From positions 806,001 through 870,000 of the forward strand of contig RCSZ01000016.1 in assembly GCA_014898425.1 (NCBI GenBank): DNA of 64,000 bases. Direction: 5' to 3'. This DNA is from Botryotinia globosa. Lineage: Eukaryota; Ascomycota; Leotiomycetes; Helotiales; Sclerotiniaceae. This document shows, piece after piece, positions 1 to 64,000 of the stretch (positions within the stretch are counted from its first letter, which is position 1; every line of letters starts with the position of its first letter). The translations under genes and the position numbers were made by a program. A model generated the notes under the pieces. That model ran no database searches. It saw only the letters and a list, made by a program, of their open reading frames with translations, and was not told the DNA's origin.

Positions 1-291
1 TCAGTCACTCCCTCATCTGTCGCATCTGCCAGTGCCTCAACTATCCCAACTACATCTGCAAGTGTTACAACTAGTGATATTGTCAGTCTTCCAGTCTACA
101 CAACACCTACTACACCACCGGTAGCCTCGCTTAGCGCTACTAAGACAAGTGGGGGGAGCAATGCTACGTTTACGGGAAGTAGCACAGCGACTGCTACGCT
201 TTCTGTCTTTACCGGAATGGCTGGAAAGATGGAGAAGTGGGCGGGAGGCAGTGTGCTGGTTGCAGCTGTGGGAATGGGACTGTTCTTGTAA
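1..291 (+). CDS. C-terminal part of a GPI-anchored Ser/Thr-rich cell-surface protein (partial, 5' end outside window)
   Basis: An open frame enters from the left edge in frame 1 and stops with TAA at 289-291, giving 96 residues. They are dominated by Ser, Thr, Ala and Val, as in O-glycosylated stalks of fungal wall proteins. The chain ends in a short hydrophobic tail (GGSVLVAAVGMGLFL) directly before the stop, preceded by small residues: the layout of a GPI-attachment signal. The protein is therefore probably exported and linked to membrane or wall. The N-terminal functional domain (CFEM, glycosidase or other) lies outside the window, so the role cannot be named. An antisense reading of the same bases is a shadow. 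Confidence is good for the class and low for anything more specific. Confidence 0.6.
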   Translation, partial: SVTPSSVASASASTIPTTSASVTTSDIVSLPVYTTPTTPPVASLSATKTSGGSNATFTGSSTATATLSVFTGMAGKMEKWAGGSVLVAAVGMGLFL

Positions 292-1212
292 AGCTTGATC
301 AGTACATTGTGCACAGTTTCCGGAATAAGCGTCGAAATGAGTGCGAAAACAAGAGCTGATAGTGCTCTCTCTACAAAGGGGATGAATTCGGTTTGTGGGA
401 CATATTATAATATGATGAATGGTATTAATTGAAATGGTGGTGGTTGAGTTACTTTCGACTGGATGATAATGTTTTACGGGATATGTTGGATTGCTGGGCA
501 GAAATACACTGTTTCTAGGTACTTATGGAAGTTTGCTCTCTTTCTCCTTGGCTGTGGTACCAGGAACGTATATTCTTTTCGATATTCGATGACTATTTAA
601 ATAATAGTAAATCCATATATGATAAAAAATTTCTGAAAACTCTTTTACCCATTATCTACCCCATATAATCCGTATTTCAAGATGAAACAAAACGTCACAT
701 CACTATCAAAACTCGTACATATCTATTTTCAACGTATGATTCGAATGTAGTGATTTTGGCGTCTCATCTCGTCTTTTCCCTCCTGCAACCAGATTGTAGT
801 CTACCACCTTTGATTCTCCCATAGAACTCATTCTATATCCCTTCCTAATCTCCCATTTCCTTCTCCGTTTTTTCCCAGCTTCTTAGAAATTACCCCATAA
901 ATATGACACTTCGCATGAGCTTTCCTCAAAAATCTCTGATTCCCTCTCTATCCTCCCTATACTCCCTCGTAGTCCGTACGTTTCCCAAACATTCCATCGT
1001 TAACATGCACAAACACACAAAAGGTATAGTTACCGCAAACATTTGGATATTCTCAATTCTCCAAGTAGATTCCAGCTATCGAGAAAGTCTCATTTTCTGA
1101 ACTCTTTACATGTATCCAATCGTCCTAATAGATCAAACACATCGCATGTTAAGAAACTACATGGCAAATTGATATGTTCTCGATTCTCCAAAATCGCTTA
1201 TGCCTACTCCAG
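292..1212. other. Intergenic, no gene seen
   Basis: About 0.9 kb between the GPI-protein stop and the tail of the tannase pseudogene. It is AT-rich and holds only short unsupported frames, with no recognisable family motif. The missing C-terminal part of the tannase is not visible here in any frame. Confidence 0.5.
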
Positions 1213-2276
1213 TCATTTTACTTTCGTAGATATGAGTGTCAATTCAAGGGACCTTCTAGCATAGTGAAGTTCAGGTATGGTAGTTGTACCACCAACCTGA
1301 CGTTTACCTGGACCAGAAGAACTACCTGATGATGCAGCGCAGTAGTAAGACTCGCCGATCGTGCTATTCACGTTGAATTGTAGCTTACATAGATCTGATC
1401 GCGAGACGACACCATCAGTCTTCCCGTCCAGGGGATCACATAAAGCTATAGTCAAGTTTAAAATCTTCTTCATCTCACAACTCGATGAGTAATAACCCAA
1501 AGTCTGCTCAGTTACGCCCGCAGTCAAGTGGTTGACCTGCTGCCGACCGTAGCGAAGGGCTGGTGCACCGATTGTAGCACCATCAAAGAGATCTGCGAAG
1601 CGCTGGAGCTGACTCCAACCCTCATGGCCACCCTCAGAACACGCTTGGTAGTAAGAATAGACCTTGTCCGAGACGTTGAAGAAGTTCTTGGTAAATTCCT
1701 TTCCCACAGTGGCGAGCTCCCAGTGAGCCTGGTAGCCCATCATATAGACAGACTGCCAATTGATGGTGTCATTGGCAAGAAGAAAGGCCCCATCCCAAGA
1801 CGAATCAAAGGTACCGAAACCACCGTCGGTATAGCCTGAAACGGCGCCAACTATGACACGAGAAGGGTTCGAGACCGCGCCCTAAATATTAATACGTAAA
1901 TTAATGTCTTATCTTCATGAAAGTTATCATGGAAAACTTACAGCGTTGATGGAAAGACCACTGCCACCGGTTGTGACATATCGATTCTGAAATTTATCTG
2001 GTTCAGGAACCCAAAAGGAGACGTGAACCAAATCATCTCCGATACCGTTGTGCGAATAGGCAATTGTGACGTTACAGTAAGAAATGGCCTCGGTAATGTA
2101 CCAATCGTTTGAAGCTGTAGAGTTGGTGATAATGGCTGTCGTGACTGAAGACAAGTCAATAGTAATGCCAGGCAAGAAGTCCGCCCCAGGGAGATACAAA
2201 CATCGCTTAGCGAAAGAGCTTAGGCGGCACCCGCGATGCTAACAGCAGCAAGCACGACCCAGTGAACGGAAGACAT
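1213..2276 (-). pseudogene. Decayed tannase/feruloyl esterase gene (stop + frameshift + lost C-terminus)
   Basis: Reading leftwards from the ATG at 2276-2274 gives a signal peptide (MSSVHWVVLAAVSIAGAA), then an in-frame TAA at 2222-2220. The mature frame resumes in another phase near 2199 (LPGADFLPGITIDLSSVTTA, then a YCNVT.AYSHNG stretch and RYVTTGGSGLSINA). A 60-bp GT-AG intron at 1941-1882 joins INA to GAVSNPSR in phase. The next exon carries the tannase nucleophile region, YYQACSEGGHEGW (Ser in CSEGG), with HWELATVGKEFTKNFF upstream of it. Family members (secreted alpha/beta hydrolases releasing gallic or ferulic acid) are typically 500-600 residues. Here homology ends soon after the YYCAASSG segment and the frame stops at 1213, so the Asp/His part of the triad is missing. 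It is divergent to the broken carboxylesterase at 2990-4482. I am confident of family and of decay. Confidence 0.8.
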
Positions 2277-2989
2277 GACAGAGTCGAAGAATTGTCAAGA
2301 TCAATTGCGAAGAAATAAGATAGCTATTAGAGAACTTAAGAGAATGAATGTGGTTCGATGGAATGGCTAAGAGAAGTATGTGGTGTAGTAAGGTCCTATA
2401 TATGTTTCCTTTATTATGTCAGGTATTAAACATTCATAAATTAAAGTGAGTAGTCTCCAGCTCTTTATGGTAACCTTATTTCTCTTTGTGAGGTACGTAA
2501 CTGCGAGGTATGCATTAATCTAATGTGGGTGTTCATTCGCTGTATTGGTAAGTACGCCGACAGAATAAGGATCCCTGTACGGAGGTTACGGCGATTTTGG
2601 AAAAGAAAATTATAGGCTATTTCAAGTTAAAGATGCTTTAAGGTCTCCATGTAGGTGCAGGCAGTGAGTGAAGATCTCTGATCTAAATCAGACTACCGAT
2701 GTTACCCCAGCCATGTGCCGGTGAGGAACCTGTATTGCTCGGTCCCGACAAACCTGGAGCTTCAATCTTGCTTCCTTTAGTTCCTCTGAATTTCGACGTT
2801 CAACGATGAGAATAGATCTATGCCGCGCAATCCCAACTCACTGGACCTGCGTCAGCACACGTCCTTCATCTTGGCGGTGCGGTGAGCACTCTATGTGTAT
2901 TTATGTGGCATTCATGTCATTGTACAAATGGCACACATGAGTGCGTGACTTTCTCATCTTTCGGAAACCTACAACTCATTCTTTCTGAT
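2277..2989. promoter_or_regulatory. Shared upstream region of two divergent esterase pseudogenes
   Basis: About 0.7 kb separates the tannase signal peptide from the first recognisable carboxylesterase codons. The missing 5' exon and signal peptide of the carboxylesterase should lie near the right end. A donor-like GTGAGC at 2881 and an acceptor-like CACTAG at 2991-2996 could bound an intron, but no convincing signal-peptide exon could be assembled. The span is called a shared promoter only because of the divergent layout. Confidence 0.3.
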
Positions 2990-4482
2990 CCACTAGTTCT
3001 GGCCCAGTACAAGGCTACGCTGCTTTCAACGGTAGCCCTACTGGGGTCAATCTGGAGCACTGGAAAGACATTGCGGTCTGGAAAGGAATTCCCTTTGCTG
3101 CTAGCACAGGAGGAAATAATCGATTCAAGGCCCCCCAGTAAGTCACACCATGGAATACAACTTTTGCTGCCAAAGATTTTGGTCCTGTCTGCCCTCAGAC
3201 ATTTCGAGCCGTGCCTGACGGCTATACAGACTCTGGGGACTGCTTGAGCCTAAACATATGGAGCGCCGCCAACTCGACGGGTGCGAAGCTGCCCGTTGTT
3301 ATGTGGAGTTATCCAGCCATTTCGAGTGCTTGCGACGCTCTTTTTGATGGCAGAGGCACGGCTGACAAAGGCGTCGTCTTTGTCAATTACAATTACTGGA
3401 ACGGTATTTTTTGGCTGGCTTGCACACCCCTGGCTCTCAGCCGAGATGGACGAAACTCACCACACAAATAGCTCTGGTAATTGGGCAATTCTCGATCAGA
3501 ATGCTGCTCTTAACTGGATTGTTGAGAATATCGCGGCGTTCGGAGGAGATCCTGAACATATCACAGTGATGGGCCAATCAGCCGGTTCAGCCGCTACCTA
3601 CCATATTGTGAATAGTCCGTTGACGAAGGCACGCATCGTTGGCGCTATAATCGAATCCGGTGTTCGCGATCCCAAAGACCCTTTGAGTTCCAGCCTTGCC
3701 GAGAACTACCGTAGTCTCGACGTGGCCCTGGAAAATGGCGTGAGCCATGTATCAAATTATAATGTCACCTCGCTTGCGGAGCTCCGTGCGTTGAACTACT
3801 CTACCTTCGCCCAGGCAGATGACTTCGGAGCGGTTCTGGATTACTACGCTGTGCCGGATACATATATGAATACCCTGATTAATGGAGCAGCCAACGATGT
3901 GCCCATTATGACTGGAAACACTAGAGATGAAAGCGGCGCGACATACGGCCTTAATATCACCCTCGCTACCTACTTAGCAGACATGAACACCACCTTTGGC
4001 GACTGGACAGACGAGTTCTTGACTATTTACAGTGCGAACGATAGTACCTCAGCTTCGGCGGCATACAATCGGCAATGGTCAGACCGTTCCGCTGTGGGTA
4101 CCTGGTTATGGTCGCAGCTGTGGGCTACGGCTTCCGACAAGCCGGTGTACAACTACTTATGGGATCATGGCCGTCTAGACAAACCCAGGGTGCTTATCAC
4201 GAATCTGAGATCAATTACGTGCTTGACAACCTGTACGACACAGATTTACCCTGGGTTTCCGAAGACTACGAGATCGCCAGTACCATAAATGCTTACTGGG
4301 TCAACTTCATCAAAACAGGAAATCCCAACGGGGGAAATCTCACATATTGGCCTGCCAGCAACGCCAACAGCAGTACTGTCCGGCAAGTTGGTGATGGCTG
4401 GGGCCAGACCTCTTTGGCCATATCCCAGGAAGCAGTAGTTCTCTTTGAAAAATGTTTTGATGCTTTAGAGACTGTGTATTAA
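2990..4482 (+). pseudogene. Decayed secreted type-B carboxylesterase/lipase (stop and two frameshifts)
   Basis: From about 2998 the frame reads PVQGYAAFNG..WKGIPFAA..NNRFKAPQ, hits TAA at 3139-3141, then continues in the same frame with a DFGPVCPQ segment and [10 protein letters not shown]. These are the N-terminal blocks of fungal type-B carboxylesterases. Near 3400-3412 homology jumps one frame to [14 protein letters not shown], followed by [21 protein letters not shown] with the nucleophile Ser (GQSAG). Near 4181-4190 it jumps again to [12 protein letters not shown], which carries the catalytic His region, ending at TAA 4480-4482. Each jump fits a single-base indel, and the final jump sits in a short C run. 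No start codon or signal peptide is intact. All main blocks remain, so decay looks recent. The substrate cannot be deduced. Confidence 0.85.
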
Positions 4483-6040
4483 TGTCATGGGCCGCGTGGT
4501 CGCAGGTAACCCGCTACGGATGGAACCATAATATCACGTGACTATGACGGAGCATTGGTTCCGAGAGTAAACAAGGTCACGGGCCGAGTGATGCAGTTCG
4601 GTGTGGCCGCAACCATGGTAATGGATGGATTTTAATAAGGATCTTGGGGATTTACATAGATAAATTGAGAAAGTTGTATGTAATATGCAGGTAATTATAT
4701 TAGCTAGATAGTTTCATTGGTAGATAAGGTACATCAAACAAGATTATTTATCGTATTTTATTCTATAATTGCTTAATTATCATTAATATAACATAAATCA
4801 TTATATGATTAGTTCTTGCTCAAGCTATCATGGTTTTCTCAATAAGTCGTACCCAGGTGTGCACATGAGACAAGATACCTAGACCTAGTACAACAAGCTT
4901 CTAATACATCTTCAAAAACAACTCGATTGAAATACATCGAATCCCGCAAACGGATGAACTTGGAAGGTATCTTTCAAAGACGCAACAAGTTACAAAAGTA
5001 CGTACCACAAGATAACGAGGCTTCAGCCTTTTGGCACCCCAGTTCTCGACTTCCCTCAAAGCCAATATCTACCCCATACGATCATCTCCATCAATCCGCA
5101 AGAACGGAACGGGGAAACTTGCATTGCCCAGTGTCATCTCGCAACGTATTTTAGATATCCTTTAAGCCTACGAACCACACCCACTCTTTCTCATCCGCTT
5201 GACCGAACTGACCGAACTGACAGAACGTTTTGAGCTCCTTGCATTATCGAATTCCTTTGTTCCAGAATACTGATCACATTCAAGATTTTCTCTGGGATTG
5301 TGGAAGATTGGTGGTTTCTGACCCACGCCTCTTTCACATGCTCAGACGTTGACGACGAGTAGGAGTAACATCGGGCCTGGTTCTGTGGTTGAAAATAGAG
5401 TATCATTTGCACGAACTTCTTATCCTTGCCCTTGCATCGTGTAACGGTCTCTTATTCCTTAGCCACTGAAGTCTTCCTACCCCCTAAGGAAATTGCGGAG
5501 GCATATATACTCATTCAAGAAAAGGAATTACAAGCATAGAGAGAGGTATGCAAAGCTTTACTGTCATTACACCCCCTTATCGTCTCTCTTCACTGTTACC
5601 GAACGGTATTTGGACTTCAGCGCCAAGATATCAGAGCTTCGGCGTTGCGGATATCATATAAGCTCGGAATATCATCCCAACTAGTGTATGGAAGTGGAGA
5701 CCTGTATCCTGCATGGGCCATATGGCCGGATCAAGTTATCCACTGATATTCTACGTGAACCAATGCAGAAGGCCAGTTGCGGGGATATGGGATTCCGATC
5801 ATTGCTACATGATAGTGAAATACCTCTAGATATAACCAAGGCTGTTGGTAGCTGCTTACCGTGGGAACTATTTCTCATAAGAATACTTTCCCCCGCAGAA
5901 GATTTGATGTATCTAATGTAATGCCGTCTTATTGCCTTTACGATTGCCATTATTTCTACCGCACAGCACTGCGAGGATTGAATATTTGCACTTCTATTTC
6001 TCCTTTATACGCATAAACTTAAGGGTTTAGGCTAACCAAG
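4483..6040. other. Gene-poor stretch with possible coding remnants
   Basis: No intact gene is visible. Several adjacent short plus-strand frames between about 4927 and 5921 look coding-like in composition, and one reads through LPSVISQRILDIL-type text near 5125-5160 if a frame change is allowed, reminiscent of an F-box-type start. I cannot assemble a product. The right end (about 5940-6040) is probably the promoter of the carnitine acetyltransferase. Confidence 0.3.
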
Positions 6041-8756
6041 ATGCCTACCTCAACAACAGCTGTCCGTACATTCAGGATGCCTAAATCTCTCAATGAATCC
6101 CTGATTGCAGTAGGAGGACCTCCTGCCGATGCTGCACCAGACGCAAATCGATCAATGGAAGGAGCAAAGAAGGTCAACGATGGCTACTCAAAGGACCAAA
6201 GAGATCCTCTTGCTAGCAATCAGCCAAAACACGAGCAAGGAATTACTTTTGCTGCACAAAACAAGTTACCAAAGCTACCAATACCAGAGTTGGACGGCAG
6301 CATGACGAAATATTTGGCAGCTTTAAAGCCATTACAGTCACCAAGAGAGCATGCAGAAACCAAACAAGCAGTGGAAGAGTTCCTGAAAAACGATGGACCG
6401 GAACTTCACGAGAGACTGAAAAAGTATGCAAATGGAAAGACTAGTTATATTGAGCAGTTTTGTATGTTATTTACCTAGGAGTTTATCGTGTCTGCCATGC
6501 TAATAAAACATCTAGGGTACGACTCATACCTCAACTTTGACAACCCCGTTGTTCTGAACCTCAACCCATTTTTCTTACTTGAGGATGACCCAACACCTGC
6601 AAGAAATAACCAAGTAACTCGTGCAGCCTCATTAGTGATATCTGCATTGTCATTCGTACGCGCAGTTAGAAGAGAAGAATTGCCTCCCGACACAGTGAGA
6701 GGTACGCCTCTCTGCATGTACCAGTATTCGAGATTGTTCGGCACTGCACGCGTACCTACCGAAAATGGATGTCACATTGGACAAGATCCAGAATCAAAGC
6801 ATCTTGTAGTACTTTGTCATGGGCAATTTTACTGGTTTGATGTCCTTGATGACAATTCGGATCTAATCATGACCGAAAGAGACGTTTCGATTAATTTACA
6901 AACAATCGTTGATGATGCGCAACAAACTCCCATACAAGATGCCGCTAAAGGTGCACTTGGTGTTCTCAGTACTGAGAATAGAAAAATCTGGTCAGGTCTC
7001 AGGGATGTTATGACCAGAGAAGAAGGATCAAATAATGCAGATTGTCTTGGAATAGTAGACTCTGCCTTATTCATCCTCTGCCTTGATTACGCAGAGCCCA
7101 ATTCCCAAGCAGATTTATGTCAAAACATGCTCTGTGGGACTAGTCAAGTTGAGAAGGGTGTTCAAATAGGAACATGTACCAATCGTTGGTATGACAAATT
7201 ACAAATTATCGTCTGCAAAAATGGCAGTGCAGGTATCAATTTCGAACATACCGGTGTAGATGGACACACCGTTCTCCGATTTGCAAGCGATGTATACACA
7301 GACACAATCCTCCGATTTGCCCGTACAATTAATGGACAGGCACCCAGTCTCTGGGCATCGAACAGCCCAGATCCAGCCAAACGTGATCCGGCTAGTTTTG
7401 GAGATGTAAGCACTACTCCTCACAAACTAGAATGGGATATGATACCCGAACTCAGTATTGCCGTTCGTTTTGCGGAAACTCGTCTTGCAGATCTCATTCA
7501 ACAAAATGAATTCCAAACTCTTGATTTCGCAGCTTACGGAAAGAATTTCATGACGAGTATGGGGTTTTCTCCCGATGCTTTCGTGCAGATGGCATTTCAG
7601 GCTGCATATTATGGTTTATATGGTAGAGTGGAATGTACGTATGAACCAGCGATGACGAAAGTCTTTCTTCATGGAAGAACTGAAGCCATACGATCTGTGA
7701 CGCCTGAATCAGTCGATTTTGTACAGAAATTTTGGGCTGAAAATCCTCCGGAACAAAAAGTAGAGGCGTTGAAGAAAGCTTGCCAGAAACATACAGCTAA
7801 TACGAAGGAATGTGCGAAAGCCCAAGGTTGTGATCGCCACTTGTATGCTCTCTTTAGCGTATGGCAAAAAGCAGTCGATGAAGATGGCGCAGAGGCTGCT
7901 AGTAGTAATGGATTGAGCAGCAATGGATACTCCAGTCCTGTTGAGGCAGGTTCATCTAGAGATAACTCAATAGTTGGCAGTCCAGGCCAGAATTCAATCT
8001 TGAGTGATGGCGATGAAGTTGAGCGTCGCTCGTCCCGCGCTCGAGGCAATTCTACCCCTGGATCATCGAATCATTCCATGCCTCTTCTTTTCGCAGACAG
8101 CGGTTGGGATAAACTCAACACAACCGTCCTCTCAACATCCAACTGCGGTAATCCATCACTTCGCCAATTTGGGTTTGGTCCTACCTCAGGTGACGGATTT
8201 GGAATCGGATATATTATTAAGGATGAGGGGATCAGTATATGTGCTAGCAGTAAGCATCGTCAAACCAAACGCTTCGTAGATGCTCTTGAGAGTTACTTGC
8301 TCGAAATTAGGAGAGTGTTGAAATCTACGAGAAGAGGCACAAGTCCAAAGGCCAGCAGAGCGAGAGAAGCTAGTGCCAATAGACCCACTGCGGGGAAGAA
8401 GTTGAAGAGTAGAGGAAGAGTTATTAGAGCTGCGGAATTGGGCAAGAGAACGCCCGGGACGATGACGCCGGCTGATGAGAGTGCGGCTGCTAGTGATGAC
8501 GAGGGATTGGGTGGATGTATGTTTTCCTTTTCCTTTCTTCCCCTTCTTGATTTTCACTTCGACGTCGTTCATATAATCAAAGGAGTCAAACTAATACATT
8601 AACATAGATGGATTCTTTGACGCAGGCATGCTTCTTCAAGCTCTCAAAGCAAGAGGTGAAGGTCTAGATGATTCAAGTACGAGACCTTCGGAACGGGCCA
8701 ATGCTAATGCGAGAAGGAGGGAGATTGGAAAGAAATTGAGATTAAGTGAATATTAA
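6041..8756 (+). CDS. Carnitine O-acetyltransferase, Yat2/FacC type (3 exons)
   Basis: Three exons are read: 6041-6461, 6516-8516 and 8608-8756, giving 856 residues. The first junction rebuilds the conserved EQF-WYDSYL and the second rebuilds GG-YGFFDAGMLLQALK; both introns are short GTATGT...AG. The protein is a choline/carnitine O-acyltransferase: an N-terminal LPKLPIPEL motif, NLNPFFLLEDDPTP, catalytic His in NFEHTGVDGHT (about residue 375), and a C-terminal block with STSNCGNPSL and FGFGPTSGDGFGIGYI. It transfers acetyl groups between CoA and carnitine for shuttling acetyl units between compartments. There is no peroxisomal SKL-type end (it ends LSEY), and the length with a Ser-rich insert around residues 620-690 fits the cytosolic Yat2/FacC group better than the organellar Cat2 group. 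That subgroup assignment is inference. The ATG at 6041 follows GGCTAACCAAG and begins the first good frame. Confidence 0.93.
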
Positions 8757-9442
8757 TTATGGGATTTAGCTGGGTCTCTACGATAGGTACAGGAAGTTAG
8801 ATGGGGTGATATGAGAAATGATTGGAGTTTAAGTTTTTCATGTACTGCAATATTGTCACGATTTTTTTTTCTCGATATAATTATCTTACATTTTATTTCT
8901 AAGAATAAACGAAAACTTGAGGATCATCTACCTAGATAGTATCGTACTTTTTTTTTATATGGTCAGTTGTTTAGTTAGTAACGTATCAACCATTCAATCT
9001 CTCTTATTAATGAATAGGTACCTACGGAATTTCAATCCCTCGAACCCTCGACAGAGCAGTAAACGAATCTCGCCAAGTAGTTCTCTCAGACTAGGTAGAC
9101 TCATAGGTAGATACATCTCCACCTTCCAAGTAGGTATCACTCAATTTTCTCAGTACAAGTATAATAAGCATAAGCCATAATCTCATAATTGATTTCTGAT
9201 CATTTACGACCTTTTAGACTACCCGGATTAGCTCGCTAGCTAAGGTCCTAGGTACTGTAGTTGTAGTAGGATGACGATGGATCTGGATCTGGATCTTACG
9301 AATGCGACTTCAAGATCCATTTCCAGCTAGGTAGTTAGGTATATATGTCAAGGGAACTGGGTAAATTATGGAGAGAGGGAGATGCTGTGTTAGGATTGGG
9401 TTGGAAGATTTGAATTTTTGAGTTTGAGTTTGGGGTTGAGTT

Positions 9443-9500
9443 GATGGATGGATGGATGAATGGATGAATGGATGGATGGTTAGATAGGTAGGTAGGTGGC
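9443..9500. repeat. GGAT/GAATGG microsatellite followed by TAGG repeats
   Basis: Tandem four-base units (GATG, GAATG variants) run into AGGTAGGTAGGT. Direct reading shows imperfect copies. No coding sense is evident in either strand. Confidence 0.8.
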
Positions 9501-9750
9501 TTAGCAAATATTTCAAACATGGTAAATTTCTGAGTGGAGGAAAGACTTTGGCTTTGCGTTGGTTGTATGTATGTATGTATTTAGGTATCTAAATAGATAA
9601 GTAGATATGTTGTGGATTGTTGGGGTATTTAATGGGATTGAGGATCTTGATGATGATGTTGATAGTGGTGGTAATGGTTTTTTGGTGGTGTGGAGAATGA
9701 TTATATATTGGGAGGCAGTTTAGATTCGAAATTGGAATTCGGGGGTCTCT

Positions 9751-9751
<1 letters not shown>

Positions 9752-9781
<30 letters not shown>
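9752..9781. repeat. (AT)n dinucleotide repeat
   Basis: About 15 uninterrupted AT units at the edge of an AT-rich block that extends to about 10270. Confidence 0.95.
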
Positions 9782-9785
<4 letters not shown>

Positions 9786-9829
9786 GTGTATTTGAGTAAC
9801 TTTGGTTATTGGATCAAGTAAAATCGTAT

Positions 9830-10270
9830 ATCTAGCTGGGTTGGATTTGTCTCATAATTACTAATGGATGATAATCTAGCTGGTAATTATTAAGTATTTT
9901 CTAGTAGTTTTATTTATCTATCAATACTTAATAAATAAATAGATATCTGATTTCGTGAGATACTCTTTAAATTCAAGAATGTCTAATAGACAAATAGAGA
10001 GATACTGACTTACTGAATATATATCTAATATACTTTCAATTCTATATTTATAAATCATTCCTCTAATTTATATCATACTACATCTTAATATATTATTTCG
10101 ATTCTATTCTAATAAATAACAAATCAGTAGATTAGTATCAAATCCCTAATGTAATAAATTTATAATAATAACTCATTACTAATATCTATTATTTCTTCAA
10201 TACTACTCTTTAATATAACATAATACAATACTCTACAACATAGTATAATATTACTCCACAATATAACAAC
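9830..10270. other. Very AT-rich block
   Basis: Roughly 440 bp composed mostly of A and T with TAATA/AATAT strings and no coding frame. It may be an eroded mobile element or an AT-rich spacer; no terminal repeats could be identified. Confidence 0.6.
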
Positions 10271-11081
10271 AATTCTGTTACACTTTCATCACGTGTATAT
10301 ACTAAATCAGCTTAGCGTAGATTACGTAAGCCATGACCAATATCTTGGCCCTTGGCACCATTCCAATCCAACATCTTTTATTCCACACATAATCGTTACA
10401 AATTCAAATCCAAATATCAACATCAACATTAATTCCAATCCCAATCCCTCAAACAACAAACTCAAATCACAATTACAATTACAATCGGAGGAATCAAAGG
10501 AACAATCCAATACAATACAAATAGATAAAAGATCCAGAAAATCAGGACCCGACCACACTCGCGCGCCTAGATATCTACCTGGTGATAGGTAGCTAATCAT
10601 CATATGAAAGTCACCGGTTTATATGTCTATATTTGTCTACCATCTACTAGACTAGGCAGATCGTAACTCACCAGTAGACATACAGAGAGTAGACACTTGA
10701 CCTGCCAAAATCCAAAATCCACATGTAGAGGAACCAACGGGATCTGTGTGCACGTATGTCTCGTATGCATTCATCTATTATGGTAATTCAGGACGCGAGT
10801 AATACATATATATACAACCTACATGCATGCAAAGAAATCCAGATCGAAACATCGAGACACGAGAAAGGGAGAAAGAGAAAGAGCGTGTACAAAATGGCTC
10901 ACGTTTTCAAGATGGTAACCTATTGCTATGTGAATCAATATATCTGTGAGGATACGGGTGTTCTTTGTAAATGAATGATCCACAAGAATATCATGCGCGT
11001 CCAAAGGGTTCACAATGGTTTACCATTCCTTGCTTTACCTACCTTATCATTCCTTCCTCCCATCGTGTCCCATGCGCTCGA

Positions 11082-11210
11082 GTCTTCGTATCGTGGTGGC
11101 TTGGTCTCTTGGTCTCTTGGTCTCTTCGTATCGTGGTGGCTTGGTCTCTTGGTCTCTTGGTCTCTTCGTATCGTGGTCTCTTGGTCTCTTGGTCTCTTGG
11201 TCTCTCGGTC
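11082..11210. repeat. Minisatellite: 40-bp period built from GGTCTCTT units
   Basis: The string CTTCGTATCGTGG recurs at about 11085, 11125 and 11165, giving a period of 40 bp. Between copies the 8-base unit GGTCTCTT is repeated three times or more. Long open frames across it in all phases are products of the repeat and are not called as genes. Confidence 0.9.
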
Positions 11211-13369
11211 GGAGAATACGAAAAGCGGGAGATTCGGAGAAAAGAAAATGTGCAGACGGTGTGCACTTACTTGGGAGGGAGGTGAGTGAGTGAGTGAGGA
11301 TTGAGAGACCTAAGAAGGGGATGATGGGGATTTGAGAATGTACAGAGGAGAGAGAGCCAAGGGGAGGGATGGAGGGATGGAGGGATTGAGTTGAGTTGAG
11401 GCTTTGTTTCTTGGAACTTTTTCTTGCTGATGAGTTTTGACGAGTTTTGATGAGTTTTGATGAATGGTAGATTTTTAGTTCTTGTATCATAAGTAGTACA
11501 TACCAATCCTTATTAATAGCTATATAGCTATATAGCTAGATATACCAAGCTCGAGGTCTAGATCCTGATAGATGATGGATAGAGTTTTCGTGCACTAGAA
11601 TCTGTGGAAATGTTTCTCTCTTGCTTGTTTTTATTTCTCACTCACATCAAATCACATGGTGGAATCAATGATGCCGGCCCGGTCGGATAAAGTATCAATC
11701 AATCAATCACTTATTCACATATTACTCGGTCCGTATTTTGACTTTGATTCGTACGTAGCCTTTTGCCCCGTTCTACTTCTACTCCGTATGCTGCAGGCGT
11801 AAGCAGGTACCCAAGCCCGCCGACGATAGATAGTCTCCTGGCCCATTTTGCTTGCGCGATTTTTCCTTTTCCTTTTCCTTTTATTGTGAAAATTATCCGA
11901 TTTGTTGTTTGTGTGTGGTACAGTATACCTAAGTTGTCGAAGTAGGTACTAAATGTAGACACGACTTCTGCTGTACGGTATGAGCACTCTACATATGTAA
12001 GGGCAGTACTTTGTACAGAAAATACAGAACAAGTATTTGTTTCGTGATGCGCTGTCTTGTTTGGATTTGCCTTCCTGCAGGCTGCATGTAAGATTTCTGC
12101 AGGTGTTCGTATCTTCCCTTCTTCCCCCCTCCCCAATTTCCACAAATGGTCGAGAAACGGAGAGATCAAACAGGCTAATTCATCGGATCGTCCACAATGT
12201 CTTGGTTGGGTAAGCTTTGGAGAATACCTACAAAGTAGGTAGATTAACGGAAGAGGTTATTAACCTTAGCCCTGAACTGAATGATCAATCGTGTGCACTG
12301 TGCAGTGCGCACAAGCATTTAGCATGGACCAGGGAAAGGAACTTGGACTTTTTTGCCTTGACACTGGATTCTGGATGGATGAGATGGATTCTGGATGGGT
12401 ATGTGAAGTATCTGAGTGGATAATATGGAGCAGGTAGGTATGGGTATTTGGGCAAGGAAGGAAGGATATGGAGGATCCTCCCTCGCGCGGACTGTGATTC
12501 TGTGAATGTGAGTGTGAAGATGTTTTCGGAGAAGCGGCTGGATAGACATCGGTGAAACTTACAGGTTACAACTACGAAAGAGGCTCAATGTAGCTCAGCC
12601 ATGGTGAATGTGAATCAAAAAAGGATTGAAATTGTATTATCTGGGGTTATTGAAAAGGACGAAACGGAAGTGAAATCCGTGACCGATTGTGTATACCTAC
12701 CTACCTACCTACCTGGCTCTGTAAATGATCAGATGGGTTGAGAAAAGATGGAAAAAGATAGAGAAAGATTGGCAGAAGAAGAAAATAATCCAACCTTGGA
12801 ATGCAGAGAACAAGTCATGTAGTGTTTGCATGATCAAGATAAATCCCAGCACATTTTAATATCAACAGACTAACTAGATATGCTTGAGCCATGTAGTGAT
12901 ACTCTCTCACTCTATAGTATGTACAGTCACGACTCACGATGGCTGGCTATGAGATGAACCGAACATCAACTAGTCAAACCATCAAACACCGGTACCTGAC
13001 TATCTATCACTTAACCTACCTAGGTATGCTTGATCTTGATAACAAGTCTTCGAGAGCGCCCATAATAAGCTCCGTCTTTTATTCTTGGTTTCCATACCTG
13101 AGAGTATGATTATTTGTGCAGGCCACACACAACCACACCCGTACATCTGCACGTCTACACGTTCCTGACTGAATGAAATGTATCTAGATTCTTTCCCCGC
13201 CAATCAATATCCATCAAGAAGCACCAGAATGTGTCCATCACACTTGGGTAGTATCACCATTCAATCTGATCCAATTAAATGGGCGAGGGAAAGGTGTATG
13301 GATACGATATTAGGAATGATGTTGTGGATTCCCAAAGAAAAAGAAACACCGGACGAATTTCTATCTTTT

Positions 13370-14210
13370 GTTTTCTATCTTCTACTACTTCACCCCCCCT
13401 TGTCGTTTAAAATCCCACACGATGTGTCTGTCCTCCTTCTTCCTATTCGTCGCTTAACTACTGGCTAGGTTTTCAAACTTGCCTCCCGCTTTCTCATCTC
13501 ACATCACTAGTTCGGAAAAGAAGAAAAAAGGAAAGACAAAAAGATCTTGTCAAAATCATTCACTTGGATCAGGTAGGCTTACAATTCACCATCCATTCAC
13601 TTGGCAATCTACATATAGACTTAAGGATCAACTCCCTCCCTTCCTCCCTCGCTCTTGTTCCTCTTTCCTTTCCACAGCCTCACGTTACCTCTCATTTGCA
13701 ACGTCCAGTCTGGCACATCTCATCATTTCGTATCTTTGAAAGATAGCGCAGGATTCCATCATCAAACCTCTCAACCTCAATTTTGAAAATACTGCCTACT
13801 CCTTCCCTACATTCATTTTATTCATTACGACTTGACGTGATATTTGACGACATCTAAAGAATACACCACCACACTTACGAATTCACCCCGACCACCAGAA
13901 ATAACCTTGAGAGTGCTTCATTAACTTCGAGTCTCCCCCACCTCTCCTGTCTTACTCTCACAACCCTCCCTCTCTGGATTGAAAGTAAAGTCGACCATCT
14001 TGTTCTTCCTTACATTCATTGATTGAATCATCACACTCCTTCAATTTTTGTATCCATCACTCGTCGAGATTGTTTGCTTAGCAAGACCACACTCTTTCTG
14101 CGATTCAGTCATTTGAATATCAGTCAACAACAGTTCAAGTCATTCTTCACTGTCAACTGCCTTTCCAGGAACATACAAACACACCACTTTAAACAACACC
14201 CCAAAACATC
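13370..14210 (+). promoter_or_regulatory. Pyrimidine-rich promoter/5' leader of the GH128 gene
   Basis: The plus strand just upstream of the GH128 start is strongly C/T- and CA-rich (for example CCTCCCTTCCTCCCTCGCTC near 13635) and lacks long frames. Such CT-rich leaders are common upstream of strongly expressed fungal genes. The transcription start cannot be placed from sequence alone. Confidence 0.4.
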
Positions 14211-15428
14211 ATGCGTTCTTTTGAATTCAAATCTCTCGCCATCTTGGCTTCCTCTTTGCTGGTCAAAGAAACATTCGCTGCCCCCATCTACGAAACCGAA
14301 GTCCACGTCGTCACAGAAGAAGTTACCGTTACCAGACAACTCGACGGTTCTTACGCAACTGGCCATGCTCATGCGGTAGGAACTTACACTCAGCATCACT
14401 CTGCTGCTGCTTCTTCCTCTGTTGTCGTGGTAGCATCTACTCCAGCTCCAGCAGCAGCAACAAGTGCCGTGGTTGTCCCTACCAGTTCTACAACTAGTCT
14501 TGTAGTTGTAGAGTCTAGCTCTGCTAAGGCGTCTTCTTCATCTTCTTCAGTAGCCGTTGTTAAGGCTTCCACTGAAGCAGCCGCAGCTGCCGTCTTGGTT
14601 CAAACCAGTGCCAACGCCGCCGCCACATCTACCAAAGCAGCAGCGACTACCCTCGCTACTTCTGCCAAAGCTGGCTCTGCTGCCGCAGCTGCTTCTTCAT
14701 CCAGCTACTCAAGCTCTTCCTCCGGTGGAAAGCGTGGTGTTGCATACAACACCGCAGATTACGTCAAGCAATTCACCGGTTCTTCCAAAGTCGCTTGGGC
14801 TTACAACTGGGGTTCATCCTCCGATGGTCTCTCCGCCTCTGGTATTGAATTCGTTCCTCTCCTCTGGGGCTTGAAGAGCACCTTCACCGGTGCCTGGTCC
14901 GCCGCTGCCTCGAGCGCCATCGCATCCGGCTCCACACATCTCATGTCCTTCAACGAACCCGATCTCAGCACCCAAGCCAACATTGGCGCCTCCGACGCCG
15001 CCGCCGGTTACAAGACCTACATGCAACCTTTTGCCGGCAAGGCCAAGCTCGGTGCTCCCGCCGTCACCAACGGTGCTTCTCCCATGGGCCTCACCTGGTT
15101 GAAATCGTTCATGTCTTCGTGCTCCGACTGCACCATCGATTTCGTCTGCATCCATTGGTACGATTCGGCCTCCAACGTCGCATACTTCAAGCAGTATGTT
15201 CAGGATGCGTACACGGCCGGTGGCAACCGTCCCTTGTGGATCACGGAATTCCAAGCCTCGGGCTCGACCGATGAGCAAAATGCTTTCATGAAGGAGGTTC
15301 TTCCCTGGTTGGATGCTAGCACCATGGTCGATCGCTACGCGTGGTTTATGGCTGATACCGCGGCTGGTGGTTTGATGGCTTCGACCAGTGCGTTGAGCAC
15401 TTTGGGAAATACTTTCAAGACTGCTTAG
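14211..15428 (+). CDS. Secreted Ser/Ala-rich cell-wall protein with GH128 (Asl1-like) beta-1,3-glucanase domain
   Basis: A single exon encodes 405 residues from the ATG at 14211. A signal peptide (about residues 1-24, ending ETFAA) is followed by a short conserved segment (YETEVHVVTEEVTVT), then a low-complexity Ala/Ser/Val/Thr linker (about 60-172), then a compact catalytic domain (about 174-405). That domain matches the Asl1-like glycosyl hydrolases (GH128): KRGVAYN at its start, LMSFNEPDLS with the proposed acid/base Glu249, IHWYD, and LWITEFQ with the proposed nucleophile Glu346. It should act outside the cell on beta-1,3-glucan, probably remodelling wall. There is no GPI tail. Codon use in the catalytic domain is more GC-rich than in neighbouring genes, which suggests high expression. 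Family call is firm; substrate is from family knowledge. Confidence 0.93.
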   Translation: MRSFEFKSLAILASSLLVKETFAAPIYETEVHVVTEEVTVTRQLDGSYATGHAHAVGTYTQHHSAAASSSVVVVASTPAPAAATSAVVVPTSSTTSLVVVESSSAKASSSSSSVAVVKASTEAAAAAVLVQTSANAAATSTKAAATTLATSAKAGSAAAAASSSSYSSSSSGGKRGVAYNTADYVKQFTGSSKVAWAYNWGSSSDGLSASGIEFVPLLWGLKSTFTGAWSAAASSAIASGSTHLMSFNEPDLSTQANIGASDAAAGYKTYMQPFAGKAKLGAPAVTNGASPMGLTWLKSFMSSCSDCTIDFVCIHWYDSASNVAYFKQYVQDAYTAGGNRPLWITEFQASGSTDEQNAFMKEVLPWLDASTMVDRYAWFMADTAAGGLMASTSALSTLGNTFKTA

Positions 15429-16898
15429 GTTTTTGAATTGATTGATTGGTTATAGGGATGGAGTATTGGAACGGATGGAAGGTAGGAAAGCATCTGGATA
15501 TGGATATGGATACATGGGGAGCAAAAAGTAAGGGCGGTTACACACCCGATACACCGATCGAAAATGACTGCGAAAATGACTGAAAAAATATGCGGATCTT
15601 CGTTGTATATACTTTAGTTTAGTTTAGCTTACTTTACATTTAGGTTACTGATCAGTGGGGGTTGCCAGACTGGAGCAGTGGTTAGATAGCGATGATATTT
15701 GAGTGGAATGGAATGAAATACGTTCTGAATTATCTCACTTGTGGCTTCTTGAATAACCGTATCTGTGAAAATTGAAATTGGATGTGTATGATTGCAGTGT
15801 GCTGTGATGTTTTCATTACCTAGGTAGCTGGAAATATTTGATGTTATGTGATAATTAGAGCAATTGATTAAATCGATAAACACATCAATGGAGATTGAAG
15901 ATGGTGCAGTGATACCTTCTAGATAGATATATAGTTGGGTAGGTGTAAATAGATCTTGGGTGTATTAATAATATACTAGGTAATGTAATCAAATAGCATC
16001 TCGAAACAAAATAATAAAGCAGATATCATATCCAAAGATTAGATAGATATCTACTCACCTGATTAATGGAATTATATCTAGGTAGGTAGGTAGATAATTT
16101 ATATGTGCAATGTATTTTAGATATCTTTTCCTTACCTTTCTTACCTTCTTCTTCTTCCCTCTCTCTTTCTTGAGAGTTTGTTTTGACGTTTGAGTTTTGA
16201 GTTGGAGAATATATATCTATGATATCAAATATAGTATACCCCAGCCCCCGATACCGATTCCCAAAGAGAACAGATTTAATATATTTAATCGAATCTAATT
16301 TATTCCATCTCATCTCGGGGATTTAATCGAGGGGTTAGGGATTTCATCTGCGGAGTGGATCGAGATGCCATTTCAGATAGTGATTTATTGATATCGAGAT
16401 ATGCATGCGATAGTGGTGGTGATGGGGATCGCGGCCGGGGTGTGTGTCTCGGTGTAGAGTTCTTGGCATGGGGAAGACGGTGGGTATTGATTGGTATTTG
16501 ATTTGGTACGGAGGGGAATGGGGTGGGGATGGGGATGGGGATGATGAGTATGAGGGGAGAGGAGGGAGGAGAGAAAGGGAGAGGGAAGATGTAGATAGTA
16601 TTGTGGTTTTTGGATTGGGAGGGAGGAGGGAGGAGTTGTTGTTGTTGTTGTTGAGTTTAATGATAGATAGATATTGGGGAGGTAAACAGTTTTGCAAAAA
16701 CTGGGAATATTGATTTTTCGAAGCTTATATACTTTTGATTATACTATTAATTATTTAGTTGTGTGTATTTGAACAAAATACATAATGTCTATACATAGTA
16801 TATACCAACTACCAATCACTGACTACCGACTTAGCATATCAGATGAGAATGAAATCTGATGCACCAATACCTAGATATCTAGGTATGTACCTAGGTAT
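15429..16898. other. Intergenic between GH128 and rad57 (convergent)
   Basis: No gene is seen. Both flanking genes end here, so it holds two 3' UTRs. It contains TAGGTAGGTAG strings near 16080, a G-rich block near 16500-16640 and an (TTG)n run near 16636. Confidence 0.5.
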
Positions 16899-18423
16899 CT
16901 ACAAAGCATCCTCCCCATCATCATCAACTCCCTTTCTATGCTTAACAGCAAACATTCCCTCACCCCTAATCTCAAACTCCACACTTCCATTCAATCCCTC
17001 TCCACTTTCCATTGCCCATCCCGCAAAAACGATTTTCATCCATCGTCTCCATCTTTTTAATACTGGTTCTCCTCTCTCCCCTTCCTCCATGATTTCATTT
17101 CTTGCTCGTCCATAGACGGGCTTTTTAATAAGTGCTATTCGACATGCTATTTGCGTGGTCCAGATTAGACCAAGAGAGGGTGTCTTGACGTTTTTGGACG
17201 AAGTATAAGAAGGGTGTGGATCATCACCCCAGCCTGTGAACCAGCGTTGTTGATGGTCCAATGACATAGGGTCTGGTGTTATGATGGAATAATCTCGAGA
17301 TCCTATTCGATTGCCAATGCTACCACCGGGGATACTTGACATAGGAGCATTCATCGAACTTGAAGGTATTGGCATAGCTCCATTTACGCCCAAGCTCCGC
17401 TTCGCAAGTGGACTGCTTTGCGTGTCTCTTTCCCTTTCTCTCTTCTGACCATAAGCCATCGGACTTGCTCTTCCGCTTCCGCCTGTGAATCGATCGGCTA
17501 CTTGATTGGCGACTACAATAGCCACTCCGTGTTCCCTTGCCAAGTTTCTTAACAGTTGTCCCAACTTGACTAATTCTGCACTTCTCTGAGCCATATTTCC
17601 ACCTCCTTTTGTCACACCAGGTCTCTCAAATTCAGCTCTGTAATTTGCGGCTACGCTATCTAGTATAAGCAATCGAATACCGTGACGTTTAATAGCGACA
17701 GGGACTTGGAAACGAAGAATATGATCTTGAGATTCGAGATCGGGTGTTGAGATTGAGATGACTCTGTCGAGAGAAGGTGGTGATGGATGAGAAACAAGAA
17801 GAGGGTGAGTGCTCAAGAGTTGGGATAGTCGAGTTATGGGGAGGGGTGATTCGGTAGATATGTAAAGAGTGGGAGCTGCGAGACCATGGGGTGCCGGAAG
17901 TTGAGCAGAGAGAAGAAGTGTGAGAAGGAATTGCGTTTTACCTGCGCCGCTGAAATTGTGAGTTAGTTAGAAGACTATGCAGACAAGGAACATTGAGATA
18001 TAGAAGTGAGATATACCTCTCGCCTGTGACCTCCGTAATATAGCCTGTTGGAATACCGCCTCCCAATGCGCGATCCATATCATCATCCAACGAACTTACA
18101 ACCTCCCACTTATCCACAACATCTTTTCCCGACTTCCTCAACTTCTTCACCTCTCTCTTTCCCTCTACATTATTTTCGCATGCTGCAGCATCTTTATCTC
18201 CAGAATTCACCTCACTTATCCCAAGGCCTCCTCTTAAATGCTCCAGTACATCTGCGCATAATCTTTTGACGTCTAAGAGAGGCAAAGTCGCACGCTTGGC
18301 TATCTCAACACAATCGAGAGTGAGCAGATCAGCGACGGTAACGAGATTCTTCTCCAGTGAAGGGAGGAGTCGCACATATTTTTGTGTGGGAAATTGGGGA
18401 AGGATATCTAGGAGGTCAGTCAT
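16899..18423 (-). CDS. rad57: Rad51-paralogue DNA repair protein, Rad57/XRCC3 type (2 exons)
   Basis: Exon 1 is 18423-18017 and exon 2 is 17949-16899; the 67-bp intron rebuilds Walker A as GES-GAGKTQFLL (about residues 133-145). The product is about 485 residues from the chosen ATG (MTDLLDILPQFP); an in-frame upstream ATG at 18468 would add 15. After an N-terminal helical region comes LDDDMDRALGGGIPTGYITEVTGE, typical of RecA/Rad51 paralogues, then Walker B RLLILDSVA (about 228) and a conserved IVVANQVADRF. The segment after that has a low-complexity Ser/Pro insert before LGLIWTTQIACRIAL. Rad57 partners Rad55 to help load and stabilise Rad51 filaments in nuclear homologous recombination. Rad57 rather than Rad55 or Rad51 is inferred from the GGGIPTG layout and overall size. 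Confidence 0.85.
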
Positions 18424-18821
18424 GGAGGCATTTGGGAAGCTAGGAAAGCATGGGAATGTATTGCGCAAAAGGAAGAAAGGCTAGAACGCGAAAAGGATCT
18501 CGCGTCGCTTGAAGTCTCGTATTCACGTGACTCGACAGTGTGATTTTTTTTGTTTTTGTCACAGTCGAAAGAGTTTATGGTCTCAAACTTGGGGTTTTCA
18601 GAGGTCTTAAAGTATTTACAATCTTTTGAATTCTTTTTAGATGGAACGAGTATTCGAAACTTTTGCGTGTATGTATTCCGTCAAATATGGAATTCTTCCT
18701 GATCCTTTGCTTCTCTGATTGAGCAAGTGTATCTTATCTTATCTGATTCTCTTATCGGCGACACTACCCCGATAATAGCTTAGCGGTATTTAGGACCTTG
18801 AGGTGGGGAAGATTTCAACAT
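18424..18821. promoter_or_regulatory. Upstream region of rad57
   Basis: About 400 bp between the rad57 start and the end of the truncated MFS gene on the same strand. It must contain the rad57 promoter and the MFS 3' end. No recognisable regulatory motif beyond T-rich and TATCTTATCTTATC (GATA-like on the minus strand) near 18732-18748. Confidence 0.35.
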
Positions 18822-19578
18822 CTACTCTGCAGCCGCCACTTCTACATCGGTTCTCTTTCCCGATTTTTCGGGCTCTGTGAATAAAATCTAGATGCTATTA
18901 GCATTGCTGATACTTTATTGTTTCAATTGTTCTACTTACAACTGGTATTGCAACAGTTGCAGTCAAGATTCCAAGACTTGAAACGAAAAATATCCAGCTT
19001 CTCTCTCCAAAGGCGTAACTAGTCCAAGCAGGGCCGGCAAGAACTCCCGCTGCACTAGCACTGGTATATAAGGAGAAAACTTGACCGCTAGCTCCTGTCT
19101 TACCGAAAATGTCGGGTGTCTCCTTTTCCATACTTGCTACCGCTCGACTCAAGTCAGCACTTAATGGTGATGAACCGAAGACTCTGGCGACGCCTATGAT
19201 TCATATTAGTAACTGCGAAAAGCAATGATCATACAACTGGAATGGGACAAGGTTACCATAAAGTGTAAGAAGGATACCAAGCCCAGCAATCTGATCAGTG
19301 CTATTCCTATGTATCAAGACGAGCAAGACAGTGAAGATAGCAGATGTGATGAAGTATGATGCAGTGAGCCATCGAGAGGGCCAGACATCAGAGAGTTTAC
19401 CAGCTATCGGGGCTAAAAAAAATATGGGAAATGTTATAGTCAAGAAGATTGAGCCAGCACCGGTTGAGTCCCAATTGAACTTTCGTTCCACAAATATTGG
19501 GAGAGCTGCATCGAAACTTGCGAGCAGAAATACAGTCACCCAAACACCGTACAAATCAGCTCCTAGACACACAAACAT
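18822..19578 (-). pseudogene. C-terminal half of a major facilitator transporter (N-terminal half missing)
   Basis: Three blocks splice in phase: 19578-19257, 19193-18940 and 18872-18822 (introns GTAACC...TAG and GTAAGT...GAG). They give about 208 residues with six predicted membrane segments, SFDAALPIFVERKFNWDSTG at the start of TM7, a GKLSDVWPSRW loop after TM8, and a charged tail VPEKSGKRTDVEVAAAE. This is the C-terminal six-helix half of an MFS DHA-type drug/metabolite transporter; full proteins have about 450-550 residues and twelve helices. Upstream DNA (19579-20370) reads as no transporter in any frame, so the first half is gone. It lies head-on to the NRPS at 20374, the usual place for an export pump of a secondary-metabolite cluster. 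A functional half transporter is unlikely but cannot be excluded. Confidence 0.75.
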
Positions 19579-20373
19579 CAGAGAAATTGATCCATGGTCT
19601 CAACGTGGCGTCATTACTGCCCCTTACGGAAATGACTGCACTAGATTGAACCATATGCGCCAGAAGAAAGAGAAAAGTCAACAAGTCATGTGGGTGTTCA
19701 GTGATGTACGATCCTAGATGTTTTGAATTGATCTTTCAACCCCTTTCCCATATGATTTAATGGACGCCGGCTCAGTACACTATGCAGCTACCAGGCAGGA
19801 ATCTTATGATGCATATGGAACCAAGGTTAACGCATTGGAGTTACAGGAGATAATACGAATGAGCTGAAAGAGTCTCGCGACAGATTCCCATCCGCGCCGG
19901 GATGTGACTACATCGAGCGTTGAAACCTGCGTGGTCAAATCTGAACGTTGAATGACGAGAGCATGTCATGTAGAATTAACGCCATGTGCTAAGGCTATTC
20001 AGGGTATACACTCTCAAAGCCAGGGCGCGTGTCAAATGGGAAATGATACACTCCAAGCCCGCAGGCTGGGGCTGCAGTTCATCGCCCGTTGATCTATGAA
20101 GATCAGCTTTGGAAGCTTTGATGGCCGAGGAAATTTATCGGATGGGAGCTCGGATAAATGATTTATAGCCCAGGTCTCATATTTAAGAACCGAATGATGT
20201 TGAAGAATAAATTGTGAAGAGATTCGTCTGTGTTCAACATTGAAGCTCAATTCGAAGATTACAGTCTCTGACAGTCAAAAACGCTTCCTCTTCGTGTCTT
20301 GCTTTAGGTAAGTTTTTTGACCACTGAGGCCTTTTCGCGTGCACTAATGAATTTGAATTGCTTAGAAGTTATC
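19579..20373. promoter_or_regulatory. Divergent region between half-MFS and NRPS, with a probable NRPS 5' UTR intron
   Basis: No gene is visible. At the right end GGTAAGT (donor G at 20308) pairs with a CACTAATG branch point at 20343-20350 and acceptor GCTTAG at 20361-20366. That suggests a 5' UTR intron of about 59 bp just before the NRPS ATG at 20374. The TTG and ATG triplets inside that intron are then not start codons. Confidence 0.5.
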
Positions 20374-23300
20374 ATGAAATTAACAGCTAAGCACTTCTCT
20401 CCCGGCCCCATTCAGAGGGACCAACGCCAGGTCAAGGGAGACCGCGTTGAGAAATCACACTCTGCGATGGATTTGGATCTTGCATCTAAACACTATCTTT
20501 CAGACCTCCTCCACACCGAGCGTCGTCCAGCGCAATCCACAGACATGGATAATTACCTCAGCCAAGGGGAAGGTTCTGTCAAGCCATTCTCTCTTCTGGA
20601 TCCTACGCAGAACCCTGATGAAATTCGAAGGCAAATGCCATCAGATGCAACATTCATCGATGTCTACCCTTGCACGGCTCTTCAAGAAGGGTTGCTGGCA
20701 CTATCAATGAAGGATTCCGGCAGTTTTACTCCTCAAATAATATGCAAGCTCCCCAAAGGCATTGATTTTAATAAGTTCAAAGCTGCTTGGCAGAGAACAG
20801 TCGATTCAAATTCGACACTTCGAACTAGTTTCGTTCAAACGCATACTTCAGGCCTACTTCGAGTAGTTTTGGCGCCAGAACCCATCCTCTGGTCCGAAGC
20901 GATCGATCTCGAAAGCTACTTGAGGAAAGACAGAATTATCTTCCCTTCATTCGGAAAGCTCCTATTGAGATACGGTCTCATTCAAAGCCACTCATCTGAT
21001 TCATTATGTTTTGTCTGGACTTTTCATCATGCCGTTCTTGATGGATGGAGCATGCGCTTGGTACTTCGACAAGTCGAAGAATCGTACCGAGGAGAGACTT
21101 TTCAACCGCTGGTGGAATTCAAGCGTTTCATTGCCCACCAAATGAGACTTGAGAAGCAATCACAGAAAGCGAGCGAAATGTTCTGGAGTAATCATCTAGC
21201 AGATATTTCGGGGGTACAATTTCCAGTTGTCCCATCACAACATCAGTCGCGTGCGAATGGCTATTCGGAGAGATTTATTCCCGTGAAGGAAAACCTATTG
21301 GCCGGTGCAACGACCTCTACAGCTATACAAACTGCATGGGGAATCCTAGTAGCACGACGTACCGCTGCGACGGAAGCTACTTTTGGTCTCGTGCTTGCAG
21401 AGCGAAATGCAAAGATTGCAGGTCTCGATATGAGAAGAGTAAATGGTCCAACATTCAATTCACTACCGATGCGAGTAATTATTGAGGACCAAAAATCTGC
21501 GAAAAATCTATTTGCTTTGGTTCATGATTCTCGAGTCGCCATGAAACCACATCAGCATCTTGGCCTACAAAATATCCGTAGGCTCGGAGCGGACTGCACA
21601 AAAGCTTGCAGCTTCCAGAATCTACTCGTTATTCAACCCAGATTAGAGAGAGATCCCAACAGTATATTCGGCGCCAGAGAGAATACTAGTGACCACTGGG
21701 CAAAGTTGAATGCTTATCCTCTCATGATGCAATGTGATTTGCTGGGAGATGGCTTCACTGCAATGGCCAGTTACGACTCTCACATTTTATCTGATCAAGA
21801 AGTCAACATTCTGCTGGAACAATTTGACAACATCATCTCTCGTTTGTCCGATGCAAACACACTGGTTGGTGATATAGGGCTGACAACAGAAAGCCCGCAA
21901 GAACAATTAGCAATTCAAGAAACCGATGCTGAAGAGGTCCATTCTTGTGTCCACGAAGTCATTCGGCGGAGTGCGCAAAGCCGCGGATCCGATGTAGCAG
22001 TGACATCTTGGGATGGGGAATTGCCGCATTCCCGATCGCATTCTATATCTGATCATCTAGCATATCTTCTACAGCTTTGTGGTGTTGGACCCGAAATCAA
22101 GATTGCACTGATCTTTCAAAAATCTTTGTGGGCTGTAGTAGCCATGATGGCAGTGATGAAAGCTGGAGGAACTTTTGTCCCTATGAGCCCCGACCATCCT
22201 GAGAAGCGAATCACAACGCTAGTAGAGCAAATAGGTGGCGAAATGATCATGTGCTCCGAAAGTCTCTTCCCCTCGTTCGAGGGCATCGCAAAGCAAACAT
22301 TTGCTGTGGGAAAATCAATGCTCGAAAATTTGCCCCAAGGGGTGCTAGATACAAGTGTTCAGCCAAACAGTTCTGTTTATATTATGTTCACTTCTGACAG
22401 CACTGGAGAACCGAAAGGATGCGTTATAGAGCATGCTACTTGCTGTGCTACTATGCGTCACCTCTCTAATTTCTCCAGACTCAATCCTCAAAGTCGCACT
22501 CTTCAGTTATCGGCATATACTTTTGATGGCATGGTTTTTGAGATCCTTACTACTTTGGGTGTTGGAGGCGTTGTTTGCATACCTTCAGACGACGAGAAAA
22601 TGAACAACATTACATCAGCGATCAACAGAATGCAAGTTAATACTGCATTCATGACACCTGCGTTTGGAAGATTGATCCTTCCAGAATCTGTGCCAACTCT
22701 AAAAACTCTTCTTATAGGGGGTGAAAAGGTAATCCAAGAGGATTTGGATCAATGGCTCGGGAAGTTACGGTTATTACAAATGTATGGACCTACCGAATGT
22801 TGCTGTAAGTTCCATTATGTTTTTCCTCGCCATACTCATACCTACGTTGGTTTTCCATGTTAATCCCCTATGCAATCTGGCCAATGCATCGTGATCTAAT
22901 TTGTCCTTATTTTCCTCTAAAATTCTCCTTGGTGCGCAGCTACTGACTGTGTAATGCTACAGGCATGTGCATTGGTACTGAGATCACTGAGAAAGATCTA
23001 AACCCTGCTAGAATGGGATCTGGTTTCATCGGAAGTTTTATTGTGCTTGACAAGAACGGCCAATTAGCTCAAAGGGGAACTGCAGGTGAATTGTTAATTG
23101 GTGGACCACTTGCGAGGGAATATCTCAAAAATCCCGGAAAGACGGAGGCATCATTTGTGCCTACGCCTTCTTGTATCCCTGCTGAATCTACTCGATGGAA
23201 AAGGTGGTATAGGACAGGTGACTTGGCCAAAATGGATGCCGATGGATCAATCGTATATATCTCTCGGAAAGATGCGGTAAGTGATATCCCTATTTTGAGC

Positions 23301-26300
23301 CTTAGTTATTTCTCTTGAAATTCCTTGACATGAAGTTCATTTCAACCTCAATTTTTAATGCCCGGAAACATGGTCCAGCTGGAAAATCCCAGCAGGTTTA
23401 AACCTGTTCAGGATCCTTTCTATTCGATTGAAGTCCTCCGAAACTCCACACACAGCTGGGAGAAACATACCATTCAGTGTCCTAGTAGTGACTGAGATCG
23501 TATACTAAATATATTGTAGGGTGCACAAGTCAAGCTAAACGGCCAAAGAATTGAGATGGGTGAAATCGAAAGTCATCTTCACAAAAATCTAGACAATGTT
23601 ATAGATCTTGCCACAGTGATAGCAACTCCTGTGGACGGCAGGCCACCGTTCCTAGCGGCCTTCTTGCGTTTTAGAGATGGCGGTAACAGTAGAGAAAAGG
23701 AAGAAAGCTCACTTTTCAAGAAGTGCCTTGATGATTCAATCGTCCGATCACTTCTTGACCGCTTGAGTCTTGCACTACCACAATACATGATACCAAAAGT
23801 ATACATACCCGTATCATCGATACCGCTTACTATATCTCAGAAGTGTGATCGCCAAACCCTACAGACTCTTGCAGCTAGCTTGACGCCTTCAGAATTTGCA
23901 TATTATTCTGGTCAAGATGCTACACACTCCGCTCCTCTGACCAACAACGAGCTTCAAATGCAGCGTCTATGGTCCAATATTTTAAAAATGCCAACAAATA
24001 GTATAGGCAGGAATGATAGTTTTACACGTCTTGGTGGGGATTCTATTCTTGCTATGAAGCTCGTTGCAGCTGCACGAGAAGATGGCGTAAAGTTGACGGT
24101 GGCAAACATATTCCAAAGTCCAATCCTATCAGACTTGGCCAAAACAGTGGTGGATGTCAATTCCTCTACAGTTGTCGCACAGGATAATACCCCTGCATTT
24201 TCTATGATTGGAGGGCGCGCTCAGCTGCTGAAAGCAACTATTGACGGTGGTCTGAACCCAGAGTATGTTGAAGACTTCTACCCATGTACTCCTTTTCAAG
24301 AGTCCATCATGGCACTATCAATGAGCCATCCTGACACGTATGTTGCACAACACGTTTTAGAATTATCCAAGGACATATACTCTAATATTGACAAGTTCTG
24401 TGACGCTTGGAATGAAGTTGTACGTTCGAATCCAATTCTACGAACGCGTATCAATCAGCATGAAGCAGCAGGCCTGGTGCAAATGGTGATTAGAGGAGAT
24501 GTTACATGGGAGGTGCAAGATAACCTCCAAGGATATCTGGGATCTGATAAAGCGCAGCCTATGGGCTTAGGAAGTCCTCTCAGCCGCTACTGTATTGTCG
24601 AAGAGACAATCTCAGCCGATCATAAGTATTATTTCGTCCTTACCCTACATCATGCAGTATACGACGCCTGGAGCATAAACTTGATGCTTCAACAGGTGGG
24701 AAAAGAGTATGGAAGACTCGCGCACATTCCTACGAATGATACCAACTTATTTCAACCCCAAAATATACCGTTTAATCGTTTCATGAAGACTATTGTCGAT
24801 TTAGATCGATTTGTAGCAGAAAACTTTTGGAAATCAGAGCTTGCGAGTGAAGACGCAAAGATTTCACATTTTCCAAGCATCAATTCTGGGTACCAGCCTC
24901 AACCTGGTACAATAGCCATCAAAGATATCAAGTTAGTTCGAGAGGCTAATTCCGACTACCGAATTTCGAATATTATCCGAACATCTTGGGCGATTGCCAT
25001 AAGTAACTACTCCAACTCTAACGACGTCATCTTCGGAGAAGTCTTGACAGGACGTACTGGTTCATCAGCCGATCTGACTCGAGTAGTTGGACCTACTTTA
25101 GCTACCGTTCCAGTGAGTAAATCTTTCACATTTTCGGTCTGTTATGAAATAGGATGTGGATGTTGTTGAATGTGTCACTTTGTCAATTTTTCGGCTTTTT
25201 ATGTCACCTCAAACATGTATCCTATGTCTTTCCACATTTTCTATCAAATAGAGCGCCTGAGATGATTGCCCTTCAATATGAAGTCATGTCACCAAATTTC
25301 TGGGAGTAGAATGGGCATCTTGTATTTCGTGCGGCTATGTACTGACGTTTCAATTTATAGGTTAGGATCACATTGGATCCTCAGGGCACAACTCTTGATC
25401 TACTTAAGAAGGTTCAGGCTAAAATGATCCAGATGATGCCCTTTGAGCAGATTGGTCTATCCAACATTCAACGACTTGGCGAAGGACCGAATAAGGCATG
25501 CCAGTTCCAGAATATCTTGGTCATACAACCTAGAGAAAATTCAGCCATTGAAAACTCATTTATGGGACGACGTCGAATGGATCTTGTGGAAGCAACTGTA
25601 TGGGATACAAATGCTTTAACTCTAGAATGCAACCTTACTGAAGAGGGAATCAAGGCCAAAGCAATCTTTGACCCGGAAATTATAAACAGTCGACAAATGG
25701 AGAGAATACTCTCTCAGTTTCAGCATATCCTCCAGCAATTATGCCATGAAGACGCAGGAAAATCTGTCCAAGATATCAACTCTATCAGTGAAGTTGATCT
25801 AGCGCATATTTGGGAATGGAATTCTACATTACCAGAGGTAATGACGTCTTGCGTACACGAAGTTATTGACATCATGACAAAGCAAGATCCTCATGCCCCA
25901 GAAATTGCCTCTTGGGATGGCGATTTGACTCGCGCTGAGCTACATAGTCTGTCATCTCGTCTAGCGTCTCAACTGATGAAGTATGGAATAGGGCCAGGAA
26001 GCAAAGTGCCTCTATTCTTCACGAAATCAAAATGGGCCATCGTAGCTACACTGGCTACTATCAAGTCTGGAGCTGCATTTGTACCCTGCGACCCTTATCA
26101 TCCTCGGTCACGCCCCATTTCACTTATTCAACAAGTTAAAGCTCAAGTAATTCTCTGTTCAAGCGATGTTTGGCAGTCTTGCTTAGACCTGTTTCATCGC
26201 GGTAAAACAGTTGTGGTGGGGAAAGGTGAGATGGAACTGTTACCAACGGCAACAGACATTATGAGCAATGTTAGCCCCGTGGACCCTCTCTACATATGTT

Positions 26301-29071
26301 TCACCTCAGGGACTACTGGGACTCCGAAAGGTACAGTAGTGACCCATGAAGCATATTGCTCAGGCGCGAGAGATCATGGTAAAGCGCTTCACTTTGGACC
26401 AACTTCACGATTTTTACAGTTTGCGTCCTACAGCTTCGACACTTCTATCGAGGACATTTTGACAACCCTGATGACGGGAGGCTGTCTTTGTATACCATCT
26501 GGTAAGTACTACTGATCGCCTTTAAATCGAATAAAGCTAACCGGTACACTAATAGAGGGAGAACGGACTTCAGATATTGTGGGAGCAATAGCTAGAATGA
26601 ATGTTAACACAGCAGACCTGACACCTTCTTATATAAGCTCAATCTCACCTGACTCTGTTCCTACATTGAAGCGAATAACTCTTGGTGGAGAGCCTATCAC
26701 TGCTAATGTCATCAAAACCTGGGCAGATCGCGTTCATTTGATTAATGCCTTCGGAACTACCGAATGTTGCGTGTAAGTGTATACCCAGGTTCTAGATTCT
26801 TGATCGAAACTTGTAATCCATGTTCTTTCCTTCCTTTTACTTGAGGCGTAATTTCTCTGTCTTAGCTCCTTTAAATTTAGCGATCAAACTGATCTAACTG
26901 TCTTCTAGAACAAGTGTAGTCAATGCAGATATCTCTCTCAGCACATCCCCTACAAATATCGGACGTGGAGCAGGCGCAGTCACTTGGATTGTTGATACTG
27001 AAGATTCAAACCGACTTCTACCGATTGGCACAATTGGTGAACTGCTAATTGAATCACCCGCCATGGCCTCAGGATATCTTGGCGACGAGGTGAAGACTAG
27101 AGCCGTTTTATCGATAGTCCCAAATGGGCTCGTAATCTTGGCTCGAGTCACCGTCCTACACGTCTTTACAAAACCGGCGATCTTGCCCAATACAATTCTG
27201 ATGGGACAATCAACTACCTCGGCCGCAAGGACACTCGAATCAAACTTCGGGGACTTCGCATAGAAATTGCTGATGTGGAGCATCACATACTCAGTCATCC
27301 ACAAGTTAGAAAAGCCATGGTTGTATTGCCTACTTCTGGACCATATGCTGACCAGCTTACGGCCATTATTGAGCTCGAAAGCTCAAAAGACTCGGAGGTG
27401 GCCAGTGGTATTGCGGTGGTTTCTCATTTAGAACTTGAAGCTTCCGGATCCAAATGGTCCCGAATTGCCAATCATCTGTTAGATCACCTCCCAAGCTACA
27501 TGGTTCCTTCTTCTTGGGTTGCTATGAAGACCATACCACTTCATACCTCCGGAAAGCTAGATCGTCCTAGACTCACCAAGTGGCTTAATAGTCTTCCGGT
27601 GATCCAAAAAGCTGAGAGTTATCCCAAGAGCAGCGAAGCACCTTTATTACCATCGAATGAGCATATTGCATTTGAAACCAGCGATAAAATTGCACAGCTT
27701 GTTGCTATGAAGCCTTCATCACACCTCAATTCCGATATTATAGGTCGTGATGTTAACCTTGCTTCTATTGGAATCGATTCCATCAAGATCATGTCCCTTG
27801 CAGCTTTCATTAAACGATCGTATGGAACAATTATACCTATGCCCAAGCTCATCAACTATCAGACCACAATCTCGGATGTTTCGAAACATATTCGTGCTGC
27901 GACTAATTTTAAAGGCGAAAAACCCATAGCTTCAGTACCCACCCTTGATTTGATGCAAGAAATCACCGATCTAGACATGCAGTTAGCCTCGATGCAGCAT
28001 TGCTTTGGAGTTGTTTTCTTGACAGGTGCCAGCGGATTACTAGGTACCCAGATACTTCGAGAACTTCTTGAAAGGCCTGGCGTTAAGAAGGTTATTGTGC
28101 ATGTACGCGCTTCATCCAATGAAAATGGTGAACAACGGATCACAACAGCGGCGAAATCCGCAAGATGGTGGCATGAAACTTTCGCAACGAAACTCGAAAT
28201 ATGGACGGGAGACTTAGCTGAACCTATGTTAGGTTTGAGTTTCGGACAATGGCAAAAACTAAGCACAGTCGATGCCATAATCCATAATGGAGCTTCAGTG
28301 CAATGGAATGCGGACTATCAAACTCTTAAAGCTGCCAATGTCACATCTACCTTTGATATTCTGAAGAATATTACAGGAGCTGTTTCGCCTCCGAAATTTG
28401 TCTATGTATCTGGAGGTCGTGATTTTGAAGGAGAGATGGATGATAATATGACCGCCATGAAATTGAGAGAACTTGATGGTTACAGTCAAACAAAGTTCGT
28501 TTCAGAGCTGATGGTTAGAAACTTTGCTCAACGAGCCACATCTTTTGCCCAAGGCAATCACGTCTCTATCGTCAAACCGGGACTCATCATTGGTACAATC
28601 CGGGAAGGAGTTGCTAATACCACTGACTTCCTATGGAGATATGTAGCTGGCGCAATAAACGTCGGCGCATATCCTATTCCAGACAAAAATGATTGGTTGA
28701 CTGTTGCACATGCGGATTTCGTCGCAAATTCTACTATCAATGCCTTGGTCAATACTCCCAATCACTCAAATTATACATTGGATATAACTGGTGGAATCGA
28801 TATGCAGCGATTTTGGGATATTGTCAATAAAACTATGGGGCATCAACTTCGCCCGACTAATTCAAATGAATGGGCGAAGTTGATCAAGAAGGACATGGAG
28901 AAGAAGACGGAAGCCCATCCGCTCTGGCCGGTAGCTCATCTTATCACTGAGGAAGGTAATTTGGGCAAGAGTAAAAGACCAAGGGAATTGGATACTGTAT
29001 TTGAGAAGCAGATAGAGGAGGCGATCAAGAAGAACGTGGAGTATTTGAACGAGATCGATTATTTTAGGTAG
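20374..29071 (+). pseudogene. Dimodular non-ribosomal peptide synthetase C-A-T-C-A-T-R with a frameshift in the second A domain
   Basis: Six exons fit: 20374-22804, 22963-23276, 23520-25112, 25361-26501, 26556-26772, 26909-29071. Domains in order: condensation 1 (YPCTALQEG near 20663, HHAVLDGWS near 21025); adenylation 1 (FTSDSTGEPKG near 22387, YRTGDL near 23210); carrier 1 (LGGDS, Ser codon 24042); condensation 2 (HHAVYDAWS near 24648); adenylation 2 (FTSGTTGTPKG near 26299, YKTGDL near 27170); carrier 2 (GIDS, Ser codon 27779); terminal NAD(P)-dependent reductase (TGASGLLG near 28022, YSQTK near 28481). Between 27104 and 27107 the frame must shift by one missing base, from KTRA to FIDSPKWARN; unshifted, translation ends at 27263, losing carrier 2 and reductase. 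Repaired length would be about 2.6 thousand residues. An intact enzyme would join two amino acids and release an aldehyde or alcohol reductively. The product is unknown. If the frameshift is an assembly error this is a normal gene. Confidence 0.85.
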
Positions 29072-29885
29072 GGGGTTGGAGGTTGTGAGGCAACAAGGAA
29101 AGGAAGCTTTTTTTCATTCTATTAAGTGTCTGGATTGTTTGACGCAGTTTTTTTCTTTCTTTACCTCAATATCTCTTATATTTTCATAAATTAACATTCT
29201 TTCAACTCCAATCAAATGTTGTCCCCAATTGGATCTTCTGTCTTTGATTCTTGCTGATGTTGTGATAATTAGTGAGCTATTTCAATATTTCCAATATGGC
29301 AGGAAGATAGGCGTAGAGGCACAGTGTTTGCTGACTGTCTTTTATCTACTGTATATGCCAAATAATTATACCAACATGTATGTCCATCATGTCCAATACT
29401 AAAGAATGTACCAAGACAGCATGCGAGAACCTAGGGTAAAAATTAAAATCAAATATCTATTCGGTGTTCATGTACTAGATATTAATCCTTAGATGTCATG
29501 ACATTCCCGATGGGCCTACACATGAGATGCTACATACTTCCCACGAGCTCCCGGTGAGCTGGATAATCCATTTGCAATTCTGAAGATTTGCCCAAACAAA
29601 CAGTCACCCCCATTAACCACTTTGATTACCTAGGTAATCAAACTATTGAATCATTGTTAAACAAATATGTTCCTTGCTCGATACCAAGTACACAGATACG
29701 CCTCAGCGATCTACAAAAATAAAGAGCATCACTCTCACATCGAACCGCAAAAGAACCATCCAGATAAAATGTACAAATTGGGTATCTACCTATTGATTCT
29801 CCTCCTTACTACAAAGATGCAAATGCTTTTAACTCCATTCCATCTATCCCTACATACAATAACTTTACAATTTATACATGTCTCG
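29072..29885. other. Convergent intergenic region between NRPS and kinase
   Basis: Holds the two 3' UTRs, with a T-rich stretch just after the NRPS stop. No coding frame or RNA structure was recognised. An ACCTAGGTAAT palindrome lies near 29629. Confidence 0.5.
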
Positions 29886-31864
29886 TTAAACCACTGGAAA
29901 CTTTTTTCCTAATCCTTCCGCCCATCGCGCATAAAGTACATCAGCAAGCTGTTTTGTATGTTCCATTCCTGGCACTATTTGACCTGGTAGATTTGATTTT
30001 TCCTTTGCATCTACCTCGGGCATTGCACTGGATTGCCGACGACGGTGACTTTTAAGGTGTGGGTTACTCGTCGCTAATACTAGTTTTCCATTTGCGCCTT
30101 TTTGGGGAGATCCTTGAGGTGTTCCGTCTCGAAGGACCAAAGCTTTGCTTGGGGACATGTGAGAGGCGATTTTGGGTTCTTGCTCTACTTTGTCTATCAA
30201 GAGCTTGAGGAGATGATATTCGCCCTCTGGATCGACAGCGTCAAGGGCAGCCCAAGCATCGGCTAAACGAGACAGTGCTTGTCTTTTGGCTTGATCTCCT
30301 GTTTGTGCATGCATTTCTTGGAATACTGGGTCAACGACTTTTGTATATGCACGACGACCAAGGTATGCTTCTTTTGTATTCGCTTCTGCTACTTGCACAA
30401 GTGCTCTGTTTTCATCACCCTGATGAAATGGTATGTCGGCTGAATCCTCGGGGCTGCTTGGTCGAGATGACGACGTTGAGTTATTTGATACTCGGCGGAA
30501 CAATCGGACTGTTGAACCAGTATTTCCAAAACTCATGTCTGGTGCTAGTGGAGGTCGCCTGGTTGTACCAGTTTGAGTTTGTGTACTGTCACCCCGTGGC
30601 CTGGTTGGTGAAGAGTGCTGCATCGCTGGTGGTTGTCTTCTGACGGTGCCTCTATCAGACGAAAGTGACGGGGGTGAAGAATACTCTAAAGGTGAATCCT
30701 TGAGATCTAGTTTCTTGAAAGCCTCCTCAGGAGGAGCTTGACTACCCTGGCCATTTGCATGGATGGCAGAAAGCTTTCTTCTCTTGCTTCCATTTTTTCG
30801 TGATGGTGCTACAGTAATCGTAGAAGCCTTGACTGTATCAAAGACCCATCCATCAGGCTCATATTTTGGAGTCATTGTATTGCTAGAGTTTGTTAATTGA
30901 TGATAACAAGCCCAGATAGCTTCGAAACTTACAGTGTTTCCTCGTAGAATTTAGGATGCGAAGGCCGAGTCCTTGATCCGTCCCACTCCTGTCTTCTCTC
31001 CACCAATTCTTGCAAAGCCTCAACTTTTCCTGCAGAGCGTATGAACTTATGCTTCAATAATTCCTTTGCCGAAGGTCTTCGATCACAATCCTTGACCAAA
31101 CATTGTGCCACAAAATCCTTAAAGTCCTTGCTGTAATTCGAGCCTTCTAATCTTGGTGCCGGTGCTTTAGGTATCTGAAATAGAACCTTCATTGGATGTA
31201 TCGAAGCATGTGGTGGTTCTCCATTAACCATCTCTATTGCGGTGATTCCCAGGGACCAAATGTCTGCTTTGAAATCGTATCCTGCTTGCTGAATCACTTC
31301 TGGCGCCATCCAGAATGGGGTGCCGACGAAAGTATTTCTTTGTGATTTGATATTCGTGAGCTGTGCTGCAACTCCGAAATCTGCCAGCTTAACCTTGCCC
31401 GCAGTCGATAGTAATATGTTTGCTGCCTTTATATCTCTATGTATCTTTCCCTCTTGATGAAGATACTCGAGACCTAATAAGATCTCTCGACAAACAATCG
31501 CAATGTGGGCTTCGTGAAATGGAGCCGGTTTTAGCTGTTTCCAATTAATTAGCAATGTATTTGATTTCGCAAGTGAACATAATCATACCAAGTCCAAACA
31601 CGACCCTCCTCCCAGAAACTCCATAACAATCCATAGTTTATGACCTCGTAGAAAACTGCCTTTGTATTGAGTAACGTAAGGACTGGCGCAGGTACTGAGA
31701 ACTGATATCTCTTGTTGAATTTCCTGTATGTCATCTTCACTCGACTCCAAATCGATCAATTTGATTGCGCAAATCTCTCCCGTTGCTCTCTCAATGGCTT
31801 TGTAGACGACGCCAAAACTTCCGCTTCCAAGTTCCTCGAGAACCTGGTACTGCGTTGTTGACAT
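29886..31864 (-). CDS. GCK-type Ste20-group serine/threonine kinase (MST3/Sid1/Kic1-like, 3 exons)
   Basis: Exons are 31864-31589, 31534-30933 and 30882-29886, giving 624 residues; introns of 54 and 50 bp rebuild [14 protein letters not shown] and [14 protein letters not shown]. The N-terminal kinase domain (about 7-257) has every catalytic motif: [19 protein letters not shown] with the Lys, [18 protein letters not shown], and [10 protein letters not shown] in the activation loop. A Ser/Pro-rich disordered middle is followed by a conserved C-terminal end ([16 protein letters not shown]). This is the germinal-centre-kinase III layout, whose fungal members act in the septation and morphogenesis networks at cell poles and septa. 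Which member (Sid1-like or Kic1/Nak1-like) cannot be settled by eye. It is divergent from the Cyk3-like gene, also a cytokinesis factor, with about 590 bp between starts. Confidence 0.9.
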
Positions 31865-32455
31865 AATTTGGGGCGTGAAGTGATATGATGTTTTATCACT
31901 GCTGGTTGTTTCCTACTTATCGGCAGACACCCGACCAAGACAAAATGGATGGATTTCTTTCGAGGAAATCAATCGACGACGAAGATTAAATGCAGATGAA
32001 AATGCAGATGAAAATCCGAATGCAAATGAAAATTAAATTGATATAAATATTAATAAATTAAAAATTGGCCGAGACCTTTGTCTTTTCTTTTATTAAAATA
32101 AAATAGAATGTAAATAAAACTACCATCGAGCGTGATCAATGTCTCTCTTAACTTAATAACTCTTAACGAAATCGGATAAGGTTCTTTTGTTTACCCAGCT
32201 CAGCCATTTCAGCGTTGCCGGGCTAATGGTGAGGTGCCAACAAACCAAAGCTATTATATGTACCTACCTAGGTATTCCATATTACTGGGAAGATTTGCAA
32301 AAATTCAAGATTCTTTAAATTGTCTCGAGTCGGACATTTTGTTACTTTTGCTATATCACAAATTCTCTACATTGATTCTCAGATGCATTGATCTCCGACT
32401 TTGGGAAATATTCCAACCCCAATGATTCACCGATAGAAGTCGCAACACCTCAACC
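31865..32455. promoter_or_regulatory. Divergent promoter of GCK kinase and Cyk3-like gene
   Basis: About 590 bp between two ATGs facing away from each other. The middle (32000-32130) is very AT-rich with ATGAAAAT-type repeats. An ACCTACCTAGGTATT string lies at 32262-32276. Because both genes are tied by family to septation, co-regulation from here is possible, but that is inference. Confidence 0.45.
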
Positions 32456-35400
32456 ATGACGCCAGCCCCGGGTACTTTGCCTACTCGCTTTCCATGCTGG
32501 TGCCGAGCTATATATTCCTTCAGCGGAGAGGTAAGTGCAGTATACATTGCGATTTTCTACAGTCTAGAGCTCTAACCATACGATTGCGCAGTCAAAACGC
32601 GACTTGGGCTTTATTGAGGGGGATTTGATAGAATGCTTGAACGCAGGAGATGGATCATGGTGGATGGGTCGATTGCGGAGGGACAAGAGAGTCATGGGAT
32701 TGTTTCCTTCGAATTTCGTGCAAGTGCTGGATGAGAGTTTTCGACCAACAAGTAGGACGTCGAGTCCAATGCCGGATCGAAGTCCCAGTCCAAACCCTTT
32801 CAAAAATCCAACAGCTCCGACGAAGCCCAAGACAAAATCGATGCGAAAACCATTCCAAGCATATGCTGCGCCAGATATGGGGGCAATAAAGAGGGCGGAG
32901 GCTAGGGAAAAGGAACGTCTTGCGAGTTTGAGTTCTCGAATGCCATCACCAGCCGCCAGGGGTGGACATGTTGGAGCAAGGGCGCCTTCTCCTCAACCCC
33001 AGCCTCCTCTATATCAGTCGCGGATGCGCTCGCCAGCACCGTTTTCTCAAATTCCAAGCTATGCATCTCGCGCACCCTCTCCAGGGCCAAGTCATTATAC
33101 ATCTCGCGCACCATCTCCAGGACCAAGCCATTATACACCCCGCGCTCCCTCACCTGCGCCAAACCATTACACTGCTCGTGTGCCTTCGCCTGCGCCTAAC
33201 CATTATTCTGCTCGCATACCTTCTCCTGCGCCCAACTATTACAACCCTCGTGTACCGTCTCCTGCGCCAAATCACTACACATCCCGCGCCCCATCTCCCG
33301 CTCCTAACCATTACATATCTCGTGGGCCGTCTCCTGCTCCTAACCATTACATATCTCGTGGGCCGTCTCCTGCTCCTGACCATTACATATCTCGGGGGCC
33401 ATCTCCCGCTCCTGACCATTACGCATCTCGTGCGCCCTCGCCTAGTCCCAACCAGTATGGATCCCGTGCTCCTTCTCCTGCTCCCTCGTTTGGTTACCAA
33501 AGTTATTCTCGAGGTCCATCGCCTGCGCCTCAATTTGACAGAGGGGGTACCTCGTCTCCACCTCCACCTCCACCGCCTCATCGCAGCACTTATGCTCCCC
33601 AAGCATCTAGAGATACATATGAAAATAATACGAACTCGTATAATATACCATTGGCAGTATCACCATGTCCACCATCGCCCGCGGGTACAGGACGCACTCC
33701 CTCCCCCTTGCGAAGTGCAATGGATGATGTAATGCTGTCTTTAGCAGATATGGGAGTAGCTCGAGAGTCAGAAATTCCGGAAGCACCAATCGATCCATGG
33801 TCTCCTGAGGCATTTGATCAGACGTACATATCATCAAAACGTGCACCTAGATCTAATACAGCTATTGCAATTCCTGAAGAATATAATTCACCAAGTGCTG
33901 ATAACTACGCCAATAACATGCAACCTTACCAACCTACAAACACTCCCCCACCTCAACTTAGCAATTACGTTCAAAGAATGGAGAATAGATTAAGTAAAAT
34001 GTATTCCTCGACGTCTCGTTCCCCAAATGATGATGTTCGACCAGCAGTCCCTCCTAAAGCGAGTTCGTATGCTTATGAGAGCCGACCAAAATCGTCTATG
34101 AGTATAAATACACAGTCAAGCAAGCTTCGCCACCGGAAATCTGCATATGAAGTTGGTAAATCTATGCTGGGGAGGACTTTCACAACAAGAACAGACAAGA
34201 CAGATTCAACAAGCTCTTCCTCTGGTACTCGTAGTACCACTACTAATGGAAGCTCGAGTACTCAAATGACTGACAAAAGTCTCATGAGTGGACCTTCTGC
34301 TAGTGGCATCTCTTCAACTAGTGCTGGAAGCTTAGCCAGGAAGCGGGAATTGCTGTATGGTCGAGCTCAAAGTGCACTTGGCTCACGAAAGGATAACTAT
34401 CTGGGGATGAATAACAGTCAACCTGATTTCACTACTGGCCGGTCTCAGACGCCAATGACCGGCATTTCATATCACAGTAGTCATGCTTCAGATCCTTCTC
34501 GTATGCAGTCACCAACTGGCTGGCCAGGTACTGCAGCAGATTCTAATGCTGCTCTCGGTGGTCTCATGACACCCAAATCCAAGAAAAGCGGGTTCTTCAA
34601 AAGAATGGTCGAGTCCGCAAAAACAGGTGCTGCGAGCGCTAGGAGCAGTATCGCTGTTGGTGAATCTTCCAGACCACGAGTTCAGCCTCACAGTTCATTT
34701 CCAGCGGGAACTACGTCAATGGGGGGTGGTGGTTTTGGGAACATACCGAACTCTAATCCCTCTACTAATGATGTTGGACCTGGAGGTAGCACCGTAGGAG
34801 TCGATTGGGTCCAGGTACGACGAGACATCAACAGATCGAATTCTTTAAGTAAAATTGAGCGAGTTGAAAGAAAGGAGAGATGCCAGATGATGGATTATCC
34901 CGCCATAAGTCCTGTGGAAGAGCTTCTCGAGGGGTGCGATGGTGATGAAGGAGTTGATGGTAATCCAGTCGCCGAGCCCACCAATTTTCAAGCAGTAAAC
35001 CTCAGCCTGGTCGACAAGAACACAAGATTCATCAATAGCCTTCCACCCATGTCTAACCCTATGAGCCTAGCCACAGGCTATGTGTGTCGACCATATAGAA
35101 GCGATATCCAGCGCTTACGAGCAATATTTACATGGGTTAGCGAGAAGATCACATGGGAAGAGGGCTTCGATAACGACACTGCCGATTCAAGAAGGGTGAT
35201 TCAGACCAAACACGGTTCTTCCGAAGAAGTCGCATTTTTAGTCATGGATATGTGTAAAGCTATTGGGATACATGCAGAGGTTATCAGAGGATATCTCAAA
35301 TCGCCTGGTGAAGTACCAGACATGGGCCCCATGCCTCGACCTAATCATTTCTGGAACGCAGTTGTGATTGATGGAGAATGGCGAATAATGGATTGTTCTT

Positions 35401-36422
35401 TAGCAAGTCCTTCTCATCCTCGACGAAGCCAATACACCAGTGCCAGTAGCCAATATGCGGAATCCTGGTGGTTTCTGACTCGGCCAATCGAAATTTGCTG
35501 GACTCACATACCTGAACAGCATGTTGACCAACACCTCTGTCCTCCTATGGCACATGAAATTCTGCTAGCTCTGCCCTGTGCTTGCCCCGCATTTTTCACT
35601 AATGAGATGGAAATGGTGGAATATGATACAAGTCTTATACGCATTGAGGATCTCGAGCTTGTTCACATCAAAATTTCTGTACCGCCTGATGTTGAGTGTG
35701 TAGCGGAGGTTGAAGCACGTGCCTTTGAGCGGGATGCTGATGGTGATCTATTCGAGACGGGCGAGATTATCACGAAGCCTGCTTTGGCACAAGCCGAATG
35801 GGTAGGCAGTCAAAAGAGATACACGATCAAGGGTCTACTGCCTGGTGATGAAGGGTCAGGTATTCTTAAAATTTATGCTGGAAAACGTGGTCTCATGCAT
35901 AGTATCAAGGATATTCCACATCCGTTGGCGGTTGCATTGCCTATTATTCACTCTGGTGACAATCCTCCATACGATTTTCTGATTCGACATCCAACACCTC
36001 ATGCACAACGTCATGATCTTTATGTCGCCCAGCCACAATGCCAGCGGTTAGCAATCAATAATACTTTCGTGTTCGCTGTGCGTCAGCATCCTTCCTCGCT
36101 ATCCACGGGATCTCCAGATCCTGGGAGAACCTCACCTATTCCGTTTATACGACCGAATTCGGCCATGTCTATAACAAGTTCCTCGGCTTCTGGTTCAGGA
36201 ACCGGTAAAAAGCCAGCCAAATTGGCAATTCAAGCACCTGGTGGAAAGATCTTGAGATTAATGCGAAAGGAAGAGAGAAATGGGGGTGTCAATTTGGAGG
36301 GTGGAGATGGGGGAACCTGGGAGACGATAATTAAATGTGGGGAAAGGGGTGTATGGAGAGGACTAGTTTTAGCCGATCGAAGTGCTAGATGGTGCGTTTT
36401 TGCTGAATGGACTTGCGTCTAA
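32456..36422 (+). CDS. CYK3: Cyk3-like cytokinesis protein: SH3 + Pro-rich repeats + transglutaminase-like fold
   Basis: Exon 1 is 32456-32530 and exon 2 is 32592-36422 (61-bp intron), giving 1301 residues. The junction completes an N-terminal SH3 domain (about 13-72: CRAIYSFSGE-SKRDLGFIEGD, SWWMGRLRRD, GLFPSNFVQVL). Residues about 170-330 contain many copies of a 12-residue unit of the type SRAPSPAPNHYT. A long Ser-rich segment follows, then a transglutaminase-like domain (about 855-965) with RAIFTWVSEKITWEE, NHFWNAVVIDGEWRIMDC and a C-terminal beta-rich region. This order matches Cyk3, which works at the bud neck or septum with Hof1/Inn1-type partners to drive primary-septum formation. The position of the catalytic Cys in active enzymes reads HGSSEEVAFL here, with no Cys, while the His is kept: a pseudo-enzyme, as reported for this family. 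Confidence 0.88.
33060..33520 (+). repeat. In-frame tandem repeat encoding SRAPSPAPNHY-type units
   Basis: About ten degenerate copies of a 36-base unit inside the Cyk3-like gene, for example three near-identical copies around 33300-33410 (ATATCTCGTGGGCCGTCTCC type). Proline-rich units of this kind are likely SH3 ligands. Copy number may vary between strains. Confidence 0.85.
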
Positions 36423-37342
36423 TACTACCTATATATTCTCAATTTCGAGATGAAACGAAAGAGACGATCAATTAAAAGATTGGGAAGGACGAAAAACGGA
36501 ATCGACATGAGACGAAATGTATGCATTTTATGGCGCCTTGCGGTTGTAATGGACGATTTTTATAACGAATAATTTGGGTTGGATTTCGGCGGTAATAAAT
36601 GGTAGGCTTAGGCTGGATGGAATGGATGGATGGTCGGTAGGTCGGTAGGTCGGGTTGCTCGGTCGGAATTATTGTATAAAAGAATCGCATTTCAAAGGCG
36701 TTTTTGCACATTGGGAGCATGTAGAAGTAATTTGGGGGATTAGTCGTCGCCAAATATGTTTATGCATCTTTTTTTATGAAAGTTGCTTGTAGTTCTAGTA
36801 TTGCATGCGTTCTAAATCTAAAATATATATTACATATTGAATTGTGTGAATGACTATTGTGCGATGGGGTTTTCATCACAAGACGTCGATCAGCTTTTTG
36901 AATGAAGCAATGGTGGGTAAGCATTTGGAGATATGGAACGCTTTCCGAGGTTCTTTGCATATTCCTTTCTACCACCGAACTTCACGTGAACGGCGAGTTC
37001 CATGGTTGAAAGCTGAACGACAGTTGAATTGTAAAAATAGATTCTGCTTAGAAAGTGTAGAAACGTCAAAAAATACAAATAGAGCGTCTCATGCGAAGCA
37101 TTCGTAACATTGAGCTCATTGATCTTGTTCACTACCACAAGTCTAATTGCGGTGAAGTTTTATGTTAGGATATCACCTAGTTGCACACCCATTCCTTCTG
37201 GATTTCCTCAATATTGCAACTGGGGCCGCTCTGACGCAGGCCCTTTCATTCAAGCTCTCATAACAAGACCAGATGAATAGATAATCATACACGCCTTTTT
37301 CCCATTCCTCCACCCGCCCAATTTTTCATTCTCATCTCTCGT
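36423..37342. other. Convergent intergenic region between Cyk3-like gene and mitoribosomal L27
   Basis: No gene is seen; short frames have no family features. GGATGG and GGTCGGTA strings occur near 36615-36660. It holds two 3' UTRs. Confidence 0.45.
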
Positions 37343-38237
37343 CTATTTCTTCTTCCTACTCGACAAACCCCTCTTCTCCGCATTCTTCGTCTTCCTTGCA
37401 TTTGCCTTCCTCCACGCCGTCCATCGATCTCCCGGTTTGTACAACCTCACCTTAACCTTCGCTCTCTCGGCCGCTCTTCCAATCTCCCAATTCGCCTCTC
37501 TGTACATGTATCCCGGACGCAACTGTAGATTTCTGCCCTCCTCTCCCTTCCTCTCCTTCTTCTTCTTCTTCCCCTCCTTCTCGGCCCCCTCCACGCTAAC
37601 CTCCACCGCGACCGGCTGCTCTACCTCCGGCTCCTCAATCTTCGCAACCTCCATCCCCAATCTGCGTCTCCTGATGGTGTTCCGCGGTAAGGGGAGAACC
37701 TGCTCGCGCTTGAATACCACGCCGATGTATTGGCGTTTGGGATGGCGCTCGGGATCTTTATAGTATTTCACGTACCCGGGCTGCGTGGCATAAATCGTGT
37801 GATCGCGACCCATGGCGCAGTTATCGCCGGGAAACCAGTGGGTGCCGCGTTGGCGGAATATGATGTTGCCGGGGATAACGTATTGTTCTGAGATGTGTGA
37901 GGACGGAGTGGGAGGCATGGGATGGAGAGGGAATGGGATACATGTAGATTCTGTATGGGATGGGAGATGGAGATGAGAAAGAAGAGAGATACATACCACC
38001 GGATTTCTTCGCGCCCAATCTCTTCCCCGGTCCATCTTTCGCTTTATTGACGGCTCCCTGTGCAGCGTGCGAAGCATGACGAACGCCGACGAGAGGGGCA
38101 AGTGGAGAGGCAGATTTCTTGAACGAGAGATGCGCGAGCGCTTCGCAAAGATGCGTCTCCGCAGCCGATCCGGACGCGGTCCGCGAGAGGGATGTGATCG
38201 CGCCTCGCAATGGAGGCTGTAGGCGTTGAAGCAACAT
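37343..38237 (-). CDS. MRP7: Mitochondrial large-subunit ribosomal protein bL27m (2 exons)
   Basis: Exon 1 is 38237-37997 and exon 2 is 37887-37343, giving 261 residues; the 109-bp intron rebuilds [21 protein letters not shown], the bL27 signature. The N-terminus is rich in Arg, Ser, Ala and Leu with HASHAAQG, a mitochondrial presequence layout. The L27 core runs to about residue 165 ([18 protein letters not shown], then VKYYKDP). A fungal C-terminal extension follows, with a Lys/Glu tract ([12 protein letters not shown]) and a basic end (SSRKKK). bL27 lies near the peptidyl-transferase centre of the mitoribosome. It is divergent from the Lcl2 gene. Confidence is high. Confidence 0.95.
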
Positions 38238-38659
38238 CTTGGGATGTGTGAGTTGGGAGGTGAGGAGTGCGGATATTTTCGATGCTTGGTGATGCTTTTT
38301 TTACGGGGACCGAGATGTGCGGAGGACGCGGTGATGGGATTGGGGGATTGAGGAGGCAGAGTTTGAGGATTTTGTGAGAGGGTTGGAGAGGATTTGGGGA
38401 TTGTAGATTAGAGGACGTACATCTCTCATCTCATGTGAATTCTTTCTTAAAAATTGTAAAATTATTTAAATTCTACACCAAACCCCCAATTTTGTCAATT
38501 CGTCGTCTTACAGTCCCCCGTAAACATTTCTACCACCTGTCAATATCAAGCTATCACTATCTGCTATCTTTCACCCGTCCATCACCACATTTCCCTCTTC
38601 CCTTCAAACATCACACTCCCATTTCCACATCAATTAGTGGCCACTCACTACGCGCAAAG
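38238..38659. promoter_or_regulatory. Divergent promoter of bL27m and Lcl2
   Basis: 422 bp between two opposed starts. The Lcl2 side is CT/CA-rich (about 38510-38650), like the leader of the GH128 gene. No specific binding site could be assigned. Confidence 0.4.
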
Positions 38660-39125
38660 ATGGCCAAACCACTATTTTCCCTCTTCTCATTGCTCTTCCT
38701 CATAATCGGCGTATCAGCACAATTTCAATTCTTCGAGCAAATGTTCAACGGACAACAACAGCAGCAGCAACGTCAACCACAAAATGTGCCTAGTGATTCG
38801 CAATGGTATCAGGATAATTACGATCGAGGTAATAAAGGGCTACCCCCATATATCTCCCAATCCCCCCCCTTCCTCTCTCTCTTTCCCCCTTCCCCATCTC
38901 TCCATTCCTAAAATTAACATCCCCCTCCCAGCCCACTGTACATCCTACCTCTGCCCGGGCACCCTCTCCTGCGTCGCCTTCCCCCACCACTGTCCCTGCG
39001 CCCACCCAACCTACGAGGAGAAATTCGAGCTCGCAGACGGAAACGCAATTTGCATATCGAAAGGAGGGTTTAAGGCTGGGGAGGCAGCGAGGAAGGTGGA
39101 ATTGGCTAGGAAAGGGTTGATTTGA
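38660..39125 (+). CDS. LCL2: Lcl2-like small secretory-pathway protein (long chronological lifespan 2 family)
   Basis: Exon 1 is 38660-38828 and exon 2 is 38932-39125 (103-bp GTAATA...CAG intron), giving 120 residues. A signal peptide ([20 protein letters not shown]) is followed by QFQFFEQMF, a glutamine run, and [15 protein letters not shown]. After the junction comes the Cys-rich core ([25 protein letters not shown]) and a [16 protein letters not shown] segment. This matches the fungal Lcl2 family, small ER/secreted proteins linked by yeast genetics to lifespan and ER-associated degradation; the molecular activity is unknown. The frame extends upstream to 38435, but the ATG at 38660 gives the only good signal peptide. 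Confidence 0.9.
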
Positions 39126-40070
39126 TTCGATTCGATTCAGTTCAATTCGGGGGAGAAGGAGGAGTAGTTGATTTTATCTTTCGACTTTCGAATTTTTTTT
39201 TTTGCATGGGATTGGTTGCGTTGGGACTGGGAGATGCGGAGGAGAGGAACGAGAGGGTAGGGGGGTGGGATATCGAAGAATGGCAAGTAAGCAAGCAATG
39301 GAGTTCTTTGGGGGTATTATTGGGAGTGTGCAAGTGTCTAGAATTGAGGATGTGATACAGATGAAAAGAGGCGTATGAAAATAGTTGTGGGAATGAGAAC
39401 AAGATGTGGATTCACGTGTACAACATTGTACTGCGTTACCTCTCATGGGAAAGGCCGCGGGGTTTAGGAGGATTTCCAACCTAGCATCTACAGAGGGAAA
39501 GCTTACTACCCAAATTTCATGCACTCCAGCGCTTGTTTGTATGATAGTCAAGTATTAGCGTCACACGGGATAATCGGTTATGACAGGCATAGTATGATAT
39601 TTAACTAGCCCATCTCGCATAGAAAGCAGGTCCTGGCAAATATATTACAATAACAAAATATTGCAGTCGCTGACAAAAGTCTCCCTTAGCTTCCGCGACT
39701 CGCGATTTTACCATCCACTGCGCCGCTCCATATTCCTCCAACCATCCGAAATCCCAGGTACTTGACGAAATACCGCCCAAAGTAGACCAGACCCAATCCA
39801 TGCTCGATTGTACTTGTGAAAATCAAGGCTAAGTACATCATTGACGCCAAACTCCATCTATTCAGATCCATCCTTTCCAATTGTTCGTACCGTTTCATCC
39901 ATCATTCATTCATCCGTCCACGCTAATCAGTTTCAATATGATGTACTCTCCTTTCACAATATTGTAGTAAACGTCGGATTTTGATAGCCACTATTTCAGG
40001 TCATGAAATATAAATATGAAAGGTCGTTCGTTAAGCGAATCGTTAAAAATACTATGAATTAGTGATCATA
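39126..40070. other. Intergenic, no supported gene
   Basis: Convergent region between Lcl2 and the RING gene. A minus-strand ATG frame at 39898-39686 (70 codons, MKRYEQLERMDLNRWSL...) has no recognisable features and is not called as a gene. Confidence 0.4.
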
Positions 40071-41737
40071 TCATGTTGGTGTCGTTTCAGGCACGGTGGA
40101 TGCCTGTGCCCGTGTTCTTATTCGGAGGGTGGTTCGGAGTCGACCTGCAAGGCTAGCTCTTCTGCCTTGTTCTTCGACTCCGTCTTGATTTGGTGCAGCC
40201 ACTTCTTGTTGGGATTGCTCACGTGCAAATTCGCGCAGGGTAGCAATACTCTCTTCGGGGGGAGCATGGCGAAGATGCACAAGACGAGAAACGCGACTAC
40301 GAGAGCTGTTCTCTCCGTTTTCAGAAGTACCGGCTGTGTGTTGACTAGCTGCTTCTCCTTCACCTGCATCAAGTGGAGGCGGAAGCTCATCATCATCTGC
40401 AGATTGGGCATGGGTTGCTGTAGGTCGGAGATCATGACGACTGTGAAAGTTAGTACATGTTTACACATTATAAAATCAATAATCCTACCATAATGGACAA
40501 GTTCCTGAAACATTCAATAGCCAAGGGTCTATGCAAGCAGGATGATACTTGTGATGACATGGAAGCACTCGAACGTCTTCGCCGGTAGCGAAGTCTTCTG
40601 TACAAATCGAACATTGTAAAAGCTCGGTCTCCTTCGTGGCCGCCGGTGCTTCGTTGTCCCCTGCCCCAGGATGTGCACCCAGACCCTTCTCGGAGGTTGC
40701 TGCAGCGGTAACCGGAACTTTGGATGCGTCGCTGGCCGTCGCATCTGTTGTAGAAGTTACAGGAACATGATGAACGCTGCCATTCTCCAATTCAATATCA
40801 CTACTCCCTGGTTTCCCTGGTTCTGGATCCCCGAATTTCACAATGGGCAGAGTTTCCAACATGGCGCGCGCAAGACCCTTTGCTCGACTTTGCCTTGGTC
40901 TTCCTGGAGCGTTCCGTGGCCCATATCTTTCCGGATGCCTGTGAGCGCGAATGGCTCCAGTGGCTATAATGATCAAGAATAGCAAGGTGATAATTCCAGT
41001 GATACTGTAAAGGATGCTCATGGCAACAGCTGTAGTTGGTGGCGGTCCTCCATTGTTACTAGTTTGCGATGCCGAACCTGTATCTGACGAGCTTTGGTTG
41101 GGTACGAATCTTGCAACCAGTGAGCTGTTATAATTATTCAATGTGATAAGTAAAGCCATTGAATCGGAGGCAGACACCATTGTATAAACTGATTGATAAG
41201 TATAATCGCGGGTAATGCTGCACTCCTGAGAGTACAAGCTATACAATAATATGGCCTTTGGCCGCGCATTTCCTGCCATGTTGATAGCTTGTGTTGAATC
41301 GATGTTGGAGCTTTCGTTTGGATCACAACTCATATATGCTATATCGGTGGCGGATAGATTACTCGCAGTTGACGCATCTCTGGAGACAATAGTCCCGTTG
41401 ATGGTGATTTGCTATACCATACAACATTAGCAGTCTGCCTCATGCCATACATATACAATGTAATTAGGAAGACATTTCTTACATTCACGGCAGTCTCACT
41501 TTGTCCTATTCCCGCCTCAGCAGTGAGCGGGGCAATATTGTACATGTTCCTGACCAAGAGATCGCTATTTCCAGACGTCAAAGACAGTTCAAAATCCGGG
41601 TTCGTCATGTTAGATGGTAAAGTAGCATTCGAGGGCGAGAAGGAGGCGGTGGAAGTTTGACCAGCAACCAAACCGACGAAGAATAGGAGGATCGAAAGGC
41701 ATTTCGCCATATGCCCTCCCTTATCCGGTAGAAGCAT
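40071..41737 (-). CDS. Membrane-anchored RING-H2 E3 ubiquitin ligase (3 exons)
   Basis: Exons are 41737-41483, 41411-40489 and 40440-40071, giving 515 residues; an alternative ATG at 41710 would start directly at the signal peptide (MAKCLSILLFFVGLVAGQTS). The lumenal part is rich in N-glycosylation sequons. A membrane segment (AMSILYSITGIITLLFLIII, about 215-240) is followed by a cytosolic tail. The RING-H2 finger (about 350-395) reads CSIC, then CHHKYHPACI and GTCPLC; the last Cys is restored only by the 48-bp intron, which supports the splice. The C-terminal tail is acidic to basic and disordered. The layout (signal peptide, glycosylated lumenal domain, TM, RING-H2) resembles Golgi or endosomal RNF13/GRAIL-type ligases that ubiquitinate membrane cargo. 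The lumenal fold was not recognised with certainty. Confidence 0.88.
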
Positions 41738-42420
41738 GATTGCGATGATGTAGTTGGGGAAAGGAAGAGAGAATAGAGAACAAGAGGAAAATCCGGGGAA
41801 AGTCGTAAACAAATAGCAATCTCTCAATCGAGTTTTCACATATCCATTAATTTAGTCAGAGGACCAAATACTTTGTAGTTTTATCGAGGGTGCATTCCCA
41901 CTACTACAAGAGTTGAAGTGAAACTCTCTTCTTGGCTTGGAGCTGTGCTGTTTTGGAGAGGGAGATAGTCAAACTTGAATTGGATTAGCGCGAGTCGGAT
42001 TGGATGGTCGGCAGAATGGATCTCCGTGCGTTGAAACAGTACGACGGTACGAATGGAGTTCTGTAGTTCTGATAGTTCTGTAGTTCTGTAGTTCTGTAGT
42101 TCAGATGTTCAGATGTTGTTGTTGATTTATGATGTGGAAGGATTTTTCTTGTTCCTTTGACACAAACACTTTGATGACGGAAGGGGAGAGGGAGGGGGAG
42201 AGAGAGAGAGAGAATGTGGGGGATAACGATAAATTATACTTTGAGCTGTAACAGTCTAACAGATAGAAATAATAAGAAATGACAAGTACGTAGTGAGGTG
42301 GTAGGTAGGTAGGTAGGGGGGTAGGTCGCCTCAACCTTATTAAGATATAAAAGGAAGAGGAGGGAAATCGGACAACGGAATACGGAAAACGTCAAGAATG
42401 CGGAGAAGAAGAAGCGTGGA

Positions 42421-42454
42421 TAGAAGAAGAAGAAGAAGAAGAAGAAGAAGAAGA
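42421..42454. repeat. (GAA)n microsatellite
   Basis: About eleven uninterrupted GAA/AGA units. Preceded by GGTAGGTAGGTAGG at about 42300-42316. Confidence 0.95.
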
Positions 42455-42638
42455 CTAAATACCAACAAACTCTAAATAAATACCTAGGTACGAACTGGTA
42501 GATACAGTAGTTCTTATGAATGATTCCAAAGGTCGTAGCCATTCATATCAAAGTTTATCACGATTTTCAAAGAATCTGGAGAGATTGTGGTGTGGGGAGT
42601 GGTGGGACATGGAAAAAAATAATAACAATTAATAATAA

Positions 42639-42724
42639 TAATTAATATAAATAATTAATATAAATAATTAATATAAATAACTACAAATACAAATACAAAT
42701 ACAAACACAAATACAAATACAAAT
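42639..42724. repeat. 13-base AT-rich tandem repeat followed by (ACAAAT)n
   Basis: Three copies of ATAATTAATATAA from 42639 to about 42677 are followed after a few bases by about seven ACAAAT units to 42724. Confidence 0.9.
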
Positions 42725-43109
42725 CATCTTCATTACATAATCTTTGATGTCGTATTGCTATTGATGTTAATGGTGGACTAGACTAAACCAACCAACCATC
42801 TACGGTATCTGTCAAATTTCGTCTACATATCATATGAGAACAATCCTCATTGATTCCTCAGTAGCTGGAGGTACTAGATAGATAGAGATACCTTCCTTCC
42901 TCTTTAGATCTAATCACCATCACATCTTCACATCATCATAGACATAGACATAGCCATAGCCATAGCCATAGCCATACAGCTTGCCTTGCCTTCCCTTCCC
43001 TTCAATCATAATTGACTAGGGTCGGTTATTATGATGAAACTCATATTCTCCTTCTTTATATATGAGTATCTTCACTCCAAACACAAAACATTATGCTATG
43101 GATTCAAGA

Positions 43110-43144
43110 AAAGCACAGCTAAAGCACAGCTAAAGCACAGCTAA
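43110..43144. repeat. 11-base tandem repeat AAAGCACAGCT
   Basis: Three consecutive copies are read directly. No coding context. Confidence 0.9.
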
Positions 43145-45344
43145 ATGCCAAGCTTCTCAAGAAGTTTAGGTCGTGTCGTTTAATTGCTGTATCCAATCAT
43201 GTCGCTAACTGCCACCCTCTCCTTTGTCTTGGAGGTCTTGGGAAAATCATTCATTATCAATAGTTCTTTCTTCATTTCTCTCCTCAGGGCCCAATTCTAG
43301 AACACAGCCGTGTCCTACAAACCTTCTTTGTCGCTCAGCCTCCTCGTCGCCGTCTAATCGTACGTCAGTCAGTCACACTTCAACAAAAAAATAACCTCAA
43401 GTAGTACTTATGGCACATTAGTTCTCGCCTCATCCAGGTCTCTTTTTCTCTTATTCGGCTTCCTCGGAAGAACATCTCTTTCTCAGCTCTTCTCGGCTAT
43501 CGAATCACATGAAAGCTTGGTGAAAACTTGGTAAATCAAAGCTCATGGCTTGGCTTACTTGGTCTACCTTGAATTTATTCTCAGCCTTGTCGTTGCCAAC
43601 AGGCTTGGTGTTTTGGCTTTTTTCTCACTTACGTTTCTCTCATTCCTTGTCTAATTTTTTTGCTCGTCGCCTCCCAAACCTTCTGGAGCTCGGCGTTCTT
43701 GTCTTGATTGACACATTACGTGCCGCATGCATCGGCACGAGCCTTTCAATAAAAGTCGGTCTGGGGTAGTGCAAACTCTATCTCCACGAATCCAAGGGAG
43801 CGAGGTCACGTGCTGCAGACATCTTGCCATCTCTTGAAGTTTCGAGATTGTTCCAGTCGTGAGGTTGTCTTGTTGCCAATAACTAGCTATACGTACATGT
43901 TTCTTTCTATTTTTGATACGCACATCGCTGCTCAGATCTTTTCCCATAATGCCTCATTCGCTTAAGGTTAATGTTCCTAGTGAGAGGCACACATAGCATG
44001 AGACTTCAAGAAACATCAAATGTCGGTATGTCGATATCAATCGGGTTTGTTTCGAAAGCGCGCTTTCCTAACACTCTCATGACTCTCGAGTAGCTTTATC
44101 GGAAGAATACTCTTGCATAATGGATAAAAATGGAGTCGGATGGGTCGTCGTCGCGCATTCGCTTCCGATCGTCAAAACTTTCGAAAATATCTCGATAGCC
44201 ACCCACCCAGGTCAAGCCCACCAGACTACCCAGAGTCCAAAAACGAAAAACCTCAAACTTCAACCCCTCAAGAATAATGACAAGAAAAATTCAGGCATAA
44301 GTATTTGGAAATTAATCATGTTTCGCGACGTTGTCATTCGCTAGCTATACTTGCCTGTTCTTGACTTTACCCACTTCTGAACTCACCGACGACAACGAAA
44401 CAAAAAATATGTTAGAAGGTCTGAACTTCTCGAGGTATTCATGGCATTGAGACCTTGAGATTGTGTTCCTGCTTCTGTTTTATTATTCTGTTTTTAGATA
44501 TATCCACCACCTATCCATTCACCACCTCTCAACTCTCCAACAAGCATCCACCAATCATCTAATTCTAAGCTAGGTATCTATTATTATTGTTATTATTATT
44601 TTCTTGCCTTATTTTTGGCTACATTCACACATGCATGTCTCACGTTGTGGCAGCATACCGAGGGGTATTATTTTCGAGTGCCACGGCTCCGGGCGGGCTT
44701 CTGAGGGAAGAAGTCGAGTTGCACTCCTTAACCACTCTACCAACTTCCCCAGATTGTTTTCGTTTGTATCGACGGTTATATAGCATGCCCGTCCTTGCGG
44801 GTTGTGACCGCGCGCGCCCGGTTTCTGCCGTGATGGATAGATCGTGAGATTCACTTAAGGCTGCCCTGCCCCATTTGATACCAGCAGACTAGGTTGCTAT
44901 CAGAGTGAGAAAAGTGGCCAACCAGCATTATTCATCGGCCATTCTAACCATCACAAAAATAAAAATAATAATTAGATTCAATAATAAGATGGGGGTAATG
45001 CTATTATACAATCTTATCTTGAATTAATTCAAATCCCGAAGGATTATCAGGATACAAAATCTCATGGGGACACAACTGTTTTCCCCCAATAGGGACTAAG
45101 TTGGCCCCTTGGAAGAGCCGCTTATATTATATATTGATTCTCTTCAGTTCAATTGAATGAAAGATCAGGCATGATACTAGCTAAGTAAGCAACGGCAATG
45201 CGACATTTGGAAAGACGAATCTTAGCCGCCCGTGAATGTTGTGTAGCATGAAAAAGTGTGACTTTGGCCAGTGGCTTTTCTCCACTTCTGACCGTCAACT
45301 TCTGTCTTCTTTCAGCAATCATTGTTTTAAGACAAAAGCGCGAG

Positions 45345-47162
45345 ATGGCCTCACCCGCAGATATCATCACCTACATTGGAATTCCGCTGGCTGTTCTTGG
45401 CATTTCACCTATACTTTACAACTTTATCATTGCATTTTTTGTCAAGCTCAAATTGAAGAAACAACTGAAAACAGTGGGCTTGGTTGATGATACAGTCATT
45501 CGAAGTCGATTCATCAATGGAGTTGTCCAGCTTGAACTTCCAATTTATGAGCTCAAGTTCGAGGAGGGTTGCCCAAGTGTACGGGCTCGGCTTAGGTGGA
45601 AATATTTGGGAGATATTGGGGATGCATCTTGGATTAATTTTGAATTTGGTGACCGAGGTAGACAGGAGCCATATTTTCAAAGATGCTTGGTAGGCCGGGT
45701 CACTAAGACGTTCCAGATATCTTCTAAACTATCGTTACCAGAAGTTTCAGTGCCATTTGAGCACTTGCTGGGATACTTACTCCAGAATGAATGGAAAACA
45801 GGAGGAAAGATTGACCTTAATGGCTTTGGGGCGTTGAAGACACACAATCTCGATATTCCAGTGGGAACAGTATTAGTAAGAATTGCAACATCTTTGGAGC
45901 AGTGTTTGTTTTTGAAAGCAGCTGCGTCGAGTTTGGAGAACCGAGGCTCTCTTTGTGTAAAGTTGTGCTCAAACGTATCTCACCCATTCACCTCGGAACA
46001 GTCCAAAGACGATGATTATTTCAGCAACATAGAGAGAAAGAAGTGGGTTTCAAAGGCTGGTCTCACCACCGAGGATAAATTTTGGATTCTGGAAGAGACG
46101 AATCGATATTTCATCCGCGAGCCATCCCCTCCAGCATCTTCATCCGCAGATCCTAACGGTCTTGACCAGGCTGCCAATACTGCAAAACAAGATGAAAACA
46201 CCTTTGATTCCCAAGCTGTCGTTCCCAAGAAGGGAGTTTATGTTTGGGTAGATGTGACAGGAATTCGGCAAGCGTATGCCATTAATGGCTTAGGTCCTAA
46301 CACCGAACCCGTGCAATTAGAAGAAATTGACAAAACCCATCACATAATGGCACCAACTGCCGGTCTCGGAGAAACGATCAAACTTGAACAACCCATTTTG
46401 GATAACCCCCTCTTGACACATGCATTCGCTTCACTACTCGAGCTTAACAATCCCCATAAACTTCCAAAGTTCGAGTACAGCCCCGACGTTCTTTCCACTG
46501 CAGTCTTCGCGTCTTTCACATTTGGAAATCTCCATGAATCGGTACAACTGGCCATGTATAAACGCCAGTCTTCTCTCGATTCCGGACTTGGCCAAACCAA
46601 CATTGCTAATTCCCTCGAAGAATCCCCCCGTCAAGCGCGAGAGCGAGATCGTGAATCTCTCACAAAGATCAACCTGCTAGCTAACACCCATGGAAATACA
46701 ATCGTTTCTTCCATCCCTACAAGATTGATGAAACGGACTCCCAAGCGTCGTTCTGTCTACACGAACTCTCCATCATTCAAAGTACACTTTCGAATCTCGC
46801 AATTGAGATTGTACCTCGACACATTCCTCTGGCAGGAGATTTCCCAGCCTGCAGCTGGATCTCCAGCGAGCAAACCGTGGCCGCATTTCCTATCGCGCAC
46901 CACGGTTCCCACCAGCAGAGAGATCCTTTACTGGATCTTGCGCGATCAAGACTTTGCTACCGCGATCGTCGACCAGCTAAAGCTGATGGAGAGAGAATCG
47001 TGCACCCCGGCCGTACTACGAGATTTGCCCGATACGCACCCGGTTTTCTTCTTTTGTGCAATTGTTTTGATTGAAGGGGTGGCGGGAATGGCGCAGAAAT
47101 TTGCGTTGGTGGATGTTGTTCAGTGTTGCTTGAAGAGGTTTCCTAGGGTGTGTTTGAGGTAG
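45345..47162 (+). CDS. Orphan protein with one N-terminal membrane segment
   Basis: A single exon of 605 residues begins at the ATG at 45345 (MASPADIITYIG); the frame is open upstream but only with non-ATG starts. A hydrophobic segment (YIGIPLAVLGISPILYNFIIAFF, about 9-32) precedes a basic stretch (KLKLKKQLK), as in a signal anchor with a cytosolic body. The rest is soluble and not low-complexity: SVRARLRWKYLGDIGDASWI near 85, a WVSKAGLTTEDKFWILEE stretch near 235, VYVWVDVTG near 305, a Ser/Arg-rich patch near 430-475, and a C-terminal segment with FAIVLIEG-like hydrophobics. I recognise no catalytic motif and give no function. Composition and length suggest a conserved fungal protein rather than a chance frame. 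Confidence 0.75.
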   Translation: MASPADIITYIGIPLAVLGISPILYNFIIAFFVKLKLKKQLKTVGLVDDTVIRSRFINGVVQLELPIYELKFEEGCPSVRARLRWKYLGDIGDASWINFEFGDRGRQEPYFQRCLVGRVTKTFQISSKLSLPEVSVPFEHLLGYLLQNEWKTGGKIDLNGFGALKTHNLDIPVGTVLVRIATSLEQCLFLKAAASSLENRGSLCVKLCSNVSHPFTSEQSKDDDYFSNIERKKWVSKAGLTTEDKFWILEETNRYFIREPSPPASSSADPNGLDQAANTAKQDENTFDSQAVVPKKGVYVWVDVTGIRQAYAINGLGPNTEPVQLEEIDKTHHIMAPTAGLGETIKLEQPILDNPLLTHAFASLLELNNPHKLPKFEYSPDVLSTAVFASFTFGNLHESVQLAMYKRQSSLDSGLGQTNIANSLEESPRQARERDRESLTKINLLANTHGNTIVSSIPTRLMKRTPKRRSVYTNSPSFKVHFRISQLRLYLDTFLWQEISQPAAGSPASKPWPHFLSRTTVPTSREILYWILRDQDFATAIVDQLKLMERESCTPAVLRDLPDTHPVFFFCAIVLIEGVAGMAQKFALVDVVQCCLKRFPRVCLR

Positions 47163-47629
47163 GGGTTTCCCTTTATGCTTTACTTTCTATGAGGTTATTT
47201 TGTTTATCTATTTATCTATTTATTTATTTATCTATTTGTCTATTTGTCTATTTATCTATTTATCTATTTATTTATCTAAAATATAGTCTATGATATACAA
47301 TGAAACACACTATAAACTACTGCATCCTTTCTTTTTATACAAAAATCCCATTCTCCAGATGAAGTTGGGCGGATCGAAGCTCTTTATACTTTCCTCTTGT
47401 GATTCCGGGAGGTGGATAGCGGAAACCAGTGGTAGAGGGTGGTGAAATGTTCTGATAGTTTCAAGTATACAGGATAGCGCATTGTGTGGTATAGTATTCT
47501 ATCCGTAGGGTGGTAGCATTATTTCTGTGTAGAGCAACGGAAGAAGAAATTTTAGACTACATTATGAATTTAAATATATTTTCTAGAAGGGTTCGCACAT
47601 TCAACGATACGATCGCTGATATTTCTAAA
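47163..47629. other. Convergent intergenic region with a TTTATCTA microsatellite
   Basis: Two 3' UTRs meet here. Imperfect TTTATCTA/TTTGTCTA units run from about 47202 to 47277. No gene is seen. Confidence 0.6.
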
Positions 47630-48881
47630 TCAAGCTTTTCCATTCAAAGCACTGTTTTCATGGAAAATATCCGACTCAATCTCCTCACTATACTTCAAGC
47701 CTCCCTGTTTTCGAACCTCATCCATCACCCTCATGATAGCCTCACTCTCCCTCCAATCCAAGCCCTCACTCTCCTTCTTCCCATCCCTCAAACACCGACC
47801 CACCTCATCCGCCTCCCACGCCATCCCATGTCCCCAATTCCCCCTCTCCGGATCCCGAGGAATCTCACAGTCCACCGTCTTGAACTTTCCCGCCTCATTC
47901 GCATTCTTCAAAACCTTGTATCGCAACGGCCGATACGCCGGACCAAAAACTTGGATTTCTCCCTTGGTGCCTTGGATTCTAATCGTCGGAGCGTCATCTT
48001 TACTCGCCTCTCCGTGCGCACCGGGTTGCGTCGCCACTCTCATGCCCGTGGTAGCGATCCCCACACTTTTATTCCTGGGAAACTGTAGAATAATACTGGT
48101 TTGTTCATCCACACCCGTCTTCTCGTATTTCTGCACCGCGGCAAGAACAGAGGGTACTTCGCGCTCCGTCGAGGGACAGGATTGACAGTGGTACAGAATT
48201 TGAAACACCCATGTGATAGCATAGATACCCAAATCGAGGAGTGCACCACCCGCCAAATCAGGATTCACCATGCGATTTTCGAGGGGAAAAGTAAGAGAGC
48301 CATCTTCATTTGCCTCTGCAATCGACAGATCTGCAAACACGCGATGCACCTCTCCGATTTCTTTACTTCGTACCAACTCCCGGATTTGGATACTCAGCGG
48401 GAAGTAGCGGGTCCAGACCGCTTCCATGAAAAATAGATTGCGCGCTTTCGCTGTCTCGAACAGTTTGCGCGCTTGCGAGGAATTGACCGTGAGAGCTTTT
48501 TCGCACAGCACGTGTTTGTTGGCGTGCAGGGCTAACATGGCGTTTTGGAAATGGTGGGAATGCGGAGTGGCGATGTAGATGACGTCGATGTTGGGATCGG
48601 CGACGAGTTCATGGTAAGAGCCGTAGGCTTTGATACCGGGCGGCGCGTTGATCTCTTTAAGAAATGTTTCGGCGCGGGAGGCGGAAGAGGAGGAGGCGGC
48701 GGCGATGATGGTGTGTTTGACATCGTGGACGTCGCGCGTGGCAGGGTTGCAGAGAATATCTTTGCAGAAGGCTGGGGGTGGTTAGTTGGAGGTTGTTGGG
48801 GATGGGGGAAGGGTAGGTACTGGTTGCGATGCCGCCGGTAGCTAGGATGCCCCATTTTACTTCGTATGGTTTGGATGTCAT
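47630..48881 (-). CDS. Gfo/Idh/MocA-family NAD(P) oxidoreductase, dihydrodiol-dehydrogenase-like (2 exons)
   Basis: Exon 1 is 48881-48821 and exon 2 is 48771-47630, giving 400 residues; the 49-bp intron (GTACCT...CAG) rebuilds KWGILATGGIAT-TFCKDIL. The N-terminal Rossmann fold has the nucleotide-binding GILATGGIA and continues with VIYIATPHSHH and VLCEKALTVN, where the Lys of the EK motif is the usual catalytic residue of this family. The C-terminal part includes GGALLDLGIYAI, the GALxDxGxY signature of the substrate-binding sheet. The closest named class I recognise is trans-1,2-dihydrobenzene-1,2-diol dehydrogenase/D-xylose 1-dehydrogenase. The real substrate is unknown. It is a soluble cytosolic enzyme with no targeting signal. 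Confidence 0.88.
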
Positions 48882-51800
48882 GGTGTTGTATATATTGATT
48901 ATGTTCACGTGAAATGGATGAGGAGGATAGGTGTATAAACAAATATGGAATTGTTGATAAGTTTCGAATTTAACTGAAATCTGGTGTGAAGGAGTTTAAG
49001 AAGTAAATAATGGGTAATGACGTACAAGAAGCAATTCTGGCACAATGCAGGTGTTCATAAATATTTATTACCCCGCCATCTTATCTTATATCTTACCTAG
49101 GTATCCTTGGATGTCAACGTTACACCACATCCGCCACTTGTGTTAACCTCCGCTGTATGCAATATCATCGGAGCTACTAGATCGAGAAGTCCGACGGGAC
49201 AATACAGACTCATCCGGATTCCAAACAATTGGTGTACACATGCCCAATTTAACCATTCAACATAGATATCACAATCTCATTATCGTTCTCCATTCAACTG
49301 ACGGTTGATATCCTACAGCTCTAAGTACTTGAATAAGGTTACCAATGCTTACCAATCCTCGCATTGCTCCACCATTGATTTTCCAAGCTGGTCTGTCAGA
49401 ATAGAGCCATAGATTTCTTCCCCAAGGTATCTCGTCTTCCTACGCAGAGGCATGAGTATGGGAAGGCAAAATCAGTTGATATTGGATGGGGAAACGTGAA
49501 GAGGTTGACAAGAAATATATTCGCTAGTGCGGATTGGAAAGGGGCAATGGGGAGAATGCAGGAAATGAAGATCATATAAGCGGAGATGATATTGATACTT
49601 CGCGAGATTAGAAGAGAGATGCAATAGTGAAATTATGACCGGAGGAAAAGGAATCTATGACCTACTTGAGGGCTACGGAAGTCGCAAACGAATATCCATT
49701 TGGGGAAGTAAAAACAAATAGATCATCTGTAAAAACACATGCCGATGGGCTATCTGCTCCCATACGCCGTTACGAAATATTTGGAGGAAGCTCTCAAATT
49801 CGCTAAGCCAGCTCAATATGACGAGTTGGCCGAATCGAAATGGCGCAAGAAACTGACCCGTCAAATTACACATCTCCTGATACTACAACCCGTTCTCCAG
49901 ATTACATCAGTATGAGCAATCCTCGAAATGTAATTAGTTCTTTGAATCTTTTGCAAGAGAAGATTGGAAAGAGGGGGAAAACAGAAGCAAGGTTCTGAAT
50001 GATGGATTAGTATTAGAAGAGTCGGTTGAACAAGGAGCTAGTTCAACAAGAGTTCTGGGGGAGATTAAAAGGCGGGAGAGAGAGAGGCGGCGGGACAGAA
50101 AGCGTGTAAGATGTGGAGAAGAGGAGCCACGATAGAGGAGAGGGAGAGGGAGAGGGAGAGGGAGAGGGAGAGGGAGAGGGAGAGGGAGAGGGAGAGGGAG
50201 AGGGAGAGGGGAGAGGGAGAGGATGAGGGAGAGGGAGAGGGAGAGGGAGAGGGAGAGGGAGAGGGAGAGGGAGAGGGAGAGGGAGAGGGAGAGGAGAGGG
50301 AGAGGGAGAGGGAGAGGGAGAGGGAGAGGGAGAGGGAGAGGGAGAGGGAGAGGGAGAGGGAGAGGAGAGGGAGAGGGGAAAATTAAAGAGGATATTGGAA
50401 AAAGAGCATGGCGGTCTCAAGAGGGTGGATTGGTCCAGTTATATGGGAATAAAAAAACGGGGAATAGGGATCGAGAAGAGAGAGCGGAAAGATGACGAGG
50501 AGAGGAATAACACAATGACTTCTACGTAAACCTTTTTTCTTTTTTTCTTACTTCAGCTCGGATCTTTAATCTTTAATCCGAATTATATAAACTCGTGTTC
50601 AAATTTCACATATCAATATTCCTCTCCACATAACCCATCGCAACAGAGAAATCCACGTCCTATTACAAAATCAGATTCAGGAGGACGCGGAAAAAACGTG
50701 GATTTTGGTAGAGATGCGAGAAGCGCGCTGAAAAGAAATCACACAAACGAGTTCCAAAATACCCACGGAAAAGATTCACCTCAAACTATCTATTTCAATG
50801 TCTATTATTCAGCAGTCTTCTCGACGTCATCGAGACTTTATCCATACGTGAACTCTCCATCGCTGTTCGTATACAGTACAATGAACTTGGTTGATTCATT
50901 AAAAGGATAGATATGATACGATATGATGAATTACTCTCAGGATACTGGGGTTGGGATTGGGATGGGTATTTGAAGTAACTATAGGTTTATAGAATAGGAG
51001 AAAAAAATGGTTCGGTTCGATTCAGCGAGGTGTATATATGTGTGTGTGTAGTGGTATATGATGATTCAGAATATATATGTAACTAGTAGGAATATAGAGT
51101 TGATATGATATGAATACTTACAAACACCTAGCCACGCATCAAGAAGCGAGAGGATAGTATCGAGGGGTTAGGTTGGAAGTGTAATGTGAATGAATGGATG
51201 TGAAATATTGGCAAAAAAATAGGACTCAAGAGATAGAGTCATCATGAAACATGGTGAGGAGATGAGTATCGGAATGATTGATCGAGATGGGTATATAACA
51301 ATTTTCACAATATAAAGCACGAGTGCTTCAAAGAGAGAGAAAGTACACTCACTCTAAAAAATCCGAACTATGTATCATGATCGTAGACCATGCTAGCGAG
51401 GAAGATGATGAGATGGGTAGTTTTGCGTCTATATATTCGTATGTGTATATGTAGGCATATATATACATACACATACGTGAATGACAGTATGAAAATCAGT
51501 ATGAAAATCAGTATGAATACCACAAGCTAACTAATACGAAAGAGAACACGACACGAATATGGAGACAGTGAGTGTGTAGATGAGGAAGATTGAGAAAGTG
51601 ACGTGCTTATGAATGTGTCGTTTTTGCTTTTGACAAGAGGGGTGATAGATATGGTTTAAGTCTGCGAGGAGATCATCGTGCTGAGGATGTTACGAAGGGG
51701 GTTTTGTTTATAGGAAGAGTTGTCCAAGAATCTTCTTTACAGCTACTTTGTATGGTTAGGTAGAAACAATGTATATTTATCTGTTGTATTTGTGTTCTAT

Positions 51801-52090
51801 AATGGGTTCTTTGATGTTGGGTGAGGGAGGTGTGTTCGTCTTTTTCCAGGAGTGGATTGGGGAATAAAGGGGGAGGATGAAAGGGCACAAAAGAAGAAAA
51901 AGAATCTTCGACAGGGCAGATTTTGAAAACGCGCCATGTACACCTTAATCAATAGAAATATATATTTTATACCATGTGAGAGAATATAGACTTCAATTTA
52001 TGCGATATGCATCGCCTCGCGTTCAAAGCTATCTAAAAGCGGCGTTTTCCCGAAAAGATCAATCCCAATGCAGATGAGTTACGTGCTTTC
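48882..52090. other. 3.2-kb gene-poor region with a GGGAGA satellite
   Basis: Upstream of the oxidoreductase and downstream of TBCB, both on the minus strand. No protein family motif is seen. It contains the purine-only satellite at 50135-50380, ATATGTAT strings near 51010-51090 and 51430-51480, and an imperfect repeat of TATGAAAATCAG near 51488. It could carry noncoding transcripts. Confidence 0.45.
50135..50380. repeat. GGGAGA hexanucleotide satellite, about 245 bp
   Basis: About forty copies of GGGAGA with a few breaks (GGGGAGA near 50208, GATGAGGG near 50222, GGAGAGGAGA near 50290 and 50362). One strand is all purine over nearly 250 bp, the other all pyrimidine. Open Arg-Glu and Ser-Pro frames across it are repeat products and are not called as genes. 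Confidence 0.97.
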
Positions 52091-53507
52091 TCACATTTCC
52101 TCCATATCCTCGAAATCATCCATTACTGGAAAATCTCCCACTGCCACTCTCTCAGGTCTAACAAAAACACCGAATTTCCCATCACCATCTTTACCCCAAT
52201 ATCTCTTTCCCGCTATACTGCCATCATTCTTTCCGACAGGTTCATCTAGTTTAATTCCGATCCATTTTCCTGCCCCACCAGGGATTTCTGCAACGTCACC
52301 TACATACATCACTTCACCTCTTCTGGAATCATCTTCTCCGACTCTACATCTCTTGCCTACAGAGATACCTTTGGCTTTGATCTCATTATCGTAGACAGCA
52401 AGTTTGGCATCGAGAAGAGTTGGAGCATCTGGGTTGAATCGTCCGAGCTTTTCATTCTTTTTCCACGCAAGAACACTGTCAGTGCGTTTCTCGTAGGATT
52501 CTACGGGAAGGGTGTATTTCTCGACTGCAGAGACATCGGTATAATTTTCACGGAGACCAGGGGCGCGAGTATCAGTGACCTGGGAAGAGTTGTGTTAGCA
52601 TGTTGATAAATAGCCAAGCCCAATTGGCGGAAGTATCTCTACATAAATTTGTTGGGAGAACCCGGTGGGAAAGACATAAAATGATACGTGTCCTCCAAAG
52701 ATGATTGCCAAACTTAACAATGGAGAACAGTAGGTTTGTGCTTGCAAGTATCAGGTGCCTGTTAAGTTTTGGAATACAGCGCACCGTGACTCAGAGCGAG
52801 ACTAACGATAATGCAATAATATATCCACTTGATGGAGCTCAGACTGCGGCAAATAGTTCATGGACAACGAACAAAACTTGTCGTGTCCGTGACAAAACAC
52901 TCCACTCTAAGCAATATGGAACACTTGGCCTAGCTGTAGGGCAGGAAACTAATCCACACAAAGCAACATCAGCGAGGTGAGTAGACTATAATTTAAGATT
53001 TATCATCTCAATGGCCCAAGTATCATGGAATGAACTATTGGGGCAACCCGGTAAACATCGGCATGAACTATCATATGATGCTGATATGAAAACCTTGTCT
53101 AGTATGGATATGATACCGAAGATCAAGTCTCATATCGAGTAGAAAATAGCATCCGTGGGATCGAGGTGGACAGGCAGCCTTGCAGAACGATAAGGTCTTA
53201 GAGTACCACGACATGTTTCGCGTTACGAAGCTAAAGAATTTTCCGAACTCACGTGAATAATGGCGTGTGGTGCCAGAGGAAAGTTTGTCAGTTGTGTATT
53301 CTCTTCATCCAGCGCTTGGATCTCGACGGATTGTTGATTGTTGATCCACAAAGTGAGTTTTTGATCTGAGGAAGGGATACCGGTCACGGGTACCAGTTTT
53401 GATTTCAGTTGACCAATGGACCAAGATGGAGTAATACGACGCTCTGATCCAGAGTTCTCTGACTTGACAATCATGGGGATATCCCCTGCTGTTTGCATAC
53501 CACTCAT
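52091..53507 (-). CDS. ALF1: Tubulin-folding cofactor B (CAP-Gly; Alf1 homologue), 2 exons with a 673-bp intron
   Basis: Exon 1 is 53507-53253 and exon 2 is 52579-52091, giving 247 residues, about the usual size. The N-terminal ubiquitin-like domain (about 10-85) is followed by DTRAPGLRENYTDVSAVEKY, a segment characteristic of TBCB. The CAP-Gly domain (about 155-235) includes GDVAEIPGGAGKWIGIKLDE and the groove motif GKNDG. The chain ends DFEDMEEM, the acidic EEY/F-like tail typical of TBCB. It binds alpha-tubulin and, with TBCE, helps heterodimer assembly in the cytosol. The exon 1 donor GTGAGT follows HAIIH and the acceptor precedes VTDTRAP in phase zero with a CTAAC branch point. The intron is about ten times longer than others in the window. 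Confidence 0.92.
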
Positions 53508-56500
53508 GGTTGTTGAAGTTGGAAGGAATGTAAGGCGTAACGGGTGAGGCTTTGATGGTTGAAATTTTCCGATATAAGGCGACAAGGGAAGAAGTTCCGG
53601 TTACACAATCAATAAATCTGCGAGAAAGCTCAAGGTAACAATGCTCCAATGGGATTTCCTTATCGATAAAGGGGTGGAAGGGGTGGAAGGGGTGAGGTAT
53701 GGAAGGTATGGATGTGATGGATGTGTATTTGAAATGTTCCACACGATAGTCGGTATGGAATAGTATGGACGGTTTAGTTTTTTCTTTGCCTCTTCTTTGC
53801 CTCTTCTTTGCCTCTTCTATGCCTTGTGATTCTTGAAATAGAAATCTATCCCGGTTGACGGATCTCTGCAGTTTGCCAGGCGAAAGACGACCAGGTTGTT
53901 GTTACCAGGTTCTGTTTTGAACTTTGAAGGCGGGAGGGAGAACTGCCGTTTGTTCTCGTATACAATTTCTAAATTATGCGATGAGAGAAGGTTCGATGGG
54001 GGGGATTCAAATTGCAAATTGCAATGCAGAGTCCGATGGGGAATCTGAAAGTTGGATTATGGAGACAGATGAGGTGTCAATGTACTTTTCTTGGTAGAAG
54101 TAGGATGATTAGGATGATTATGGGTCAAAAAAGGAGCGAGTGAAGCGTTCATCCATGATACATCAAGTTGTTGTTGTTGTTGTTGTTGTTGTTGACCCAT
54201 AGAAAAACTGGTCTGGTTGCCACACGTGACACAGCCCCGAATATTCATACAGAATAGGTAGGGAATAATAATAATAATATTATTAAAAAAAGGTGTGCAG
54301 GTGTTCCAAGGTCAAGGTTATTTCAAATATTCCAACACCCATCAGCCACAGTTCTTTCTTTAATGCCCCGTCCATATGGGAAGTTACAAGTTACAAGTGA
54401 CAATTTCAAATCCATATTGGGACACTGGCATGCTGGCTGGTGGTACAGAGCACCAGTATATGTAACATGAACACGAAATAAGGAAGGAGCGAGGGAGCGA
54501 GGGAGCGAGGGAGCGTTCAACGTATATCGTTGAAAGGTATATATTGGCAACGTCCATACTGGATAGAGACCAGAGACCAGAGACCAGAGACCAGAGACCA
54601 GAGACCAGATACCAGATACCAGATACCAGAGACCAGACCAATGAGACCATACCATGGCATACGATGGCATGCTGGATACATACACCAACTGTAACCACAC
54701 AAGATGGGCACGAGGGAAGAAGCATCGGTCTGTCTGTTGATTCTGTTGATTCTGTTCTATTCATCTATCGGTATTGGTTTGGTGTACCTGGCGATTCTCG
54801 CACAGAGTCAAATCAAATACCATGTCCGTCTATCTATTTCCATCGTACGCATATCACCATCCGTCAATCAAAATTAATGCCATGTGAAAGAAAGAAATTT
54901 TCTTCTTATTTTTTCTTATTTTTTCTTCTTCCTTTACCATCATCATCCCTCGAGAAAGAGAGAAATTTGATTAAAATTAGAACATGTTTATTACAACATC
55001 TCTATTTTTGAAGCTTCATCCACAATCCATTTCATCAATTGATAGTAAGATACATCCTCCATTCTTTCAAATTTCAATACAGAGTGAGCACTTTCTTCAA
55101 ATCCCCCAACCAATAGATGGAAAAGATCAATGCTTTAGAAGTTTCAAAGGGACGTTAACCTTCAGTCGATCGCTGGCTTAAACTTATTACAGTATAGCAG
55201 GATGAAGTATCTGAGTCTCTGACCCATTTATGGATCGTGGGTTATGGATTATGGTTTGTCTTGTCACAAGGCTCAAACACGATGAGATGTGTGAAAAAAC
55301 AAAACAAAACAAAAAAAAGAGGATCAGGAGGGGATCTCTAACAATTCTTGTCCCAATTGGCTGGCTAACTTTCGTTTGCAGTCTGGTTGTTGGTTTGTTG
55401 GTTTGTTGACTTGTTGACTTCTATCAATGTCTTCTACGCCATTGGGCAAACCTCAAAAAAGAGACGGGAACTCAGCATGAATAATTCTAAGCCCTACATT
55501 GAATTGGAATGAGAGGTGATCCTCGAACTCTCCTCGGCGCGATTATTCCTGTCAAAATGACTATAGTTAGTGCTATTGTTCTTCTCTGGGATTGCATAGC
55601 ATACTACACCGCTCAAACAGACATGGGGTTGGACTTTTCTGAGACGAGTTCTTTTCCATAGCCCTGCCCTGTACAGGATACGCCACTCACCGATGTGCCA
55701 CGCGACTTGCATCTTTGCATCTTTGAATACCTATCAAACCAAGTTAAGCTACGCAGTAGGTACATACTTTTTGACTTTGGTTTGGTGGTTCGCAAGATCT
55801 ACCCCCACAATGATCGGACTACATTTGATTCGGGACGAGGGAGTGATAAACACGATAGCTGCATTACTAAGCTTCCCATCTTGGAAGTTCTACACCGACG
55901 GCTAGAGAACTCACGATGAGATCATGCTTTCATGGCATAACGTCGGCAGCAAACCGAGTTACGCTTAAATCCACCTATAATACTTGTGCATGAGGCAATT
56001 AACAAAACGGCCATGTACTAATTTGACAGCCGCCTTACTCAGGCTTTAATGGCTGCAGAAGACTCCTTTCCTACAACAATGACCATTGTAAATGGAAACA
56101 AACGGGCACAGCTACATGTCGACGGATATCTGCAGAATATGTATCCTACCTGAGACACCGCAATCAACAATGACAGCACAGCTATATGTACTATTGTTGT
56201 CAAGTGTTGCTAGCATGCTAATGCACGCAATTGGGCGAGGGTGCTGGAGGCGCTATTTTCCAAGGCCGTGCGACAGGAATTATCTGGTACTCTCGTCTGA
56301 TCTGACAAGTTTCTATTTTTTTTTTGAGGCTAAGACGATAGCTCAAAGCGTGAACTGGGCATTCACCGCCCCCAATCCTCCGGGATGGGATTATCAGGGC
56401 TGAAGGCGAACTGCAGAAAGCTTTGAGTGCCCGCCGTATATGCCATTTGAGAGTTAGTCATTTAAGCTTTGGGCTGTGTTCATGGATACCATGTTTCCGA

Positions 56501-57417
56501 AAGTTCTGAAAAAAGCTCTACTGACTCAAACCGTCTACACGATTATGGCGCCGTCTCACATGACAACATGAATTTACACCGCCAGATGTTGGTATCCGAA
56601 GGTGTGCTAGAAGGAAAGGACTGGTATGTGACTGTGCTCATTGTGATGGCTACCGACAGAAACAAACGCAGGATAGAACAACGCAATACACTCCTCTTCA
56701 TTAGGCATCAAGGGTTTGGACTTTGGATGAGGCATAGCCGACCTAAACGGTCGCGTAAGCTCTATTTTCAGCCACCAACGACCCAAATAAAGGGAATTGG
56801 AAATTTATTATGTGTGGCTTGACAGATTTCTTCGGTCTTTTCGGCTTGCTTGCCCCACGGAAGATCGTGGTTCATCGAGGACTTAGAGGCGCTGCAAGCC
56901 ATGAAGATCATACATTATAATCCTTGAAGCAAAGCGCACACTATCCTTGCAAACCAGACCGCCAATTCCTTCTTTTTAGACGTCAATCTTGGATCTACAG
57001 TGGTTGGCGGATTGAGGCGACGACAAGCAACCCACATCAAATCATGAGCCTTTTCATTATTGTGGCATTCCAAACCCTCACCCTACTATGAAATTGGTGA
57101 AATGCAGATAATTACAATCAAAGTCAAGTTTGATCACGATTACGCACAGACATGTGTCTAAAACAGCTTTGAGGGGTTGAAGGAGTATAAATCAGTTTCA
57201 AGCGCCAGCTCTCAGGTTTCAGCTGTTCTTCCATAACTTTAACAATGGAAGCACTAGAATGCAACATTTCTAAAAGCATTACTATGCTCATGTTCATGTT
57301 CATGCATGAATTCGTGGCCGGCCTTCCTCCACACTAGCATACCCTGGTTTGGACCCTCCCACTAAGGACTATTTGCATCTCGCATGCTCCCGACCGACTG
57401 TCCAACATTCAACCTAG
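53508..57417. other. 3.9-kb gene-poor region
   Basis: No recognisable protein gene. Contains an 11-base TTCTTTGCCTC repeat (53782-53818), (TTG)n near 54170, a GAGCGAGG repeat (54486-54515) and a GAGACCA minisatellite (54565-54640). Short frames near 56092-56403 and 56469-56822 lack family motifs. Confidence 0.45.
54565..54640. repeat. GAGACCA/GATACCA minisatellite
   Basis: About ten 7-base units, six of GAGACCA then three of GATACCA, then GAGACCA again. The core GAGACC is the reverse complement of the GGTCTC core of the minisatellite at 11082-11210. Confidence 0.92.
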
Positions 57418-57890
57418 TTATTTCCTGTGGAGATCAGTTCGAACAATGCCCTTGTCTTTAACAAGCTCATTAACAAACTTGACGTATTCTTCCGTTGGCG
57501 TTGGCTTCTGCTCTTTTCCATTTTCCATCCAATCTACCGCGATTGGCTGCATCAATGATATATCTTTACCAATCAGGTTTATGGCCATCACATTATAGGC
57601 GAGCCACGCATTTTCCTCTACTATGAAGGCCTGAAATATGATCGTGGTCCTCCCGTTAGAAATAGTCCAAATCGTCTCAAGATAGTTTTTCTCGAACAAT
57701 CCAAGCTACCACGTCTTAAAGAATAATCTAGTCTGTTTCACGCCACTACATACTCACATCTATCAAAGACCTCTATCTCCTTTAGCACTTTATCTTTCGA
57801 CCGACATACCACTCTTTCTGATTGTACAGCGCCGATTCTCGACACAAGCCTCAAATCACCAGTCTTTGTGTCAAATTTGATGATCTACAA
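57418..57890 (-). pseudogene. Minus-strand gene remnant of unknown family
   Basis: Two neighbouring minus-strand segments look coding. One (about 57890-57765) reads IIKFDTKTGDLRLVSRIG and KEIEVFDRC; the other (57710-57418) reads LGLFEKNYLETIWTISNG, then IIFQAFIVEENAWLAYNVMA, and ends DLHRK. A GTGAGT...TAG intron between them would not keep the frame, and the first segment has no start before it meets the Myb gene's first codons on the other strand. I do not recognise the family; it resembles a small lipocalin-like or NTF2-like fold only in mixed beta character. Likely a truncated copy of a former gene. Confidence 0.4.
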
Positions 57891-59080
57891 ATCGAAAACC
57901 AATACAGAAACAAATCGTGCACCTCTTCTTCGAAGATCATCCGTCGACCTTGACGGTATCAGGGACTACATCATCACCGTGGATATCTCCCTCCTCCTCA
58001 AGGACCCGGACTCTAATGAGTCCCAGACCACATCGCCACCCGACAGAAACCAAACAAGATCTACATCCGTTCAATCATCAATCACACAACCCGAAGTACC
58101 AAACTACGCTGCTGCCGTTTCTGCAGCCGGCGGAAAAAGAAGTATGGGTGCCCATCCATCAGAATCTCCTGCTAAGAAGCAAAGTAAATGGTCGGCCGAT
58201 GAAGATGCTTTAATCATTGATCTAAGAGGCAGTGGGATGAAGTGGGAAGATATCTCTAAGAGGCTACCGGGTCGAAGTGCTATTAGTTGTCGGTTACATT
58301 ATCAAAACTATCTGGAACGTAGGAGTGAATGGGACGAAGAACGAAAGAACAAACTTGCTAGACTCTATGAAAGGTATTACTCTTTCAAATATCAAGCTCA
58401 TAATAATGTTATTAACATGACTATCTAGATTCAAGCAAGAAATGTGGTCAAAAGTGGCTGAAGAGATGGCAGTTCCATGGCGAGCAGCAGAAGCCATGCA
58501 CTGGCAACTCGGCGAAAACGACATGGCAAGACGTGCTGGTGTCGTTCCCTTCTCTCTCTCAAGCGTAACTCTCGATGCCCCGTCTTCTGGTTCGAGAGCT
58601 TCGCCTGCGAGGGGTCATTCATATAGTCAATCCACATCTAGCACGATGAATTCAGCATCTGGAGGTTCTCGATACAGTAGACCTGGCACCGCACAAGGAA
58701 ATCCAAATCCAAGAGGTGTAGGAGCCACCCGTACAATCGCCGCCAGGAGAGAAAGCACACCTAGATCAGTACCACCCACGAGCCCAACAGATGGCCTGGC
58801 CTTGGCGGCTATTGGAGGCGGTGGTGGCATGATGATGGGCCAGGGTAGAGGAGGATATCTACCTAGTTTGTCGGAAATGACCACAGGTATGAGTCCGTAT
58901 AGCACGCCTGCTTATGCGATGTCGATGCCCGGGCATTCGAGTGGCTACTCGAGTGGATACCCGAGTCCTGGCCCTGGACCCCTCTTACCGGCTATTGGCA
59001 TGTTGGGGCAGAGGAACGATGGGAAGAGAAGGGGAAGTCCGGAGGGTGGGACACGGGATAGTATTAGGAGGAGACAATGA
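57880..59080 (+). CDS. Myb/SANT-domain DNA-binding protein (2 exons)
   Basis: Exon 1 is 57880-58373 and exon 2 is 58429-59080 (55-bp intron; junction LYER-FKQEMWSKVAEEM), giving 381 residues. A Myb-like repeat (about 105-160) has regularly spaced tryptophans: SKWSADEDALIIDLRGSGMKWEDISKRLPGRS, then CRLHYQNYL. A second degenerate SANT-like helix set spans the junction (WDEERKNKLARLYERFK, MWSKVAEEM, PWRAAEAMHWQLG). The C-terminal half is Ser/Gly/Pro-rich and disordered. It is probably a nuclear regulator conserved in filamentous ascomycetes, targets unknown. The start is uncertain: ATG at 57880 is the first in frame, but the conserved part begins at RRSSVDLDG, and an upstream exon is possible. 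Confidence 0.8.
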
Positions 59081-59880
59081 GGGTGGTCGTGATGCTTGAT
59101 GAAAGTTTGTTATGTGCAATGATATGATGGATAGATGGATGGAAACGTGTGTAAATGCGATTGGCGTTGTGGAAAAAGTTAATTTCTGTTTCTACACTTA
59201 TTTTCTTTTCTTCTAGGGTAAAGTAGGGTACGGGCGGGATGGATGGGTAGAGTGAGCATATGGGGATGGACCTTGCATATTGGAATGGCGCGATGTTTTG
59301 AAAAAATATCCCTTGGTATTGAACCAGGGCTTTATGGATTGGAATTTATGTTGAGCGGGATGGAATAGGATTGAGATGGGGTAGCGTAGCACGCATTGCT
59401 TGCAGGCACGCATGGTGTTCGAAACTATACCTTTTAGATTGTACTATGATTTTTTGTATCTTAACCCTTTTATCTTCTTCTAATTGCTTTTATGATTTGT
59501 GTATTACGTGTGTATGTGTTGACGTATCTTACACGAATATGTTTATTGAGTATCAGTTCTGGATATAGCCTTTGGGTCCAGTGGGTAATAGTGCAGTGCT
59601 CAAGTTCTCATGATGGATTAATACTAACAGGCTGAACTTTAGTCTCGGCTGCCGCCTTGGAAGAAGTGGGTAGTGACCTCCAGGTCCCTCTGGTACTACA
59701 CAGGCGCTTCCTCGACTCGGGTCCTGTCACCTTCTCTATGGCCAGAGCAACGCCGATCATGGTTTTGGCATGTATACATGCAGTACGACGCGTCAGCGCA
59801 CATTCGAGAGGAATCAGCATGACTATCAGGCAGATCCCGAGTTGCTGCTGATCTCCCGTGGTCATCCCGCGCGAGAGATA
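59081..59880. other. Convergent intergenic region between Myb and Trm9 genes
   Basis: Two 3' ends meet. Short frames near 59608-59865 on both strands have mixed composition and no motif; they may be 3' UTR. No further feature is seen. Confidence 0.45.
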
Positions 59881-60687
59881 TCATACTATGGGTTCAGATG
59901 CTCGGGGTAAAAGTGAGTCTCGTCGAGAGCAAATAGCCCACCAGTTGTCCTTCTCATATCCACTTTCTAGTACCGTACCGCCTACGCTCTTGATGTCCTC
60001 CTCTAGTTCGCCGGCCCGATACAGATGGTAGTAGCGTTGGAAGGTTTTTTCGGAAGCTGGTTGCGTGATACTTCCATCTGGCGCGACTTTTTTGCCGGTA
60101 CGCATTACCCAAGGGACCATCACATCTTGAGGGTTTGTTTCGTCCCAGCCCCGGCGAGAAGAAGATTGTTCGAGGGCCCAGACGTAGATCAGTGCTTTTC
60201 CTGAAGGGGAGAGAGTAGCGAGGATGGATTGCACGGCTTCACGACGACGATCTGGAGTAGATAAATGGTGAATGACCGCTATACTTATCGCGAAGTCAAA
60301 AGTACCCTCTGGATGAGGTAATGCTAAAGTATCGGCTACGATTGCCGAATGGGGTTGGTGGGAACTAGCAATTTTTGCGAGATTTGTAGAGCGATCGGAG
60401 CCGACGATGAAGACGTCGGGGTTTACGAGGAGATATTTGCCGTTGCCGCATCCGACGTCGAGGCCGACTGATCCGGGTGCGAGACCTTGGAGGAAGGATT
60501 TTACAATAGGCCAGGCTTTGTAGCGGGTGGAGGAGAAGTGGGAAGCGATTTGTTCGTAGACTTCGTGAACGTTGGTTTCTTCGTAGGTTTCGGGGGCGGC
60601 GGGGGGTGTGGTTATGGGTGTGGATTCGGGTGCTGAGGCGGGTTTGGGTACTTTGGGGTGGGTTTCTTCTGGTTGTGGAGAAGTCAT
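59881..60687 (-). CDS. TRM9: tRNA wobble-uridine carboxymethyl methyltransferase Trm9
   Basis: A single exon of 268 residues starts at the ATG at 60687. After a Pro/Thr-rich lead (about 1-35) comes VHEVYEQIASHFSSTRYKAWP, a signature of Trm9/ALKBH8-type methyltransferases. The SAM-binding motif I is VGLDVGCGNGKYL (about 74-86), followed by IVGSDRS, FDFAISIAVIHHLST and GKALIYVWALEQ. The C-terminus has FQRYYHLYRAGELEE and the conserved DNWWAIC end. With Trm112 it adds the terminal methyl group of mcm5U at wobble uridine 34 of certain tRNAs, in the cytosol. Length is close to yeast Trm9. No intron. It is divergent from the deubiquitinase gene. Confidence 0.95.
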   Translation of the reverse strand: MTSPQPEETHPKVPKPASAPESTPITTPPAAPETYEETNVHEVYEQIASHFSSTRYKAWPIVKSFLQGLAPGSVGLDVGCGNGKYLLVNPDVFIVGSDRSTNLAKIASSHQPHSAIVADTLALPHPEGTFDFAISIAVIHHLSTPDRRREAVQSILATLSPSGKALIYVWALEQSSSRRGWDETNPQDVMVPWVMRTGKKVAPDGSITQPASEKTFQRYYHLYRAGELEEDIKSVGGTVLESGYEKDNWWAICSRRDSLLPRASEPIV

Positions 60688-62040
60688 GATTTCGGGAGTG
60701 AGAAGGCTGGTCTCGTGACTAGAGTTGAATTGAAGGGTTGATATATGGGGAGTAATTTGGTAGGTCCTTGTATTTATAGATTCGGTAGATGAGCGATGGT
60801 TTTATTCGTTCCCCTGGATCTGTGTATGTAGCATAGAATCCTTTGCAATGTTTCGATTTCTTTAATTGTGCGTAAGGCCTTGTCGATTCGATGGGTAATG
60901 TAGCTATTCCCTGTAGGCGAGAAAGGGATACCGAATCTCGTGATCAGATTTTGATGTGAAGGGCAGAGTTTTTTATCGGTCCTCTCTCTGGAGGTAGATA
61001 AGCTCAGTGATGAGTAATGAAAGATAATCCAGAGGTCAGTTTAAGGTTTTGTTGTCTCTGATCAAGCACTGCTGTGTGAGACAAGGGCTTTTTAATGAAA
61101 GAATGGTTGAGTGCGACCGTATGATATATGAAGCACTTTTTGCAATTTGCAGCAGGGACGTCAACATCCAATGTGAGATGTCGGATGAGTAATAAGATAA
61201 GATGGTGGGATGTCAGATTAGTGGATTAGATTCAGATTAGATAAGCTCGATAAGATAATCATCACACAATCACATTGCTGCAATAATTTATCCGGGCTCT
61301 CGGGAGAATCGGAGCAGTCGGCCGCTTAATCCACAGATTTCTCCAGTGACTCGAGTGGGTATGTGATGTGGATCACTGGTGGATGATGCTTTTTCGAAGA
61401 AAAAAAATTATGTTCTTCTGAAATACAAACCACACCTTCATCACACTCCGGCGTGAATGCAAATACAACGACAACGATACATCTGATTGTACTGCAAAGA
61501 AGTCAATTAAGAAATTCTTCATAGTAAATCTTGTACGCTGCAAGATAAAACTACTACGCAACCAAACTACGGCGATCGCAGTTGTTCCACGAACGATACA
61601 CACTTCCACGCTCCGAACTCGATGTACAGTTCGAAATTCAACGGTTTAAAGGCATCGGTCAAGTTCCAACGAGAACTCCAATTTCTTCTACAATACATAC
61701 AGATTTTTACTACGAATTTAAGAGGAAGCTGAGGTGGATAGCAAGATACAACCCATACTTGAAATCATTTCACTTTCACCTACAATATCGAACGTCAGCA
61801 CAATATCAGAAGAGATATATAACCGGCACAAGGTAGACTTATTATCGAAACTGAGTCCTTTCAAACTTTGGTTGGCCAATCGAGTCGTATTGTCATCGTT
61901 CACAATACACGTTCGCGTCGAGGAAAAGAAAGACAATAAGCGTACTGTCAAGATACGCTATTGTAAAAACTAACATTTTGAGCGCGTTTTACTGCCACCG
62001 ATCCGACCAAGAAGACAATAGAGGGTAGATTTTCTTCAAA
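60688..62040. promoter_or_regulatory. Divergent region between Trm9 and deubiquitinase genes
   Basis: 1.35 kb with no supported gene. GATAAG/TTATC strings are frequent near 61190-61260 (possible GATA-factor sites). Short frames from 61582 to 61973 have no family features. Confidence 0.4.
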
Positions 62041-64000
62041 ATGGCGACTAAAGTTATGAAGATGTACAAAACACCTCTATTTCCATCATTCGATTCTTCA
62101 AATACGCCAGCATACAACTATACGGGGGCATTTAAGTACAACCCACGGTCATTCCTAATGAAGAACCCACGTCAAAACAAGTTGTATGCACAATACTTCG
62201 CTCAATCGAAGAATTATAGAAGAAGATCTGCACGCAGTAGGAAGACGTCATCTCCCGCAAGATCAGCATCCTCGTCTTCTAGTTCGAGTTCGAAATCATC
62301 TGTTTCTCCACCGCCATCAACCAAATACTATAGCTCGCATCCCGCAACAAAATCCAATTCTCGCTCAACGGCGTCGGTTTCACCTCCGAGAAAATTATCT
62401 GTCTCTCCGCCACCAACGAAAGCCGCCGAAACTACTGTTCACCCCGAAAAAATCGATACCCCTCTGTCAGTAGAGCCATCTACTTCTACTCCTCATTCAT
62501 TGGCGTCTGTCTTTCCTCAAGAAACCCCATTTGCCGCCTCATCTTCATCAAAGAATCCCGACAACACACCTACTTCTCCATCTATTTCTTCCCTATCAGT
62601 AAAAGGGTCTGACAACATAATCCCTTCATCTGTTCCTTCCACCTCTCCGAAATTACCTCACTCTCCACCCCCTTCATCCGCAATCTCGGCTATATCAAGG
62701 ACGCCTCTACCTTCCTCTTCATCATCCGTTACTCAAAAGATACCACTACCCTCGCCTCCATCATCTGCAGTCTCAGCTCCTTCGAAGCCATCCATCTCCT
62801 TACCGAACAAACCATGCCCAGATGATAAAAATGAGATAAGTACTAAACTCAATCCTCTTAAGCAAACAACTTCCGAGGCAAAGAGCAACACGACCACTAT
62901 CAAAAGCGTTGAACCATCGAGACCTCGTCCTGTTGTTAAAGACGAAAAGATTGCTGTCAAGGTTGGCGCTCCAAAAAGATCGCGGCCAGATGATGAGGAT
63001 GAAAAGATTGCTGCTCATAGCGAATCTCCCAAGAAACGACGAATTGCTGCCAAGGACTCGAAAGTCGCTACCAAGAAGGCTACCACTTCGAAGCCGGCTG
63101 TAAAGCTTTCGAAAGAAGAATTGGAAAAGGCACGCAGTGACTCGCTAAGAAAGCGAAGATACTTGGTATGTTCACCAACTATCACTCGTTTATTTATACT
63201 GATTCTCATATCTTTAGGCCTCGAAAGTACGCAATGACTCAACACGCATGCCATCAAATGCACAGAGGGGGCTCTCCAATGTTACTGGATATGCATGTTA
63301 CAGAAACAGTCTTTTACAAGGACTTTTACATCTTCCCAAGTTCTTCAATTTCTTAATTGACCAACATCCTGTGGAAACTTGTAAGCTATTCCCCATTTGA
63401 GAGTTTGTTGTTCATTGGCTCACAAAGATTGCTAGGCGACATACCCAAAAGAGATTGTTTGGCCTGTTCTCTTAGCCTCCTCTCTTCAAAGTATTGGGCC
63501 GTTGATGTTCCTTCCAAGGATATCACACCAATTCTGAGAAAACTCGAGGTTCAGTGCAAGCGTCTCGGGTGGTATCCTGGACCTTCTGGCCAAGGTGATC
63601 CCCATGAGCAAATTACCTGGATGTTAGAAAAGATTGAAAAACAGATCAAGGCATCGTAAGTTTTATTTCCCCTCGTTCATCTATAGTAACATGTTACTGA
63701 CCTTGGTTGTTCAGGAGCGTTGCCAGTATGCAGTCGATAATGCAGCTTGTTCTGAGCAGCAGAATCAAATGCGATCACTGTAATAATGTCTCTGTGGGAG
63801 ACTTACAAGATGAACTAGCCTTATCTATACCCCTCAAGCCGCGTATCAGAGGAGGTTCTGTTTCGTCGTACTTGCATAAGTACTTGCATGAGACCATTGA
63901 AGGTTACAAGTGCGAGAAGTGTAAGGTAACGGGGGACGTTCATCGCGTACAGTCGATCAGTCACGCACCGGATATCTTGTTCGTCCAGCTTAAACGGTTT
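62041..64000 (+). CDS. USP-type ubiquitin carboxyl-terminal hydrolase (partial, runs off window; at least 4 exons)
   Basis: Exons 62041-63165, 63218-63380, 63436-63655 and 63715-64000+ join in phase. The first 375 residues are disordered: a short N-terminal segment (KMYKTPLFPSFDSS) then Ser/Pro/Lys-rich text with nuclear-localisation-like runs (PKKRR, PKRSR). The catalytic USP domain begins at about residue 385 with the Cys box GLSNVTGYACYRNSLLQ, followed by LHLPKFFNFLI. Exon 4 carries two CxxC knuckles (KCDHC and YKCEKC), a structural zinc site of USPs, and ISHAPDILFVQLKRF, leading to the His box beyond the window. It removes ubiquitin from nuclear or cytosolic proteins. The Cys box departs from the usual GLxNLGNTCYxNS. 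Subfamily (Ubp16/Dot4-like or other) is unclear. Confidence 0.88.

What the first reader, a model, noticed from the sequence alone, without database searches (positions are those of the whole stretch)
27100..27120. Single-base frameshift inside the second A domain of the NRPS
Frame reads ...GYLGDEVKTRA up to 27104 in one phase, then FIDSPKWARN and everything to the reductase in the next phase. The exon lengths I read sum to one base short of a multiple of three. The lesion sits at a T run (GTTTTA), where a T5 to T4 slip would explain it. Unshifted, the protein stops at 27263 and loses carrier 2 and the reductase. Either this strain cannot make the product, or the assembly has a homopolymer error, or the ribosome shifts.
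Basis: partly seen in the sequence, partly recalled or inferred. Interest (0 to 1): 0.75.

Follow-up and report, generated by a model that had tools for sequence, protein, structure and literature searches.

The report
Broken peptide-synthetase gene in Botrytis globosa
In this assembly of the mold Botrytis globosa, a gene for making a small peptide is read out of frame and the neighbouring export-pump gene has lost its first half, while related molds keep the peptide gene whole, so the fungus has probably lost this compound, an ordinary kind of gene decay.

Summary
The frame break is real in the assembly. The window is from a fungus, taken to be Botrytis (Botryotinia) globosa. A dimodular NRPS (C-A-T-C-A-T-R) runs 20374-29071. 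Five GT-AG introns fit, yet the exons total 7859 bases, not a multiple of three, and the frame changes once, at 27104-27107. The nine relatives aligned (2485-2630 aa) have no gap there. No plausible intron was found, and a ribosomal shift has no structural support. Two independent changes favour decay over an assembly slip alone. The divergent MFS transporter next door keeps only a part matching residues 291-496 of a 496-aa relative; no close copy of the rest was found in window or genome. Module 1's ATP-binding A3 motif has Asp where 261 of 261 motif hits in 120 relatives have Gly. Otherwise the gene matches B. narcissicola at 86-99% per exon, 93.2% overall, with no other break, so the loss looks recent. 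An assembly error at this one base cannot be excluded without reads. Verdict: probably a young pseudogene in a decaying two-gene secondary-metabolite pair; a known kind of event, low interest.

The parts
20374..22804 (+). NRPS exon 1: condensation domain 1 and most of adenylation domain 1
   Evidence: Pfam PF00668 and PF00501; aligns to residues 1-811 of P0002 at 728/811
22396..22398 (+). Asp codon in the A3 (P-loop) motif of adenylation domain 1, where all nine aligned relatives have Gly
   Evidence: column G675; 261 of 261 A3-motif hits in 120 relatives carry Gly
22963..23276 (+). NRPS exon 2 (C-terminal part of A1)
   Evidence: 89/103 identical to P0002; no Pfam match on its own; splice sites
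23520..25112 (+). NRPS exon 3: rest of A1, carrier 1, first part of condensation 2
   Evidence: PF00550 and PF00668; 504/531 identical to P0002
25361..26501 (+). NRPS exon 4: end of condensation 2, first part of A2
   Evidence: the condensation match, 24.5 bits, is below Pfam's cut-off of 30.6; 364/380 identical
26556..26772 (+). NRPS exon 5 (A2)
   Evidence: 24.4 bits, below Pfam's cut-off of 29.9; 72/73 identical
26909..27104 (+). Start of last exon, upstream reading frame (A2, up to the frame break)
   Evidence: 63/65 identical; no Pfam match on its own
27104..27107 (+). Frame break
27261..27263 (+). First stop codon met if the upstream frame is kept
27107..29071 (+). Rest of last exon in the other frame: C-terminal part of A2, carrier 2, thioester reductase
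   Evidence: PF00550, PF07993; 620/654 identical to P0002
18825..19575 (-). Truncated MFS transporter: matches residues 291-496 of the 496-aa relative P0123 between 19560 and 18825; the upper limit 19575 is approximate
   Evidence: tblastn with six relatives; whole-genome search

Best explanation
This is most likely a recently inactivated (unitary) NRPS pseudogene. The intact gene in relatives encodes a C-A-T-C-A-T-R synthetase. By domain logic it would load two amino acids, possibly join an acyl starter, and release the product reductively as an aldehyde or alcohol; that chemistry is inferred from the domains and the product is unknown. In this B. globosa assembly a small indel in A2 changes the frame. 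The translated protein would stop after 2016 codons and lack the C-terminal part of A2, carrier 2 and the reductase, so the product could not be completed or released. The neighbouring transporter has lost its first half, and A1's ATP-binding motif carries a probably damaging substitution, so the locus seems to be decaying as a unit. Shown: the frame change, the truncated transporter, the Asp substitution, continuous relatives. Inferred: that the break is in the living strain, that A1 is impaired, and that the changes belong to one history of decay.
For: Frame change confirmed, other exon junctions clean. Nine relatives (Botrytis, Sclerotinia, Stromatinia, Ciborinia, Monilinia laxa, Clarireedia; 2485-2630 aa) have no gap in the 41 columns around the break. 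Of 26 MFS relatives found, 19 are 420-531 aa. The window copy matches only from residue 267-326 onward in the six of them that were tried; no match to the earlier part lies in the window at E 0.01. In the genome the best matches reaching that part are 41% and 43% identical. Consecutive locus tags put an MFS and this NRPS side by side in Ciborinia camelliae, Clarireedia jacksonii and Monilinia fructigena. A3-motif Gly to Asp. Relative rate against B. narcissicola: 81 window-unique residues to 53 (outgroup B. cinerea, p 0.019) and 88 to 59 (outgroup B. porri, p 0.021). An intact NRPS frame of the same genome gives 68 to 84 and 61 to 69 against B. narcissicola. Fisher p 0.009 for one chosen pairing. 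Precedent: 401 B. fabae genes are at least 10% shorter than in B. cinerea, and one-base frameshifts are 63 of 170 classified mutations (PMC10971195, section 3.5 read).
Against: No reads, so the one-base lesion could be an assembly error. The part after the break is still 94.8% identical to B. narcissicola, with 5 changes in 414 columns invariant in six relatives, so there is no sign of long disuse. The rate excess is modest and not specific: the control NRPS of this genome also looks faster when compared with B. galanthina (99 to 68, p 0.020; 79 to 52, p 0.023), and the presumably working B. cinerea gene shows as many changes at invariant columns (51 of 1636, 9 radical) as the window (51 of 1622, 18 radical). 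Not all MFS relatives are full length: five of 26 are 310-347 aa, among them that of Ciborinia. Loss of an MFS pump need not stop synthesis, and the effect of the Asp substitution was not tested.
Confidence: 0.8

Rival explanations
1. The frame break is an assembly or consensus error at a short homopolymer; the NRPS of the strain is continuous, although the transporter and the A3 motif are still altered.
For: Small lesion at a four-base run; flanking sequence well conserved; no reads to test it. The control below only bounds errors loosely: up to about 0.4 expected in this 7.9 kb gene at the 95% limit.
Against: Eight other open frames of the genome that match the A-T-reductase query, together 19250 codons or 57750 bases, are unbroken by construction; breaks outside those frames were not looked for. 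A missing half gene and a substitution in the same locus are not homopolymer errors.
Confidence: 0.17
2. The ribosome changes frame here (programmed -1 shift) and makes a full-length protein.
For: A CCCAAAT heptamer lies in the right phase at 27119, a few codons past the break.
Against: No sign of a stimulatory structure in the 120 bases folded: z-score 0.09, 108 of 200 shuffles fold at least as well; pseudoknots were not modelled. In-phase heptamers occur by chance: 4 in 2588 codons of the gene. The nine aligned relatives read straight through.
Confidence: 0.01
3. An unrecognised intron restores the frame.
For: 143 GT/GC-AG pairs of at least 36 bases and the right phase exist in the stretch scanned; the 40 shortest were printed.
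Against: No donor fits GTRNG(T/A) between 26950 and 27300. The shortest candidate, a 41-base GC-AG pair, has no CTNAY branch-point-like motif and would remove about 14 residues; the shortest GT-AG pair is 68 bases (about 23 residues). The nine aligned relatives have no gap there.
Confidence: 0.02

Closest known systems
Orthologues of the same NRPS, e.g. P0002 (B. narcissicola, 2619 aa), P0003 (B. porri, 2619 aa), P0004 (B. cinerea, 'NRPS protein', 2597 aa)
   Same: P0002 is collinear with the window pieces; the three are 95%, 90% and 89% identical to the stretch after the break
   Different: Continuous reading frame and Gly in the A1 A3 motif
Degenerated secondary-metabolite genes of Botrytis fabae G12 (PMC10971195)
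   Same: Lineage-specific truncation of genes, often by one-base frameshifts (section 3.5 read); Table 3 lists truncated PKS and NRPS genes, among them a two-gene peptide cluster with a truncated NRPS (passages)
   Different: Different species; whether that two-gene cluster is this locus was not determined
Paralogous NRPS-reductase on contig C9 of the same genome (C9:347032-349119)
   Same: Matches the A2 end, carrier and reductase at 36-43%, with MFS matches about 8 kb away at C9:337610-338965
   Different: Its matched frame is open over 1141 codons; a separate gene

Membership tests
Fungal NRPS with terminal thioester reductase | C, A and carrier domains followed by an NAD_binding_4 reductase | tested here: met
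   on pieces searched apart; two of seven pieces gave no match and two of the partial matches (PF00668 in piece 4, PF00501 in piece 5) are below Pfam's cut-off
Unitary pseudogene | Continuous orthologues in close relatives | tested here: met
   neighbouring MFS by locus tags in three species
Unitary pseudogene | Disabling lesion and no close second copy in the genome | tested here: met
   after the gene itself the best match is 36% identical (43% for its second piece); only the best candidates are scored
Unitary pseudogene | Lesion present in the living strain | not testable with these tools
   no reads or second isolate held
Unitary pseudogene | Relaxed constraint | tested here: inconclusive
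   81 to 53, p 0.019; control comparisons disagree
Programmed -1 frameshifting | In-phase slippery heptamer | tested here: met
   CCCAAAT at 27119
Programmed -1 frameshifting | Downstream stimulatory structure | tested here: not met
   z 0.09; pseudoknots not modelled
Programmed -1 frameshifting | Two-frame arrangement conserved in relatives | tested here: not met
   nine of nine aligned relatives continuous

The most novel reading that the evidence does not exclude
The ribosome shifts by -1 at the in-phase CCCAAAT just past the break, giving a full-length synthetase with a few altered residues: a programmed frameshift in a fungal nuclear NRPS, used as a throttle on a metabolite.
Probability: 0.01. 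Interest if true: 0.75.

Novelty: new member of a known kind. Interest (0 to 1): 0.25.

Why it matters
It marks a secondary-metabolite locus that relatives keep and B. globosa is probably losing, and shows that the loss reaches the neighbouring transporter. It adds one case to gene decay in Botrytis, already described for B. fabae (PMC10971195), and warns annotators not to count this NRPS as functional in B. globosa without checking reads. It opens no new mechanism.

Tried and rejected
Intron restoring the frame: rejected. Ribosomal shift: unlikely. 5' truncation of the NRPS, suspected because it begins with a condensation domain: rejected, since eight of nine aligned relatives start at the matching Met and are 2597-2630 aa. 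Insertion of a repeat between transporter and NRPS: 19570-20370 has no second copy in the genome by a search that skips simple repeats. PDB comparison of one exon piece gave ordinary NRPS hits, linear gramicidin synthase first, and was not used. Naming the B. cinerea gene number (Bcnrps1-9) was not settled: Bcnrps1 is described as a 1592-aa mono-modular protein (passages of PMC8467525), and the passages seen of PMC9920419, PMC11173184, PMC5821092 and PMC3158057 give no architecture that settles it. The four papers listed were not opened. The 2020 Botrytis cluster comparison that I recall as the likely source of the genome is not held.

Corrections made on checking: two radical substitutions first counted in exon 2 were read-through into an intron and were dropped in the recount. 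The heptamer count (3 in 2363 codons) used a wrong phase for one exon and is replaced (4 in 2588). Exon 2 identity is 86.4% when trimmed, not the 81.8%. None of these changes the odds. Of the 120 relatives listed, nine were aligned; P0010 and P0011 (short models) were fetched but left out, and P0013 and P0014 (also short) were not inspected.

Full report
What the window is. The window lies at 806001-870000 of contig C16 of a 45.7 Mb assembly in 27 contigs. An NRPS frame on contig C13 of that assembly is 100% identical over the queried part to protein EAF00_009390 of Botryotinia (Botrytis) globosa, whose listed contig length, 2045532, equals that of C13. I take the organism to be B. globosa (Sclerotiniaceae).

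The gene. Pieces of the open frames match, in order, condensation, adenylation, carrier, condensation, adenylation, carrier and thioester reductase domains; two of the seven pieces have no match and two partial matches are below Pfam's cut-off. The start Met is at 20374 and the last stop ends at 29071. Five introns with GTAAGT or GTGAGT donors and AG acceptors (22805-22962, 23277-23519, 25113-25360, 26502-26555, 26773-26908) give continuity with the B. narcissicola relative P0002. The exons total 7859 bases, remainder 2 on division by 3.

The break. The last exon is read in one phase to 27104 and in another from 27107. Each side aligns on its own to adjoining residues of P0002: 63 of 65 identical before, 620 of 654 after. 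Window pieces cover 2617 of 2619 residues, without gap or stop in the aligned stretches, so this is the only break found. The search with the stretch after the break gave 2128 proteins among 6303 candidates, 120 listed. Nine relatives of 2485-2630 aa were aligned, and none has a gap in the 41 columns around the break. P0010 (1872 aa, Monilinia fructigena) and P0011 (1784 aa, Sclerotinia sclerotiorum) are shorter models, fetched but not aligned.

Alternatives to a lesion. Of 143 GT/GC-AG pairs of at least 36 bases and the right phase, the shortest is a 41-base GC-AG pair without a CTNAY motif that would remove about 14 residues; the shortest GT-AG pair is 68 bases. No donor fits GTRNG(T/A) in 26950-27300. 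A slippery heptamer, CCCAAAT at 27119, is in phase. However, the downstream 120 bases fold no better than shuffles (z 0.09, 108 of 200), four such heptamers occur in 2588 codons of the gene, and the aligned relatives show no two-frame arrangement.

The neighbour. On the other strand between 19560 and 18825 lies an MFS transporter remnant. It matches P0123 (496 aa, B. paeoniae) at residues 291-476 (86%, a figure that counts an intron as gap) and 476-496 (95%). One search found 26 relatives, 19 of them 420-531 aa, five 310-347 aa and two longer; six were used for tblastn. In those six the match starts at residue 267-326, and nothing before that is found in the window at E 0.01. In the genome, searched with P0123, the best matches reaching that half are 41% and 43% identical, on C14 and C9. 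The remnant also has one extra residue against all six relatives. Neighbouring locus tags place an MFS and this NRPS together in Ciborinia camelliae, Clarireedia jacksonii and Monilinia fructigena; the Ciborinia MFS model is itself short (347 aa).

A third change. At 22396-22398 the A3 motif of A1 has Asp in place of the Gly found in all nine aligned relatives. In the 120 listed relatives 261 of 261 motif hits have Gly. The pattern requires the rest of the motif to fit, so degenerate motifs are not counted. That the change impairs ATP binding is inferred from the general role of the motif, recalled and not tested.

How old. At 1622 columns invariant in six relatives the window differs at 51 (18 radical) and B. 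narcissicola at 38 (12 radical); [quoted passage not shown] narcissicola. For comparison B. porri has 36 of 1621 (5 radical) and B. cinerea 51 of 1636 (9 radical), so the window stands out in radical changes but not in total. Relative-rate counts against B. narcissicola are 88 to 59 (outgroup B. porri, p 0.021) and 81 to 53 (outgroup B. cinerea, p 0.019). For the C13 NRPS frame the comparison gives 68 to 84 (outgroup B. cinerea, p 0.22) and 61 to 69 (outgroup S. sclerotiorum, p 0.54). A Fisher test of one chosen pairing, 81:53 against 68:84, gives p 0.009. Against this, with B. galanthina as partner that control frame is also faster in this genome (99 to 68, p 0.020; 79 to 52, p 0.023). Relaxed constraint is suggested, not shown. 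The stretch after the break is well conserved, so any loss is recent.

Assembly error. Eight other frames of this genome that match the A-T-reductase query are open over 19250 codons in total. They are open by construction, and breaks beyond their ends were not looked for, so this bounds the error rate only loosely: up to about 0.4 errors expected in this gene at the 95% limit. The half-missing transporter and the substitution are not homopolymer errors. They raise the odds that the frame break is real but do not prove it.

Known context. In B. fabae the predicted proteins of 401 genes are at least 10% shorter than in B. cinerea, and one-base frameshifts make up 63 of 170 classified mutations (section 3.5 of PMC10971195 read). 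Its Table 3 lists truncated or deleted key enzymes, among them a two-gene peptide cluster with a truncated NRPS (passages). Whether that is this locus was not determined. A search of the held library for 'Botrytis globosa' with 'genome' found no paper, and the 2020 cluster comparison that I recall is not held, so I cannot say whether this lesion is in print.

Verdict. Probably a recently broken NRPS in a decaying NRPS-transporter pair; confidence 0.8 that the lesion is real and inactivating. Known kind, interest 0.25.

Noticed in passing
G000 C9:337610-338965 and C9:347032-349119 (L018, L006, L003): MFS and NRPS-reductase matches about 8 kb apart on contig C9 of the same genome, 31-43% identical to this pair: a possible paralogous pair.
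   Followed up: no
P0011 (Sclerotinia sclerotiorum) and P0010 (Monilinia fructigena): Orthologue models are much shorter (1784 and 1872 aa); the S. sclerotiorum model has Gln for the Lys of the A2 A3 motif and lacks a stretch at the carrier 2/reductase boundary. The gene may be decaying there too, or the models may be faulty.
   Followed up: no
P0140: The Monilinia fructigena MFS model (777 aa) also carries PF08423 (Rad51 family, name recalled); the window's neighbour at about 16899-18480 (-) looks RAD51/RAD57-like by eye, so this is probably a fused gene model.
   Followed up: no
window 49934-52000: Simple-repeat tract (PLPLPL and SLSLSL frame at 49934-50416) and GC skew 0.44 over 50001-52000.
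   Followed up: no
window 33000-33600: Tandem RAPSPAPNHYTS-type repeats within a 1284-codon open frame that looks like a CYK3-type protein (name recalled).
   Followed up: no
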